53,023 nucleotides of DNA from a virus. The stretch covers positions 1-53,023 of IMG/VR virus record IMGVR_UViG_3300012988_000007; one strand, 5' to 3'. Shown piece by piece: positions 1-53,023 of this stretch. A model generated the notes under the pieces. It did not search any database. It was not told the DNA's origin and saw nothing but the letters and a program-made list of their open reading frames with translations. Position numbers and translations under genes: made by a program. Position 1 is the stretch's first letter. Every line of letters begins with the position of its first letter.

Positions 1-123
1 GATCGCTACGGCTGCGTGTTTTGTTGTAAATGAATTAATCTGTTTAATTAGGGTGTACAAATGAAGCAATTAACATACGACCTTATAAAAGAAGTTGCAC
101 GCGAAAAAGGCTATTGTCATAAC
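1..123. repeat. Terminal direct repeat, left copy
   Basis: These 123 bases are identical to the last 123 bases of the window (52901-53023). The repeat cuts through the holin-like gene tail and the start of the endolysin gene, and joining the ends restores both reading frames. The simplest reading is an assembly overlap from a circular or circularly permuted genome with a 52,900 bp unit. A true short terminal repeat is possible but less likely because it lies inside genes. Confidence 0.95.
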
Positions 124-636
124 TTTAATGAGCTTACAATAATTGGAGTTAGGACCAACTTTGATTTGCCAGATTCTTTTAACGATTACTTACTATGTAC
201 ATGGGTTGAAAATGGTGAGGGGAAAATGTTTGGAGGCATGGCTACAACGGACCCAAGCGTTTACTGGCTAAACAAGCCTATGAATGTAAAGGGGACCGCC
301 ATTGTACAGCCAAACATGTATAATAACGTCTGGACCATAGGCAACCATCACGAATATAAAGCTCTGGTCCAGTGTGGATCGTTCAAAACGTGGAGAGACG
401 GTAATAAGGACTCTCAATTAGATAGAACAGGTGATACTATTATTGCAGGACCAGAGTGTGGGATAAATTGTCATAGGGCCTACGAGGGTTTTATAGTTAA
501 AACTATAGGTAAATATTCGGCAGGGTGTCAAGTATGGCAAAATTCAAAACTATTTGACAAGATGATGGACCTTGCCTATAAGAGCAAGCAAAAAACATTC
601 ACTTATATATTGTTCACGGAAAACGATTTCTCATGA
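61..636 (+). CDS. Putative endolysin, YkuD (L,D-transpeptidase)-like
   Basis: This 191-residue protein ends with a pattern like the YkuD active site: His138 in CHRA, then Ser153-Ala-Gly-Cys156. The family usually has H-x(14-17)-S/T-H-G-C, so the fold is plausible but the usual SHGC histidine is alanine. YkuD enzymes act on peptidoglycan peptides. The start overlaps the stop of the preceding holin-like gene (ATGA, at 52961 across the junction), and a spanin candidate lies just before that. This lysis-cassette context supports a cell-wall-cleaving role. No signal peptide is evident, which fits holin-dependent release. The enzymatic assignment is an inference from one motif plus context. Confidence 0.55.
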   Translation: MKQLTYDLIKEVAREKGYCHNFNELTIIGVRTNFDLPDSFNDYLLCTWVENGEGKMFGGMATTDPSVYWLNKPMNVKGTAIVQPNMYNNVWTIGNHHEYKALVQCGSFKTWRDGNKDSQLDRTGDTIIAGPECGINCHRAYEGFIVKTIGKYSAGCQVWQNSKLFDKMMDLAYKSKQKTFTYILFTENDFS

Positions 637-767
637 TACGCAACTTTTGGCCTTGGGTTTGGTTATGTAGTAGCCTATTTGTCTGGGTACTTATCATTTG
701 CGCTGGTTATTTTTTGCCAGCAATAGGACTTTCAATATTTATCATGTTTGTAATTTATCATCTATAG
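633..767 (+). CDS. Small membrane protein (44 aa), lysis-cassette tail
   Basis: The ATG overlaps the TGA of the endolysin gene, a sign of translational coupling. The peptide begins MIRNFWPWVWL and is almost wholly hydrophobic from about residue 6 to 43, giving one long or two short membrane spans. Position right after the putative endolysin suggests an accessory lysis function such as a holin modulator or small spanin partner. Nothing beyond hydrophobicity identifies it. Confidence 0.6.
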   Translation: MIRNFWPWVWLCSSLFVWVLIICAGYFLPAIGLSIFIMFVIYHL

Positions 768-916
768 CTAAAGTAACAGAACTAGGCGCTATTTGGGGCA
801 AAGAAATAAACGAAATTAGAGCACAATCAGTACATGCTGTTAAGTTAAAGTATCCGATAAAAGGATACGACCTTATGTTAAAGAATCAAGAAAAGCATTT
901 AAGAGTTAAAAATTAG
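698..916 (+). CDS. Hypothetical, weak start (TTG) downstream of lysis cassette
   Basis: The frame is open for 72 codons but has no ATG near its beginning; TTG at 698 is the only useful early start. It lies in the -1 frame relative to the 44-residue membrane protein and overlaps it. The part after 768 encodes a hydrophilic, basic sequence. It may be a separate gene with a TTG start, or the continuation of the membrane protein through a frameshift. A terminator follows at 941. Confidence 0.35.
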   Translation: MRWLFFASNRTFNIYHVCNLSSIAKVTELGAIWGKEINEIRAQSVHAVKLKYPIKGYDLMLKNQEKHLRVKN

Positions 917-940
917 GCTAGGTTTATTTACTCAGAAAAG

Positions 941-967
941 CCGTCTTATATTAAGGCGGTTTTTTTA
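941..967 (+). terminator. Intrinsic terminator
   Basis: An 8 bp stem CCGTCTTA/TAAGGCGG (one G-T pair) with a short loop is followed by a run of T. It closes the rightward lysis transcript. Confidence 0.85.
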
Positions 968-982
968 TTGATCCAAACTCAC

Positions 983-990
983 TATATTTG
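983..990 (+). promoter_or_regulatory. Bacteroidota-type promoter -7 element (TATATTTG)
   Basis: A perfect TAnnTTTG box lies between two terminators. Transcription from it would give only about 55 nt before the hairpin at 1026-1052, so it could drive a very short RNA. No good upstream TTG is placed at the usual distance. Confidence 0.45.
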
Positions 991-1025
991 AGCGTTATTT
1001 CTTCATTTTGTTTTAGTTTATTTAG

Positions 1026-1052
1026 AGCCCCGCTGTGAAGCGAGGCTTTTTT
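1026..1052 (+). terminator. Intrinsic terminator
   Basis: The stem AGCCCCGCT/AGCGAGGCT (one mismatch) has a GTGA loop and a T run after it. It separates rightward transcription from the leftward gene ending at 1055. Confidence 0.8.
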
Positions 1053-1054
1053 AT

Positions 1055-1390
1055 TTATACAAAAGCTTCACAATCTAATTTGCTGATTATTTCCATAGCC
1101 ATAGGCTCCTGTTTTATCTTGTAAATCAGTTGTTCTAATGTAATGATATGGTTAACCCAAAAAACTGACTTTGATCCGTTTCTTTTATCAACTGGACTAC
1201 CAGAAATAGCAATTACCGTAAATCCGCCACCTTGATAAAACGACCATTGTCCTTTAGGCATACCATTTGTTAGCTCCTCTGGATTAAAAGGCAAATCCCT
1301 AAAGTTTATACCTATTTTGTCCATATGATCAGGGTATAATTTCCACCTATAATGTCCATGTGCTGTAGTACCTGTTCCGAAATATTCCAT
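1055..1390 (-). CDS. Hypothetical protein (111 aa)
   Basis: Last gene of the leftward early operon, two bases beyond its upstream neighbour. It is a small soluble protein without signal peptide or membrane span, rich in Gly and aromatic residues in its first half. I do not recognise the family. It stops next to the rightward terminator at 1026-1052. Confidence 0.7.
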   Translation of the reverse strand: MEYFGTGTTAHGHYRWKLYPDHMDKIGINFRDLPFNPEELTNGMPKGQWSFYQGGGFTVIAISGSPVDKRNGSKSVFWVNHIITLEQLIYKIKQEPMAMEIISKLDCEAFV

Positions 1391-1391
1391 C

Positions 1392-1649
1392 TTACTGTTT
1401 GTTTTTGATCCTTAAAAGTTCGTTAATTTCTTCGTCTGATAGTTCAACATCACCACGTTTTGCCCATGATTCAAAATCTATTTCCACGTGTAGCTCGATC
1501 TCTGTAATCAGCTTCCTAATAAGCTCGTCTTTATTGTCTAGTTCCGATTCCTTATTGTTAGTCAAAAAATCAGCTCGCTTTATTATTTCAGCTTTCTCTA
1601 TCCTTTTTTGTTCTTCGGCATCTTCTGCCGTTAGTCCTGTTAAATTCAT
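1392..1649 (-). CDS. Hypothetical helical protein (85 aa)
   Basis: A strongly charged, Glu/Lys/Asp-rich sequence with no cysteine, likely entirely alpha-helical or coiled coil (EDAEEQKRIEKAEIIKR near the N-terminus). The opposite strand is also open here, but the acidic composition and operon position favour this strand. Function unknown. Confidence 0.65.
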   Translation of the reverse strand: MNLTGLTAEDAEEQKRIEKAEIIKRADFLTNNKESELDNKDELIRKLITEIELHVEIDFESWAKRGDVELSDEEINELLRIKNKQ

Positions 1650-1696
1650 TTGTTTTCTTATTTAAGTTTTAACCGTAAATCTTTATTAGTGAGTTT

Positions 1697-2107
1697 TTAA
1701 ATTAATCCTGCCAAATAGTTTATAAGATCGTGAGATTGGTTTTTGAGATTAGGTTTTGACAAATCCCATTCTTCTGTACAAATAATATATTGCCCTTCAT
1801 CTTTGCCCCAATAAATCATTTGCCCATTACTATTAATGCCATGATTGCCATATTTATACTTAATATTTAACCACTCTAGCACATCGTTTAATTTCACATC
1901 ATGGCCTATTACCTCAAAATTAGCTACTAAATCAGATGCTTTGTATAGTTTAACTTTATCTATTGTGGCATCATAAGCATAGCAAAAACCATCGCTATCG
2001 TCAAAAACTATTTCTAGTCCATGGCTAAGTTTTAATCCAGCCATTGGATACATAAGTATAGGAATCTTACCGCGAATCTCCCTCTCTAGTTTCTCTAAGT
2101 TTATCAT
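1697..2107 (-). CDS. Hypothetical protein (136 aa)
   Basis: The start overlaps the stop of the upstream gene by four bases. The sequence is soluble and of mixed alpha/beta character, with a Tyr/Gly/Trp-rich middle (KYKYGNHGINSNGQMIYW). Not recognised. Part of the compact leftward operon read from about 3480. Confidence 0.7.
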   Translation of the reverse strand: MINLEKLEREIRGKIPILMYPMAGLKLSHGLEIVFDDSDGFCYAYDATIDKVKLYKASDLVANFEVIGHDVKLNDVLEWLNIKYKYGNHGINSNGQMIYWGKDEGQYIICTEEWDLSKPNLKNQSHDLINYLAGLI

Positions 2108-2394
2108 AGCTTTAAATTGCTTTGGTATATTTCTCTTTTCTCTTTCTTAATTGTTTCGGTGCCATCCTTTTTTAATGTTTGTCCGCTGTATATACATATT
2201 GGTAGGTTAGTGCCATACGCTATACACCCATACATAATAGATTCTACTCTTATTTTACCAATATGATCTTCTATTATATCCCCTTGCTTTATGCTATTGT
2301 TTGCATGTGCAAACTCTGTGTTTAGATTTAAAACATTACTTTTAAACTCTAATTCAAGTTCTCTCTTTTTAAGTTCGTACTCTTTTGCCGTCAT
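2104..2394 (-). CDS. Hypothetical protein (96 aa)
   Basis: An N-terminal charged helix (residues 1-30) is followed by a beta-rich part that resembles a small barrel, as in many phage proteins with a short interaction domain. It overlaps both neighbours by four bases, so it is probably translationally coupled. Function unknown. Confidence 0.7.
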   Translation of the reverse strand: MTAKEYELKKRELELEFKSNVLNLNTEFAHANNSIKQGDIIEDHIGKIRVESIMYGCIAYGTNLPICIYSGQTLKKDGTETIKKEKREIYQSNLKL

Positions 2395-2579
2395 TGCTTC
2401 GATTCGTTTTGTTTGTTGTAAAGAATTAATATTTCATTCTCAGAAATATGCCTAGTAATTTTATCCCCTGACAAATCTGTACCTAAATATTCTTTTACAA
2501 GAAGTTGTCTAATTGTATAGTTTAATTGAGAAAACCATTTTTTAGCTTCAACAATATTTGATTGTTCACTACTCGACAT
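2391..2579 (-). CDS. Hypothetical protein (62 aa)
   Basis: Small soluble helical protein within the leftward operon, overlapping the next gene by four bases. It begins MSSSEQSNIVEAKKWF and has no cysteine or membrane span. Not recognised. Confidence 0.65.
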   Translation of the reverse strand: MSSSEQSNIVEAKKWFSQLNYTIRQLLVKEYLGTDLSGDKITRHISENEILILYNKQNESKQ

Positions 2580-2859
2580 AATACCCTTCGTTTAAATAAT
2601 GCATGATCCTTTCGTTTATCAATTCTTTTCCAGCATTAGCAGATTGATTAATGTCTGTTTTAATCTTATAAGGCAGCAATTTAAGCATTAGCCCATAATC
2701 GTTGCTTTTATAGTCTTTTAGTATATGATACATTAGTGATGGTGACACATAAGCCTTATTAATTCCTTCGTGAGTTACGCATTGATACTCTGTCAATCCA
2801 TAAGATACCAGAATGTTTACTCCTAAATGAAGCGGATTTAAATATATGTTATTCGACAT
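2569..2859 (-). CDS. Hypothetical protein (96 aa)
   Basis: I place the start at 2859 (MSNNIYL), which overlaps the end of the regulator gene by 11 bases, rather than at an upstream ATG at 2880 lying deeper inside that gene. The product is soluble and mixed alpha/beta, with no recognisable motif. Its coupling to the regulator suggests co-expression, nothing more. Confidence 0.65.
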   Translation of the reverse strand: MSNNIYLNPLHLGVNILVSYGLTEYQCVTHEGINKAYVSPSLMYHILKDYKSNDYGLMLKLLPYKIKTDINQSANAGKELINERIMHYLNEGYYVE

Positions 2860-3052
2860 AATCATCCAGTTTAGCGCCAATCCCGTAAACCGCTTTCATT
2901 ACTGTGCTAACTTTGTAATCACGATCAGCTTTTAATAGGTTTCTTACTGTTGATTCTGTAAGCCCTACATTCGATCCGAATTGTCTGTTTGACCCTTCGT
3001 ACCCGATATGATTTTTGATGTCCTCGGAGAGGCGTTTATAATTGTATGTCAT
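2849..3052 (-). CDS. Cro/CI-like helix-turn-helix regulator (67 aa)
   Basis: The sequence has a compact helix-turn-helix: FGSNVGLTESTVRNLLKAD is a typical second and recognition helix arrangement of Cro/C1 proteins. The whole protein is one DNA-binding domain with no effector part. It lies in the leftward operon that starts beside the inverted-repeat operators at 3503-3560, so it is the natural candidate for the repressor or Cro-like protein binding there. That pairing is inferred from position. Confidence 0.75.
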   Translation of the reverse strand: MTYNYKRLSEDIKNHIGYEGSNRQFGSNVGLTESTVRNLLKADRDYKVSTVMKAVYGIGAKLDDYVE

Positions 3053-3059
3053 TTGCTTT

Positions 3060-3296
3060 TTAGTATAAAAATTCTTGTCTTATTGCGTCTAATTCTTTAA
3101 TAATATCATGGTATTTTTGTATTTCTTCGCATAATAGTTTTTGTTGATTAACAAAATCAGCACTAAAACCTTTTTTAGTAAGGTTTTCTACTAGTAATCT
3201 ATAGTGATGTATTGCCAGTCCAAAACAATCGTATATTGGAAGTTTTGTTAGATACTCATAATAGTCTATAAGTTCTTTGGCTTCTCTATTTATCAT
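3060..3296 (-). CDS. Hypothetical helical protein (78 aa)
   Basis: Second gene of the leftward operon. The protein looks all-helical (ELIDYYEYLTKLPIYD near the N-terminus, then a charged C-terminal helix). Soluble, one internal Cys, no motif recognised. It overlaps the stop of the first gene of the operon. Confidence 0.65.
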   Translation of the reverse strand: MINREAKELIDYYEYLTKLPIYDCFGLAIHHYRLLVENLTKKGFSADFVNQQKLLCEEIQKYHDIIKELDAIRQEFLY

Positions 3297-3459
3297 AACC
3301 TTTGCAGTTTTTAATCTCAGCGTTTAATCTTAGATCGATATATTCTTTAGTATATTCCCTTGTAAACCTAGTTCCTTCGCTTTTCTTAGAGCACCATTCT
3401 CTTGTTTGCTCCATGTTTGAATACAAAAACCTACAATTGTCACAAATACGTGTTGTCAT
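3286..3459 (-). CDS. Small Cys-rich, possible zinc-binding protein (57 aa)
   Basis: I start at 3459 (MTTRICDNCRFLYSN) because the promoter box at 3479-3486 lies just upstream. A longer reading from 3552 would run through the promoter and operators. The CxxC pair followed by two further cysteines (WCSKK, NCKGY) suggests one zinc site. It is the first gene of the leftward operon. Function unknown. Confidence 0.6.
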   Translation of the reverse strand: MTTRICDNCRFLYSNMEQTREWCSKKSEGTRFTREYTKEYIDLRLNAEIKNCKGYDK

Positions 3460-3478
3460 CCCATTATTATTTATATCA

Positions 3479-3486
3479 CAAATATA
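3479..3486 (-). promoter_or_regulatory. Leftward early promoter (TATATTTG)
   Basis: Read leftward, this is a perfect TAnnTTTG box about 20 bp before the first leftward start codon. A TTG lies 22 bp upstream, inside the palindrome at 3503-3514, so a protein bound there would cover the -33 element. Confidence 0.75.
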
Positions 3487-3502
3487 CGGAATCATTTTTG
3501 AA

Positions 3503-3514
3503 TTGTTGCAACAA
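3503..3514. promoter_or_regulatory. Candidate operator 1 (perfect 12 bp palindrome)
   Basis: TTGTTGCAACAA is a perfect palindrome overlapping the -33 region of the leftward promoter. It shares the TTGCAACA core with the inverted repeat 32 bp away. Confidence 0.6.
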
Positions 3515-3545
3515 ATTACGAAAAATAAAATAAATAAATTATTTC

Positions 3546-3560
3546 GCAACAAAGTGTTGC
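3546..3560. promoter_or_regulatory. Candidate operator 2 (GCAACA-N3-TGTTGC)
   Basis: The inverted repeat GCAACA/TGTTGC with a 3 bp spacer overlaps the TTG upstream of the rightward promoter at 3580. With operator 1 it forms a two-site control region between divergent promoters. Confidence 0.6.
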
Positions 3561-3579
3561 AATTCTCCGTACAACTCTA

Positions 3580-3587
3580 TACATTTG
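3580..3587 (+). promoter_or_regulatory. Rightward early promoter (TACATTTG)
   Basis: TAnnTTTG with TTG at 3557-3559, a 20 bp spacing. The first rightward gene starts about 20 bp downstream. Confidence 0.7.
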
Positions 3588-3607
3588 TAATCATAAACGA
3601 AAAGGAA

Positions 3608-3889
3608 ATGAGAACGCTACCAAATATAAAAGACATAGCAAGCGACATAGTTAAGATAGTCGCTCTTAATCTTAAAGCTGATGACTTTTCAGAGAATGTA
3701 GAGTTGGTAAAGCAGTATCTTATAATGAAGAACTTGGAGCTTTATGATCATGATAACAACTTCGATTCGGAGCTTGAAGGAATTAATGGTAGCAAGCAAT
3801 TCGACAAGGCGTATAAAGTTTGCTCTGAGTACATCATTGAATACAAAGAATACCACGCAGAATCAATTTTTAACGATAACGATTTGTAA
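3608..3889 (+). CDS. Hypothetical helical protein (93 aa)
   Basis: First gene of the rightward early operon. I use the ATG at 3608 because the promoter lies at 3580; the frame stays open upstream but that stretch holds the control region. The protein is acidic and helical, about half charged residues, with no motif recognised. Being the first early product, it could be a regulator or host-takeover protein, but nothing in the sequence proves this. Confidence 0.7.
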   Translation: MRTLPNIKDIASDIVKIVALNLKADDFSENVELVKQYLIMKNLELYDHDNNFDSELEGINGSKQFDKAYKVCSEYIIEYKEYHAESIFNDNDL

Positions 3890-3891
3890 TC

Positions 3892-4134
3892 ATGTCAGAA
3901 AGAACAAAATACGGAAACAGACCTAAGTCTATTCGTGTCGGTGATTGGGCTTGGATTCCAGTTAAAATAGAAAACGGCAGTAACGGTTATATAGAAGTTA
4001 AGGCATTTGACTTAAAAGAGGCAGATAAAAAGTCTTACTTACTAGGCAATGGAATGAGACTGTACAATTGTAGATCACCATTCGAAGAGGTTAAAAAAGG
4101 AGTTTGGAAAGCAAAAACATTTGGTAACATTTAA
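3892..4134 (+). CDS. Hypothetical protein (80 aa)
   Basis: Two bases after the previous stop. It is a small, basic, beta-rich protein starting with a hydrophilic segment and containing VGDWAWIPVKI. Cytoplasmic; family not recognised. Confidence 0.7.
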   Translation: MSERTKYGNRPKSIRVGDWAWIPVKIENGSNGYIEVKAFDLKEADKKSYLLGNGMRLYNCRSPFEEVKKGVWKAKTFGNI

Positions 4135-4146
4135 ACACTAAACAAT

Positions 4147-4287
4147 ATGAAAAGGTACACATCACCAACAGGCGTAGTATTCACAGTAATAAATACGTTT
4201 GAGTTCGTAGGATTTGTAGAGGTTCAAAGCAACTACGGGAAGTTAATAGTTACACAGAAGTTTTTAAATACATTACAAGTATGCTAA
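4147..4287 (+). CDS. Hypothetical small protein (46 aa)
   Basis: The ATG at 4147 opens a 46-codon frame that ends inside the next gene's start (ATGCTAA). It begins MKRYTSPTGVVFTV and is probably a small beta-sheet protein. The tight packing between neighbours supports it as a real gene. Confidence 0.6.
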   Translation: MKRYTSPTGVVFTVINTFEFVGFVEVQSNYGKLIVTQKFLNTLQVC

Positions 4288-4508
4288 CATTCGAGCTAAT
4301 ATTAACCCAACAAAACAGGGTTGAAGCGATTGAAGAAATTGTAAATAAAGAGCCGTCACTTGCTGAATTTTATATGTCCGAAATGGAGGCAAGATTAGAT
4401 GTTATTTTTTCGCTACGAGATAAAATGTGGCTCGAAATGTACGACCGACAACATACTATTGAGGTCGGTAGAAAGTTTAAATTTGAGTTTACGTTAAGCG
4501 ATAATTGA
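4281..4508 (+). CDS. Hypothetical protein (75 aa)
   Basis: Overlaps the previous gene by seven bases. The product is acidic, helical in its first two thirds, then ends with a short beta-like segment (GRKFKFEFTLSD). No motif recognised. Confidence 0.65.
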   Translation: MLTFELILTQQNRVEAIEEIVNKEPSLAEFYMSEMEARLDVIFSLRDKMWLEMYDRQHTIEVGRKFKFEFTLSDN

Positions 4509-4509
4509 T

Positions 4510-4866
4510 ATGAGCAAAAAAAGACCAAATAATATTGTGTTCCCGCATGAGAAATTTGAGACACTAATAAGGTGTCTTTGCGAAAGAGATAATATTTCGA
4601 TTGATTTATTGTGTCTTAATATTGAAATATCAAGACAAGGAATGTACGGATGGTTTCAAGGCAAAAACACGCCAAACATGAACTATATATTCAAGCTGGT
4701 TGATTTCTTCAATATTGATCCAAGCGAATTCTTTACCTATAGCATATTGGATAAGCTAACAGAAGCAAGCAATGCCGTTATTTTGAATGAGATTTCTATT
4801 TTGGAGATCAAAAAAGGTAAGATTCAAAAAAAAATAGATTCATTACGTTTAAAAATAAAGCCATGA
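4510..4866 (+). CDS. XRE-type helix-turn-helix regulator with coiled-coil tail (118 aa)
   Basis: The N-terminal half (about residues 12-68) is a helix-turn-helix of the XRE type, with ISRQGMYGWFQGKNTPNMN covering the turn and recognition helix and a typical following helix ending DPSEFF. The rest is a Lys/Ile/Glu-rich helix likely to dimerise (ILEIKKGKIQKKIDSL). Such proteins repress phage promoters or adjust the timing of early genes. It is encoded within the early operon rather than beside the divergent promoters. Confidence 0.75.
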   Translation: MSKKRPNNIVFPHEKFETLIRCLCERDNISIDLLCLNIEISRQGMYGWFQGKNTPNMNYIFKLVDFFNIDPSEFFTYSILDKLTEASNAVILNEISILEIKKGKIQKKIDSLRLKIKP

Positions 4867-4964
4867 AAAATCTAAAAGAAACGCACGAGTTGCCATAGTT
4901 CATAGGCACATTAATCGCAGGAGTAATATTTTGTTTGGTATTCTTAATATTGGGGACGTTATAA
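4863..4964 (+). pseudogene. Small membrane protein gene with in-frame TAG
   Basis: From ATG at 4863 the frame reads MKNLKETHELP, then TAG at 4896-4898, then FIGTLIAGVIFCLVFLILGT and a final TAA. Together this is a normal small phage membrane protein (33 residues, one span) broken by one amber codon, which would be tryptophan if TGG. It overlaps the preceding gene as functional neighbours do. It may be a recent point mutation, a minority variant in the assembly, or a suppressed amber. Confidence 0.6.
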
Positions 4965-4975
4965 ATCTAAAAGAA

Positions 4976-5242
4976 ATGTATAAGATAAAAGCATTTATAG
5001 TAGCTAAAAAAGGAGATAAAGTTAAGGTGTTAAATTACAGAAAGAAGCCTGCAATATGGACTATTGGATTAGTTGAAAGCGTAGAAATATCGGTTTTATC
5101 TGATTTAAAAGTATGGATTTCATACAGGGTATTTACAGACGGTATATTTATAACTGTTACTCCTGATTCTATAGAATCACTTGAAGATTGTGGGGATAAT
5201 ATGGTTAGTGAAGCAACCAAAAAACACAATGAATCATGCTAA
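4976..5242 (+). CDS. Hypothetical beta-rich protein (88 aa)
   Basis: I choose ATG 4976, preceded by AAAAGAA and 11 bases after the amber-interrupted small gene. A TTG at 4931 would add 15 residues but overlap that gene. The sequence is beta-rich (AFIVAKKGDKVKVLNY, then WISYRVFTDGIFITV), like a small barrel. Function unknown. Confidence 0.65.
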   Translation: MYKIKAFIVAKKGDKVKVLNYRKKPAIWTIGLVESVEISVLSDLKVWISYRVFTDGIFITVTPDSIESLEDCGDNMVSEATKKHNESC

Positions 5243-5547
5243 CCACACAACGCAAGATAGAGATAGCCGAAGCGATGATTAGAAATGTAAATACAGGGGC
5301 TATTTTGTATAGGGGAAAATGGCAGACTTCTTCTGTATATGGAATATGTGTTACTTCAAAATGGTATTCAAAAAATAATCATCAGCACGAGCTATTGAAA
5401 AAGGACTTTAGGCTATTCGCAGAAACATTAGGAATATTAACATTTAGAAAACGATTCTGGTTCAATTCTGAGTGCCCAATTAAAGCGCGCACCGAGCGCA
5501 TCGAATTCCTAAAAAAGTACATAGAATATTTAAAAAAAAAGTTATGA
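5236..5547 (+). CDS. Hypothetical basic protein (103 aa)
   Basis: Overlaps both neighbours by a few bases. It is strongly basic, with Arg/Lys clusters and a Trp/Tyr-rich centre and a C-terminal coiled segment (RTERIEFLKKYIEYLKKK). Nucleic-acid binding is possible from charge alone. Not recognised. Confidence 0.65.
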   Translation: MLTTQRKIEIAEAMIRNVNTGAILYRGKWQTSSVYGICVTSKWYSKNNHQHELLKKDFRLFAETLGILTFRKRFWFNSECPIKARTERIEFLKKYIEYLKKKL

Positions 5548-6398
5548 ACATACAACTTATATCTAAAGAAACACCTGTAATTGCTTGGTGGAGTGGCGGG
5601 GTAACGTCCGCAATAGCTTGTAATATAGCTATAAGTCTTTTTGGTATTGATAACGTTAGGCTTGTTTTCATAGACACAAGAAATGAGGACAAAGATACTT
5701 ATAGGTTCAAAACAGATTGTGAAAAGTGGTACGGCAAAGAAATTGAGACCATTACAAATGATAAATACCCAGACATAAAAGCGGTTTGGTTTAAGTTCCT
5801 ATCTTTAAATGTCGCCAATGGCGCCATTTGTTCAACAGAGTTAAAACGTGTAATGAGGGTTAAGTTCCTTAAAGAAAATTCGTATTCATACTCAATATTT
5901 GGCTATGATATGAAAGAGCCTCACAGGGCATTAGCAATGACTCTTAATTATCCAGAGACAAACCCTATATATCCGTTACTTTTGATGGGGTATACAAAAA
6001 CTAAGTGTGTAGAGATTCTTAAGGATTTAGGGATAGAGATTCCAAGAGCATACAAGCTTGGTTTGAATAATAATAATTGTCTTGGTACTGGATGTGTTCA
6101 AGGGGGCATAGGTTACTGGCAACTGATACGCACTATATTACCAGACCTATTCTTTGAAATGGCAGAGGTAGAGCATCAATTGACTAATTTGAAAGGGAAG
6201 CCAGTCACTATGTTAAAAGATCAGAGCAAAGGCGGTGGACTTGTGTTTCTTTTGCCACATCCAGACTATCCATACATAAAAGATATTTCAATTATGAAAG
6301 GCAGAAAGCCAGCCCCATTAAGCGATTGTAACGGATTTTGTGGTGTAGGAGATTTGAAAAAAAGTGAAACAGAAAAAGAGATTAACTATGACAAATAA
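5544..6398 (+). CDS. PAPS-reductase-family PP-loop protein
   Basis: Residues 14-22 (AWWSGGVTS) form the SGG-x-[ST]-S PP-loop that binds and adenylates in the adenine-nucleotide alpha-hydrolase/PAPS reductase family. The C-terminal half has paired cysteines (CLGTGC, CNGFC), as in family members carrying an iron-sulphur or zinc site. Phage members are linked to sulphur transfer or nucleotide/DNA modification, and DndC of the phosphorothioation system belongs here. No other dnd-like gene is visible, so a modification role is speculative. It lies in the early operon two genes before an ASCH-domain gene. Confidence 0.75.
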   Translation: MNIQLISKETPVIAWWSGGVTSAIACNIAISLFGIDNVRLVFIDTRNEDKDTYRFKTDCEKWYGKEIETITNDKYPDIKAVWFKFLSLNVANGAICSTELKRVMRVKFLKENSYSYSIFGYDMKEPHRALAMTLNYPETNPIYPLLLMGYTKTKCVEILKDLGIEIPRAYKLGLNNNNCLGTGCVQGGIGYWQLIRTILPDLFFEMAEVEHQLTNLKGKPVTMLKDQSKGGGLVFLLPHPDYPYIKDISIMKGRKPAPLSDCNGFCGVGDLKKSETEKEINYDK

Positions 6399-6627
6399 CA
6401 CACTATCACCCCGTACAATAAGAGAATGGTTAGAGCTTATACCCTTCGATAGGGCAAGGAAAGAGGCTATAGGGTTGTGTAATTTAAATAAGGACATAAT
6501 TACACATAATCTTTCATCCGCAATTATAGGAGGTTTTGATTGGCCTATAGATAAAGTACTTTATTTTGGTAATCTTCATCAGACTATATTGAGAATGGAG
6601 CAATCAGTAAAACTAAAACAACAATGA
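6388..6627 (+). CDS. Hypothetical protein (79 aa)
   Basis: Start taken at ATG 6388 (MTNNTLSPRTIREW), overlapping the previous gene by 11 bases. The sequence resembles a family of short phage proteins with an N-terminal helix and WP/DW motifs, but I cannot name it. Cytoplasmic. Confidence 0.65.
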   Translation: MTNNTLSPRTIREWLELIPFDRARKEAIGLCNLNKDIITHNLSSAIIGGFDWPIDKVLYFGNLHQTILRMEQSVKLKQQ

Positions 6628-6980
6628 GTAAAATTTTACACTTACCCATGTCTGAGCCGTGGTTCAGTATGGTGCTTTCTGGTGAAAAGAAAGAGGAATA
6701 CAGGGAGATAAAAACATTTTATGAGCAAAGATTAGTATCTGTTTATGATAACTGCTCTATAAATAAAAAATCGGCAAGATATCCAGACCTTTACATGTCT
6801 ATATTTAATGAATTTGATTTCGTAAAATTCACAAATGGGTATGGCAATAATAGGCCTAGTTATTTGGCTGAATTCAAAGGCATTGAGGCTCGTACTGGGA
6901 TAGAAGAATCGGGAGCCGATCCAGACAAAAAATACTTTGTCATAAAACTAGGTGAAATATCAGAACGCTTTAAATGTTAA
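6624..6980 (+). CDS. ASCH-domain protein (118 aa)
   Basis: The N-terminus fits the ASCH fold: LPMSEPWFSMVLSGEKKEEY, where the GEKK-E-R segment is the conserved part of the presumed RNA-binding cleft. The length (118) is typical of a single ASCH domain. ASCH proteins bind RNA or modified nucleosides, some acting as hydrolases. The neighbouring PP-loop gene makes a joint role in nucleotide modification thinkable. The start overlaps the previous stop (ATGA). Confidence 0.75.
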   Translation: MSKILHLPMSEPWFSMVLSGEKKEEYREIKTFYEQRLVSVYDNCSINKKSARYPDLYMSIFNEFDFVKFTNGYGNNRPSYLAEFKGIEARTGIEESGADPDKKYFVIKLGEISERFKC

Positions 6981-6982
6981 CA

Positions 6983-7078
6983 ATGAGAAACTTGAAACTA
7001 TTCATCGCACTGTTTTTGTCTATTATGGATATAGGAGTATTTGTTCACTCGGTATTATTCGCAATTTTAAACAGGTAA
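6983..7078 (+). CDS. Small membrane protein (31 aa)
   Basis: The frame begins MRNLKLFIALFLSIMD and is hydrophobic through most of its length, one membrane span. It fills the space between two genes exactly (three bases from each). Similar short membrane ORFs recur in this genome. Function unknown. Confidence 0.5.
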   Translation: MRNLKLFIALFLSIMDIGVFVHSVLFAILNR

Positions 7079-7080
7079 AT

Positions 7081-7389
7081 ATGGGGAAAACGACACAAGA
7101 ACACGGAGAAATATTAACTGATATCATGATTTTGACTGAGGTATGGTTAAGTAAGTGGCAAGAACTTATAGATACTGGCTATAATCCTAAGATGGAATTT
7201 AAAGCCAAAGGCACTCAATTTAAGCGATCTTTGGAAGGATTGCAAGCACAACTATTCAACGGGGCAAAACAATCGCTTACAGAGGCAGAATATAAGGAAT
7301 TTGAACGAACTTATATGGGTAAGGTTTCGGAGGTTGAGATTTTATTGAAGGAGTATTTAGCTGGCAAAGTAACTGTTATTGAATCATGA
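7081..7389 (+). CDS. Hypothetical helical protein (102 aa)
   Basis: I start at ATG 7081 (MGKTTQEHGEILTD), because the upstream open frame runs antiparallel to good coding in the small membrane gene. The protein is helical with a basic centre (FKAKGTQFKRSLEGLQAQL). Not recognised. Confidence 0.65.
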   Translation: MGKTTQEHGEILTDIMILTEVWLSKWQELIDTGYNPKMEFKAKGTQFKRSLEGLQAQLFNGAKQSLTEAEYKEFERTYMGKVSEVEILLKEYLAGKVTVIES

Positions 7390-7580
7390 CGCTAGAATTC
7401 ATAAATAAAAGGATAGCGGAGCAAGACGAATATATTCGTCAACAATGGAAAGTATGCCTAAAAGGAGATATAAGTTTAGACAGGTATGCTATTATTGCTT
7501 CGTCTGCTTGTGCTCAATGGGAATATTTAACTGGCGAAAAACAAAAACTACTCGAAAAAATTGCAACAAATAGCGGATAG
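7386..7580 (+). CDS. Hypothetical protein (64 aa)
   Basis: Overlaps the previous stop (ATGA). Soluble and helical, beginning MTLEFINKRIAEQDEYIRQ. It ends inside a TTGCAACAAAT stretch that is also the upstream element of the promoter at 7586. Function unknown. Confidence 0.6.
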   Translation: MTLEFINKRIAEQDEYIRQQWKVCLKGDISLDRYAIIASSACAQWEYLTGEKQKLLEKIATNSG

Positions 7581-7585
7581 TTTCG

Positions 7586-7593
7586 TATATTTG
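7586..7593 (+). promoter_or_regulatory. Promoter (TATATTTG) with TTGCAACAAAT upstream
   Basis: A perfect TAnnTTTG box with TTG at 7561, 22 bp upstream. The 11 bases TTGCAACAAAT at 7561-7571 also occur at 3506-3516 in the early operator, so this promoter may answer to the same regulator. Confidence 0.7.
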
Positions 7594-7599
7594 TGATGT

Positions 7600-7725
7600 A
7601 GTTGGTGACGCTTCTACGGATTAAGACATAGAATAACGCAAAGACATTTGGATAGCTCCGAATGTTCCTATGAGGTGTTATTCCCTCACGCCCGTCAAGC
7701 ACTAGGAACATTCGGGGCTTTTTCG
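7600..7725 (+). ncRNA. Candidate small RNA or leader with long hairpin
   Basis: Between the promoter at 7586 and the next gene at 7743 lies about 125 bp without a reading frame. Its 3' part is a 16 bp stem (7654-7669 with 7704-7719, one G-U pair) enclosing a 34-nt loop with a smaller hairpin, TGAGG/CCTCA. The stem runs straight into TTTTT, so it is also a terminator. It could be a discrete RNA or an attenuated leader for the genes that follow. Confidence 0.6.
7704..7723 (+). terminator. Terminator arm of the 7600-7725 RNA
   Basis: The 3' arm of the 16 bp stem ends at the T run, a classical intrinsic terminator. Downstream genes start at 7743 and need either readthrough or their own promoter. 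Confidence 0.7.
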
Positions 7726-7742
7726 TTTTAAAAATTTAAATT

Positions 7743-8129
7743 ATGGTTCCTTATATACATGCAGAATTGTCAGCAAAAAGGTTTGGAGGTGTCCCACAAG
7801 ATTACATTGATATTCATGAGCTAATGGATTCTAGCAAAGCAGCATATAGTAATAATGCGCACCGAATTCTAACACACAATAGCTGGTTTGTGGTTACGAT
7901 ATTACCGAAAGTATTTGGGCATATGAGAACGAATAGCGAAGGTAAAAAGTACCCAGTTAAAGACGTAGGCGAATATCATATATTGGAAGACTTCAAAATG
8001 AGATTCATTCCAACAGTGCAAGACTATATTGAAGATATGGGAGTGCCTGATTGGGTAAATAATGGAGGTGGCGTACCAAACAGGCTTAAAAACAAAAAAA
8101 TTAAAGAGCAAAATAAATTAATAGATTAA
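7743..8129 (+). CDS. Conserved hypothetical, His-rich (DUF6915-like?) (128 aa)
   Basis: The pattern of HELMDSSKAAYSNNAHRILTHNSW followed later by FGHMRTN is reminiscent of a small conserved family with paired histidines (DUF6915), which may bind metal. I am unsure of that match. The protein is soluble and follows the small RNA/terminator. Catalysis is not established. Confidence 0.6.
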   Translation: MVPYIHAELSAKRFGGVPQDYIDIHELMDSSKAAYSNNAHRILTHNSWFVVTILPKVFGHMRTNSEGKKYPVKDVGEYHILEDFKMRFIPTVQDYIEDMGVPDWVNNGGGVPNRLKNKKIKEQNKLID

Positions 8130-8131
8130 AA

Positions 8132-8590
8132 ATGGATCAAATAGAAAAAGTAAAAGGGAAAATCGATGCGATTAAGAAACAAAAAGAAGAGCTTATTGAG
8201 GAGCTTCGTGGTGAAATTTGGCCTATTTTTAGGCACATATTTGAAAATAGCGAAGGCCAAATAAAGCAACTTTCTTGGCCTCAGTACACAGATCACTGGA
8301 ATGACGGAGAAGAGTGTACTTTTTCTGTGCACACAGATATAGATTACAATATCCTAATTAACGGTGAGAGTGTTGAAGAAAACAAAACATATCAAGACAG
8401 GGTATTTGCAGACAGAGTCTGGATACCAAATCCAGACTGCAATTTATTACTAAGGGGATTAATAGAGGAATTCGTTGAGATTTTAGAAATGATACCCTCT
8501 GAATTCATGAAGGATTTATTCGGTGATCACGTCTTGGTTACTATTAACAATAACGGTACAATAACCACAGAAGAATACGAGCACGACTAA
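8132..8590 (+). CDS. Hypothetical acidic protein (152 aa)
   Basis: An N-terminal coiled-coil segment (KVKGKIDAIKKQKEELIEEL) precedes an acidic, aromatic-rich beta domain (SWPQYTDHWNDGEECTF). Two bases separate it from the gene before. Not recognised. Confidence 0.7.
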   Translation: MDQIEKVKGKIDAIKKQKEELIEELRGEIWPIFRHIFENSEGQIKQLSWPQYTDHWNDGEECTFSVHTDIDYNILINGESVEENKTYQDRVFADRVWIPNPDCNLLLRGLIEEFVEILEMIPSEFMKDLFGDHVLVTINNNGTITTEEYEHD

Positions 8591-8596
8591 AATCAA

Positions 8597-8619
8597 GTGG
8601 GGCATTATATGTGCCCCAC
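8597..8619 (+). terminator. Perfect hairpin after 8590, possible terminator
   Basis: GTGGGGCA/TGCCCCAC is a perfect 8 bp stem with a 7-nt loop right after a stop codon. The following AATTTAAC is a poor T tail, so termination may be weak. Confidence 0.55.
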
Positions 8620-8654
8620 AATTTAACAGACTATAAATAGACTTTACAAATGAA

Positions 8655-8662
8655 TACATTTG
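8655..8662 (+). promoter_or_regulatory. Promoter (TACATTTG)
   Basis: TAnnTTTG box about 30 bp before a small regulator gene. A weaker CATATTTG closer to the ATG would give a nearly leaderless transcript. Confidence 0.5.
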
Positions 8663-8693
8663 CAATGTTAAATAATATTAACCATATTTGTGT

Positions 8694-8849
8694 ATGGACT
8701 TGAATAAAATGATTTTAGACAGTGGCCGTAAAAAGGGATGGATTGCCGACAAGATTGGTATTTCAAAACCTCTTTTATCGATGTATCTTAGTGGGGTGAG
8801 AGCTATGCCAGAGGACAAAGAGAGAAAGATAAAAGAACTTTTAAGGTAA
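8694..8849 (+). CDS. Small helix-turn-helix protein (51 aa)
   Basis: A single minimal DNA-binding domain: GWIADKIGISKPLLSMYLSG is a clear helix-turn-helix with the recognition helix KPLLSMYLSG. This length and composition suit a Cro-like repressor or a replication-control protein. It has its own promoter and stands just before the replication genes, so it could regulate them. Confidence 0.75.
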   Translation: MDLNKMILDSGRKKGWIADKIGISKPLLSMYLSGVRAMPEDKERKIKELLR

Positions 8850-8886
8850 AAAAATTTATGCAACCCGTAAAAATTATTTAACATTT

Positions 8887-9795
8887 ATGGCGAGACCAGA
8901 AAGAAATAATGTGGATTATTTCCCACACGAATGCAGGCATGGAAAGAAAATGTTTGTTATAGAGAGCAAATATGGCAATGATGGATATGCTGTATGGTTT
9001 AAGGTATTAGAGTGTTTGGGAGACGCTACATATCATTACCTTGACTTAAGAGACGCTACACAGTCAATGTATTTGGCTTCTATTATGAGAGTTTCAGAGG
9101 AAAAGTTTATGCTAATATTATCAGACCTAGCAACCCTTGGAGCTATAGATAAAGAGATTTATGATACACATAAAATAGTGTGGAGTCATAAGCTTATCGA
9201 AAGTGTACAAGATGCGTATGGTAGGAGAAATAATAAATGTATAACTTTTGAGGGTTTACGTGAACATTTAGGAATAAATGTAGTACAAAAACCAAGTAAA
9301 TGTAAAGGTAAAGTAGACAAAAAACCACAAAGTAAAGTAGAGGATAGTAAAGAAGAGAATAGTATATACATAAACGTTTCTGAATTTGGCAATATAACTA
9401 TTGAGAAAGACAAGATTGAAGAGTTTAATATTCTATTCGAAAAGACTAAGCTTGATTGGATGGCTAAAAAACTTGACTCATGGTTAGAAACTAAAAACAA
9501 AAAATGTAAAGGGCTAAGAAGTTTTAAGGCATATTGTGTAAATTGGGTTGAGCAGAGTTATAATTCTCAACACAATACTTTACCCACAAATAGAAAGATC
9601 GTTAATCCTGAGCCAAATAAAGCACCAAATCCGCTAGAATTAATTAAAGACAGGGTAACGAATGTTTACAAAGACTCGGAACTTGTTCAAATGGGAGGCG
9701 ATGAAGCTAAGAAACTATTCTGGTACATCGAAAAAAAGACACCTAAAGAATTTATGAACCAAGCAGAAAAGAATTTCCACCTTTATTATTATTGA
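8887..9795 (+). CDS. Replisome-organizer-like protein (Lin1244/Lin1753 N-domain) (302 aa)
   Basis: The first 110 residues match the Lin1244/Lin1753-type domain (DUF4373): YFPHECRHGKKMFVIESKYG, then GYAVWFKVLECLG. Phage proteins with this domain sit beside DnaB-type helicases and act like replication initiators or organisers. A charged linker (about 135-160) and a helical C-terminus (LRSFKAYCVNWVEQ) follow, similar to DnaD-like tails. The helicase gene begins four bases later. An origin may lie in or near this gene, but I see no clear iterons. Confidence 0.75.
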   Translation: MARPERNNVDYFPHECRHGKKMFVIESKYGNDGYAVWFKVLECLGDATYHYLDLRDATQSMYLASIMRVSEEKFMLILSDLATLGAIDKEIYDTHKIVWSHKLIESVQDAYGRRNNKCITFEGLREHLGINVVQKPSKCKGKVDKKPQSKVEDSKEENSIYINVSEFGNITIEKDKIEEFNILFEKTKLDWMAKKLDSWLETKNKKCKGLRSFKAYCVNWVEQSYNSQHNTLPTNRKIVNPEPNKAPNPLELIKDRVTNVYKDSELVQMGGDEAKKLFWYIEKKTPKEFMNQAEKNFHLYYY

Positions 9796-9798
9796 TTT

Positions 9799-11334
9799 AT
9801 GAGTGAATGGCAAAAGAAGAAAGCTAAGGAGTATGTAGATAAGGCGTTTGATCAATCAGAAAAAACGTCTACAATGTCGGCTAAAGAAGTTGAACAAGCT
9901 GTATTAGGGGCGTTGATGATTGAAAAGACGGCAATAGTTGAGGTGTCAGAGGTATTAACAAGTGATGAATTCTTTTATTTGGAGGCTCACAAGATAATTT
10001 ATGGTGCTATCCTTGAAATGGAGCAAAAGAACGAACCAGTTGATTTAATGACCGTTAACCAAAGTATAATTAGTAAAGGATTATCTGAATCAATTGGGGG
10101 AATAAGTTATCTAATTGGCCTAACAAATATGGTTAATTCATCAGCAAACATTGTTTTTCACTCGATGATAGTTGTTGAATACTGGATAAAGAGAAAAGCT
10201 TCATTGATCGCTATAATTGCAAACCAAAAAGCGAACGATTTTAAAGAAGATTGCTTTGATTTGCTAGACGAAATGGAGAGTGGTATTTCTGAAATAAAGA
10301 ATAGAGTGTTTACGAATAAGTCGGTTAACCTAAGCACATCAATTTCGAATAGTATCAAAACGTTTAGCTCAATAAAAGATAACGGAGGGTTAATCGGGGT
10401 TCCAACTGGGATAATTGAACTTGATAGGCGTACGGGCGGGGCTGCTGGCGGAGACTTGATATTAGTAGGTGGAAGGCCAGGGTCTGGTAAGTCAATGATT
10501 AAGCTAATATTTGCCCACAATGCGTCTGTTAATTTTAAAACTCCTATTGCTATATTCGAGTTCGAGGACAAACCAACGCAAAATGATTCAAGGTTGATGG
10601 CCTTAAATACAGGGATAGACTATGGAGATATCTACATGGGTAAACCAAATATTGATTTTAATTTTGTAGATCAAAAAATGGCAAGTGTTGACTATTCTAG
10701 ATTTAATATTGAATACGCGAATTACCCGTTAAATATTTTGTGCTCTAAAATAAAGCAATACGTTAGAAAGAAAGGCGTAAAGGCTGTGTTTGTAAATCAA
10801 TTAAGTTTCATAAAAGTAAATCAAACCTTCCAAAGAGAAGATCAATTGCTCGGGTACATATCAACAACGCTTAAGAATCTTGCCAAAGAATTAGACATAG
10901 CTATTTATCTATTCATTCAGTTAAAACCCGCAATTGATGAAAGACCAGACGTTAGGCCACACAAAGGAGATATTAGGCTTTGTGCTAAACTTGAAGAAGA
11001 CGCAGACACTATTATACTGCTAACAAGGCCAGAGGCTTATGAGTGGTTTCGAGAGGGAACAAAGGCATACTATTTTAGAGATCAGCTATTTGATATCCAA
11101 GACAAAATATTGCTTGACTACTGTAAAACTAGAAATGGGGAGCCTTTTGCTGAGTGGTTAAACGCTGAAATGGGTAAGCATTGGCTTTACGGAAGCGACA
11201 ACCCGTTTAGGATAGTTGAGAAGAATTATACTTTCAACGACCACGGAGAAGTATTCCAACTACCAGAAAAGAACGATGTATTTAAGACAATCAATGGAGT
11301 GAGCCACTTCGAAAGAAATGAAAACATGCAGTAA
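9799..11334 (+). CDS. dnaB: Replicative DNA helicase, DnaB family (511 aa)
   Basis: Residues 30-130 resemble the DnaB N-terminal domain (EQAVLGALMIEKTAI). The RecA-like core has a Walker A at 224-232 (GGRPGSGKS) and a helicase FEFED/Q-rich region matching DnaB. The late LCAKLEEDADTIILLTRP fits the DnaB helicase motif before the arginine finger. It unwinds DNA at the phage fork as a ring-shaped hexamer. Length is near normal for DnaB. It follows the organiser gene, the usual phage pairing. Confidence 0.93.
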   Translation: MSEWQKKKAKEYVDKAFDQSEKTSTMSAKEVEQAVLGALMIEKTAIVEVSEVLTSDEFFYLEAHKIIYGAILEMEQKNEPVDLMTVNQSIISKGLSESIGGISYLIGLTNMVNSSANIVFHSMIVVEYWIKRKASLIAIIANQKANDFKEDCFDLLDEMESGISEIKNRVFTNKSVNLSTSISNSIKTFSSIKDNGGLIGVPTGIIELDRRTGGAAGGDLILVGGRPGSGKSMIKLIFAHNASVNFKTPIAIFEFEDKPTQNDSRLMALNTGIDYGDIYMGKPNIDFNFVDQKMASVDYSRFNIEYANYPLNILCSKIKQYVRKKGVKAVFVNQLSFIKVNQTFQREDQLLGYISTTLKNLAKELDIAIYLFIQLKPAIDERPDVRPHKGDIRLCAKLEEDADTIILLTRPEAYEWFREGTKAYYFRDQLFDIQDKILLDYCKTRNGEPFAEWLNAEMGKHWLYGSDNPFRIVEKNYTFNDHGEVFQLPEKNDVFKTINGVSHFERNENMQ

Positions 11335-11518
11335 GTGCTCGAAAGAAAAAGACCTGAATTGTTTTTACGACAACAAGCAAAACAAAGACGGCAAAACAGG
11401 CATGTGTATAGAGTGTATACGGGCATATCAGAAGCAAAGGTATAGTACACTGCCAGAGGACAAAAAAAATGCGTTTATATGGCAAGTAGAGAAAAACAGA
11501 AGGAAGTTTATTAAATGA
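11318..11518 (+). CDS. Zinc-ribbon protein (66 aa)
   Basis: Overlaps the end of the helicase gene by 17 bases. Two CxxC knuckles (CSKCSKEKD and CIECIRAYQ) define a zinc ribbon or a treble-clef-like fold, followed by a basic tail. Similar proteins in phages bind nucleic acids or are short HNH relatives, but no catalytic His is placed convincingly. Confidence 0.7.
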   Translation: MKTCSKCSKEKDLNCFYDNKQNKDGKTGMCIECIRAYQKQRYSTLPEDKKNAFIWQVEKNRRKFIK

Positions 11519-11522
11519 GGAT

Positions 11523-11708
11523 ATGATGCAAACAGATAAATTTAAATATAGCCTGGCTGGATTAAGTCACGATAAAAGAACAAATGTTTGGAGCTTTGTT
11601 TGTTTAAAGTGCAATAAAGATTTTAGGCCACAAACAACAATGATGGCTACTCAGAGTGTAGAATGTCCTAAATGCGGACAAACAGAAATTATAAACTATA
11701 ACGAATAA
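11523..11708 (+). CDS. Zinc-ribbon protein (about 60 aa)
   Basis: Two CxxC pairs (CLKCNKDF and CPKCGQTE) about 30 residues apart form a typical zinc ribbon. Starts at 11523 or 11526 (consecutive ATG codons). Likely nucleic-acid or protein binding; function unknown. Confidence 0.7.
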   Translation: MMQTDKFKYSLAGLSHDKRTNVWSFVCLKCNKDFRPQTTMMATQSVECPKCGQTEIINYNE

Positions 11709-11710
11709 TC

Positions 11711-11899
11711 ATGACAGACAAACAAAAACTAAGAGTAGCGAATATGACGCTTTCAATGCTTAATGAAAAGTCACGGAACCAAGTAATAACTATTGAATCA
11801 AACGAAATCTACCTATCAAAGCTAGAAAAGATTTATCGAATAGAGAGCGAAACTATTTTTAAAAAGTCAGAAAAAATGGAAAGGTTTGTTAGGAAGTAA
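11711..11899 (+). CDS. Hypothetical helical protein (62 aa)
   Basis: Starts two bases after the previous stop. Highly charged, helical, lacking cysteine. It is the last gene before an intergenic promoter at 11952. Not recognised. Confidence 0.6.
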   Translation: MTDKQKLRVANMTLSMLNEKSRNQVITIESNEIYLSKLEKIYRIESETIFKKSEKMERFVRK

Positions 11900-11951
11900 A
11901 TTGTGGATAACTTTAAATAAGAAAATAGTAGTATATGAATAATCTTTAACT

Positions 11952-11959
11952 TATATTTG
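11952..11959 (+). promoter_or_regulatory. Promoter (TATATTTG)
   Basis: A perfect TAnnTTTG box 20 bp ahead of the next ATG, in a 79 bp gap free of genes. No obvious TTG lies at the usual upstream distance. Confidence 0.65.
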
Positions 11960-11978
11960 TGATATAAACGTAAAGCAA

Positions 11979-12254
11979 ATGAAAGCAGCTCAATTAGTAA
12001 AAGTAAATCTTATTGAAAAATACAAGAATAGCGATATCGCTTTAAAATTTAATGTGTTCAAAGATAAAGTAAATGGATTTTCCGAGTATTTTGGTAATCT
12101 AAAAAAAGGAGATATAGTTACTTTTATTGCTGGTTATGATAATAATTGTGAATTCACTACCGAAATATTAGGGTTTGATTTTGTTGGGAATGTTTTTGTT
12201 TTAAAGGATAGCTTTTGGGCGCCTATAGTGGCTGATAAATTACATTTATGTTAA
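11979..12254 (+). CDS. Hypothetical beta-rich protein (91 aa)
   Basis: First gene after the promoter at 11952. It has a basic helix at the N-terminus and beta strands later (GDIVTFIAGYDNN, FVGNVFVLKDSFW), suggesting a small barrel. Unknown family. Confidence 0.65.
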   Translation: MKAAQLVKVNLIEKYKNSDIALKFNVFKDKVNGFSEYFGNLKKGDIVTFIAGYDNNCEFTTEILGFDFVGNVFVLKDSFWAPIVADKLHLC

Positions 12255-12559
12255 TTAGCGAAAAGACTATGAATAAAATACTGCAAGCTGAAATTAGGCT
12301 TGGAGGCAAAAAAGACTTGCAATACTTTGTTGATACTTTGAAAATAACAGGATCAGTAGAAGTTGGTTATAGAGCTACATGCGGAAGTACTGATCGTACT
12401 ATGAAAGTATTTAGGGAATGGCGTAAGATTGTTAAACTTCTAAATAAAGACGGCAATATTTTAGAAGAAATAGAAGTAATACATAAAAATAGATATGCTA
12501 CCAATAACGGAGGTTTTTGGAACAGTGTAATATTTAAAATAAAAAACAAATATGAATAA
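12248..12559 (+). CDS. Hypothetical protein (103 aa)
   Basis: Overlaps its neighbour by seven bases. The sequence is basic and mixed alpha/beta (VEVGYRATCGSTDRTMKVF in the centre). The ending is Lys-rich. Not recognised. Confidence 0.65.
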   Translation: MLISEKTMNKILQAEIRLGGKKDLQYFVDTLKITGSVEVGYRATCGSTDRTMKVFREWRKIVKLLNKDGNILEEIEVIHKNRYATNNGGFWNSVIFKIKNKYE

Positions 12560-12800
12560 CAAAAAGCCAGTTAAGATAACATACTCAGATGGAAGCTATA
12601 AACCGTTTCCATCTATTAAAGCCTTGGTAAAAGATGAACAGATTTGGAACACTTTGTTGTATTTGGGAATCGCTAATGTAGATAACGAGTACGAAAAAGA
12701 GTTTTCAAGAGTTCACAGAATGATTATCAAGGGACTGAATAATAATGGAAAATACATCATTGGAAACGGACTGGTAACTAAAAATATAGTATGGAAATAA
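12552..12800 (+). CDS. Hypothetical protein (82 aa)
   Basis: Overlaps both neighbours by several bases. Short basic protein starting MNNKKPVKITYSDGSY with a helical middle. No motif recognised. Confidence 0.6.
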   Translation: MNNKKPVKITYSDGSYKPFPSIKALVKDEQIWNTLLYLGIANVDNEYEKEFSRVHRMIIKGLNNNGKYIIGNGLVTKNIVWK

Positions 12801-12973
12801 ACAACCCACATAATAGAGTATCAGCAGAGCAAGTATTAACGGATAATGGGTTTACCATAATCTCTAGTTTCTTAAATGACGGCATATACAAAAAAGGATC
12901 AGATAGTTACAAATTTGATCATCCTGTTTGGAATGGTAATAAGGTAAGATTAACTAAAATAAAACAAAAATGA
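12791..12973 (+). CDS. Hypothetical protein (60 aa)
   Basis: Small mixed protein with a likely N-terminal helix containing SAEQVLTDNGFTI. Overlaps the next start by four bases (ATGA), consistent with coupled translation. Function unknown. Confidence 0.55.
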   Translation: MEINNPHNRVSAEQVLTDNGFTIISSFLNDGIYKKGSDSYKFDHPVWNGNKVRLTKIKQK

Positions 12974-13599
12974 ACTTAGAAAACATTGAATCATTTAAAT
13001 ACACAAGAGAGTATTTAAAATCAAATAACATCGCAATATCGGTTAGTTCTGATGACGATAAAAGAGCGCTTTGTAAAATATATGGGCTTTATTATCCATC
13101 CAATGATATTATATTTTTAAGATGGATTTATGGCGAAGAGCAGTTTAAGTGGGCTGTGAACGCAAACTCAACACAAACCATTATCCCAGCTTCCGAAATA
13201 ATCACAGCCTACGAAGCCAGCAAACAGCCAGATAGAAAGATCATAGGGTATAAGGTGCCGTTTGATCTTTATCGTGGTGACATAAAGAAAGGATGTATTG
13301 CTACTCAGTCAGAAAACTATGATTTCTGGGAAATATCAGGATTAAGTATTAAAATTCAATTGCCACCCGAAATAGTTAAGACGTGGGAGCCAGTATACGA
13401 AGAGCAAAAACCTGTGTTTGGTAGCTTTGAAGATATTGTTGCTCATTTCAAAGGTAACTTAGTTTCCATAGCTACAAGTATTGCTATACATTTGAAAGAA
13501 GACACAAGGCCTATTACGCCAATAATTGTTACCAAAGAAAACTTCTCATTCACGCCAGAATTCGAGCAAAAACTTAACGAGTTGGGGATAAAAATTTAG
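12970..13599 (+). CDS. Hypothetical protein (209 aa)
   Basis: A longer soluble protein of the accessory early set. Its C-terminal half includes VPFDLYRGDIKKGCIA and WEPVYEEQ segments also seen in variant form in the proteins at 15794 and 20164, suggesting a shared phage-specific family for which I know no function. Confidence 0.65.
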   Translation: MNLENIESFKYTREYLKSNNIAISVSSDDDKRALCKIYGLYYPSNDIIFLRWIYGEEQFKWAVNANSTQTIIPASEIITAYEASKQPDRKIIGYKVPFDLYRGDIKKGCIATQSENYDFWEISGLSIKIQLPPEIVKTWEPVYEEQKPVFGSFEDIVAHFKGNLVSIATSIAIHLKEDTRPITPIIVTKENFSFTPEFEQKLNELGIKI

Positions 13600-13602
13600 A
13601 GT

Positions 13603-13878
13603 GTGGACATTTTTGATGCACTTAATAAAGCTTCTGATCGATCACATGCATATCATGAGGTAAGACAACTAGAGTATGATATACATAGAATGCAAAACAA
13701 ATGTGGTTCTTGTGATTTTTGGATGAAAAGTTCTTTGTGTCCAAGAGAAGCAAAAGGGATTAAGGTTACTTGTGATGATTGGATATGTGATAAGTTTGTA
13801 ATGGATAAATTCAGAGAAAATCTGATAAAAACCAAACAAAATGAAGTGTCAGAGTTGAAAATTAAACACAATTTATAA
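13603..13878 (+). CDS. Cys-rich protein, GTG start (91 aa)
   Basis: GTG at 13603 begins the frame, with no ATG in a sensible place. Four cysteines are clustered in residues about 27-60 (CGSCDFWMKSSLC, then TCDDWIC), giving a probable zinc site. Charged ends. It precedes the recombination pair. Confidence 0.6.
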   Translation: MDIFDALNKASDRSHAYHEVRQLEYDIHRMQNKCGSCDFWMKSSLCPREAKGIKVTCDDWICDKFVMDKFRENLIKTKQNEVSELKIKHNL

Positions 13879-13928
13879 TTGCATAACACACTAAAAATCA
13901 TTAAATTAGGTAAATAAACATTAGCAAA

Positions 13929-14864
13929 ATGAGTGATAACAAACAGGTAGCAACGCAATCAAATGAGGTTGCAAAACAAGAAAAACAACTGCATATAATG
14001 CAGAGACCAGACGTAAAAGCAAAGTTTGAAGAGCTTTTGGGTAAAAAGAACGTAGGTTTTATAACATCAGTAATGAGCGTTGTGAACTCAAATGACAAGC
14101 TTCGTAACGCAGACCAGACAAGCGTATACATGGCTGCAATGATGGCTGCTTCTTTAGACCTACCTATTAATGCTAATTTAGGATTTGCTTATATTATTCC
14201 ATTCGATCAGAAATTTAAAGACGACAAGGGTAATTGGGGGAAAAAGACTATCGCACAATTTCAGATCGGTTACCGTGGATTTATACAATTGGCTCAAAGA
14301 TCGGGTGTATTTCACAATATTTCGGCAACTCCAATTTACAAAGGCCAACTAGTCTCAGAAAATCCACTGACTGGATTTGAATTTGATTTCAAAGTAAAAG
14401 CAAGTGGAGCGCCTATTGGGTACGCCTCATACTTCAAGCTATTGAACGGATTTGAGAAAACTTTGTATATGTCTGCTGAGGAATTGACGGCACACGGTAA
14501 AAGATTCTCACAAACGTTTAAGAGCGATTTTGGACTATGGAAAGACGACTTTGATGCTATGTGTCTAAAAACTGTAATAAAGCTTCTATTGTCAAAATTT
14601 GCCCCTCTATCAATTGAAATGCAAAAGGCTGTAATTAGCGACCAATCACATATTAAGGATGCGGACACCGTAGATGTTGAATACATAGACAACAAAGAAC
14701 CGTCACCACAAGAAATAGCCCGTCAAAAAGAGTATGACAGGGTCACTGATTTTATAAAGAGCGCAAATACTATTGAGCAATTAGAGCTTGTAGAATCGCA
14801 CTTAGAAGGGGAGCAGATCGAAATGTTCAAATCTAAAAAGAACGAATTTGTCGATAGGAAATGA
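13929..14864 (+). CDS. recT: RecT-family single-strand annealing protein (311 aa)
   Basis: The sequence has RecT hallmarks: MAAMMAASLDLPINANLGFAYI, then FQIGYRGFIQLAQRSG, then GASYFKL-like strands and a conserved MCLKTVIK. RecT proteins anneal complementary single strands exposed by an exonuclease. The gene for that likely partner overlaps by four bases immediately downstream. A short Gln/Lys-rich head precedes the core and a helical tail follows, both normal. Confidence 0.92.
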   Translation: MSDNKQVATQSNEVAKQEKQLHIMQRPDVKAKFEELLGKKNVGFITSVMSVVNSNDKLRNADQTSVYMAAMMAASLDLPINANLGFAYIIPFDQKFKDDKGNWGKKTIAQFQIGYRGFIQLAQRSGVFHNISATPIYKGQLVSENPLTGFEFDFKVKASGAPIGYASYFKLLNGFEKTLYMSAEELTAHGKRFSQTFKSDFGLWKDDFDAMCLKTVIKLLLSKFAPLSIEMQKAVISDQSHIKDADTVDVEYIDNKEPSPQEIARQKEYDRVTDFIKSANTIEQLELVESHLEGEQIEMFKSKKNEFVDRK

Positions 14865-15598
14865 TAGACTTTAGTAATTATAAGTTCAGATGTAGCCAGT
14901 TGGGGGATATTATTACTCCCTCTGGTAAAGTCACAAAAGGCATGGTAACTTATTTACGTGATCTACACATAGAGGCTGTGTATGGCATTACAAATGATAT
15001 CACAAGTAAATACTTCGAGAAGGGCACAGTAAATGAGTCAGACGGCTTAGAAATGCTTAATAAAGCCCTATATCCTAAGTTATTTCTATCACAAAATAAA
15101 GATCGACTTTCAAACGAATGGATAGAGGGTATGTTTGACACTGAGGCTAATAGAGAGATAATATTTGATATTAAAAATGCATGGGATTTATTCACATTCG
15201 GAAGCGCTTCACTAAATCATTTGTACTCATGGCAGTTACACGGATATTCTTTCTTAACTGGTATTAAAAAAAGCGCTCTATTTTATGTGCTTACGGACAT
15301 GCCAGAAAATCTATTGATGAAAGAGGAGACGAGCATGTATTATAAAGGGCGGTTTTCTGATGTGTCAGACCCTTTGTATATTGAGGCTGTAGAGACACTA
15401 AGAGAGAAACATGATTACTCTAAATTAGCACTAGAGGAACGGTTTAAGGTTTGGTTTCAAGAATTCACTCCAAGGCACGAAGAAGTAATTAAAACCGCTG
15501 TAATGAATGCAAGGGAGGTATTAATGAACTTAGAGATAGAACGACTTGAAAATTTGAACAAAAACAAAAAGTTAATCGAAAACGCACGTAATGGCTAA
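14861..15598 (+). CDS. YqaJ/RecE-like 5'-3' exonuclease (245 aa)
   Basis: The PD-(D/E)XK core is suggested by KYFEKGTVNES near residue 50-60, by FDIKNAW (DIK at 103-105), and by a glutamine motif YSWQLHGYSFLTG near 120-132. This order matches phage YqaJ-type alkaline exonucleases. It would resect double-strand ends for the RecT partner encoded immediately upstream. The glutamine motif following the catalytic strand is typical; I cannot confirm every catalytic residue. Confidence 0.75.
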   Translation: MIDFSNYKFRCSQLGDIITPSGKVTKGMVTYLRDLHIEAVYGITNDITSKYFEKGTVNESDGLEMLNKALYPKLFLSQNKDRLSNEWIEGMFDTEANREIIFDIKNAWDLFTFGSASLNHLYSWQLHGYSFLTGIKKSALFYVLTDMPENLLMKEETSMYYKGRFSDVSDPLYIEAVETLREKHDYSKLALEERFKVWFQEFTPRHEEVIKTAVMNAREVLMNLEIERLENLNKNKKLIENARNG

Positions 15599-15797
15599 CA
15601 AAGACTCTAGAATATATCTAAAATCGGCAATGGATAATATGTTCATTGGGCAGTTTACAGAGGCGGACATTAAAAGAATGTGCAATCCAAGACCGATAAA
15701 AGAAGCTAAATTAAAGGCTCAGATAGACAACAACAACGAGTATTTGGAACGCAAGAAAGAAGGTAAGACTAGGAAAAATAAATCGAGAAAGAAATGA
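15591..15797 (+). CDS. Small basic protein (68 aa)
   Basis: Overlaps the exonuclease end by eight bases and the next start by four. Its C-terminal third is a run of Lys/Arg (RKKEGKTRKNKSRKK), suggesting nucleic-acid binding. No known family. Confidence 0.65.
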   Translation: MANKDSRIYLKSAMDNMFIGQFTEADIKRMCNPRPIKEAKLKAQIDNNNEYLERKKEGKTRKNKSRKK

Positions 15798-16354
15798 CAA
15801 CAGAACAACAAATTGAAGTAATGCAGGCGTATGTTGAAGGTAAACAAATAGAGTGCTGTAACAGTACTAATTCATGGACTGTAGTATACCCTCCATCTTG
15901 GAATTGGATTGAATGGAATTACAGGGTTAAGCCAGAAGAACCAAAACCACTAACCCGTGAGCAAATTACCGCTCATTGGGTAAAGGATAACAACGTGAAA
16001 GCTGGTGACCGACTAAAAGTAATTGATTGCTATTCTAAACATTTTGGCAAAGAAACAATAGTAAATGGCGTTAGTGAATTCGGGATACATACAGATTTAG
16101 ACTTCTTATGTGTAGAAGTATTTCAGAAACTAGATTGTAAAATCATACCATATTCCTTCGAAGATCGTGAGTTGTTTAGGGATAAATGGGTGAGATTTAA
16201 AAACTGTCAAGACGAATTCAAGATAATTGCTATAAGTAGTGCAGGAGTAGCAATTTGCGGTTCTGATAGGCCTTCTATGCTTGATTATGAGTATTTGTTA
16301 GATAGAATGGAATTTTCAAATGGCACCACATTGGGTAAAGAGGTATGGGAGTAA
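15794..16354 (+). CDS. Hypothetical protein with W-N-W-x(4)-YRVKP segment (186 aa)
   Basis: Residues 30-50 hold PSWNWIEWNYRVKPE, a signature of a phage family of unknown function seen often in tailed phages. The rest is mixed alpha/beta with a helix-rich region. The gene overlaps both neighbours. Function unknown. Confidence 0.7.
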   Translation: MTTEQQIEVMQAYVEGKQIECCNSTNSWTVVYPPSWNWIEWNYRVKPEEPKPLTREQITAHWVKDNNVKAGDRLKVIDCYSKHFGKETIVNGVSEFGIHTDLDFLCVEVFQKLDCKIIPYSFEDRELFRDKWVRFKNCQDEFKIIAISSAGVAICGSDRPSMLDYEYLLDRMEFSNGTTLGKEVWE

Positions 16355-16470
16355 AAACATGTAGTATGTGCATTCACTTTAAAAGTGGCAAGTGTGTGAG
16401 CCTTAACTCGGTTCACTACTTGTTCAAAAGAAAACAAAAAGACATGGCGTGTAAACAATTTGAATCATGA
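16345..16470 (+). CDS. Small Cys-rich protein (41 aa)
   Basis: ATG at 16345 opens a 41-codon frame, MGVKTCSMCIHFKSGKC, with CxxC and further Cys/His residues, probably a single zinc site. It overlaps the previous gene by 10 bases and the next by four. Confidence 0.6.
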   Translation: MGVKTCSMCIHFKSGKCVSLNSVHYLFKRKQKDMACKQFES

Positions 16471-16664
16471 GTATAAAAATAGTAGAACAAGAAGAAAAAC
16501 AACCAGTAGATGATTTCTGGTATGACTTAATGGAGGGCGGATATATTAATCCTGAAAACTTCTGCACTAATCCAAAAGACGCAGAAGATATTAGACTAGC
16601 AATGAATGTGCTGAAAAAATACAAGAATTCACTAGAAGATGCAGAGGCAATTTATTATCTGTAA
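16467..16664 (+). CDS. Hypothetical acidic protein (65 aa)
   Basis: Small acidic soluble protein (EEKQPVDDFWYDLMEGG). Coupled through ATGA to the previous gene. Not recognised. Confidence 0.6.
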   Translation: MSIKIVEQEEKQPVDDFWYDLMEGGYINPENFCTNPKDAEDIRLAMNVLKKYKNSLEDAEAIYYL

Positions 16665-16669
16665 AAACA

Positions 16670-16762
16670 ATGAACTTATGGTGCCACATAGAAGGATTGG
16701 TAATTTTGGGATCAATGATAATTTATTTGATATTTTTCTTGTACATAACTCGTAAAGACTAA
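16670..16762 (+). CDS. Small membrane protein (30 aa)
   Basis: Begins MNLWCHIEGLVILGSMIIYL and has one hydrophobic span. Its TAATG end shares bases with the next start. Another of the recurrent single-span miniproteins in this genome. Confidence 0.5.
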   Translation: MNLWCHIEGLVILGSMIIYLIFFLYITRKD

Positions 16763-17082
16763 TGAACCCATACCCAAAACCAGTAAAGACCGAGAAGAAA
16801 AAGCCGACCAAGATCAAGCCAAGGAGCGACAAGAGGGCTAAGGAATACGCAGAATACAGGCCAATAAGGAATGAGTTTATGCTTGAAAATCCAATTTGCC
16901 AGTTTAAAGGATGCGGGAGAGAATCAACGGATAACCACCATCAAAAAGGTAAAATAGGAAGGTTATTGATAGATAAAAGATGGTTTTTGGCAGTATGTAG
17001 GGAGCACCACGATTTTTTAGAGGCAAACCCGAATTGGGCAAAAGCAAACGGATATAGTTTAGGAAGGTTAACTAAAATTTAA
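16762..17082 (+). CDS. Treble-clef HNH-like protein (106 aa)
   Basis: After a basic N-terminus, the sequence CQFKGCGRESTDNHHQKGK and later CREHHDFLEANP provide two Cys pairs (C, C and C, HH) and an HH pair characteristic of a treble-clef/HNH fold. HNH members cut DNA; this one is short and I cannot verify a full active site. It could act in recombination, resembling NinG in position after the RecT pair. Confidence 0.7.
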   Translation: MNPYPKPVKTEKKKPTKIKPRSDKRAKEYAEYRPIRNEFMLENPICQFKGCGRESTDNHHQKGKIGRLLIDKRWFLAVCREHHDFLEANPNWAKANGYSLGRLTKI

Positions 17083-17087
17083 ACAAA

Positions 17088-17231
17088 ATGAAAGAAAAGA
17101 AAATTTTTGTAGCGTATGATCCATGTGATGGAGATATATTGTGCGCTTGGGATGACGAAGAAAAGGCTAAAAAAGACTGTGAAGAAAGCTCAGTTAAATA
17201 CGTAGAAATAACACTCTATGAAAAAACTTAA
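17088..17231 (+). CDS. Hypothetical acidic protein (47 aa)
   Basis: The ATG at 17088 follows AAACAAA, typical for this genome. The product is acidic with cysteines spaced DPCDGDILCAWDD. It is the last gene before a terminator, so it ends the early/middle rightward operon. Confidence 0.6.
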   Translation: MKEKKIFVAYDPCDGDILCAWDDEEKAKKDCEESSVKYVEITLYEKT

Positions 17232-17264
17232 TTACTATTCTCAATAAGCGTTTAAGATCAAAAA

Positions 17265-17292
17265 GCCTTGGCAGTAGTCGAGGCCTTTTTTT
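17265..17292 (+). terminator. Intrinsic terminator
   Basis: GCCTTGGC/GTCGAGGC (8 bp with two G-T pairs), loop AGTA, followed by CTTTTTTT. It ends the rightward early operon. Confidence 0.85.
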
Positions 17293-17312
17293 GTAGTATA
17301 ACCAAGATTGAT

Positions 17313-17320
17313 TATATTTG
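17313..17320 (+). promoter_or_regulatory. Promoter (TATATTTG)
   Basis: TAnnTTTG with TTG at 17291-17293, a 19 bp spacing, four bases ahead of the next ATG. The leader would be almost absent. Confidence 0.7.
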
Positions 17321-17323
17321 TGA

Positions 17324-17524
17324 ATGAGTAATGAAGAAATACAAATATTGCTTAAGGATTTAAAGAAAGAGGGGTTAAACTATAAGCTATTCGAGAGAGA
17401 GAATAGGCTAACAGATAGGTGCATCAATGTGTTTCTAAGAAAAGGCATATTGACGGATAAAAATAAAACACTGATTATCAAGGGGTTTAAAAATATTTCA
17501 AATAAAATACAAAAATATATGTAA
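17324..17524 (+). CDS. Small helix-turn-helix-like protein (66 aa)
   Basis: Highly charged, all-helical protein with a possible DNA-binding turn around ENRLTDRCINVFLRKG and a basic C-terminus. It has its own promoter and lies upstream of the structured RNA region, so it may regulate that region. The assignment is weak. Confidence 0.55.
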   Translation: MSNEEIQILLKDLKKEGLNYKLFERENRLTDRCINVFLRKGILTDKNKTLIIKGFKNISNKIQKYM

Positions 17525-17553
17525 CCATGTTTGGTTATTAACGTTAAGTTATA

Positions 17554-17561
17554 TACCTTTG
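17554..17561 (+). promoter_or_regulatory. Promoter (TACCTTTG)
   Basis: TAnnTTTG with TTTG at 17530-17533, a 20 bp spacing. It precedes the membrane-protein gene at 17612 and the long gene-free region, which it may also transcribe. Confidence 0.65.
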
Positions 17562-17611
17562 AATTACTAAAACGAACGAAGGTGATACAAAACTTTAAAG
17601 CACTAAACAAC

Positions 17612-17848
17612 ATGAAAACTAAACTCGCTGTAAAATCGTCATTAATCGCAATATCAGTTTGCATTTTCTTTTCTGGATTGATTTACTTTATAGTAGACAA
17701 CGCTAAGAGAGAAAAGACAGGCTACTACACCGCTCAGGATACGTTGAAGTCCTACAACAAAGGCTACCAAGAAGGTTCAGAAAACATGAGGCAGGTGATA
17801 AAGTGTGAGCGTACAGATTACGCGGTAAAAAGTTGTCAAGATAATTAA
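17612..17848 (+). CDS. Single-span membrane protein (78 aa)
   Basis: I choose ATG 17612 (MKTKLAVKSSLIAISV), 50 bp after the promoter, over an upstream GTG. One span covers about residues 9-29; a soluble, charged domain with YYTAQDTLKSYNKGYQEG follows. It is the last credible gene before about 1 kb of structured non-coding DNA. Function unknown. Confidence 0.65.
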   Translation: MKTKLAVKSSLIAISVCIFFSGLIYFIVDNAKREKTGYYTAQDTLKSYNKGYQEGSENMRQVIKCERTDYAVKSCQDN

Positions 17849-18034
17849 GATAGTGCCTTATATGGCTGGGCTGCGCTTGTACGTATGTCTGACAGATCGG
17901 AAAGACGATCACAAAGCCGAAAGGCAATCGTTCTTTAAAATAAACAGTAATATCAATAATCATACACATCAACTGCCTGATGGGGCATACTGCATTAGCT
18001 AACAAACCATCTGGTGTATGAGTAAGATAAAGCT

Positions 18035-18105
18035 GGTCATGTAGTATAGGGGTTAGTACGCACTGTGAAGATGGTGAAACATTGGTTCGATTCCAATCAT
18101 GATAC
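18035..18105 (+). tRNA. tRNA-like module 1, irregular anticodon arm
   Basis: An acceptor stem (GGTCATG/CATGATA, one mismatch), a D arm (GTA-TAGGGGTTAG-TAC) and a perfect T arm (ATTGG-TTCGATT-CCAAT) are present. The anticodon arm reads CACTG-TGAAGA-TGGTG, a 6-base loop with wobble pairs, and the segment between D and T stems is two bases short. GTG (His) or GAA (Phe) are visible but neither sits in a canonical loop. It may be degenerate or a structural mimic. Confidence 0.5.
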
Positions 18106-18579
18106 AAATATTTCTTTAAAATATTGAAATTCAAATACTAGCTACATTATGAAGCCATAACTGAGATGGATTATGACCTCAGCAAACAAAACCGAATCGG
18201 CAATCCCGTCCGAAGGCGGAAATGATATGGGAATGAGGGGTAGCTCCCCTCTCAAACCTAGCAATAGGAATCGTTCTTTGAAGTATTAAAAACATGGGTA
18301 GGTGTTCAACGACTGATAATCGTAGCATGTCTGATAAACAATGGCCTACCCGCTTAAACAGGCTATTGCGGTGAGAGGACAATAGTACATTTGGTAGATG
18401 TCCCGTTAAGTTGGGAAGGGTACTTGCTTTAGTCCTGTTTTTAAAGACATTACCCATAAACAATGCTTTTAGCGAAGGTTACTATTCAAGGTGGATAATG
18501 CTACGACACTTGGAATTATAGTAACACCAAGAAAGAGTAAGTGCATTTGATCTTGGACTTGTTTATGGTGTTAATTGGA

Positions 18580-18648
18580 ATGTGTTTAGTCAAGTGGTAT
18601 AATTGCCCCCGAATGGGGTAGTCTCACGTTCGATTCGTGAAACACATC
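18580..18648 (+). tRNA. tRNA-like module 2, irregular anticodon arm
   Basis: The acceptor ATGTGTT/AACACAT is a perfect 7 bp stem. The T arm TCACG-TTCGATT-CGTGA is perfect, and AAGTGGTAT looks like a D loop, although the D stem is poor. The anticodon position holds GCCCC-CGAAT-GGGGT with a 5-base loop and no U at position 33. The segment between D and T stems is three bases too short, so decoding function is doubtful. Confidence 0.5.
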
Positions 18649-18754
18649 AAATAAAATATTAACTGCGAAGCGATCTAAGTAGGCGTACTTTGGCAACCGA
18701 TAGCAACACGATGTACTGATAACTTGGTACTACGCAAACGTGGGTTAATAAGGA

Positions 18755-18829
18755 TCTTTTTTAGTGTAATGGTAGCACATTGGTACGCCTTTATGGAGCC
18801 AAAAGAGCAGTTCGAGTCTGCAAAAAGAG
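18755..18829 (+). tRNA. tRNA-like module 3, enlarged anticodon loop
   Basis: TCTTTTT/AAAAAGA can form an acceptor. The D arm GTG-TAATGGTAG-CAC is perfect, and GCAG-TTCGAGT-CTGC is a good T arm. Instead of a 7-base anticodon loop, TTGGT/GCCAA encloses 13 bases. This is the opposite deviation from modules 1 and 2. Identity cannot be assigned. Confidence 0.5.
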
Positions 18830-18874
18830 CACACAAATAGCGACAGCAGAAGCTATTAAGGGCTATTCGCCCAG

Positions 18875-18906
18875 CCCACCGACTGCGTATTTCGGTGGGT
18901 GTTTTT
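18875..18906 (+). terminator. Strong intrinsic terminator after structured region
   Basis: CCCACCGA/TCGGTGGG forms a perfect 8 bp stem followed by GTTTTT. It closes the transcript that would carry the tRNA-like modules. Confidence 0.9.
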
Positions 18907-18925
18907 ATCTGTAAATAAAATTCAA

Positions 18926-19105
18926 ATGAAATACATTTATTATTGTTTGGTAGTGCTAGTTTTAGTATTTGCTTGCCAATGGTGTTTTAATCATATCAAT
19001 GCTTGGCTAGGTATTGGTTTGTCTGTAGTTATAGCCTTAGTTATTATTCATTTCATAAATCATTTAATTAAAAAAAACATTACAAATGAAAAAGACAGTC
19101 TTTAG
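18926..19105 (+). CDS. Small two-span membrane protein (59 aa)
   Basis: Start placed at ATG 18926 (MKYIYYCLVVLVLVF), just after the terminator. Two hydrophobic spans (about 3-19 and 27-47) and a charged C-terminus overlap the start of the next gene. Function unknown; neighbour to the SPFH-like lipoprotein, so it may be its membrane partner. Confidence 0.6.
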   Translation: MKYIYYCLVVLVLVFACQWCFNHINAWLGIGLSVVIALVIIHFINHLIKKNITNEKDSL

Positions 19106-19913
19106 TATCATCATTCTTGCCTTGTCGGCTCTTCAATCATGCTCATGTAGCCGTGTCGCTCCTAATTACTATGGGGTACTTATGGAGAACTACGGGAAAG
19201 AAGGGAAAAGCGATTATAAAAAACAACAAGGTAACGTTAGTACATCTTCGCCTGGAACAGAATTATTCCAAGTACCAGCTTGGGAGCAGAGAGCCGACTT
19301 TAACGACAAAGAAGGCAACAAGAAAACTTTGCATCTAAAAGCTGCCGACAATACAGAGTTTACCGCTAATCCTGTATATAGCTATATGGCTATTGAATCT
19401 AAGGTAGTTGATTTGGTTTTTCAAAATGCACGACTTGGCTCTGGATCAGACTTTATGAGATCACTTGAAGACAATGTAATAGAGCCAAACATCTACGACA
19501 TCATTAAAGAAGAATCAAGAAAGTACATAACTGATACCCTTATGGCTACTGGTGGATCGCTTAAGTTTGAGGAACGAGTTCAGATATTGGTAAAGAAAGA
19601 ACTTGAAAACAAAGGGCTTCAATTGCTTACATTTAGTGCTAATCTTGACTTCTCTGAAAAGGTAAAGGCCAAGATTGATAGCAGGAACGAAGTAAATACT
19701 AACGTGTCTGTAATTGATCAGCAAATAATCGAACAGAAGAAGCGTAATGAACTTGCTGAACTAAAGGCTAAGGAAAGCCTAATCATAAGCGCTGGACTTA
19801 CTCCTCAAATATTGAGACAACAACAAATTGACGTAATGGAAGACTTTGTTAAGAAGTGGGACGGTAAAACGCCACTATATGGAGATATATCCACAATGAT
19901 ATTAAAGCAATAG
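19086..19913 (+). CDS. SPFH/prohibitin-like lipoprotein (275 aa)
   Basis: A signal peptide with lipobox-like LQSC (Cys19) precedes an SPFH-like (band 7) domain: NYYGVLMENYGKEG, then LKAADNTEFTANPVYSYMAI, and a helical region with the Ala/Glu-rich LAELKAKESLIISAG stretch typical of prohibitin helices. SPFH proteins form large rings on membranes and modulate membrane proteases. A phage version attached to a membrane could guard against superinfection or shape lysis timing. That role is inference; the family assignment is moderately strong. Confidence 0.7.
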   Translation: MKKTVFSIIILALSALQSCSCSRVAPNYYGVLMENYGKEGKSDYKKQQGNVSTSSPGTELFQVPAWEQRADFNDKEGNKKTLHLKAADNTEFTANPVYSYMAIESKVVDLVFQNARLGSGSDFMRSLEDNVIEPNIYDIIKEESRKYITDTLMATGGSLKFEERVQILVKKELENKGLQLLTFSANLDFSEKVKAKIDSRNEVNTNVSVIDQQIIEQKKRNELAELKAKESLIISAGLTPQILRQQQIDVMEDFVKKWDGKTPLYGDISTMILKQ

Positions 19914-19940
19914 GTTAGTTTAGGGTTTAATTGTTGAAAA

Positions 19941-19968
19941 TCGGGGGTGTTATGCGCCCCTGGTTTTT
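19941..19968 (+). terminator. Probable intrinsic terminator
   Basis: GGGGTG/CGCCCC around TTATG, followed by TGGTTTTTA. Ends the transcript carrying the SPFH gene. Confidence 0.7.
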
Positions 19969-19990
19969 ATAGGTAAATAAATTTGGCGAT

Positions 19991-20167
19991 ATGAAAGAAA
20001 TAAGTTTTACAGCAACATTCGAAATTAAAGGGTTAACGGCTACTCACGAAGAAGAGTTAACGATTGTTGTCATGGATGATTGGTCAGAAAGAGACATAGA
20101 GAATATTAAGTTCAACACTGCACAAGATTGGATTCAAAATAACATAAACATATATATTGGATCATGA
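19991..20167 (+). CDS. Hypothetical protein (58 aa)
   Basis: ATG 19991 opens a 58-codon frame (MKEISFTATFEIKG), overlapping the next start by four bases. It has one beta-rich half and a helical end. Not recognised. Confidence 0.6.
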   Translation: MKEISFTATFEIKGLTATHEEELTIVVMDDWSERDIENIKFNTAQDWIQNNINIYIGS

Positions 20168-20793
20168 AAACAGAATACAAAGTAGGCAAGTGGTATTGGT
20201 TTGATTTCCCATCAGAGGGGTCATGTATAGGCAGGTTTGAACGCCTAAGTGTTATTTGGACAGAAAATTCACTAACAATATCAGAATTATATTCGCCAAC
20301 TGGTACTGGAAGAATTGGTCAAGGATCTTTCTTGGAGAAATACTGCAAAGGCCTCGCCACTCCCTCCCAAATAGAAACATGTCTTAAGGCTTATGCCGAG
20401 AAGAACGGGTATGTAGTAAATGCGCAAATAATAGACCTGAATGGCTTAGAAAAATGCATTGGATCAGATATTACATATTCTGGCAAAGATTATATGTATG
20501 ATGAAAATTATGCGTTGATATATGAAAACGGAAAATGGGCTGAAATTATCGCACACGCTCCAAGCGTTCAGAATACGCAAGACGAGGCGTTGCCCGAAAA
20601 CATTCATAAAAATCTATCAGAGCTAAAAGCTGAAATTAACAATGACGATATGTTGGTATTTCCGCCTGATCCAATAGTTAGGAAACAAACAATAGGAGAA
20701 TCCAAGTTAGATATTAACGGAAATATGGTGTCTATAGATGAATTAATTGAAGTGTACAAAAAGATGTTGGAAATTAAAACAATAATTGGATGA
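20164..20793 (+). CDS. Hypothetical protein (209 aa)
   Basis: Residues 60-80 (LATPSQIETCLKAYAEKNGY) match a phage-specific family of unknown function widespread in Bacteroidota phages, where a conserved helix precedes a beta region. The C-terminal part is coiled (NGNMVSIDELIEVYKKML). Soluble. Confidence 0.65.
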   Translation: MKTEYKVGKWYWFDFPSEGSCIGRFERLSVIWTENSLTISELYSPTGTGRIGQGSFLEKYCKGLATPSQIETCLKAYAEKNGYVVNAQIIDLNGLEKCIGSDITYSGKDYMYDENYALIYENGKWAEIIAHAPSVQNTQDEALPENIHKNLSELKAEINNDDMLVFPPDPIVRKQTIGESKLDINGNMVSIDELIEVYKKMLEIKTIIG

Positions 20794-21074
20794 CCACAGA
20801 AGTAAGAATTGAAAAAGGAATTATAACGCTTAACGAAGATATCTTTGTTAAAAACGAAGACAATGGACATATTGCTAATATATCGTGCTTTAATTCTTTT
20901 AATGAAGACGAAGAAATGTGTGAATATGAGGTAATAGGTTTTAATATAGGTTATGATTTTGGGCTTTCTACAACCAAAGAAGCTTGGGTATCGTTTGAGC
21001 TTACGATTAAAAACGCTGAATTCTTAGCTAAAAGCATATTGGCAATGATTGAAGCTAAACGTAATAACAAATGA
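20790..21074 (+). CDS. Hypothetical protein (94 aa)
   Basis: Acidic soluble protein overlapping its neighbours by four bases on each side. Beta-rich first half. Family not recognised. Confidence 0.65.
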   Translation: MTTEVRIEKGIITLNEDIFVKNEDNGHIANISCFNSFNEDEEMCEYEVIGFNIGYDFGLSTTKEAWVSFELTIKNAEFLAKSILAMIEAKRNNK

Positions 21075-21157
21075 TTTGCCTCATTCTATCAATCGAAGCA
21101 ATAGCAATATTGTGGGTAGCAAAACAGTTTGTAACTTTAATAAAGGATTGGAGATGA
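21071..21157 (+). CDS. Small membrane peptide (28 aa)
   Basis: MICLILSIEAIAILWVAK is hydrophobic across its length. Both ends overlap neighbours with ATGA, so translation would be coupled through it. This packing argues for a real miniprotein. Confidence 0.5.
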   Translation: MICLILSIEAIAILWVAKQFVTLIKDWR

Positions 21158-21375
21158 AAATAGTATTAATAATTTTAGCTTTATTTATGTTCTCTTGCAA
21201 AGAAGAACAAAGTACATGTTATATCATATCAAAAAAGGAAATGGTATATTCAAAAGGTGGATATCCTCATTATTGGATGTGGGTAAGAAAGAATGGTAAT
21301 TTTTATGAGAAGCAAGTCGATGCTAACGCTTATTTTAGATTTAACGAAAAAGACAATATATGTTTTAAACAATAA
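21154..21375 (+). CDS. Small lipoprotein (73 aa)
   Basis: The ATG at 21154 gives MKIVLIILALFMFSCKEEQ, a signal peptide with a lipobox cysteine at residue 15. The mature part is short and beta-like. Candidate surface or membrane modulator. An upstream start would destroy the signal peptide. Confidence 0.65.
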   Translation: MKIVLIILALFMFSCKEEQSTCYIISKKEMVYSKGGYPHYWMWVRKNGNFYEKQVDANAYFRFNEKDNICFKQ

Positions 21376-21376
21376 T

Positions 21377-21469
21377 ATGAAAAAGAAACAGCAAGCAAGG
21401 CTAAAACAGGCACTAACTCCAAACGTAAAAGAATTTGAAACTTTAAACAAAATCATAAACAAACAATAA
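21377..21469 (+). CDS. Small basic peptide (30 aa)
   Basis: MKKKQQARLKQALTPNVKEF is highly basic. It fits between two genes without overlap. Existence is inferred from spacing only. Confidence 0.4.
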   Translation: MKKKQQARLKQALTPNVKEFETLNKIINKQ

Positions 21470-21470
21470 A

Positions 21471-21926
21471 ATGACAACATTCATAATAGCAGGAATCATC
21501 ATCTACATTTTAACAGCAATAATGGCCGATCTTTGGGGCAAAAGAGACGCAGATAAAAAAAACGAAGACATTAACCATAAGAAGAATATGCTAATACGGT
21601 TAATATTTGGTGTACCAGTGGCGATCCTATTAAACTTTGGATTTATGAAGCACCTATTTGTGTTCAATCAGTTTGATTCTTATTTTCGTGTAGGACTCGG
21701 AAGCGTGTTTTATTTGGCTATACTCGCTTCAATTTACTGGATAGTGTTCGATATATCATTCGCCTTACATCGTAAGCTACCATACGATTATATAGGCAAT
21801 ACGGCAGAGTTTGACAAGAAGGAACGAAAGCTAATTAAGAACGGCACCCAAATATTAAGGGTTAAGGTTGCTATATTTGCAATAAGCACCGTGTTCTATT
21901 ATCTGTGGATGTTTCATAAGTCATGA
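21471..21926 (+). CDS. Polytopic membrane protein (151 aa)
   Basis: Four hydrophobic segments (about 5-18, 44-60, 76-98, 130-148) predict an integral membrane protein with a charged loop after the first. No transporter motif is recognised. Could modify the host envelope. Confidence 0.65.
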   Translation: MTTFIIAGIIIYILTAIMADLWGKRDADKKNEDINHKKNMLIRLIFGVPVAILLNFGFMKHLFVFNQFDSYFRVGLGSVFYLAILASIYWIVFDISFALHRKLPYDYIGNTAEFDKKERKLIKNGTQILRVKVAIFAISTVFYYLWMFHKS

Positions 21927-22174
21927 GGTTATTCGCTTATCAAATAGTACAACAGGATAGGATTACGTATAAGTTTGATCTTTCAAAACATCCTAATATG
22001 GATGACATTAAGAAGCTTGAATACTTTAAACTTGTCGATATGTGCCAAAAATCTCTCAATCTGATTTATTCATCAGTAAACAAAAGAAGGCAAAAACAAA
22101 AGTTGCATCCAATAATAATTAAAGTTGTGGACGCATTAATAAGTGGGAATGAACTAAAAGTTATAATCGAATGA
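21923..22174 (+). CDS. Hypothetical helical protein (83 aa)
   Basis: Overlaps both neighbours by four bases. Basic, mainly helical, with KRRQKQKLHPIIIKVVDAL. No known family. Confidence 0.6.
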   Translation: MRLFAYQIVQQDRITYKFDLSKHPNMDDIKKLEYFKLVDMCQKSLNLIYSSVNKRRQKQKLHPIIIKVVDALISGNELKVIIE

Positions 22175-22371
22175 AGATAATAATAACAGAAATCGGATCA
22201 TGTGGGCAATGTCCATTCTTAGAAACGAAAAGGAGATATACGCCAGACTCTTTTGATAATGTATATATATGGAATTGCATAAAATCTACAAAAGAAATCA
22301 GCGGTTATGTTGAAAACTTTGACAAAGTATTAATTCCAGAATGGTGCGAACTAGAAAACAAAAAAGCATGA
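22171..22371 (+). CDS. Small Cys-rich protein (66 aa)
   Basis: CGQCPF near the N-terminus plus WNC and WC further on gives four cysteines, probably a zinc site. The pattern resembles the small Cys proteins at 3286 and 16345. Function unknown. Confidence 0.6.
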   Translation: MKIIITEIGSCGQCPFLETKRRYTPDSFDNVYIWNCIKSTKEISGYVENFDKVLIPEWCELENKKA

Positions 22372-22553
22372 GCCAAAACACAGAAGTACCCGAATTAAAA
22401 CGACTCGCAACCTTTAACGGAAAAGGATGGAAAGAATACAAGATTTTCGTGTACAAAAACGAAAGCACAGTTTTGAGAACGTTTGTAAAGTTTGTAGCGA
22501 TAAATATTGCTGATTTTACGAATATAGAACTAGGAACCCCATGGAAACAATAA
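22368..22553 (+). CDS. Hypothetical protein (61 aa)
   Basis: Start set at ATG 22368 (MSQNTEVPELKR), which overlaps the previous stop by four bases. Mixed protein with Lys-rich strands. Not recognised. Confidence 0.6.
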   Translation: MSQNTEVPELKRLATFNGKGWKEYKIFVYKNESTVLRTFVKFVAINIADFTNIELGTPWKQ

Positions 22554-22705
22554 ACGGAGCACCTAGTTTGTTAATATTCTTCATTGTGGCTATGATGTAC
22601 ATGGTGTTGGGTATTTGTTTGGTGTGGATTTGTATTATGATTCATAAAATATTAGTAAAATTATATTCTTGTGTTATAAAATACGGGATTAGAATTAAAA
22701 AATAA
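22541..22705 (+). CDS. Small membrane protein (54 aa)
   Basis: METINGAPSLLIFFIVAMMY leads into a long hydrophobic segment and a basic C-terminus. It overlaps the previous gene by 13 bases. One or two spans. Confidence 0.55.
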   Translation: METINGAPSLLIFFIVAMMYMVLGICLVWICIMIHKILVKLYSCVIKYGIRIKK

Positions 22706-22720
22706 AGAAATAGTACAATT

Positions 22721-22894
22721 ATGAGCATGGTAGATTATTTCTCATTTAATACATATGCTTTTTTTAATTGCGTCACAAAGGAATATTGCGTATTAGTTGG
22801 TCAACAAGGCAAGAAACTAAGAATGTCACGCAGAATGAAGAAAAGATTAAAACGTGGTATGCGAAAAGGATTTATATTTAAAATAAACAAATAG
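22721..22894 (+). CDS. Small basic protein (57 aa)
   Basis: Begins MSMVDYFSFNTYAFFN; the second half is strongly basic (RRMKKRLKRGMRKG). Probably nucleic-acid associated. It ends three bases before the DUF5681-like gene. Confidence 0.55.
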   Translation: MSMVDYFSFNTYAFFNCVTKEYCVLVGQQGKKLRMSRRMKKRLKRGMRKGFIFKINK

Positions 22895-22897
22895 TCT

Positions 22898-23455
22898 ATG
22901 CCAAAAGAAGACACTCAATTCAAGAAAGGACAAAGCGGAAATATAAATGGCAGGCCAAAAGGTGCTGTTTCTATCAAGACTATATTGAAGCGCTTTCTTT
23001 CTGAGGAGATTAACACAACCAACCCAATCACAAAACAAACAGAGTCTTTGTCTGTAGCAGACATAATTGTTCTTAAGCAGATAGGCGCAGCCATGGGGGG
23101 AGACCTAGCAGCAGCTAAGTGGATAGAAGGTATTGTAAAGGACGAGTTTGCAGACCGCAACGATAGTATACCAGAGGCACAAGTAGTAAGTAGCGATAGC
23201 GACGAGGACACAGAACAAGAGATAAGACTAATACAGCAACCAATAGACCTATTCTCTAGATGGTACGAAGAGGCTAAGAGCAAGAAGGGAGCACAACTAA
23301 AACAGCACGTATCTATGATATTGCAGATATATCAAGACAACATCAACAAGCAATGCACAACAACACAGGCAGAAGAGATAAGACAGTCTTTAATACCTAA
23401 ATATCAAAAGTGCATCGAGTCTATCACAGCAATAAGCGATAAGCAACAACAATGA
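22898..23455 (+). CDS. DUF5681-type protein, packaging region (185 aa)
   Basis: The N-terminus FKKGQSGNINGRPKGAVS matches DUF5681, a family nearly always encoded beside phage terminase genes. The middle is a helical segment (LAAAKWIEGIVKDEF) and a C-terminal coiled region follows. Proteins of this family probably assist DNA packaging or terminase regulation. It opens the packaging and head-tail block. Confidence 0.7.
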   Translation: MPKEDTQFKKGQSGNINGRPKGAVSIKTILKRFLSEEINTTNPITKQTESLSVADIIVLKQIGAAMGGDLAAAKWIEGIVKDEFADRNDSIPEAQVVSSDSDEDTEQEIRLIQQPIDLFSRWYEEAKSKKGAQLKQHVSMILQIYQDNINKQCTTTQAEEIRQSLIPKYQKCIESITAISDKQQQ

Positions 23456-23593
23456 GGCGAGACCATCATATAAAAACCCAAGGTACTTCCAGAGATACTG
23501 AGGCTTACGCAAAGTATGCCACTCTCCGAAAAAAAACACGAACACTTGTATTTCATTTTTTGCATAGTTTGAAAAAAAACATTATACTTAGGA

Positions 23594-24217
23594 ATGGCAA
23601 GATACAAACAGGCTGAGTTTGCTAGGTTATGTGGCATCCAAGACACGAGTATACCCGCTTATATCAAGCGAAACAAGATCGTTGTAGACGGTGGGTATAT
23701 TGACGACGAGAACCTTATTAATTATTCTTTCATGAAATCTTGTTTTGACAAGAAGTCATTAGAAAAACACAAACAACCAGATAATGCTACAGGAACGATA
23801 CAGGAGCAAAACGGAATTAGCGTAAAAAAAACACAAAATGATAATTCTCTGGATTTATACGATTTAGAGAAAAAGAAAAAACAATTAGGCCTTTTAAAAA
23901 TAGAAGAAGAAACCGAGCTTCTAAGAAAAAGGAATATGAAGATAGATGGGGAATCAGTGCCCACTGATATTGTACGAACTATTTTTTCTGACTATGGTAA
24001 AAACATAGTAAAATCATTCCAAGCGGCTGCGGAGAACTGGCTAACAAGGCTATCAAAGACAAAAGGACTATCTAATACAGAGCTTGCCAATTTTAGGCAA
24101 GAGCTAACTTTGAGCATTAATGACGCTGTAGACAGAGCGCAAGAAGAAAGCAAAAGAGGAATCAATTCAATTGTCGGAGATTACACTAAAAAAAGGGGAG
24201 TAGGCGAACATGATTAG
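23594..24217 (+). CDS. Putative terminase small subunit (207 aa)
   Basis: Residues 1-40 look like a winged or plain helix-turn-helix (QAEFARLCGIQDTSIPAYIK), then a central Lys/Glu coiled region (KKKQLGLLKIEEETELLRKR) and a C-terminal domain. This DNA-binding plus helical oligomerisation layout, and an end eight bases inside the large subunit, are typical for lambda Nu1-like small subunits. They recognise packaging sites and recruit the large subunit. Sequence similarity to a known family is not proved. Confidence 0.6.
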   Translation: MARYKQAEFARLCGIQDTSIPAYIKRNKIVVDGGYIDDENLINYSFMKSCFDKKSLEKHKQPDNATGTIQEQNGISVKKTQNDNSLDLYDLEKKKKQLGLLKIEEETELLRKRNMKIDGESVPTDIVRTIFSDYGKNIVKSFQAAAENWLTRLSKTKGLSNTELANFRQELTLSINDAVDRAQEESKRGINSIVGDYTKKRGVGEHD

Positions 24218-26231
24218 CGAAGAAGTATTAATTAGCTTGATAGAGTCTGGCAAGTATCACATATCCGACATACTACCGTCTGTTTGGGCTGAACAAAATA
24301 TAATGATGCCTCCGCCAATCCAAGGGCCATTAAGATATTCTACAACACCGTACACCCGTGAAGTTATAGATAGGTTTGCAAAGAATGATCCCGTTACAGA
24401 AATTGCGCTGATGGGTTCTGCTCAATTCGGGAAAACAGCATCTATAATAATTCCATTGATCATGTACCTTATCCAAAACAATCCTGGCAACATTGTCATG
24501 ACTGTAGGGAAAGAGGAGCTGATTGAAGAGGCTATGAATAAAATTGATTATTTCATAGACTCTTGTGGTCTTAGGTACCTAATCAGAAATCCGTCAAAAA
24601 GAGCAAAATCCAACAAAACTGGGGACACAAACACGCTTAAACAGTTCCCATCAGGATATTTGAAGGTTTGTTCAGCTTCAAATCCTAAAACATGGCAGCA
24701 ATCAGATTACCAGTTTGGCCTTATAGATGACTATGAAAGGGCTATAGGCAATAGCAAGGGCGCTGGAAATCTTAGAGATTTGATTGAAAAAAGATTCACG
24801 GCGTACGCTAAGACAAAAAAAATACTTTACGTTTCATCGCCCGAGCTTTTAGAGAAATCAAATATCTATGAGGTATATATGTTGGGGGATCAAAGGAAAT
24901 TCTTAGTACCATGCCCTCATTGTGCTGTATTTATAGAACTTATTTGGGAAATAGAGGGAGAAAATGGGCTACCAGCGGGCATAACTTGGGAATTAGATGA
25001 AAATAATAGACTTATAGCCGAGTCAGTAGGTTATACTTGCCAGTGTTGCGGGGGATTCTTTACGGATCAAAACAAGCACGAAATAGTAAATGCAGGGTAC
25101 TGGAACCCTACAGCTATACCTTTTAAGCCAGAATTTACCAGTTATTACATGAATTCTCTTTATTCGCCCGCGGGGATGGATGACTGGTTACATTATGTAA
25201 GGAAATATTTAGAATGCAATCCGCCAGGAGGGCAAAGGATAGAATCTAAATATCAAACGTTCCTAAATCTTAACTTGGGGCTCCCATACAAAAAAGGAGG
25301 CGAGTCTATAAAAGCAGAATCACTTAAGAAAAACATAAGAAACTATCAAATAGGAGTTGTTCCAGAGGAGTTGTCTATTTCGGATGGTAATGGAAAGATA
25401 GTAATGCTTACATGTGCATGCGATTTGAATGGTAGATTTGAAGGCGTAAATAAGGCGGAAGAGCATGACGCTAGATTAGACTACGAAATAGTTGCACATT
25501 CAGAAAATGGCAGCACGTACAGCATTAGCCACGGTAGTATTGGTACATTTATTCCTCGTGAAAGCTTTATAAAAGACAAAAAGCCCCGTGAAAAATGGAC
25601 TTACGAACACGATCGGCCAATGTCTGTATGGAAAGAACTAGATAAGATTTTAGGAGCCGTTTATAGATCAGAATCAGGGAAAGGCTTTAAAATATTGGCT
25701 ACAGGAATAGACACTGGGTACCTTGATAAGCAAGTTTGGGAGTATATCGACAAGACAAATTTTGTTGTGAGGGGGTTAAAAGGGGAAAAAGAAGACCAAT
25801 ATGTTAGATTAGGTGTAGATTTGGCTCAATTCAAGATCGGAAAGCGAAAACACTCATATTTATTGCAAGTTGGCGTAATAAAAGACGAATTAGCCAAAAA
25901 TATAAACCTAAAATGGAATCCTAAGAGCGGGGAGTCGCAACCATCAGGATTCATGAATTATCCACATCCAGACGGGATATTATATGGAAATGAGAACTTT
26001 TTCAACCATTATGAGGCTGAACACAGAGTTTTAGAGTCTGTGGATGGTGAAGAAAAGGCATTTATATGGAAGAAAAAGAACGATTTTGCACAAAATCACT
26101 TGTTTGACTGTCGTGTGTACAACAATGTAATAAGGGATATCTTTGTTTTTGAGATTGGTAGAGAATACAAGCTAAAACAATTCCTTTGGGTTGATTATGT
26201 GGATATGATTAATAAGAGATTGGGCAAATAG
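24210..26231 (+). CDS. Terminase large subunit, GpA family (673 aa)
   Basis: Walker A-like GSAQFGKTAS lies at 69-78 and a Walker B-like LIDDYE at 171-176. The central insert carries CPHC (235-238) and CQCC (277-280), the zinc-knuckle insert seen in lambda gpA relatives. The C-terminal half contains the nuclease region. It drives ATP-dependent DNA translocation and cleaves concatemers. Length is close to lambda gpA. The following hairpin and T run lie directly after the stop. Confidence 0.92.
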   Translation: MISEEVLISLIESGKYHISDILPSVWAEQNIMMPPPIQGPLRYSTTPYTREVIDRFAKNDPVTEIALMGSAQFGKTASIIIPLIMYLIQNNPGNIVMTVGKEELIEEAMNKIDYFIDSCGLRYLIRNPSKRAKSNKTGDTNTLKQFPSGYLKVCSASNPKTWQQSDYQFGLIDDYERAIGNSKGAGNLRDLIEKRFTAYAKTKKILYVSSPELLEKSNIYEVYMLGDQRKFLVPCPHCAVFIELIWEIEGENGLPAGITWELDENNRLIAESVGYTCQCCGGFFTDQNKHEIVNAGYWNPTAIPFKPEFTSYYMNSLYSPAGMDDWLHYVRKYLECNPPGGQRIESKYQTFLNLNLGLPYKKGGESIKAESLKKNIRNYQIGVVPEELSISDGNGKIVMLTCACDLNGRFEGVNKAEEHDARLDYEIVAHSENGSTYSISHGSIGTFIPRESFIKDKKPREKWTYEHDRPMSVWKELDKILGAVYRSESGKGFKILATGIDTGYLDKQVWEYIDKTNFVVRGLKGEKEDQYVRLGVDLAQFKIGKRKHSYLLQVGVIKDELAKNINLKWNPKSGESQPSGFMNYPHPDGILYGNENFFNHYEAEHRVLESVDGEEKAFIWKKKNDFAQNHLFDCRVYNNVIRDIFVFEIGREYKLKQFLWVDYVDMINKRLGK

Positions 26232-26258
26232 TCACCTTCACGGTTACTATTTTTTTTA
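26230..26258 (+). terminator. Intrinsic terminator after terminase
   Basis: TAGTCACC/GGTTACTA forms 7 of 8 pairs (one internal mismatch) and is followed by eight T. It separates packaging from tail transcription. Confidence 0.8.
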
Positions 26259-26302
26259 AATGCTTTTTAATTTAGGATTTTTGGTCAAATTAAAAAATCA
26301 TT

Positions 26303-27817
26303 ATGCCTTCAAATTCAATTCCTTCAAATTGGATAAGCCGAATAGTTGGCTACACAAACACAAGGGGCAACTTTCAGACAGTTTCACCCAATTTGCCGCA
26401 GTCTATCGCACTTTTCGGAGAAGCAAATGACGCAAACCAAACAGGATTAGACCTGACACCCACAGAGGTGACGACATCGCAACAAGTAGGGCAAAAGTAT
26501 GGATACGGCTCCCCTTTGCATATTATGGCTAGAATATTACTACCTAGCTCAAACAATGGCGTTTCTGGTATTCCCGTAACGATTTATCCGCAATTAAAGG
26601 CGGTAAGTTCCGCCGCTAAAGAGTATTCTATTACCCCCACAGGCACAGCAACAGCAAACGGAACCCACTATATCAAAATTGCAGGAAGAAATGGGCTTGA
26701 TGGTCAGTTTTACGCAGTAAATATAGAGATTGGGGATACTGTTACGACCTTGTGTAGTAAAATATCAGACTCTATAAATGCAGTACTTGGATGTCCTTTT
26801 ACAGCATTTAGTGAAGGTGATGACGCCTTTTTAACCGCTAAATGGTCTGGATTAACCTCAAACGATCTTACAGTATCGGTTGATACGCAAGGCAAAGCGC
26901 TAGGATTTACTTATGTTGTAGCTAGCGAGCAAAATGGTGCTGGCACACCTTCAATTGCATCTTCTTTGACATTTGATAACATTTGGCATACAATAGTTGT
27001 TAATCCTTACGCTGGTTCTACTACGGTAATGGACGCACTAGAGGCTTATAATGGACTTCCAAATGATACAAACCCAACAGGCAGATTCAGAGGCGACATA
27101 TTCAAGCCGTTTATCGCAATTACTGGGTCTGTAGATGACGATCCGAGTACTATTACATCAGCAAGGTTAGATAATTGTACAATAGCAATAGCCCCTGCGC
27201 CTAATAGTTTAGGACTTCCAATGGAGGCAAGCGCAAATATGACAGTATTGTTTGCTAACTTGTCGCAAAATACGCCAGACTTGGATGTTGGAGGGTTAAC
27301 ATATCCAGACATGCCAACTCCTACAAGCGCTGGCACAATGCAAACAGCAGCAAACAGAAACACATTGGTTCAGATGGGCACTTCTACTGCTGATGTGATC
27401 AACGGTAAATATAGGGTTCAAGACTTTGTTACCACATACGCACCAATAGGCGAAAATCCGCCACAGTACAGGTATTGCAGAAACTTGATGTTAGATTTTA
27501 ACGTAAGATTCTCATATATGCTACTTGAAGAACTGTATGTGATAGGCGCCGTGATTGCAAACGATGACGATGTTGTGTTGTCATCTAAGGTAATCAAACC
27601 TAAAACATGGAAAGGCAAAGTTTCAGACTTGGCCGATCAACTGGTACAGCGGGGTTTGTTAGTTGATTCAAAGTTCATGAAAGACGGTATTGTTGTGAAC
27701 ATAAGCACGGTTAATCCTGATAGATTAGAAACATTCTTCCCTTATAAGAGGTCAGGAGTTGCGAGGATTGCAAGTACTACGGCTCAGGCAGGTTTTAATT
27801 TCGGCACTTTAAGTTAA
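26303..27817 (+). CDS. Tail sheath protein, Mu gpL-like (504 aa)
   Basis: The start (NSIPSNWISRIVGYTNTRGN) and the middle segment GYGSPLHIMARILLPS match Mu-type contractile sheath proteins. The C-terminus (FFPYKRSGVARIASTTAQ) matches the sheath core domain that packs on the tube. Sheath contraction drives the tube into the host. It directly precedes the tube gene, as in Mu. Confidence 0.85.
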   Translation: MPSNSIPSNWISRIVGYTNTRGNFQTVSPNLPQSIALFGEANDANQTGLDLTPTEVTTSQQVGQKYGYGSPLHIMARILLPSSNNGVSGIPVTIYPQLKAVSSAAKEYSITPTGTATANGTHYIKIAGRNGLDGQFYAVNIEIGDTVTTLCSKISDSINAVLGCPFTAFSEGDDAFLTAKWSGLTSNDLTVSVDTQGKALGFTYVVASEQNGAGTPSIASSLTFDNIWHTIVVNPYAGSTTVMDALEAYNGLPNDTNPTGRFRGDIFKPFIAITGSVDDDPSTITSARLDNCTIAIAPAPNSLGLPMEASANMTVLFANLSQNTPDLDVGGLTYPDMPTPTSAGTMQTAANRNTLVQMGTSTADVINGKYRVQDFVTTYAPIGENPPQYRYCRNLMLDFNVRFSYMLLEELYVIGAVIANDDDVVLSSKVIKPKTWKGKVSDLADQLVQRGLLVDSKFMKDGIVVNISTVNPDRLETFFPYKRSGVARIASTTAQAGFNFGTLS

Positions 27818-27821
27818 AAAT

Positions 27822-28229
27822 ATGGCAACAGGAGGAGATTTATTAGACGTTAACTGGACACACCCAACATTGGGACAAGGGACGTTTTATTTTAAGGCTG
27901 GCGAAGATTCCATGCTAAAAATGGGGGGCTTTGTATCGGCTGATGAAGATAACAATATTGACGGATCAGGAACTAGGATTGACAAATTATCCCGTACAGT
28001 TCCTTATATTAAAGGGACTTGTGTTAATGATATGTCAACAGGTACTTTAGAGCAAATTATGGCATTGGCCTCTAGTCCAACGTCTGCGACATACGTGTTT
28101 ACATGGATTAATGGTCATGTATACAAGATTGTTGGAGGCAAGCCAGTAGGAGACATCGAAGGAAATGTAAATGCTTCTACATTCGACCTTAAAATCGCTG
28201 GTTCAAACGTAGCCCAAAAATTAACATAA
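27822..28229 (+). CDS. Tail tube protein, Mu gpM-like (135 aa)
   Basis: Small beta-rich protein in the standard place after the sheath, with the size of a tail tube subunit. LSRTVPYIKGTCVNDMSTG and the C-terminal VNASTFDLKIAGS fit the strand order. It stacks in hexameric rings inside the sheath. The next gene starts on its stop codon. Confidence 0.8.
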   Translation: MATGGDLLDVNWTHPTLGQGTFYFKAGEDSMLKMGGFVSADEDNNIDGSGTRIDKLSRTVPYIKGTCVNDMSTGTLEQIMALASSPTSATYVFTWINGHVYKIVGGKPVGDIEGNVNASTFDLKIAGSNVAQKLT

Positions 28230-28642
28230 TGGCAAAAGAAACAAAAAAAGCGTTACCCGAAGAAATCGCAGTACAAGAGATTAATTCTTGGCTTGACTAC
28301 AAAAAGATTGACGATTTTCAACGTGAGCAGTCAGAAGAACACATTAAGTCTATGGTTTCATATATGAAGTCGGGTAATTTGGTTCTTAACTCTGATTTTA
28401 GTTTTACCCATATTCTTAAGTTCCCAATTGGTCAAGATTCACAAACTACCGAGTTTGTTTACAAAGCCAGAATCACAGAAAGGGAGATAAGCGGGAAAAT
28501 GCACGGAATAAAGGCGGATGATGGTGATGGTCGTTTAGCCGCTCACATTGCAGCACTTAGCGGTCAGGTCCTTGGCATGGTCAAAGCTATGGATAAAGAG
28601 GACTTTAAAATCGCAAGATCAATTGCCCTTTTTTTTGTATAA
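28229..28642 (+). CDS. Tail assembly chaperone, zero-frame product (137 aa)
   Basis: Acidic helical protein between tube and tape measure, as in all long-tailed phages. It ends in a run of T at 28629-28636. The slippery heptamer T-TTT-TTT allows a -1 shift into a 54-codon extension. Tail chaperones wrap the tape measure protein before tube assembly. Confidence 0.8.
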   Translation: MAKETKKALPEEIAVQEINSWLDYKKIDDFQREQSEEHIKSMVSYMKSGNLVLNSDFSFTHILKFPIGQDSQTTEFVYKARITEREISGKMHGIKADDGDGRLAAHIAALSGQVLGMVKAMDKEDFKIARSIALFFV

Positions 28643-28800
28643 TAGATCAAGAAAATTTGAGCAACGCCATTAAGACCGTTGTAAGAGAACACCACTGGGA
28701 ACCAAATACAATCGGTTCCCTTTTTATTGACAGACAAGACCATTTAGGGCTACTGTATTGGGCTGATGACGTAAGAGAAACTTATAAAAAGAAAGAATGA
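28229..28800 (+). CDS. Tail assembly chaperone, -1 frameshift product (about 190 aa)
   Basis: After slipping at T-TTT-TTT (28630-28636) the ribosome would read an open -1 frame to TGA at 28798-28800. The added part includes HHWEPNTIGSLFIDRQDHLG and WADDV, typical of the frameshifted partner of Mu/P2-type chaperones. It has no separate start codon of its own. The tape measure ATG at 28797 overlaps its end by four bases. Confidence 0.8.
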
Positions 28801-30506
28801 AAGCATTTACTTTACCAACAATATTCACGGCAGTAAATAAATTCACATCTGTAGTATCTACAATGTCGAATAGTCTTTCCAAGTTCTCAGCAAAAGCACA
28901 GGCGGTTCAAAAAAAGGTAAATACTGCATTCACAAGCCTAGGAGGCAATTATTTAGTACCAGCAGTAGTAGCAGGGTTGGGGGCTGTTGGGTATGCTATC
29001 AAAAAGGTTATAAACGAAGCTTCCAAAATTGAGAATGCAGAGTCGTTCTATACCCCATTGATGGGAAGTACAGCAAGGGCCACCGAATTAGTCCGAAGGC
29101 TTACAGAAGAAGCCGCGACAACTCCATTTGTTTTTGAGGATATTAGTAAAACGGCAGGATCACTATTACCAGTTATGAACGGTGATATTGATTCGGTTAT
29201 AAAGTCGTTTAGATTTTTAGGTGATACGGCAGGTGGAAACGTTGATAAACTAAACAGGGTTACATTAGGCTATACAAAGGCCTTACTTAAGGGTAAAGTA
29301 ACATTAGAATCTTTGAATATTATTGCAGAGGCGGGGGTTCCTATTTTTGCTCAAATGGCAAAATCTATGAATTTGGGTGAAGGTGTAAAAGGTACTGCAA
29401 AACTATTCAAGTTGATAACAAAAGGAAAGGTATCAACCGAAGCTTTAACAAAAACATTTGAGATGATGACTTCTGAGGGAGGTATATTCTTTCAAGGAAT
29501 GGTTATTTCTTCAAAGACATTTACGGGCGTAATGTCAACACTGGAAGATAATATATCGATGACAGCCGCATCAATTGGCAAAGAGTTACTGCCTTACGCC
29601 AAAGATTTTGCATTGCAGGCTATAAAGGTAACCGATAATATAAGGGCGTGGGTATCTCAAAACAAAGAGCTAATTGCAAGCAAATTTAAGGAGTTCATGA
29701 AAGGAGCCGTTTCATTTGCTCAGAAACTATGGGTAGCAGCTAAGTTTATTTGGGAGAACTGGGAAAAGATAGTTTTCTGGTTCAAGATATATATAGGGTT
29801 ATTGGTAGTATTAAAGGCTGTATCTATAGGTATTACCATTGCTACTACAGCAACATTACTATTAGAAGGCGCTACTACGGCATTGACTGCTGCCCAATGG
29901 CTTCTTAATGCTGCCATGATGGCGAATCCAATCGGATTGATGATAGCAGGGATAGTATTGTTAATTGCTGTGGTTGTTCTGATTGTCAAATACTATGAGC
30001 AATGGGGAGCAGCTGCTAATTTAGTTTTGGCAATCTTTCTCCCTGGGCTAGCATTAGTTATAGGTCTAGTAATGTCTTTTAGAAAAAATTGGGAGCGAAT
30101 CACCACGGCCTTTAGACAAGGGGGGATATTGGAGGGCATAAAAGCAATAGGTAGTACTCTGTTAGACATTGTATTGCAACCACTAGAGCAGATACTATCT
30201 ATAATTGCTGATATTACTGGTTTTGATTGGGCTGCCAACGCCTCTAAATCTATCAACAAGTTTAGGGCTGATATGGGCGTGACTATGGTCGGAGAAGATA
30301 GGACTATCCAAGACAAGAGAGAGAATTACGTTTCTTTGATCAACCCTCATGAAGAGCGCGAAAAACAACTAGAGAGGCAAAGCGTATTCTTTGGTAAGTC
30401 TATGTTGCAAATGGACATTAATACACCACAAGGGACAACGGCCTCTGTTAAAGAAAAAACGGGTATACCAATTAAATTAGGTTCTACACATGAGTTTGGT
30501 AAGTAA
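28797..30506 (+). CDS. Tape measure protein (569 aa)
   Basis: Long helical N-terminus (KKVINEASKIENAESFYTP), a predicted transmembrane-like centre (about residues 345-410 with hydrophobic stretches) and the standard place after the chaperone. TARATELVRRLTEEAATTPF resembles tape measure N-terminal segments. The length sets tail length; at about 1.5 A per residue it suggests a tail near 85 nm. The centre may become a pore during injection. Confidence 0.85.
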   Translation: MKAFTLPTIFTAVNKFTSVVSTMSNSLSKFSAKAQAVQKKVNTAFTSLGGNYLVPAVVAGLGAVGYAIKKVINEASKIENAESFYTPLMGSTARATELVRRLTEEAATTPFVFEDISKTAGSLLPVMNGDIDSVIKSFRFLGDTAGGNVDKLNRVTLGYTKALLKGKVTLESLNIIAEAGVPIFAQMAKSMNLGEGVKGTAKLFKLITKGKVSTEALTKTFEMMTSEGGIFFQGMVISSKTFTGVMSTLEDNISMTAASIGKELLPYAKDFALQAIKVTDNIRAWVSQNKELIASKFKEFMKGAVSFAQKLWVAAKFIWENWEKIVFWFKIYIGLLVVLKAVSIGITIATTATLLLEGATTALTAAQWLLNAAMMANPIGLMIAGIVLLIAVVVLIVKYYEQWGAAANLVLAIFLPGLALVIGLVMSFRKNWERITTAFRQGGILEGIKAIGSTLLDIVLQPLEQILSIIADITGFDWAANASKSINKFRADMGVTMVGEDRTIQDKRENYVSLINPHEEREKQLERQSVFFGKSMLQMDINTPQGTTASVKEKTGIPIKLGSTHEFGK

Positions 30507-30993
30507 CTTTGATATTGGATTAGTAGATACGGGAGATGGGGGCGATTTCTTAATAGAAAGCAATGACCTATCAGTTATAGACTTTATTGAGAACCAAACA
30601 TATTTAGCTTTGTTTGGTGGCAATATTGAGGCTTCTACCGAAAACAAACGAATCACGGGAACCATATCTAAGGATTATTGGGGTAACAATCTGTTGATGT
30701 TTGCAAACAAGCCTATTCAATATAATAGCGCAACAGAGGAAGCATTAATAACTACTCCGCTAACATCAGCAGGACGAACAAAAATAATCACAGCGATAAA
30801 ACAAGATTTACAATTTTTGGTAGAATTGGGAATTGTGGTTAATATTGATGCAAAGATAGTAGCAACCGACAGGATAGAGATTCTTATTGAAACGATCTAC
30901 CAAGAAAGAAAGAATATTAAAATACTGACATACACTAAAAGGTTGTCGGATGGGGATTTCTCATACGAAGACTTTAACGACGATTTTTATTAA
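30490..30993 (+). CDS. Baseplate wedge, gp25/GPW-like (Mu gp46 type) (167 aa)
   Basis: The order of strands and the LTSAGRTKIITAIKQDLQFL segment resemble the GPW/gp25 wedge domain. Its place between tape measure and a J-like gene matches Mu. It forms part of the inner baseplate. The last residues are acidic. It overlaps the tape measure gene by 17 bases. Confidence 0.7.
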   Translation: MSLVSNFDIGLVDTGDGGDFLIESNDLSVIDFIENQTYLALFGGNIEASTENKRITGTISKDYWGNNLLMFANKPIQYNSATEEALITTPLTSAGRTKIITAIKQDLQFLVELGIVVNIDAKIVATDRIEILIETIYQERKNIKILTYTKRLSDGDFSYEDFNDDFY

Positions 30994-30994
30994 T

Positions 30995-32170
30995 ATGATA
31001 ACGATTCCAATACTTAAACAGCTTTGCGATGACACTGTAGCAGAAATAGAGGCTCAATACGGCAATACTATTTCAACGATAGGAAAGAGTGCTCTTAGGG
31101 CCGTAGCTTATACATTAGGGGCAAAAATGAAGCTATTGTATTTAGCTTTGGGAGAAGTACAGAAAAACATGCTGCCAGATATAGCAGATAGCGAGTCTGT
31201 TGGTGGAACGTTGGAGAGATGGGGAGCCGTAAAACTAGGCCGTCAACCATACGGATCGACACAAGGGCAATACTTAGTAACCGTTACTGGGTCTATTGGG
31301 GCGGTAGTACCAGGACAAACAACATTCTTAAGCAATGATTCCTCGAAGAATCCGCAAAAAATGTTTATCTTGGATTTGCCTCATACCATGGTTACCACGT
31401 CCGATACGATTACCCTAAGGGCTTTGGAGGGAGGGATAGAATCCTCTTTAAATAATCTCGATACACTTACAAGTACTTCCCCTATTGCACTAGTTGACAG
31501 TACTGCAACGGTAGTATCTGAATCAATACAGCCCCTTAGTGCAGAGGATATAGAATCGTATCGGCTTGATGTAATTAGGTCTTTTCGGTTACAACCGCAA
31601 GGCGGATCTGCAGTAGATTATATATTGTGGTCGCAAGACGTACAAGGCGTTAAGACGGTATACCCGTACGCAGCAAGTGGCTTCGACAATAGAGTAGATT
31701 TGTACATAGAATCGGATATTGCTGATTCAACAGATGGTAAGGGAACGCCAAGCACCCCAATGATTGACGCAGTGGAGACGGTTGTAAACTTTAATCCAGA
31801 TACTTCACTACCTTTAAATAAGAGGGGCAGAAGGCCATTGCAAGTAATTGTAAATTATCATCCAATAACTGTTTTGGAAATTGACATTACAATAGGTGGA
31901 TATATAGGTGCTACCACAGAAATACAAGCATTGATAACCTCGGCATTAACTGACTATGTGGGTTCGGTTAGACCATTTGTAGACAGTGCGGATGTGATCG
32001 CAAACAAAAATGATATTATTGATGCAAACAATCTAAGTGCTGTAATTTTATCGGCCACTCCTGGCGCTTCGTTTGCGACCCCTACATTTACAGTTAACTC
32101 GGTATCAGAAACATCGTATCAGTTCTTATTGGGCAATATCCCATATTTAAATAGTGTTACATTTGTATGA
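30995..32170 (+). CDS. Baseplate J-like protein, Mu gp47 type (391 aa)
   Basis: I start at ATG 30995 (MITIPILKQLCDDTVAEI), one base after the previous stop; an upstream in-frame ATG would lie inside the previous gene. The middle and late regions (SAEDIESYRLDVIRSF, then GGSAVDYILWSQDVQGV) fit the J/Mu gp47 baseplate family. It builds the baseplate rim that carries fibres. Confidence 0.85.
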   Translation: MITIPILKQLCDDTVAEIEAQYGNTISTIGKSALRAVAYTLGAKMKLLYLALGEVQKNMLPDIADSESVGGTLERWGAVKLGRQPYGSTQGQYLVTVTGSIGAVVPGQTTFLSNDSSKNPQKMFILDLPHTMVTTSDTITLRALEGGIESSLNNLDTLTSTSPIALVDSTATVVSESIQPLSAEDIESYRLDVIRSFRLQPQGGSAVDYILWSQDVQGVKTVYPYAASGFDNRVDLYIESDIADSTDGKGTPSTPMIDAVETVVNFNPDTSLPLNKRGRRPLQVIVNYHPITVLEIDITIGGYIGATTEIQALITSALTDYVGSVRPFVDSADVIANKNDIIDANNLSAVILSATPGASFATPTFTVNSVSETSYQFLLGNIPYLNSVTFV

Positions 32171-32877
32171 TAGATATTAAGGATGATTTATTAGCATGCG
32201 ATAGGCAATTATACCCAACAGGTAGGGCATTTGCTATGCCTGTTGGTGGAATACTTGAATCATTACATATTGCTTTAAACAATATTCAAAATATCTCATA
32301 CAACGACATTATTAGTTTGCTTGATGGGCTAATACCCGATAATGACGGGTTTACCGAGGATGATGCAAGCAACTGGGAGCGAGTCTATGGATTGACAAAA
32401 AACAGTGTCCTAGATTTGGCGACTAGAAAAAAGGCGTTACTTCAGGTAATAGCATATCCAAACGGACAACCAGCAAGATCGCATTATTTGTTCTTGCAGG
32501 ATCAGTTGCAACAAGCTGGATTTGATGTTTGGATTCATGAAAACATATTTGATGACGGAATGGGTGGTTTTGTTGCGAAAACACCTTTAGAAGTATACGG
32601 AATTTCGGAGCTAACCGCTGTACAATATGGCGATAGGCAATATGGGGATACCGAATATGGACAGTACTATACTAACAAGATCGCCAACTATATAGACGAA
32701 AAACTAGATTTGCCTTTTGATTTAGGGTCTAGTCTTTCGGGGACATTCTTTATAGGCGGTGAGACATTGGGGACATTTGCGGATGTACCCTTAATACGTA
32801 AAAACGAGTTTAGACAATTGATTTTAAAAACAAAGCCCTTAAATAATGTAGGGTTCATATTTGTAAACTATATATAA
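32167..32877 (+). CDS. Baseplate/tail protein, Mu gp48 (DUF2313)-like (236 aa)
   Basis: A typical YmfQ/gp48 order: LLDGLIPDNDGFTEDDASNW, RKKALLQVIAYPNGQPARSH and FDVWIHENIF. A repeated YGDRQYGDTEYGQYYT segment lies near residue 160, an unusual Tyr/Gly low-complexity insert. It connects the baseplate to fibre proteins. Overlaps the previous gene by four bases. Confidence 0.8.
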   Translation: MIDIKDDLLACDRQLYPTGRAFAMPVGGILESLHIALNNIQNISYNDIISLLDGLIPDNDGFTEDDASNWERVYGLTKNSVLDLATRKKALLQVIAYPNGQPARSHYLFLQDQLQQAGFDVWIHENIFDDGMGGFVAKTPLEVYGISELTAVQYGDRQYGDTEYGQYYTNKIANYIDEKLDLPFDLGSSLSGTFFIGGETLGTFADVPLIRKNEFRQLILKTKPLNNVGFIFVNYI

Positions 32878-32878
32878 T

Positions 32879-33481
32879 ATGGCAAAAGGATTAGGTAATT
32901 ACCCAAATATAATACCAGCAAGCGCAGACTTCCCAAATGGCCAAATTAAGGATAATCCAGGAGATGGGAGCGGAACCCCTGTAAATCAGTTTACAAACTC
33001 GGACATACAAGAATTCTTTGCAAAAATGATGCGTGTTGCGGGGATAACGCCAAATGGGAACTTTGACAAGGACTCTAATAATGAGTTCTTAAGGTCAATG
33101 GTAAAGCTATTTGACGGAGACTGGACAACAATCACATCGACGGCAGATGTATCCGTAAACATTCCTAGCCCATCAACAATAGTAGGATACAGAATGATGT
33201 ATAAGCAAACATTCAGAGACGTGATCTGCTCTTTTTATGTTGGATTTACAACAGCGGTAACCAGCTATGTTGATATATACTTGCCTTTGCCTATCAATGC
33301 TGACACGAGCGTTGACGTTGTAGGGTCGTGCGCAATTGGAAATACGACAACTAATATGTGTGGAAAGGTATCGCTATTGGGGCCAGCAACGTTGTTTGTA
33401 AGGTCGCAAGGCTCTATTACAGGATCGATTGAGGTTATGGGGGAATTCAGATACAAAAAACAAACACAATACACGTTTTAA
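32879..33481 (+). CDS. Tail fibre or receptor-binding-like protein (200 aa)
   Basis: N-terminal helix-and-loop (FPNGQIKDNPGDGSG, then NQFTNSDIQEFFAKMMRVAG) is like tail fibre/collar attachment segments in Bacteroidota phages. The C-terminal half is all beta. Position after gp48 fits a short fibre. Not proven. Confidence 0.6.
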   Translation: MAKGLGNYPNIIPASADFPNGQIKDNPGDGSGTPVNQFTNSDIQEFFAKMMRVAGITPNGNFDKDSNNEFLRSMVKLFDGDWTTITSTADVSVNIPSPSTIVGYRMMYKQTFRDVICSFYVGFTTAVTSYVDIYLPLPINADTSVDVVGSCAIGNTTTNMCGKVSLLGPATLFVRSQGSITGSIEVMGEFRYKKQTQYTF

Positions 33482-34200
33482 TGTTTCTGATAAACACGGA
33501 CTCGGTAAAAAAGTATTCAAAAAAGCTAGATTCTTTGAATCGTTCGGCTTTGCCTGTTGCAATACGGGAGAGCTTAAACGATTGCGCAAAAGATATGAAA
33601 ATGAATACTTTAATGAAAGAGTCCAAAGATTCGTTTATTAATCGTGAGCACAACTTCTTTAAGGCCAATTCTTCTTATGATAGAGCAACAGGCTTTAGTG
33701 TTAACCAAATGAAAGCGGTTATCGGAATGGTTGATGACCGATTAAAAGGGTCAAATAACTATTCGGTTAAAGACCTAGAGCAACAAGAGTCAGGTGGTAG
33801 AATAAAGAAAAAAGCTTTCATTCCAATGAAAAGCGCAAGGAAAAGCGGAAGCAATTCATTGGTAAGACCAAACGCAAGATTACAGAAAATAAAGACTATT
33901 GTTGATGTATCAAAACAAGACGGCACCAACAAGGGCGTTCAATTTGAATTAGCAGTTTTCAAGGCGGGTAAAGGCGGTTTTGTTTTAGCCAATAAGACCC
34001 TTTTTAAGGTAAATTCTGTTTTTAGGGAAAAAGGAGATACGAGATTTAAGCTTACCCCTCTTTATTCATTCAAAGCTAAGAGATCAGTAAAGGTAAGTGC
34101 TCATAACTTTGTGAAACGTGCGGGAAATGATTCTCGCGAAAAGATAGAGCAGTTTTTCCAAATAAGAGCTGAAAAAGAAATTTTAAAATATATGAAATGA
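33481..34200 (+). CDS. Minor tail/neck protein, lambda gpZ-like? (239 aa)
   Basis: Basic protein with IRESLNDCAKDMKMNTLMK near residue 30 and FIPMKSARKSGSNSLVRPNA in the middle, features seen in GPZ-type minor tail proteins. Its C-terminus is helical. The gene position, within the tail block, would be unusual for gpZ in lambda. I rate this tentative. It may bind the DNA end or complete the tail. Confidence 0.5.
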   Translation: MFLINTDSVKKYSKKLDSLNRSALPVAIRESLNDCAKDMKMNTLMKESKDSFINREHNFFKANSSYDRATGFSVNQMKAVIGMVDDRLKGSNNYSVKDLEQQESGGRIKKKAFIPMKSARKSGSNSLVRPNARLQKIKTIVDVSKQDGTNKGVQFELAVFKAGKGGFVLANKTLFKVNSVFREKGDTRFKLTPLYSFKAKRSVKVSAHNFVKRAGNDSREKIEQFFQIRAEKEILKYMK

Positions 34201-35435
34201 GTTGGGTAGATAAAATAAATACAGGATTTAGCATTAAAACAGCAGATGGAAAATCATATACCGTTGACTGGATGAATGCGACAAAAAAGGTAGAGTATTT
34301 TATCTCTGAATTCAATTTCCCTAATCTTGCAGGATCGCTTGTTAATAGAGGGAAACCTAAAGGCGCTAGGTATGATATTGAAATATACTTTCAAGGGGAA
34401 AACAACATTGAAAAATCGCAAGAATTTAGAACCTCAGCAGACGACAATAGTAGACCTTGGGTTGTTATTCATCCTTTATACGGGCAAATATTAGCACAAC
34501 CAACAAGCTTAGAGTTTGATGATAACTCTTATAATGTAACGAAGATAACTGGACAATTAATAGAAACAATAGATCAAGACAACCCTAAAACGGTAATTGA
34601 TCCTATTGATAATATTTTGATCCAAAAGGAAAATCTTGATACTAATTTCACTAATTCATTGACTTATAAATTAAAGAGTCAAGACGTTGTGAATATGAAT
34701 CAGATTGCGGACACGGTTCATACAAGGACTATTCCAATACTTAAACTACCTGATGAAATATCGGCATATTACAACCTGTTTTATGCGACTAAATCTGCGA
34801 TAAACAACGCTATCCAGTCGCCCGTTGTTGCGATGCGTACTATACAAGCATTGATTTCGACTCCTGCTAATTTTACCACAGATGTAAAAGTTAGGCTTAA
34901 TTCATTATCAAGTCAATATGATGCATTAAAGGCTCAGATAGTACCAAAAAATAGCTATCAAAAAATAAACCCATCAACAAAACAAGTATTTCAGATTACT
35001 GGCGCGGCTTTGATTTCGGCTCAATTGGTCGCGGCCAGTACGCCATTACCAAACAATTATACCAACTCTACTACAGTAATTAATGTAATAGAAACACTAA
35101 TTATTAATTACAACACATTTTTGGTGGATTTGGATTCGATTCAGACAGCCACAGGAGGTAAAGCTGATTCTTTTATACCTGATTGGCTTTCGTTTATGGC
35201 TCTAAACGAGTTAATGAATACGGTAATTTCAAACCTATTCATAATAGCACTTAACGGGAAGCAAGAGCGTAAAATATTGTTGGATCAAGATACTAACATC
35301 GTGTTATTAACGCACAAGCTATATGGTCTTGACGAATTCGACAACAACATAGATGAATTAATGGCAAACAATGGATGGGGTCTGAATCAATGCATACAGA
35401 TCAGAAAAAACACTGAGGTTAAATACTATATATGA
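34197..35435 (+). CDS. Mu gpN-like DNA circularisation/tail protein (412 aa)
   Basis: Residues 30-65 (VEYFISEFNFPNLAGSLVN, then GARYDIEIYFQGENN) match the N-terminal domain of Mu gpN. The helical remainder (about 150-400) is similarly placed. Mu gpN makes part of the baseplate centre or tail end. Precedes a gpP-like gene as in Mu. Confidence 0.75.
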   Translation: MSWVDKINTGFSIKTADGKSYTVDWMNATKKVEYFISEFNFPNLAGSLVNRGKPKGARYDIEIYFQGENNIEKSQEFRTSADDNSRPWVVIHPLYGQILAQPTSLEFDDNSYNVTKITGQLIETIDQDNPKTVIDPIDNILIQKENLDTNFTNSLTYKLKSQDVVNMNQIADTVHTRTIPILKLPDEISAYYNLFYATKSAINNAIQSPVVAMRTIQALISTPANFTTDVKVRLNSLSSQYDALKAQIVPKNSYQKINPSTKQVFQITGAALISAQLVAASTPLPNNYTNSTTVINVIETLIINYNTFLVDLDSIQTATGGKADSFIPDWLSFMALNELMNTVISNLFIIALNGKQERKILLDQDTNIVLLTHKLYGLDEFDNNIDELMANNGWGLNQCIQIRKNTEVKYYI

Positions 35436-36514
35436 TTTTAAAGATAAATGATAGGCTAAAGATTAGAACAATCGAGTACTTTAATTCATTCAAGATGAAT
35501 TTAAAGTATGACAGTATAGCCTCGTCATTTTCCTTTGATTTTTACTTTGATCCAGAAAACCACGACCAAGAAGAACTGGCTTGTGTGTCCCATTACCACG
35601 AGGCTATAATTGAGCATGAAGGCGTTAAAATAATGCACGGATATATACTGAGTCCAAAGTTTAAAGACTCAGCACAGAAGGCTATGGCTACGTTTTCTGG
35701 ATATTCTTTAACTGGCCCACTGCTTGATTGTAACATACCATTAGATACTTTTCCGCTACAATATGACGGGTTGTCTCTTAATCAAATATCAGACAAGCTA
35801 TTAAAACCTTTTGGTATAAATAAAAAAGTAGATGCTTCGGTAGCTCAAGAAATGAACAGAGCGTATGAGACAACCACGGCCAAGCCAGAGCAAACGGTTG
35901 CCGACTACCTTACAGAGCTAGCAAACCAAAGGAATATTATCATTACGCATACTAATGAAGGTGATTTATTATTCACACGACTAAACACAAAACAAACGCC
36001 TGTATTATTTGTACATGACGGGCTTATAGGAGTTGAAATGGAAATGGACTTTGGTGGTCAGAATCTACACAGCCATATTACGGTAATGAAACAGGCTGAT
36101 GACGGCGACTCATCGCAATACACTATTCAAAACCCGTTTGTGCCAGTAAAGAAAATATACAGGCCAAAGAACATAATCCAAACATCAGGGGACAATATTT
36201 CAGTAAAAAAAGCGGCTCAAAATGCCCTTGCTGCGGAACTTAGAAATATAACAGTAACGATAAAGGTTGATAGGTGGATGATAGGCGACCAGTTCATAAG
36301 GCCAAATACTATTATTTCAATTCTCAACAAAAATCTCTATATTTACAAAAAGACTAATTTCTTTGTGGAATCAGTTAGTTATGAGGGAGATTCAGAAGCA
36401 CTAACAGCAATAATAACATGCGTTTTGCCTTGTTGTTATGACGGGTCAGTTCCTTATAACATATTTGTTGATCCACACAAAAACAGCGCAACAGGATATA
36501 CGAGCAATATATAA
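35432..36514 (+). CDS. Baseplate hub, Mu gpP-like (360 aa)
   Basis: Order and segments correspond to Mu gpP: NLKYDSIASSFSFDFYFDPE and TFSGYSLTGPLLDCNIPLDT. These proteins form the trimeric hub gp27/gp44 ring under the tube. The neighbour gp45-like spike supports this. Overlaps its neighbours by bases sharing start and stop codons. Confidence 0.8.
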   Translation: MILKINDRLKIRTIEYFNSFKMNLKYDSIASSFSFDFYFDPENHDQEELACVSHYHEAIIEHEGVKIMHGYILSPKFKDSAQKAMATFSGYSLTGPLLDCNIPLDTFPLQYDGLSLNQISDKLLKPFGINKKVDASVAQEMNRAYETTTAKPEQTVADYLTELANQRNIIITHTNEGDLLFTRLNTKQTPVLFVHDGLIGVEMEMDFGGQNLHSHITVMKQADDGDSSQYTIQNPFVPVKKIYRPKNIIQTSGDNISVKKAAQNALAAELRNITVTIKVDRWMIGDQFIRPNTIISILNKNLYIYKKTNFFVESVSYEGDSEALTAIITCVLPCCYDGSVPYNIFVDPHKNSATGYTSNI

Positions 36515-37014
36515 TGCAGATTACAAAGGTAATATCAACACGTATAGGATCGGCCACAAGTCGACTGGTCAAGATATTGCGATTTGGCAAATCAGACGTT
36601 CAAGAACCAAGGCAATCTAGTGCATTTGGGATAGACTCAAATCCTGTCCCTAAGCTATTGGCCGTATACTCAGAAACAAGCGAGAACGGCAAAGCTGTGA
36701 TCTTAGGATACATAAACATTAACCAGTTGGCAGATATTGGCGAATGTCGCATATATTCCACCGATGAAAATAACTCTTTAAAGGCTTATTTATGGGCTAA
36801 AAACGATGGGGATTTGTTGGTTAATGGGGATACTGATAATTTGATTAGATACCTAAAGCTAAATCAAGGATTGCAGCAATTCGTAAATGATTTAAAGTTA
36901 GAGCTTACAGCTATACAGGCTGGGATTATTGCAGGAGGCGGAACATATACCCCAAATCCTGCGTTTCATTTAGATATTAGCGATTCAAAAATTGACAATG
37001 TAAAGACAAACTAA
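36514..37014 (+). CDS. Baseplate spike, Mu gp45-like (166 aa)
   Basis: The protein has an OB-like segment (GKAVILGYININQLADIGE, then CRIYSTDENNSLKAYLWAKN) and a repeat-poor C-terminus with GDLLVNGDTDNLIRYLK, typical of Mu gp45. It forms the membrane-piercing spike. No His-x-His iron motif is visible at the tip, so the metal site may be absent. Confidence 0.75.
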   Translation: MQITKVISTRIGSATSRLVKILRFGKSDVQEPRQSSAFGIDSNPVPKLLAVYSETSENGKAVILGYININQLADIGECRIYSTDENNSLKAYLWAKNDGDLLVNGDTDNLIRYLKLNQGLQQFVNDLKLELTAIQAGIIAGGGTYTPNPAFHLDISDSKIDNVKTN

Positions 37015-37015
37015 G

Positions 37016-37342
37016 ATGATAATTTACGACTCAGCAAATATATACATAGACGCACAACCAGACCTTTTGTCAAAGATAAACGCTCTTAATGCCGTTATTG
37101 ATGCGCTAGAAGCCACAGCCCTCAAAGCGGCTGGTAATGGGGATGTTGACGAATACGAGCTTGACAACGGACAAACAAAAATTCGGACTAGATACCGAAA
37201 CCCTTCTGAGGTGGCCAGGTCAATCACGGCCTTTGAAATCATAAGACAAAGATACATTAATAGATACAACAAGACTGGAATGGTGAGACTATCAGACCAG
37301 AATAATTTTAGACGCAATTATGGGTTTAACGGAACGTATTAG
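37016..37342 (+). CDS. Hypothetical head-tail joining-like protein (108 aa)
   Basis: Short helical protein immediately before the portal, the place of gpW-type head completion proteins in lambda. It overlaps the portal gene by 23 bases. The sequence itself shows an Arg/Tyr-rich middle but no firm signature. The role is suggested by position alone. Confidence 0.5.
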   Translation: MIIYDSANIYIDAQPDLLSKINALNAVIDALEATALKAAGNGDVDEYELDNGQTKIRTRYRNPSEVARSITAFEIIRQRYINRYNKTGMVRLSDQNNFRRNYGFNGTY

Positions 37343-39032
37343 TAATTTCTTTCTTCCTAAAGAGTCGGTTAAAGAGGACGAAACAATACAGGTAGTCGAA
37401 GAGATTAAAGAGGAAACAAAAGAAATTGTACAAAAAAAACACCATCCATCTGCTGACTGGGTTGGTGGTGGGGGAGTTTATAATCATTTGTTTGCGATCG
37501 GTTTCAACGGAGAAAAGACCATGGGTGAAATGGGGCCAATCAAAACCTATAGACCCGACTATATTGGTTTGCGTCTTAGGTCTTGGCAGGCTTACTATGA
37601 GTCCGAGATTGCAAAGACTCTTATTGACCGTATGGTTATGTGGGTTATCGGAAACGGTCTTAAGCTTCAAACGCAGCTTAACGATGTTATGCTACAATCA
37701 GAGGGCGTAAAGATAGATTGTCAAGCGTTCAGTAAGATTACCGAAGCACGTTGGGCTTGTTTTGCTGATTGTACAAATGTAGATTACGCTAAAAAACACA
37801 CATTAGGAGAGATACAACAGATTGCGGAGCGTAACGCATATATAGGCGGTGACGTCCTTGTAGTATTGAGGTATGACCGAAAAACAGGGGTAAATGTTCA
37901 ACTTATTGACGGGCAACATGTATGTAGCCCAGTATTTGGAAATGAATTTTATCCACAGATTTTAGATAATGGGAATAGAATTCTTAATGGGGTAGAGACT
38001 GACGACACGGGACGACACATGGCATACTGGGTAAGAAAAGCGGGAGTAATTCCTAATTCACCCGTTACGAACCAATTTGAACGCATACCAGCCACTGGCA
38101 CCAATGGGGGACTTACCCAAGCATACTTATATTATGGGGATGAAATGCGCATTGACAACATACGTGGGGTGCCTATTATTTCGGTAATCTTAGAAACCCT
38201 TAAAGTATTAGAGCGATACAAGTCCGCAACTCTTACCAGTGCAGAAGAGCGTAGCAAAGTAGTATATACAGTTGAGCACGATATTGCAAGTACGGGAGAG
38301 TTTCCTTTGGCTAATCAACTGACTAGAGCATTAGATATTGACAACCAGTTGAACCCTCAGTTGCCACTTGACGTACAAGGCAACCAACTAGCTAATACAA
38401 TAGCGACTACAACAAACAAGCAAGTATTTAACCTTACTCAAGGGGCATCATTGAAAGCCGCTGACAGCTCTAAAAATGATCTGTACTTTGAAAAGTTCTA
38501 CGGCGTAAATATTGACATTGCATGTGCTTGCATTAGTGCTCCCTCTGATGTCATAATGAGTAAATACCAAGGTAGTTATTCATCATCAAGGGCGGCCGTA
38601 AAAGACTTTGAGCATACATTAACAGTAAAGAGAACTAAGCATTCAAAAGGGTTCCTGGCTCCTATTTATCATTTTTGGCTAGAGGTTGAGGTGTTGACAT
38701 TTAAATTACAAGCGCCTGGTTATCTTAACGCAAGACTAACAAGCAATTACATGCTAGTTAGTGCATACAGGAATGCAAGATTTGTAGGTGCTGTAGTTCC
38801 ACATATCGACCCACTAAAAGAGGTTCAAGCAGAGAGATTGAAACTTGGAGAATCAGGGGCCGCAATACCGTTGACAACTCCCGAATCGGCAACCGAGAAA
38901 CTAGGGGAGGGAGAATACTATTCTAATGTAATCCAATACGCCCATGAATTGGAAATGGCAACGAAATTGGGTATTGAGATGCAAGAAACGCCTCAACAAC
39001 AACTTGAAGAAAAAGGCAAAAATGATGATTAG
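37320..39032 (+). CDS. Portal protein, lambda gpB family (570 aa)
   Basis: The segment TYRPDYIGLRLRSWQAYYES, then SYSSSRAAVKDFEHTLTVKR, is typical of lambda portal proteins. It has the expected mid-size and follows a small neck-like gene. Portals form the dodecameric entry for DNA and dock the terminase. A leftward ribbon-helix-helix gene converges on its stop codon and overlaps it by four bases. Confidence 0.9.
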   Translation: MGLTERISNFFLPKESVKEDETIQVVEEIKEETKEIVQKKHHPSADWVGGGGVYNHLFAIGFNGEKTMGEMGPIKTYRPDYIGLRLRSWQAYYESEIAKTLIDRMVMWVIGNGLKLQTQLNDVMLQSEGVKIDCQAFSKITEARWACFADCTNVDYAKKHTLGEIQQIAERNAYIGGDVLVVLRYDRKTGVNVQLIDGQHVCSPVFGNEFYPQILDNGNRILNGVETDDTGRHMAYWVRKAGVIPNSPVTNQFERIPATGTNGGLTQAYLYYGDEMRIDNIRGVPIISVILETLKVLERYKSATLTSAEERSKVVYTVEHDIASTGEFPLANQLTRALDIDNQLNPQLPLDVQGNQLANTIATTTNKQVFNLTQGASLKAADSSKNDLYFEKFYGVNIDIACACISAPSDVIMSKYQGSYSSSRAAVKDFEHTLTVKRTKHSKGFLAPIYHFWLEVEVLTFKLQAPGYLNARLTSNYMLVSAYRNARFVGAVVPHIDPLKEVQAERLKLGESGAAIPLTTPESATEKLGEGEYYSNVIQYAHELEMATKLGIEMQETPQQQLEEKGKNDD

Positions 39033-39199
39033 TTAGGTCTCTTAATCCTAAGATCAGGCGGGTAAGAATCCCGTATTTCACGTAATTTTGGTTTCAATAG
39101 CTGAGTAACTGTAACCCCCAGATTCTCGGCTATTGTTTTTATGTCCGCTTTTATATCTACGGGTACGTTTTTGATGTAAATATTTTTTTCTGATGCCAT
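39029..39199 (-). CDS. Ribbon-helix-helix regulator (56 aa)
   Basis: Read leftward, MASEKNIYIKNVPVDIKADI continues IKTIAENLGVTVTQLLK. The strand-then-two-helices pattern is typical of Arc/CopG proteins such as antitoxins. It is the only leftward gene in the morphogenesis block. It has its own TATATTTG promoter (39204-39211) and a tandem GTTACTTAA repeat, fitting autoregulation. No toxin partner lies next to it. Confidence 0.75.
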   Translation of the reverse strand: MASEKNIYIKNVPVDIKADIKTIAENLGVTVTQLLKPKLREIRDSYPPDLRIKRPN

Positions 39200-39203
39200 A
39201 ATA

Positions 39204-39211
39204 CAAATATA
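39204..39211 (-). promoter_or_regulatory. Leftward promoter (TATATTTG)
   Basis: A perfect TAnnTTTG on the leftward strand, five bases upstream of the ribbon-helix-helix start codon. Confidence 0.7.
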
Positions 39212-39218
39212 CTATATA

Positions 39219-39237
39219 GTTACTTAAATGGTTACTT
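39219..39237. promoter_or_regulatory. Tandem operator-like repeat (GTTACTTAA x2)
   Basis: GTTACTTAA occurs at 39219 and 39231, 12 bp apart (about one helical turn), directly upstream of the promoter. Ribbon-helix-helix proteins often bind such direct repeats. Confidence 0.6.
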
Positions 39238-39276
39238 AATTTTTAATATTTTGTTTTTAGGATCAATTTTATAGCA

Positions 39277-40236
39277 ATGTCAAAAGAGCTATATCTTTAT
39301 ACGGGTATTTTTGGTTTTACTGCTGAGTCGTTGATCTCTGGGATTAACGACAATATGGGTAAGCCTGCCACTATAAGGGTTAATACTCCTGGCGGCAGTT
39401 TGTTTGCGACATGGGGAATAGTGGCAAAAATGCGTGAGCATGGAGATATTACTATTTCCGTAGATGGGATGGCAATGAGTGGTGGGGCTTTCATGTTGCC
39501 TTATGCAAAGAAAAGAAAGGCCTTATCTGTTTCTAAGATAATGATACATAGGGCTGACATGACAGTAGAAAGCCCAGAGGATCAAAAGTTTTTAGACGAT
39601 ATAAACGCAGACTTAAAAGCTGAATTCTTAAAACAGATTGACGGGGCTAAGTTCGCTTTAATTACAGGTTATACCATCGATCAAATATTTGATCCCACAA
39701 GTAGGATAGATGTTTATTTGTCAGCCCAACAAGCACTAGAAGTAGGTTTGATTGACGAAATTATACAATTGACCGATGAAGAGGTTACAGCCTTTAATAA
39801 TAAGCTATCAGAAATAGCGGCCTTTTCAAACACCCCAATAGTTCAAAAAGTAAATGCACATATAAATATGGATTTAAATAAATTAAAAGCAGAACACCCC
39901 ACCGTATTTGCGGAAGCAGTTGCATTGGGAGTGTCGCAGGAAAAAGACCGTGTGGGCTCATGGCTGGCATGGAATACGATAGACCCCAAAGCAGTAGCGG
40001 AAGGAATCGAAGCAGGAACTCAGGTAACCCCAAAAGTAATATCTGAATTTTCCGTAAAAGCGGTTAGCGCAAACATGTTGGCTAATGTCGAGAAAGACAA
40101 AGTAGTTGATGTAAAACTACCTGAGGCTGGTCAAGTTGCTGCATCAGCAGACCCAGTTAAGGACGAAAAAATAGCAGCTTTCGAGGCTGAGAAAAAACAA
40201 GCATTGGCTCAAAGACTAGGTAAAGACCCAAAATAA
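39277..40236 (+). CDS. ClpP-like (S14) prohead protease with scaffold-like tail (319 aa)
   Basis: The catalytic Ser68 stands in GMAMSGGAF, His91 in IMIHRADMT and Asp145 in SRIDVYLSAQQALE; this is the ClpP arrangement. Residues 160-319 form a helical, Lys/Glu-rich tail, possibly scaffold as in lambda C. It processes the prohead during assembly. Lies between portal and decoration genes, as in lambda-type heads. Confidence 0.88.
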   Translation: MSKELYLYTGIFGFTAESLISGINDNMGKPATIRVNTPGGSLFATWGIVAKMREHGDITISVDGMAMSGGAFMLPYAKKRKALSVSKIMIHRADMTVESPEDQKFLDDINADLKAEFLKQIDGAKFALITGYTIDQIFDPTSRIDVYLSAQQALEVGLIDEIIQLTDEEVTAFNNKLSEIAAFSNTPIVQKVNAHINMDLNKLKAEHPTVFAEAVALGVSQEKDRVGSWLAWNTIDPKAVAEGIEAGTQVTPKVISEFSVKAVSANMLANVEKDKVVDVKLPEAGQVAASADPVKDEKIAAFEAEKKQALAQRLGKDPK

Positions 40237-40237
40237 T

Positions 40238-40684
40238 ATGAGTACAGTAAATCAAACCACGAATACAGGACAACAGGCGATAACCAATTACGACTTATCG
40301 AAAATTTTCCTGTTAAATAATAGGTACGCAACTGGTACTTATACAAACAGCTCAGGCGGTTCGGTTACTATTGTAGCAGGCACCGTAATCGGTAGGATTT
40401 CGGCTTCTGGTCTTTTATTGCCACTTGTTGCGGCAGCATCAGACAATAGCCAATTCCCTGTAGGTATTTCCGCAAGTGCTGTTACTGTAGCAAATGGCGC
40501 ATCTGTGACACTTACTTACTGTATAGCGGGTGATGTAGCAGAGGAAGCAGTAGTATTCCAAAACGGAACTGACACGCTAAACACTGTAGTTTCTGGTCGC
40601 AGACTTAGAGACAGGATCGCAGCGGATACCGTTGGTATCATCTTGAAATTCAGCAACGATCTTACAGCATTCGACAACCAATAA
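40238..40684 (+). CDS. Head decoration protein, lambda gpD-like (148 aa)
   Basis: Beta-rich Ala/Gly/Val protein (AGTVIGRISASGLLLPLVAAA) between protease and major capsid, the position of gpD. It starts one base after the protease stop. It stabilises expanded capsids at threefold axes. Confidence 0.75.
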   Translation: MSTVNQTTNTGQQAITNYDLSKIFLLNNRYATGTYTNSSGGSVTIVAGTVIGRISASGLLLPLVAAASDNSQFPVGISASAVTVANGASVTLTYCIAGDVAEEAVVFQNGTDTLNTVVSGRRLRDRIAADTVGIILKFSNDLTAFDNQ

Positions 40685-40695
40685 AAAATTAAGAC

Positions 40696-41796
40696 ATGCC
40701 AGAAATTTCAGTTACGGACGCAAGACCGTTATTTACCAAAGATTTAGTCGACGTATATCGTCAGATTTCAGAACCAACAGCCTTTTTAAGGTCGTTTTTT
40801 AAAGAGACATACAGCGGGACAAAGCTTGTATCTGTAGAAGTACAGAGAGGGTTTGAGATGATCGCTGTGGATGTACTTAGGGGTACAGAGGGGAATAGGA
40901 ACCGTTTTAGTTCTTCTACAGAAAGAATGTATCTCCCTCCTTTGTATGATGAATATTTCGATCTTACTGAGCTTGATTTGTACGATCGCCTTTTCGGGTC
41001 TACTCAAATCACGGGTTCTGATTATGCAAACTTCTTGTATTCTGTTGCAATGAAGGTGAAAGAACTTGAAAACAAGATTGCAAGACGTTACGAATTGCAG
41101 TGTGCGCAAGTTCTTCAGACAGGCGTAGTACAACTTGTAAATGGCACAAACATTGACTTTAAAAGGAAAGCAGCTTCATTGGTTGACCCAGGGGCTGGCA
41201 ACTATTGGGCTAATGCTTCTTTATCTGGTGGCCTTCCAACAGGTATCAACCCATATACTCAACTTGAAACAGGCTGTAATTTCTTGCGTCAAGTAGGTAA
41301 GGCAAAAGGGGGAATGTTTAATATGATCTTGGGTTCTAAAGCCCTAACAGACTTACAAACGAATCCTTTTTTCTTACAGAAACAAAACCTTTTCAACATG
41401 GCTTTGGATTCTGTAAATGCCCCTCAAAGAAACTCGGTAGGTGCCGCATTCCATGGCATCCTAACAGTAGGGTCTTACAAGGTATTGATTTGGACGTATC
41501 CACAATTCTACGATATCCCTGCTTCGCCAGGTGTTGCAGCAGTTCTTCAGACTCCGTACATTGACCCAAACACGGCAATTTTGATTGACGAAGCTCCTGA
41601 GTTCATTCTTAGTTATGCAGCAGTACCTCAATTGCTTAACTTGAATGGTGGTGGTGTAACTCCTTTCGTAGGTCCTTACATGGTTTCTGAGTGGATGGAT
41701 CAAAGACTGGCTAAACACGATATTATCGTGAAATCAGCAGCGATTGCAATTCCAACAGCGGTAGACAAAATTTACACACTTAAAACAGGCGTATAA
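40696..41796 (+). CDS. Major capsid protein, lambda gpE-like (366 aa)
   Basis: HK97-fold lambda-type major capsid protein by position and content, for example LSGGLPTGINPYTQLETGC in the middle and TAVDKIYTLKTGV at the end. The length fits. It builds the icosahedral head. The next gene shares bases with its stop (TAATG). Confidence 0.87.
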   Translation: MPEISVTDARPLFTKDLVDVYRQISEPTAFLRSFFKETYSGTKLVSVEVQRGFEMIAVDVLRGTEGNRNRFSSSTERMYLPPLYDEYFDLTELDLYDRLFGSTQITGSDYANFLYSVAMKVKELENKIARRYELQCAQVLQTGVVQLVNGTNIDFKRKAASLVDPGAGNYWANASLSGGLPTGINPYTQLETGCNFLRQVGKAKGGMFNMILGSKALTDLQTNPFFLQKQNLFNMALDSVNAPQRNSVGAAFHGILTVGSYKVLIWTYPQFYDIPASPGVAAVLQTPYIDPNTAILIDEAPEFILSYAAVPQLLNLNGGGVTPFVGPYMVSEWMDQRLAKHDIIVKSAAIAIPTAVDKIYTLKTGV

Positions 41797-41993
41797 TGGC
41801 TCAGTATAAAGTATTAACATATTCAATGGCGTTGGGTAATTCGGTTCTTAAAGGTGGCGACATCGTAACTGATAAGGACTACGAAGGAAACGAGGTAGAG
41901 CTTCAAACAAGAATCAAAAACGGGTTTTTGGAGCTTGTTGAAGAAAAGAAAGAGGAGGTTGTTGAGCCTCCAAAGAAAAAAGAAAAAGAGTAA
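41796..41993 (+). CDS. Hypothetical head-proximal protein (65 aa)
   Basis: Short acidic/basic mosaic with a C-terminal tail EEKKEEVVEPPKKKEKE. Follows the capsid gene immediately and precedes a terminator. May be a head connector or an assembly aid. Confidence 0.6.
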   Translation: MAQYKVLTYSMALGNSVLKGGDIVTDKDYEGNEVELQTRIKNGFLELVEEKKEEVVEPPKKKEKE

Positions 41994-41997
41994 ATTT

Positions 41998-42021
41998 AAA
42001 AAGGGGTTCGCCCCTTTTTTT
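41998..42021 (+). terminator. Intrinsic terminator after capsid genes
   Basis: AAAAAGGGG, TTCG loop, then CCCCTTTTTTT: a 4 G-C pair stem extended by A-T pairs and a long T run. Strong and lies between capsid and connector genes. Confidence 0.9.
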
Positions 42022-42029
42022 CTTAAAAC

Positions 42030-42407
42030 ATGGGGCTATTAGATCAGGCTATACAAGACGCAAAACGGTTTTCATCTGATAAAGACGGATTCGCCCAAGA
42101 TATTACTTTTATTTCTCCTTCAAATCAAACAGTAACAACCCAAGGGCTTCACAAAAAGATTTGGCTTGGTGTTGATACAGAAGGCAATAGAATAAGCTCT
42201 AAGCAATCTTATGTGTCGGTGTCAGAACTGATATTTAATGATGCTTCATATCCTATTAGAAACAATAATGGAGAGGTTAGTTTTGAAAATCACAAAGTTA
42301 ATGTAATGGATGTTACGGGGACACTTTGTTACTATATTGCCAAATATTGGATGCCAGACGAGCAAACAGGACTAATTGAAATATGCTTAGAGGATTATTA
42401 TGATTAG
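42030..42407 (+). CDS. Head-tail connector-like protein (125 aa)
   Basis: Beta-rich with acidic C-terminus (IEICLEDYYD). The order (after capsid, before a second connector) and length fit a gpFII-like joining protein. Sequence evidence is limited. Overlaps the next gene by eight bases. Confidence 0.55.
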   Translation: MGLLDQAIQDAKRFSSDKDGFAQDITFISPSNQTVTTQGLHKKIWLGVDTEGNRISSKQSYVSVSELIFNDASYPIRNNNGEVSFENHKVNVMDVTGTLCYYIAKYWMPDEQTGLIEICLEDYYD

Positions 42408-42996
42408 TTTACCAATAGGAAATCAAAAATTTGAAATCATCAGAGACCAAATAGCGATTATTTTGGTCACAGAACTAGCTAATCAATACACACTAACAAA
42501 CGACCCAAATCTGAACAATATTAAAGGGCAAGTCGAGGCTATAAATCCAGAAGACAAGACGGAACTTCCAGTAATAAATGTTTCATTTGTGAGGGGGGAT
42601 TTTGGTGATTTAAAAGCAAATGACGGGACAAACAAAGGGATATACCGTTATCACATAGATGTATATGTAAACGCTAAGACAACGCAATCCGCAAAGGGGG
42701 ATAATCTGTCAGCAATTGCATTACAGCGAATTATAGGCGTTATTAGAACCATCATAGACCACCCTATTTATAATACTTTAGGCTTTTCAAAGGGATTTAT
42801 TTGGAGAACAAAAATAAATAATATTGACATTAGGGATGAAGGCAAAAACGATGCTCTTAACTCAAGAATGGGAAGGCTTACAATGGAAGTGCAAGCAACA
42901 GAGTCAACAGATATGCCAGATGGTATATTAATAGCGGGGGCAAATACACACGTAACACTTCACGAAACAGAAAAAGGATATTATTACTCAGTATAA
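42400..42996 (+). CDS. Neck/tail-terminator-like protein (198 aa)
   Basis: Mixed protein with YRYHIDVYVNAKTTQSAKGDN and NSRMGRLTMEVQA, in the position of tail terminators (gpU/gp37). I rate this as likely by position. Cytoplasmic assembly component. Confidence 0.55.
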   Translation: MISLPIGNQKFEIIRDQIAIILVTELANQYTLTNDPNLNNIKGQVEAINPEDKTELPVINVSFVRGDFGDLKANDGTNKGIYRYHIDVYVNAKTTQSAKGDNLSAIALQRIIGVIRTIIDHPIYNTLGFSKGFIWRTKINNIDIRDEGKNDALNSRMGRLTMEVQATESTDMPDGILIAGANTHVTLHETEKGYYYSV

Positions 42997-42998
42997 TC

Positions 42999-44204
42999 AT
43001 GGCAATAAAGACACTTACACAGTTATACACAGCAATTTCTACGGCTATATTAAGCGGAGGAAGGCAAACTACAGCCTCCAATACCCGTTCTGTAATGCAG
43101 GATGTAGCAGACTCTTCTTTGAATAAAAAAGACGGTGGCTTAGTAATTGAGTCTGAAATAGGATATACGACTCAGCTAGCCCCTACGGATAATAAGGCAT
43201 TTACTACAAAGAAATACGTAGATGATTCGGTGGCTGGTAGTACTATTCCAGACGCAAACACAACAATAAAGGGCAAATCACAGCTTATTACAGACGCAGA
43301 GCTAGACAGTGCAACTCCTTCGGACAACTCGGCCTCAATCCCAAGCTTCATAAACAAGGTTTTAGACTTGAGAGGTGTCGTTAATTTCTGGAAAAGAGTA
43401 ATGTCTGTTTTTTATACTAAAACATATACAGATGATAATTTTGTAGACATATATAGCTCTTCGTTGTTTGTTTATGCAGACAATTCGGGTTCTGGAAATG
43501 CTTATGTTGGAACTAATTCAAAATTTATAGCAGGGTCGCCTAGCATATTTATGTTGGGGTTTTCTGATACTGCAGGCTACCTTCCTACAGGTACTGCTAC
43601 ATTAAATCTAAATGGGGCGGGCGCATTACCATTGCTCGCAGAGGATGGGACTAATTTAGTTAGTGGACAAATAATAGCAAGGACATACCCTGTTGTGTCC
43701 GATGATGTAGCGTTTTATGTTCAAGGAGTAAGAAGTTCCTCTGGTGGCGGTATATCAGATGCCCCAAACAATTCGAATGCTTATGTTAGGTCTGGTTTGG
43801 CGTGGGTTGTTGGGTATACTAAATCTGATGTTGATACATTGCTTTCTGACAAACAAAATGCATTAGGCTTTACACCAGAAGATAGCGCAAATAAAAGCAC
43901 AAGTACAGGAGATAGCGCAAGCTCTGTAAAATTTCCTGTATGGTCGGCTATAGTGTCTTATTTTACGTCTGCTCAAATAAAAAGCATTTTAGGAATTACA
44001 ACTTTAAGCGGAAATAACACTGGCGATCAGGACTTAAGTACATTAGCTCCAAAATCGTCACCTAATTTAACTGGCACACCAACGGCACCAACAGCACCAA
44101 GCGGGGATAATACCTCTACAATAGCTAATACAAAGTTTGTTCAGCAAGAAATTGCAACGCATAACACACTCTATGATATGTATAACTATAGAAATTTCAC
44201 ATAA
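42999..44204 (+). CDS. Tail fibre-like protein (401 aa)
   Basis: The C-terminal region carries fibre-type text such as SPNLTGTPTAPTAPSGDNTS, then IANTKFVQQEIA, seen in many phage tail fibres. The N-terminus is a helix (LTQLYTAISTAILSGGRQ). Between is a beta, glycine-rich shaft. Probably forms the trimer that recognises the host. No chaperone gene is evident nearby. Confidence 0.7.
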   Translation: MAIKTLTQLYTAISTAILSGGRQTTASNTRSVMQDVADSSLNKKDGGLVIESEIGYTTQLAPTDNKAFTTKKYVDDSVAGSTIPDANTTIKGKSQLITDAELDSATPSDNSASIPSFINKVLDLRGVVNFWKRVMSVFYTKTYTDDNFVDIYSSSLFVYADNSGSGNAYVGTNSKFIAGSPSIFMLGFSDTAGYLPTGTATLNLNGAGALPLLAEDGTNLVSGQIIARTYPVVSDDVAFYVQGVRSSSGGGISDAPNNSNAYVRSGLAWVVGYTKSDVDTLLSDKQNALGFTPEDSANKSTSTGDSASSVKFPVWSAIVSYFTSAQIKSILGITTLSGNNTGDQDLSTLAPKSSPNLTGTPTAPTAPSGDNTSTIANTKFVQQEIATHNTLYDMYNYRNFT

Positions 44205-44210
44205 AATAAT

Positions 44211-44906
44211 ATGAGATCACCACAGTTCACACGGCAGGTAATAAACAGGAATGTCACAATGACGGCTGCTAATGCAGCTCGTGACGGTAGCGGAACCTTA
44301 AGCACATTACTCAATGTTCCTTTTATTACAGGATCAGCAACAGCAGACAATACTACTGATAAAATAACAGTAGCTTCATGGTCAAGGCTTTCAAACCTTG
44401 ACAAACAGGCCCATTTTGATGGCGACCGTGTGCGATTTGTAAGCGGAACCATGCCCACAGGCATAACGTCGAATACTGATTATATCATGAATAATCAAGC
44501 TTATGATTCAGTTAACGATATCATGGTGTTTGAAATATTGGATGCTACTACGTTAGCGCAGGTAACGTTTACGACAAACGGATCTGCTTTGGTTATTGGG
44601 CTATATACAACTGTAAGAATAGAAGGTATCAGGTTTATATCCTCTCAGGCTACGGCAGCAGCTAGCTCGGCAATGGTAGTCCGAACCTTTATATCTGACA
44701 ATCAAGGAGCCAACCCCGCAATATTAGACGAATCTTCCTTTGCCACGTTGACTCCTAGTACTACAGCGGTGGGACAAAAAGTTGATATAGTATTTTATAA
44801 CGCATTATTAATATCCTCTGGACAAATATTGTCAGTAGCAAAGTCTGTTCATGCTGGTTCTCAGGATAATGTTACTGCATTATTGATTAACGCAAGCATA
44901 TATTAA
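44211..44906 (+). CDS. Hypothetical beta-rich, fibre-associated protein (231 aa)
   Basis: A Ser/Thr/Ala-rich beta protein six bases after the fibre gene, without enzyme motif. It resembles a tail fibre tip or a host-surface interaction domain. Order and composition only. Confidence 0.5.
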   Translation: MRSPQFTRQVINRNVTMTAANAARDGSGTLSTLLNVPFITGSATADNTTDKITVASWSRLSNLDKQAHFDGDRVRFVSGTMPTGITSNTDYIMNNQAYDSVNDIMVFEILDATTLAQVTFTTNGSALVIGLYTTVRIEGIRFISSQATAAASSAMVVRTFISDNQGANPAILDESSFATLTPSTTAVGQKVDIVFYNALLISSGQILSVAKSVHAGSQDNVTALLINASIY

Positions 44907-44907
44907 T

Positions 44908-45696
44908 ATGCAAGGATTTGCCGTAAAATATACGGGTGATTTACTGTTTTCCAAATACGAAAAGTCGATACTTTCTGTAGGGGCAAAATGGTGGGACTTG
45001 CAACACAAAGAAGCTACTTATAATCTTCTTGGAGAAATTGCAGGCGCTGGAATTTACGACGCGATAAAAGAGGTGTTCCTTTTCCCTACGAATAATAATG
45101 CAGGAAATTTCATAGGACTATTGGGAAAGTGCACAGTTATTAACTCTGGTGCAGGAACTGTAGTTTTTACGCGCAAGGGTTATATTCCTGGTAGCTGGAT
45201 AGAGACTAATGTGAAAGGAGGGAATAGCATTGGACGGAAGAGAGGAATTATTGTTAGTATGTCAGATGTCTCTAATTCGCATACTAATTCTGGCGTTATT
45301 GGGAATAATCCTAGTGTGGCAGGTTCTGGTAATGCTATAGCATTATATACGGGAAACGCCTATTATCTTCAAGATGGTTCCGATTTTACTGGAAGTAGCG
45401 AGCTATGCTTTAGGAAAAATCACAAAAACGGGATTTATTCTGTAAACAGAATAGATGATGATAGGGTTGTGATTTCGGCACAGGGAGCACACAAAGATTA
45501 TGTGCACGCCATATCTGCAGTGGTGGGGCCATATAATTATGTTATTGGAACAATACCACTAGCAGGGACTACCATGAACAATATGACGTGTAATCTAGCA
45601 GCGTTCACAGAGGGATTAGATAAGCTTGCTTTTCTTACGTTTCAACAGATGTTAAAACGGTGGCTTATTGCTACCAATAGATATTCTTACAATTAA
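44908..45696 (+). CDS. Hypothetical fibre-associated protein (262 aa)
   Basis: Gly/Asn-rich beta protein (VIGNNPSVAGSGNAIALYTG, then DGSDFTGSSELCFRK). Likely receptor-binding or fibre tip; position among fibres. Not recognised. Confidence 0.5.
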   Translation: MQGFAVKYTGDLLFSKYEKSILSVGAKWWDLQHKEATYNLLGEIAGAGIYDAIKEVFLFPTNNNAGNFIGLLGKCTVINSGAGTVVFTRKGYIPGSWIETNVKGGNSIGRKRGIIVSMSDVSNSHTNSGVIGNNPSVAGSGNAIALYTGNAYYLQDGSDFTGSSELCFRKNHKNGIYSVNRIDDDRVVISAQGAHKDYVHAISAVVGPYNYVIGTIPLAGTTMNNMTCNLAAFTEGLDKLAFLTFQQMLKRWLIATNRYSYN

Positions 45697-45707
45697 ACAT
45701 AAAAAAA

Positions 45708-45992
45708 ATGTACACAATAGATTTAAATTTCATCCCAATTTTAGAAAACGGTACAAGTGCAGGCGAAACAGCAGCATCTTACTTATCTAGGAACATTAAA
45801 ATGTTGAAAATAACCAATTCTGATATGGTTAAGAAATTATATTCAATTTCTAAGATGCTAGACAATAATGATGGGGTTTTGAACATTGAAGAGGAAAATA
45901 TGTACAACCAGTTATTGGAATATCTACTATCTTTAGACACCGAGTCCGTTGGTTATAAGGGTCAGATACTTGACAGAGTAACGATATCATAA
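45708..45992 (+). CDS. Hypothetical protein (94 aa)
   Basis: Small acidic helical protein between fibres and the patatin-like gene. The middle carries SAGETAASYLSRNIKMLK-like helical text. Function unknown. Confidence 0.55.
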   Translation: MYTIDLNFIPILENGTSAGETAASYLSRNIKMLKITNSDMVKKLYSISKMLDNNDGVLNIEEENMYNQLLEYLLSLDTESVGYKGQILDRVTIS

Positions 45993-45996
45993 ATTA

Positions 45997-46941
45997 ATGA
46001 AAGCAGTAGTAATAGGTGGAGGTGGTGCTTTTGGGGCAATAACAATAGGTAATGCATCTAAATTAGACAAGGATTACGACTATGTTTTAGGGGTAAGCAC
46101 TGGCGCTATTATGTCCGTCCTGTTTGCTTTGAAAAAATGGGACAAACTAAAAGAAGCCTATACTACCAGCAAAAACGATTATATATATAATATCTACCCA
46201 TTCAATAAAAAGGGTGATCTTAAGATATATCTTGCGGTTTGGCGATCAATTATGGGCTATGTATCTATTGGGGAAATGAAACCTATTCTTGCTCTAGTTA
46301 GAAAATGGCTTTCTGAGGACGACTATTTAGAATTAAAAGATAGTGGCAAGACCGTTATTATAGCATTGCTTAACGTCACTACAGGACGAGTAGAATATAA
46401 GTATAGTAACGATCATGATTACTGGGAATTCACTGAGTATATCGCTGCTGCTTCTTGCCCCGAGCTTCTTGGGAACCTATGGAATATAAACGGATGGGAA
46501 TACGCAGACAGTGGCCTAGCTACTTTGGTACCTATCGTAAAAGCTACTAAATTACCAGTTGATGATATCGACATTTACATACATAGGGAATTTAAGAGGG
46601 ACGTAAAAAACTCTCAGATACTTGACATGAAGGTAGGCGCATTGCCAAGGCTGTTTATGTTCTCAATGCGTATTATTAAAGCTATATTTAGGTATATATT
46701 AATACAGCGTGAAAACCTAGAATATAAAGAGCAAAGAGAAGGTATTCTGAGGGCATTAATTAAGGGGAAAAAAGTAACATGCTATTATCTTGATTCGATG
46801 TTTAGGAAACATAACGCTATGGTTATGGATTCTAAGATTATGAAAAGTATGTATGATTATGGATTTAGAAACGGAATGAATAAATTTGAGTATAATTTAG
46901 AAAATTGGGAAGGATTGTTTGATCCACAAGATGACGAATAG
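45997..46941 (+). CDS. Patatin-like phospholipase (314 aa)
   Basis: The N-terminus has GGGGAFG (7-13), a patatin oxyanion-like loop; GVSTG (32-36) carries nucleophile Ser34; and DSG at 171-173 supplies the dyad aspartate, in place of DG[GA]. These are the patatin catalytic parts in the right order. Patatins hydrolyse membrane phospholipids. The gene is between fibre genes and a holin-like gene, suggesting help in lysis or in penetrating the envelope. Confidence 0.8.
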   Translation: MKAVVIGGGGAFGAITIGNASKLDKDYDYVLGVSTGAIMSVLFALKKWDKLKEAYTTSKNDYIYNIYPFNKKGDLKIYLAVWRSIMGYVSIGEMKPILALVRKWLSEDDYLELKDSGKTVIIALLNVTTGRVEYKYSNDHDYWEFTEYIAAASCPELLGNLWNINGWEYADSGLATLVPIVKATKLPVDDIDIYIHREFKRDVKNSQILDMKVGALPRLFMFSMRIIKAIFRYILIQRENLEYKEQREGILRALIKGKKVTCYYLDSMFRKHNAMVMDSKIMKSMYDYGFRNGMNKFEYNLENWEGLFDPQDDE

Positions 46942-46943
46942 TT

Positions 46944-47183
46944 ATGACACATAAAAAACATATATTTGATTGGCTTACGCTTAAGTTTACTCTGTTTGTA
47001 GGATGGGCTACTACATCTCTTATTACGGCTTATGACACTGTTAAAAGTGGCATGGTTAGCGCAGAGGATACAGTTCATTTATTTACTCGTTATGCGGGGT
47101 ATTTAGGGACTATTATAGGGGTTGCTACAATATTTATTCGGTTCTTTCGTACTGTGAAAAACAAAGGCGCAAACGGGGATTGA
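46944..47183 (+). CDS. Holin-like membrane protein (79 aa)
   Basis: Two hydrophobic segments (about 13-30 and 48-67) with a short polar loop and a charged tail (RTVKNKGANGD). The small size and place after the patatin-like gene suggest a holin. A second holin-like protein exists at 52755, so the division of work is unclear. Confidence 0.6.
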   Translation: MTHKKHIFDWLTLKFTLFVGWATTSLITAYDTVKSGMVSAEDTVHLFTRYAGYLGTIIGVATIFIRFFRTVKNKGANGD

Positions 47184-47190
47184 TTGCGCC
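47170..47190 (-). terminator. Leftward terminator
   Basis: Stem GGCGCAA/TTGCGCC, perfect 7 bp, spans about 47166-47190. Read leftward it is followed by TTTGTTTTT, so it terminates the leftward accessory operon; it overlaps the holin-like gene end. Confidence 0.7.
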
Positions 47191-47198
47191 TATAATGG

Positions 47199-47330
47199 TT
47201 AAATATACTTTAGCAAGTCTCTTATTTTGTTTTTCAAATCTGCTGCCAAAATATAATCTTGGTCTTTCATTGCAAACTTAAGAGCCTTGTTTAATTGCTT
47301 AATCCCTTCAATTGCTTCTGATGCTGTCAT
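47199..47330 (-). CDS. UVR-motif-like microprotein (43 aa)
   Basis: Read leftward, the 43-codon frame starts MTASEAIEGIKQLNKALKFA and has AMKDQDYILAADLKNKIRDL, which looks like the helix pair of the UvrB/UvrC UVR domain. Last gene of the leftward operon. Such a minimal UVR helix pair could bind a partner protein; this is a guess. Confidence 0.55.
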   Translation of the reverse strand: MTASEAIEGIKQLNKALKFAMKDQDYILAADLKNKIRDLLKYI

Positions 47331-47360
47331 CTTTATACTGGTTCTTTAAGGCGCCAAAGC

Positions 47361-47642
47361 CTATTTATTAAACATTGATTCAAAAATTTCATTTGCCTTT
47401 TCTGTACTACAACAGGCCTCTTTCATTATTATACTTATACAAGAACTTTTAAAAGTATCTTTATATTCAGATAAATACACTGGTCTAAACCATTCTGTAT
47501 TTTGCAACCATTCACAAGGTATTTCTTTCCCCCCACCAAAAGAAGCCCTATGTTTCCCTTCTCCAAACAAAGTGATCTGTGATCCAATTGGATAATTAGG
47601 AAACTCTTTTAACGTAATATAATATACTATTTCTTCTTCCAT
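47361..47642 (-). CDS. Hypothetical protein (93 aa)
   Basis: I take ATG at 47642 (MEEEIVYYITLKEFPNYP). Beta-rich first half with GSQITLFGEGKHR, then a Cys-containing helix. Not recognised. Nearly abuts the next leftward gene. Confidence 0.6.
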   Translation of the reverse strand: MEEEIVYYITLKEFPNYPIGSQITLFGEGKHRASFGGGKEIPCEWLQNTEWFRPVYLSEYKDTFKSSCISIIMKEACCSTEKANEIFESMFNK

Positions 47643-47644
47643 TA

Positions 47645-47800
47645 TCAACCATTTTTATACCTCCAATGTGTTACTTCTGCAAATGGTAGATTATCATCAT
47701 CGATATTATGAATTGATCCATCATCGAAAAGTATTTCTATTTGACCTTCGTTAGGAATCTTTTCTGTCCCAAATCTTATCCATTCATTGTTTGCTTCCAT
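47645..47800 (-). CDS. DUF551-like small protein (51 aa)
   Basis: The 51-residue protein reads MEANNEWIRFGTEKIPNEGQ and ends AEVTHWRYKNG, with the Trp at the start and VTHW at the end as in DUF551 phage proteins. Function of that family is unknown. Confidence 0.65.
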   Translation of the reverse strand: MEANNEWIRFGTEKIPNEGQIEILFDDGSIHNIDDDNLPFAEVTHWRYKNG

Positions 47801-47801
47801 C

Positions 47802-47936
47802 CTAAATTCGTGCTAAATACCTATACATTTCATCTATACTCGCGAGTCTTATCTCTTCATCATCTGCTAAATTCCAAACGGTCAAATACCTAGTTATGCA
47901 TCCTTGCCATACTATTATATCGTCAATGTCGTACAT
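47802..47936 (-). CDS. Hypothetical small protein (44 aa)
   Basis: MYDIDDIIVWQGCITRYLTV starts a 44-codon frame that overlaps the upstream gene by 14 bases and stops just before the next one. Acidic and partly helical. Function unknown. Confidence 0.5.
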   Translation of the reverse strand: MYDIDDIIVWQGCITRYLTVWNLADDEEIRLASIDEMYRYLARI

Positions 47937-48231
47937 CCGTATTATATCCTACGTTAAACTTTATTTCATCCGACCACCTAACTAGTATCGTACCTTTGCT
48001 TTTGTTACTATAATCAAGCCTAAACTCTTTGATGTACTCACCGTATTGAATACAACTAACACGCTCGGAGAAGAACTGATAAAAAGACTCTTTAGTATCA
48101 AAGATAAATCCTCGATCTGATAGTTTAACTCTAACAGTGTCCTCGATGTCTCTGTAGAATTTGGATACTTGCGACCTTATAGTCTTGTTTATATGATCTT
48201 GCATTTGTGGCAAGATTTCTAGTTCGCTCAT
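47923..48231 (-). CDS. Hypothetical protein (102 aa)
   Basis: Basic/acidic mosaic, helical N-terminus (QMQDHINKTIRSQVSKFYRD) and strands later. Part of the leftward operon from the BRO-N-like gene. Not recognised. Confidence 0.6.
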   Translation of the reverse strand: MSELEILPQMQDHINKTIRSQVSKFYRDIEDTVRVKLSDRGFIFDTKESFYQFFSERVSCIQYGEYIKEFRLDYSNKSKGTILVRWSDEIKFNVGYNTDVRH

Positions 48232-48233
48232 TA

Positions 48234-48434
48234 CTATTTATTTATTGAATACGTAAACCCAGAAGACTTTATTCGATCTTTTATTTCGTCTGTCACCATT
48301 TCTTTAACTGATGATCCAAATATAATATGAAACCCTAAATCTTGGTGTCTATGAATAACAGAAACAGAAAGTCTAGGAAATTGCTTGTGCATTAAATAAG
48401 AATGCATTGATGCTAATTGTTCTTGAATGTTCAT
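48234..48434 (-). CDS. Hypothetical protein (66 aa)
   Basis: Small basic protein with His/Arg-rich middle (SVIHRHQDLGFHIIFGSS). Two bases from its neighbour. Function unknown. Confidence 0.6.
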   Translation of the reverse strand: MNIQEQLASMHSYLMHKQFPRLSVSVIHRHQDLGFHIIFGSSVKEMVTDEIKDRIKSSGFTYSINK

Positions 48435-48444
48435 TAGTTTTTAT

Positions 48445-48708
48445 TTAAAAGTTTTCTGATGCCGTCAACGCTTCAATATTTAAATGCCTAGGACAGTTAG
48501 AGTTTAGTCCACCAGTTAAATCTATGCTTTTATTACACCATCTAACTTTCCCTTGTGGCTCATATATGTCTTGCTTGAAGTGAGCGCAAGTTATACAGCT
48601 TCTAGTTTTTGAATTAAAAAAGCATTTGGCTTCATGCTTTTTCATGTAAGCCTTAGTTTGAACCACTTTATTGCAGTGATCGCATTTATAACAAGTTACT
48701 TCTTTCAT
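48445..48708 (-). CDS. Zinc-finger-like protein (87 aa)
   Basis: CYKCDHCNKVVQTKAYMKKH fits a C2H2-type finger, and CITCAHFKQDIYEP plus later CNKS/NCPRH suggest a second metal site. Likely a DNA- or protein-binding regulator. Overlaps the BRO-N-like gene by four bases. Confidence 0.7.
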   Translation of the reverse strand: MKEVTCYKCDHCNKVVQTKAYMKKHEAKCFFNSKTRSCITCAHFKQDIYEPQGKVRWCNKSIDLTGGLNSNCPRHLNIEALTASENF

Positions 48709-49454
48709 TTCCCTAGTTTTTTAATATCAATTCCTAAAGATAACAACGCATTGAACGAATGAGCTAATGACTTGTGAAGCTCCGTTTTTTTAATCTGATC
48801 CAAGCCTATGCCACTAGCCCAAATGTCCTCTATTACGGCCTCTGTAGCCTCTAAATGTGGGGCGTACTTACGTAGTACCTCTTTGGCGGATTCTTTTGAT
48901 TTATAGACAGCCTTTATGCTTTTAGCATCCAATCCTACAACCAATAAATGTAAGTCATTCCAGAATTTAGAATAGGCCTCTGGGTCTTTGGTTTTGCTTA
49001 GTATGCTGTTTGATTTCTTAGCTAATTCAAGCTGTTTGTTCCGCTCGGTGAATATTGCCATTGGGTTATTAGATGCAATGGAATAGGTGCCAGTTTTACG
49101 AATGCTTGGAAGTACTTCGTTTGCTAACCAGTCACGGGTTTTTATTCCGATAGATTTACGGCTTTGCATTACAAGTTTCCAGAATCCAGACTCAGTAAGA
49201 AATATTACCTCACCTGCTCTTTGACCGATTGATTTCAAATCACTCAGTTGTTCAAATAATTCACGATCATTCTTTTTGGTGAACTTAACGAAGTCTTTGC
49301 CGTCTACAAGATCGTAATTTCTAAGTACATCACCACGACCTTTATATCCAAGCTCTTTCAGCACTTGACTAGCAAGGAATATACGCCCGTTGTTTGATTC
49401 CCAATAAAAGTAGGCTTGTCCTAATTCGTTGTTTGTTATTAACCCGTGCTCCAT
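48705..49454 (-). CDS. BRO-N antirepressor-like protein (249 aa)
   Basis: ATG at 49454 (MEHGLITNNELGQAYFYWES) is preferred; it is five bases after a TATCTTTG box. LASQVLKELGYKGRGDVLR and EVIFLTESGFWKLVMQSRKS, then RDWLANEVLPSIRKTG match BRO-N domains of phage antirepressors. The C-terminal half is helical and different from known KilAC partners. Such proteins counteract repressors or mark DNA damage response. Confidence 0.85.
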   Translation of the reverse strand: MEHGLITNNELGQAYFYWESNNGRIFLASQVLKELGYKGRGDVLRNYDLVDGKDFVKFTKKNDRELFEQLSDLKSIGQRAGEVIFLTESGFWKLVMQSRKSIGIKTRDWLANEVLPSIRKTGTYSIASNNPMAIFTERNKQLELAKKSNSILSKTKDPEAYSKFWNDLHLLVVGLDAKSIKAVYKSKESAKEVLRKYAPHLEATEAVIEDIWASGIGLDQIKKTELHKSLAHSFNALLSLGIDIKKLGK

Positions 49455-49458
49455 AATA

Positions 49459-49466
49459 CAAAGATA
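49459..49466 (-). promoter_or_regulatory. Leftward promoter (TATCTTTG)
   Basis: TAnnTTTG read leftward, with TTTTG about 18-19 bp further upstream. Drives the antirepressor operon. Confidence 0.7.
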
Positions 49467-49550
49467 ACAACTAAAACGTAAAAACAAAACAGTACGAATA
49501 CTTTTTTACTTTACCCAGTCGTTATCTTTATTAGCTCTTGCATGTTGATT

Positions 49551-49760
49551 CTAGTTAAACCTTGTTTTTTCTGCTATCATTCTGTTCCATAAGTCTTCGT
49601 GCTTTGAAATCGAACTGAACATAGAGATCGATTGCTTTATTTTAAATTCTCTTTTGATCAGACCAAAAAAATAAGACTTTTGAACTGTCAGGATATATAT
49701 GTTTTCGTAACTATCTCCAAAGAAATTAATGTTGTCGTATTTGTAGCTAAGTAATATCAT
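49551..49760 (-). CDS. Hypothetical protein (69 aa)
   Basis: Short, basic and beta-rich leftward protein (VQKSYFFGLIKREFKIKQS). It lies upstream of the antirepressor promoter. Not recognised. Confidence 0.55.
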   Translation of the reverse strand: MILLSYKYDNINFFGDSYENIYILTVQKSYFFGLIKREFKIKQSISMFSSISKHEDLWNRMIAEKTRFN

Positions 49761-49775
49761 GTTTCTATCGTTTAT

Positions 49776-49982
49776 TTACTCGTTGTTATTTTTCTTCCAG
49801 TCACCATCAGCGTCAATATGATTAGGAGGCCAACCCCTAAAAGACACCATTATCATTCTTAGTATACGACCAAAAAATATATTTAGTCCATTGACCAAGA
49901 AATAAAGAACCATTGATATCATCGAAAAGCATCCAACGAAGACCCAAAAACCGCTAACTGCAAATTTAAGTATCTCTAACAT
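49776..49982 (-). CDS. Membrane protein (68 aa)
   Basis: Two hydrophobic spans (about 5-30 and 35-50, MLEILKFAVSGFWVFVGCFS at the start), then a charged C-terminus (DADGDWKKNNNE). Function unknown. Confidence 0.6.
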   Translation of the reverse strand: MLEILKFAVSGFWVFVGCFSMISMVLYFLVNGLNIFFGRILRMIMVSFRGWPPNHIDADGDWKKNNNE

Positions 49983-49993
49983 TATATTGTTGT

Positions 49994-50224
49994 TTAAGTG
50001 TTATTTATAATCTGATTATCCCAAGTTATCCAATCGAAGATGTCCCAGTCTATTTCTTGCAACTCCTTTATTCTCGCTTGTACGTTTTCTTTTAGCTGGT
50101 TAATAGCCTGTTCTTTGTTTGATCCGTATCCCTCAATACGAATATCGGAATTACTATCATCTAATCTTGCCTCAAATGATTGCCTTTTTTATTTACCGTC
50201 ATTGTGTATTTGTAATCTTAACAT
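49994..50224 (-). pseudogene. Small gene with in-frame TAA
   Basis: Read leftward: MLRLQIHNDGK, TAA (50189-50191), then KRQSFEARLDDSNSDIRI continuing 65 codons to a second TAA. The continuation is coherent helical coding with no start of its own. One codon change (for example AAA or GAA) would give a full 76-residue protein. Probably a recent nonsense mutation or an assembly error in AAATAAAAAAGG. Confidence 0.6.
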
Positions 50225-50726
50225 ACTATTGTTGTTTATTTACTCTTTGGTGGTGCCTTTCTGAAAAGCCAGACATGACAATTTCCTGTCACTGTCCGAC
50301 TTAAGATTACTTACTCAACGGAGCCAGCCATCTTCAAAGCCAAAATACTTGAGATTATTCAGTATTTCGTGGTGTCATCAGTTCGGTTATTAAATCAACC
50401 TAGTACGCATCGGGCAACTCACCATTAAACATCTCCCGTGGTTTATATCGTACATTCCCGTGGTAACCTATTCCTGCACTGCCACCGTATATTCACCGTC
50501 CAAAATGCAAAAAGCTCATTACGTTGGTCGAGAACGAATGAGCTTTTTATTTGTCGGGCAACCCCAACGGGTGAAGTTTTTACACTTCAAGTTCTTTCGC
50601 ACATTTCTCGACCTTGCGCATTTACACCACAAACCTACGAACAATTATTTTAAGATCAAAATAAATTATGTGGATAAGTTTTTGAAAATAATCTTGAAAA
50701 ATGTAAACATAATTAAAAATCATTCG
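50225..50726. other. Gene-free, hairpin-rich region (about 500 bp)
   Basis: No credible gene is seen in about 500 bp; longest frames lack starts or sensible composition. Visible structure: TGACA/TGTCA hairpin near 50268-50285 extended by GACA/TGTC, a repeated CCCGTGGT (about 50436 and 50458), a strong terminator hairpin at 50509, and TGAAGT/ACTTCA at about 50572. Either a leftward long leader/RNA feeding the 49994-50224 gene, or transcript ends from both sides. Neither strand can be ruled out. Confidence 0.5.
50509..50548 (+). terminator. Bidirectional intrinsic terminator
   Basis: AAAAAGCTCATT and AATGAGCTTTTT form a perfect 12 bp stem; A and T tails on either side allow termination in both directions. 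Confidence 0.85.
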
Positions 50727-50734
50727 TATATTTG
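50727..50734 (+). promoter_or_regulatory. Promoter (TATATTTG)
   Basis: Perfect TAnnTTTG 39 bp before the first rightward gene of the pre-lysis operon. Confidence 0.7.
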
Positions 50735-50773
50735 TATAGAAGTTCAACGGAGAGCTTCATAAACTATAGCAAG

Positions 50774-51127
50774 ATGAAAGCGGAATTATTCAAAACAGAA
50801 GAAGTAAAAAAGGCAATTGAATTAGTAAATAGAATGGAAGATCGTTCTTTACAATTTAAAATAGAAGACAGACAATATTGTATAACAGGAATTGTTACTG
50901 GGAGAAAAATAGAATTCTGGGTGTATGCCGAAAACATGGAAATATTTTCATTACTAAATGGGAATACTATACGTTTTACTTGTGGGATCAACATAGATGG
51001 GGTTTGTGCTTTCTCTGGGGATGAAATCGAAAGAAGTCTTGCTAATCAATTATGTAAAGAAATAGAAGGCAGGATAAGAAATAATAACAATAGGCAAGTA
51101 GCTTATAATTTCTTAATGTCCATTTAG
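50774..51127 (+). CDS. Hypothetical protein (117 aa)
   Basis: ATG 50774 (MKAELFKTEEVKKAIELV) is chosen over an upstream ATG that would start inside the promoter transcript. Helical first part, beta middle (FTCGINIDGVCAFSGD), charged helical end. Not recognised. Confidence 0.65.
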   Translation: MKAELFKTEEVKKAIELVNRMEDRSLQFKIEDRQYCITGIVTGRKIEFWVYAENMEIFSLLNGNTIRFTCGINIDGVCAFSGDEIERSLANQLCKEIEGRIRNNNNRQVAYNFLMSI

Positions 51128-51132
51128 ACCAT

Positions 51133-51297
51133 ATGAATAACACACACGGAGGCGCACGCAAAGGCTCAGGACGCAAGAAAGACCCATCTAAAGTAGTGGG
51201 TGCTCGCATAAAAGAAGAATGGGCTAGTGAATTCAAACAGCTAGTACTAGAGCTAAGAACAAAATTTTTAAAGGAGAAAAGTAAACTTAAACAATAA
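51133..51297 (+). CDS. Small basic DNA-binding-like protein (54 aa)
   Basis: MNNTHGGARKGSGRKKDPSK followed by VVGARIKEEWASEFKQLV resembles short ribbon-helix-helix-like proteins with a GGARKGSGRK head, common in phages. It likely binds DNA. Five bases from the previous stop. Confidence 0.65.
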   Translation: MNNTHGGARKGSGRKKDPSKVVGARIKEEWASEFKQLVLELRTKFLKEKSKLKQ

Positions 51298-51308
51298 ATA
51301 ATAGTAAG

Positions 51309-51659
51309 ATGAATTTAGAATTGTATTTTAGGTTAATAGCAACAACAGTACATCAGGTAGGTAAATATGAGAATAGTTTTTTCTTATGTCCTAGAATAGT
51401 ATGTGTTGATGGGTTCAGCGTTTCTTTGCAGATATCAAAAGGTAGTTATTGTGCATCAGAAAATGGATATCGTAAATTTGGATTTAATTTCCAATCAGTC
51501 GAGTATGGATTCCCTAGTGAATACGAACAACTATTAGCTAGTAATGATAGTGTTGGCTCAATAGATGTTGTAGATATTCAAAATATATGCGACTCGCATG
51601 GTGGTATAGATTGGCAGAAAACAATATCAAAAGAGGCTTGTGAGTCATTGTTAATTTAA
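51309..51659 (+). CDS. Hypothetical protein (116 aa)
   Basis: Soluble mixed protein (YENSFFLCPRIVCVDGFSVS). No motif recognised. Precedes a small hairpin. Confidence 0.6.
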   Translation: MNLELYFRLIATTVHQVGKYENSFFLCPRIVCVDGFSVSLQISKGSYCASENGYRKFGFNFQSVEYGFPSEYEQLLASNDSVGSIDVVDIQNICDSHGGIDWQKTISKEACESLLI

Positions 51660-51660
51660 C

Positions 51661-51688
51661 CGCCCGCTAACCACGGGCTTAACTTTTT
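51661..51688 (+). terminator. Weak terminator or attenuator
   Basis: GCCCG/CGGGC with a 7-base loop, then TTAACTTTTT. It could reduce transcription into the lysis region. Confidence 0.6.
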
Positions 51689-51693
51689 AGAGA

Positions 51694-51993
51694 ATGGAAA
51701 CAGTACACTTTAGGTTCTATAGCCATAAGCCAAGATTGAGAGTATATTTTGACTTGCAACTACATACAGTCCCAGTTGTTGGTGACTACATAATAGTTCG
51801 ATCAATTCATATTTCAGAGGTATCTAAGAATTTAGAAAACAGATTTTCTGTTTTGAATTATGGACTCCTTTTTGTTGTTGTAAAAAGGACAAAAGCAATG
51901 ACTTCTTTTTATCAGGAGGATTGGCGAATAGAACTACAGCCAGTTGAGCCATTAAAAGATATTGAAAATAAAATCGTAACTTTGGTAAAATGA
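51694..51993 (+). CDS. Hypothetical protein (99 aa)
   Basis: Small beta-rich basic protein (FRFYSHKPRLRVYFDLQLH). Overlaps the next gene by four bases. Not recognised. Confidence 0.6.
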   Translation: METVHFRFYSHKPRLRVYFDLQLHTVPVVGDYIIVRSIHISEVSKNLENRFSVLNYGLLFVVVKRTKAMTSFYQEDWRIELQPVEPLKDIENKIVTLVK

Positions 51994-52142
51994 GAAAAAT
52001 ATTTAAAGCCTTTATTGGTATGTTTGAAAATGAAAACAAGCCAAAAGTTTGTTCACATCCAAATAAGTTAAGAGAATATTATCGCTCAGGATGCTATAAA
52101 TGTTTTGAGTGCAAAAAAATAATAATAGAAAAAGAGTTATGA
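51990..52142 (+). CDS. Small zinc-ribbon-like protein (50 aa)
   Basis: VCSHPNKLREYYRSGCYKCF then ECKK gives a CxH...CxxCxxC cluster, a probable zinc knuckle. Overlaps both neighbours by four bases. Confidence 0.6.
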   Translation: MRKIFKAFIGMFENENKPKVCSHPNKLREYYRSGCYKCFECKKIIIEKEL

Positions 52143-52753
52143 AGTGGATAGTATTTGGTTTAGCCGTAATTATAGTCGGGTGCTCCCCAAGTAGGCGCAT
52201 ACAGTGGCATGAAAACCGACTTGACGCATTAGAGCAACAATACCCGTCTTTGTTTAGCAAACAAGCACTGGACAGTATAATAAACGCACGTGCTTTGAGT
52301 CTTGCTACCAAAATGATCCTTGAATTAGACTCAAATAAGCTTAAGGATTTGAATAAACAAGTAGACAATTATCGGGCAAATGAGGATTCTGCAATAAAAA
52401 ACGTGCAGGACAAAGGCATTAAAGACTGCGATACGATCATTAAATATGTCCAGTTAGAGCGTAAGCCACAGAACCAAATCAAAGACGTTCACAAGCAATC
52501 TAAATGCGTGGTATTACCTAAAACGCTGGACACGTTAGGAGTTCATATTCAAGTTATGGGCGTGAATGGAGAGATTGACATCTCAGTAAAAGTAGATTCT
52601 ATTCACGTACACAAAGATTGCCCGCCTTGTTTTACGCCAAAGCAACGTGAATACTGGGAGTTTTGGCAGTTCTGGACATGGGTAATTTTAACGCCGCTTT
52701 TTTGCTGTACTTTGCTTACCTTTGTCATAAAGTTGATATTAAGAAGAAAGTAG
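52139..52753 (+). CDS. Candidate unimolecular spanin (204 aa)
   Basis: ATG 52139 gives MKWIVFGLAVIIVGCSPSRR, a lipoprotein signal with lipobox IVGC (Cys15). The C-terminus has a hydrophobic span (about 178-200, WTWVILTPLFCCTLLTFVI) followed by basic RRK. A lipid-anchored N-terminus plus C-terminal span is the layout of unimolecular spanins (like T1 gp11), which join inner and outer membrane and fuse them at lysis. It precedes the holin-like and endolysin genes. No sequence match is claimed. Confidence 0.7.
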   Translation: MKWIVFGLAVIIVGCSPSRRIQWHENRLDALEQQYPSLFSKQALDSIINARALSLATKMILELDSNKLKDLNKQVDNYRANEDSAIKNVQDKGIKDCDTIIKYVQLERKPQNQIKDVHKQSKCVVLPKTLDTLGVHIQVMGVNGEIDISVKVDSIHVHKDCPPCFTPKQREYWEFWQFWTWVILTPLFCCTLLTFVIKLILRRK

Positions 52754-52754
52754 T

Positions 52755-52964
52755 ATGAAAAGGAGACGCATAACATTTAGCATATTTAACTATTTTGAAG
52801 ATTCTGGGCCAGAGGTATTAAAGATTCAAGGTGCTTTTAAGGCGTTCTCAACAATCGTAACTGGCGCAACTATATTTACTAGCTCTGATCGTAATGCTTT
52901 GATCGCTACGGCTGCGTGTTTTGTTGTAAATGAATTAATCTGTTTAATTAGGGTGTACAAATGA
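52755..52964 (+). CDS. Holin-like membrane protein (69 aa)
   Basis: Basic N-terminus (MKRRRITFSIFNYF) then two likely spans (about 29-42 and 48-66). Starts one base after the spanin stop, and its TGA overlaps the endolysin ATG (52961, equal to 61). A holin would time release of the endolysin. It crosses into the repeated terminal 123 bases. Confidence 0.65.
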   Translation: MKRRRITFSIFNYFEDSGPEVLKIQGAFKAFSTIVTGATIFTSSDRNALIATAACFVVNELICLIRVYK

Positions 52965-53023
52965 AGCAATTAACATACGACCTTATAAAAGAAGTTGCAC
53001 GCGAAAAAGGCTATTGTCATAAC
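52901..53023. repeat. Terminal direct repeat, right copy
   Basis: Identical to bases 1-123. The endolysin gene begins here again at 52961 and is cut by the window end, so that copy is partial. Confidence 0.95.

Follow-up and report, generated by a model that had tools for sequence, protein, structure and literature searches.

GOLLD and ROOL are RNAs known to form homo-oligomeric RNA cages. They are phage-borne, large and gene-free, and they lie near tRNAs or contain them; in GOLLD the 3' part is conserved, the 5' part less so, and the linker sometimes holds tRNAs (PMC12286853). Smaller structured elements also accompany phage tRNAs, as with the HDV-like theta ribozymes, whose cleavage site is adjacent to the tRNA and for which a role in alternative 3'-end processing has been proposed (PMC10879173). 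The Vibrio phage ICP1 makes an abundant non-coding transcript of ~800 nt from an ORF-less space of ~1 kb (PMC7567579). Phage tRNA arrays are series of cloverleaves on one strand. In engineered tRNA-scaffold RNAs, and in the tRNA-like domain of tmRNA, the acceptor, D and T arms frame another RNA, which takes the place of the anticodon arm.

The locus described here lies in a window, the whole stretch of 53,023 nucleotides of viral DNA that was analysed. Like GOLLD and ROOL, it is phage-borne, large, gene-free and tRNA-associated; however, it is a modular array with altered tRNA-like units, and the Rfam models of GOLLD and of ROOL find no match in the window, neither at the gathering threshold nor at E<=10, so that membership in either family, which the original prediction had suggested, is rejected. 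As in phage tRNA arrays, the cloverleaves stand in series on one strand, but they lack a canonical anticodon arm and are joined by structured linkers and a UGAC hairpin, while units of the wider class discussed below carry inserts of 12-119 nt among the matches listed. In contrast to engineered tRNA scaffolds, that class occurs naturally in phages, its inserts are of many kinds, and a leader hairpin accompanies it. The UGAC hairpin and the theta ribozymes are both small structured elements beside phage tRNAs, but the hairpin, a short stem, often lies 4-5 nt upstream of the 5' end and matches no ribozyme family; Rfam finds neither a ribozyme nor a riboswitch in the window. The large RNA of ICP1 was rejected as a relative, its ORF-less space containing no UGAC hairpin or T arm. 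The likeness that we take CGGAAAGAC to have to the peptidyl-transferase loop of 23S rRNA was also set aside, since an 8-mer has about a 4% chance of a match at some place in 23S. On balance, we lean towards reading the region as an array transcript, with tRNA-like modules as processing sites, and as a divergent member of its class.

The gene-free gap and its borders

The IMG/VR virus record is that of a tailed phage: it has genes for terminase, portal, tail sheath, baseplate and replication proteins. The host is probably a member of the Bacteroidota. The phage also carries genes for a phosphoadenosine phosphosulfate reductase (window 5544-6398) and a patatin-like phospholipase (45997-46941). 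Gene calling by codon usage places no gene in 17849-18898, which is the longest such gap in the window, in agreement with the gene-free block of ~1 kb that had been claimed; other gaps without called genes are 49948-50731 (784 nt) and 22372-22897 (526 nt). Protein-coding content, which would count against an RNA at this place, was checked on either strand: ORFs from the gap have no PHROG match at E<0.05 and score low, and a coding region was rejected. The best explanation of the array region is that it is non-coding, neither a protein gene nor an ordinary tRNA cluster. The features of the gap and its surroundings are as follows.

17530-17561, + strand: candidate Bacteroidota-type promoter, TTTG-N20-TACCTTTG (sequence; consensus from general knowledge)
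17612-17848, + strand: 78-aa ORF for a small membrane-type protein, first part of the putative transcript (ORF reading)
17849-17929, + strand: 5' domain of the array, TGCCTT (17854-17859) / AAGGCA (17921-17926) around two hairpins, the UGAC hairpin included (predicted fold)
17890-17911, + strand: UGAC-GGAAAGAC hairpin, TGACA-GATC-GGAAAGAC-GATC-A (shared motif; covarying stem)
17926-17942, + strand: boxA-like repeat AATCGTTCTTTAAAATA, copy 1 (repeat family D1)
17957-18024, + strand: long hairpin, TAATCATACAC / GTGTATGAGTA (inverted repeat I11)
18035-18104, + strand: tRNA-like module 1 (Rfam tRNA, 35 bits; ARAGORN 'tRNA-???'; scan)
18107-18123, + strand: boxA-like repeat, copy 2 (repeat family D1)
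18269-18285, + strand: boxA-like repeat, copy 3, AATCGTTCTTTGAAGTA (repeat family D1)
18296-18525, + strand: linker with three perfect stems, 18296/18345, 18356/18434 and 18478/18518 (sequence; stem enrichment)
18580-18647, + strand: tRNA-like module 2 (ARAGORN 'tRNA-Phe'; scan)
18755-18828, + strand: tRNA-like module 3 (scan; missed by both ARAGORN and Rfam)
18875-18908, + strand: predicted intrinsic terminator, CCCACCGA/TCGGTGGG + TGTTTTTAT (sequence; segment z -3.6)
19086-19913, + strand: downstream lipoprotein gene (phrog_200 lipoprotein, E 1.2e-25)

Both of the predicted borders hold up as signals in the sequence. At 17554-17561, TACCTTTG fits TAnnTTTG with a TTTG 20 nt upstream, an arrangement that we take to be the Bacteroidota promoter consensus, and a near copy of this promoter (TCTACCTTTGCATTACTAAAA) is found in a relative (L015), ~130 nt 5' of a tRNA-like unit. 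The other border, the terminator end at 18875, is the most significant folding segment of the region. The promoter reaches the 78-aa ORF first, and therefore the array would form the 3' part of the transcript; the PHROG matches of this ORF are weak, all to families of unknown function.

The limits of transcription, the processing and the role of the products during infection are inferences from sequence. RNA polymerase would start at ~17565, pass the small ORF and then the array, and stop at the terminator, with read-through of the array possibly aided by the boxA-like sites. These three copies, which presumably resemble boxA of Bacteroidota rRNA leaders, suggest Nus-type antitermination of a non-coding transcript; the enrichment of boxA-like sites near scaffolds of the wider class is modest (0.105 vs 0.047 per kb). 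In the array, the UGAC-GGAAAGAC hairpin would form part of a 5' domain, and three cloverleaves would have their anticodon arm replaced; RNase P and the nucleases that process tRNA 3' ends probably recognize these cloverleaves. Cuts by these enzymes would yield stable small RNAs, namely the modules and the structured linkers that separate them. Across the wider class, a conserved cloverleaf scaffold would display a variable structured insert at the place of the anticodon arm.

Altered cloverleaves and local stems

A relaxed cloverleaf scan, requiring a T loop, a T stem, a 6-7 bp acceptor and a D arm with GG while leaving the middle free, yields exactly three cloverleaves when run over the whole window in both strands. 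All of them lie within the gap and on one strand, as had been claimed. The same scan finds none in 1000 shuffles of the region, a count that serves as a guide and not as a strict probability, since the limits were relaxed after the three modules had been seen; an earlier, stricter scan listed no module in the window. All three modules have the acceptor, D and T arms of an ordinary tRNA array, and all three lack the canonical anticodon arm (5-bp stem, 7-nt loop, U33). Module 1 pairs 6 of 7 acceptor positions, keeps its D and T arms, and has an anticodon arm of 4 bp with an 8-nt loop. Module 2 combines a perfect 7-bp acceptor and a 5-bp T stem with an anticodon arm cut down to CCCC-CGAAU-GGGG, without U33, and may yet prove to be a tRNA-Phe whose loop is unusual. 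The acceptor and D arm of module 3 are perfect, its T stem has 4 bp, and a 15-nt loop stands at the anticodon position.

An ordinary array of tRNAs had been named as an outcome that would explain the region away. ARAGORN calls two genes in the gap, but one is without a three-base anticodon and the third module is missed, while the Rfam tRNA model recognizes one module. ARAGORN predicts no tmRNA in the window. The array is probably of a new RNA class rather than an ordinary tRNA array.

The four complementary arm pairs of the original prediction are all present (17957-17967/18014-18024; GGGTAGG at 18296 with CCTACCC at 18345; AAACAGG at 18356 with CCTGTTT at 18434; GTTACTAT at 18478 with ATAGTAAC at 18518), and they are part of a general excess. 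Short local stems in the gap are about threefold above shuffles, with 15 perfect stems of >=7 bp within ~100 nt against 5.1 +/- 2.1 in dinucleotide shuffles, of which 0/60 reach 15. Taken as a whole, the region has an ordinary folding energy (z -1.2); segment 18285-18579 has z -1.5, and the predicted fold of 17849-18034, for a single sequence, has z -1.9. Of the proposal of a structured non-coding RNA of a new class, the structured part stands on the altered modules and the stem excess, whereas the single fold of ~1 kb finds no such backing in the global z. Recurring tRNA-like units in a modular array, together with a covarying leader hairpin that other phages share, have better support than one giant fold.

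The UGAC hairpin and the insert-bearing scaffold in other phages

The hairpin at 17890-17911 consists of UGAC, a covarying stem of ~4-5 bp and GGAAAGAC. The motif recurs in tRNA-like arrays of relatives that share the lipoprotein gene, and in at least 120 IMG/VR stretches; in many unrelated phages it stands next to a tRNA-shaped RNA. The IMG/VR search patterns for UGAC fixed most stem bases, and covariation was therefore restricted to sites found without a stem requirement which, with the window's own copy, give 26 distinct hairpin sequences. Among these, 90.4% of the stem is paired against 59.7% when shuffled, with 31 double changes against 9.0 (0/500), and controls in which the partner was slid reach at most 50% pairing and 12 double changes. 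In loci fetched for other reasons, stems of >=4 bp are found at 20 of 27 distinct GGAAAGAC sites with an upstream UGAC, compared with 2 of 29 without one. A cloverleaf starts <=25 nt from the hairpin at 47/147 sites, compared with 51/5800 random places, and 39 of those 47 cloverleaves begin 4 or 5 nt past the stem. This spacing is not universal in the class, and the window hairpin itself lies ~124 nt from the first module. An Rfam search of 20 hairpin-bearing loci returned only tRNA matches, with no ribozyme or riboswitch. The motif is absent from E. coli genomes, as judged by one flanking query, and from four MAG genomes that hold the scaffold described below. Many UGAC-GGAAAGAC hairpins closely precede start codons of phage genes, 3' of several unrelated conserved upstream stem domains (L162, L179, L187, L189 and others, and the Proteus and Providencia phages H101-H103), and some loci hold multiple hairpins inside a few hundred bases (L157 3533-4167; L182 100-985).

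The downstream lipoprotein gene was found in 24 IMG/VR loci. Near it, L001, L004, L012 and L015 have cloverleaves with a replaced or abnormal anticodon arm, and the units of L004 and L012 form arrays with structured-looking linkers; relatives with this neighbour show either arrays or single units of ~200 nt. Their common scaffold, AGTCAGGTGGCGGAATGGTAGACGC...ACAGGTTCGAATCCTGTCCTGACTA, keeps the acceptor, D and T arms and has a variable insert in place of the anticodon arm. The acceptor and D-arm pattern of this scaffold occurs in at least 120 IMG/VR stretches, with carriers such as L004 (4462-4832), L012 (1587-1993), L032 and L091. Among the matches listed, there are 108 distinct inserts of 12-119 nt (median 57), of which just 9 could form a canonical anticodon arm and 99 could not, while the scaffold is nearly invariant and its changes in the T stem and acceptor are compensatory. 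Again among the matches listed, these inserts fold more stably than shuffled sequences (mean z -0.84 +/- 0.10). They show no excess of antisense matches to the locus that carries them, the mean longest match being 8.81 vs 8.84 shuffled. Rfam sees the scaffold units as tRNA only. The scaffold has a discriminator A and a tRNA-Leu-like D arm, which raises the question of charging by LeuRS. In L014, ARAGORN predicts a tmRNA at 7445-7847 (tag VNQVNANMSKVFSLINSNVEELEMAA), just 5' of a tRNA-like unit at 7923.

The window modules share the structure of this class, in that the acceptor, D and T arms are present and the anticodon arm has been replaced, but their sequence differs from the consensus AGTCAGGTGGCGGAATGGTAGACGC and diverges from the common AGTCAGG scaffold, so that the likeness is structural only. 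By its hairpin, its altered cloverleaves and the neighbourhood that it shares, the window appears to be a divergent member of a class of phage RNAs that is widespread and has no Rfam entry; scaffold sequence identity plays no part in this link. No DNA match of the array was found in phages, and no close homologues through the neighbour proteins at 20164-20793 and 14861-15598. In 22 full records with the lipoprotein gene, array matches are short and at chance level, with the exception of the UGAC motif in the record of L012. No published description of the scaffold or the hairpin was found in the literature searched, which was largely that open to readers without a subscription. Tentatively, and with somewhat less than even confidence, we propose that the class is a natural phage RNA display: a conserved, tRNA-shaped scaffold that lacks the anticodon arm, with interchangeable structured inserts, arrays with structured linkers and a conserved leader hairpin, matured by host tRNA-processing enzymes and spread over different host groups, of which the window would be a divergent member.

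A related arrangement is seen in Vibrio phages. A stretch of ~0.8-1.4 kb, antisense to its neighbours, occurs in 64 phage records, mostly from phages of Vibrio lentus and relatives, with conserved ends and a mosaic middle that holds tRNAs or tRNA-like inserts. Most of the fetched records have one or two UGAC-type hairpins there, and some annotate 'tRNA-OTHER' or 'tRNA-Und'. In this region the only Rfam match is a tRNA below threshold, in L150 (24 bits), and the 3' domain of the region shows 0 compensatory pairs, the fetched sequences being too alike. In L150 (Vibrio phage 1.104.O of a Vibrio lentus host, MG592476 16881-17886) and the 63 other Vibrio records, it is a largely unannotated non-coding region of ~1 kb near capsid and neck genes.

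Competing readings and what the class would mean

The gap could instead encode a single RNA of ~1 kb that folds as a whole, with tRNA-like arms embedded in it, and works as one particle as in GOLLD and ROOL. This is an analogy that fits the size, the tRNA association, the gene-free setting and the enrichment of local stems, and the ends of the array are complementary over 8 bp (17864 GGCTGGGC / 18869 GCCCAGCC), although 23/500 shuffles have such a match as well. The idea is kept alive by the ~1 kb Vibrio region, where the same hairpin accompanies conserved ends and a variable middle bearing tRNAs or tRNA-like inserts, and the division of GOLLD into a conserved 3' part, a more variable 5' part and a linker sometimes with tRNAs is likewise comparable (PMC12286853). 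We nevertheless consider it unlikely, as neither covariance model matches even at E<=10, the global z is ordinary, and the relatives that share the neighbouring gene have arrays or single units of ~200 nt in its place.

A role of the modules as decoys for tRNA-binding or tRNA-modifying systems of the host, such as acceptor-end toxins, tRNA-cutting defences or synthetases, seems somewhat less probable again. A decoy immune to anticodon nucleases would be expected to look like these modules, with the anticodon arm lost and the acceptor end kept, and phage counter-defence in general fits such a role; but the idea names no defence target, and it leaves the variable structured inserts and the linkers unexplained. 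Simple decay of phage tRNA genes, with the spacer neutral apart from them, would agree with the two tRNA-like genes called by ARAGORN, and phage tRNA arrays are common, with L091 intermixing tRNA-like units and many normal tRNAs. However, all three modules hold their acceptor and T arms and are abnormal in the anticodon arm only, the spacer has its stem excess and a shared covarying hairpin, and 99 of the 108 class members among the matches listed lack a canonical anticodon arm, yet keep a near-invariant, covarying scaffold, which makes decay very unlikely.

If the reading as an array of tRNA-like modules is true, many phages produce small-RNA families built on the frame of a tRNA, which tRNA finders miss or label 'tRNA-???', 'tRNA-OTHER' or 'tRNA-Und'. 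It would provide a catalogue of interchangeable phage RNA domains with a common processing signal, and it would bear on the frequent company of large phage non-coding RNAs with tRNAs. Cultured Vibrio phages represent experimentally tractable material for the hairpin and the tRNA-like inserts, and their region swaps tRNA or tRNA-like modules between conserved blocks.
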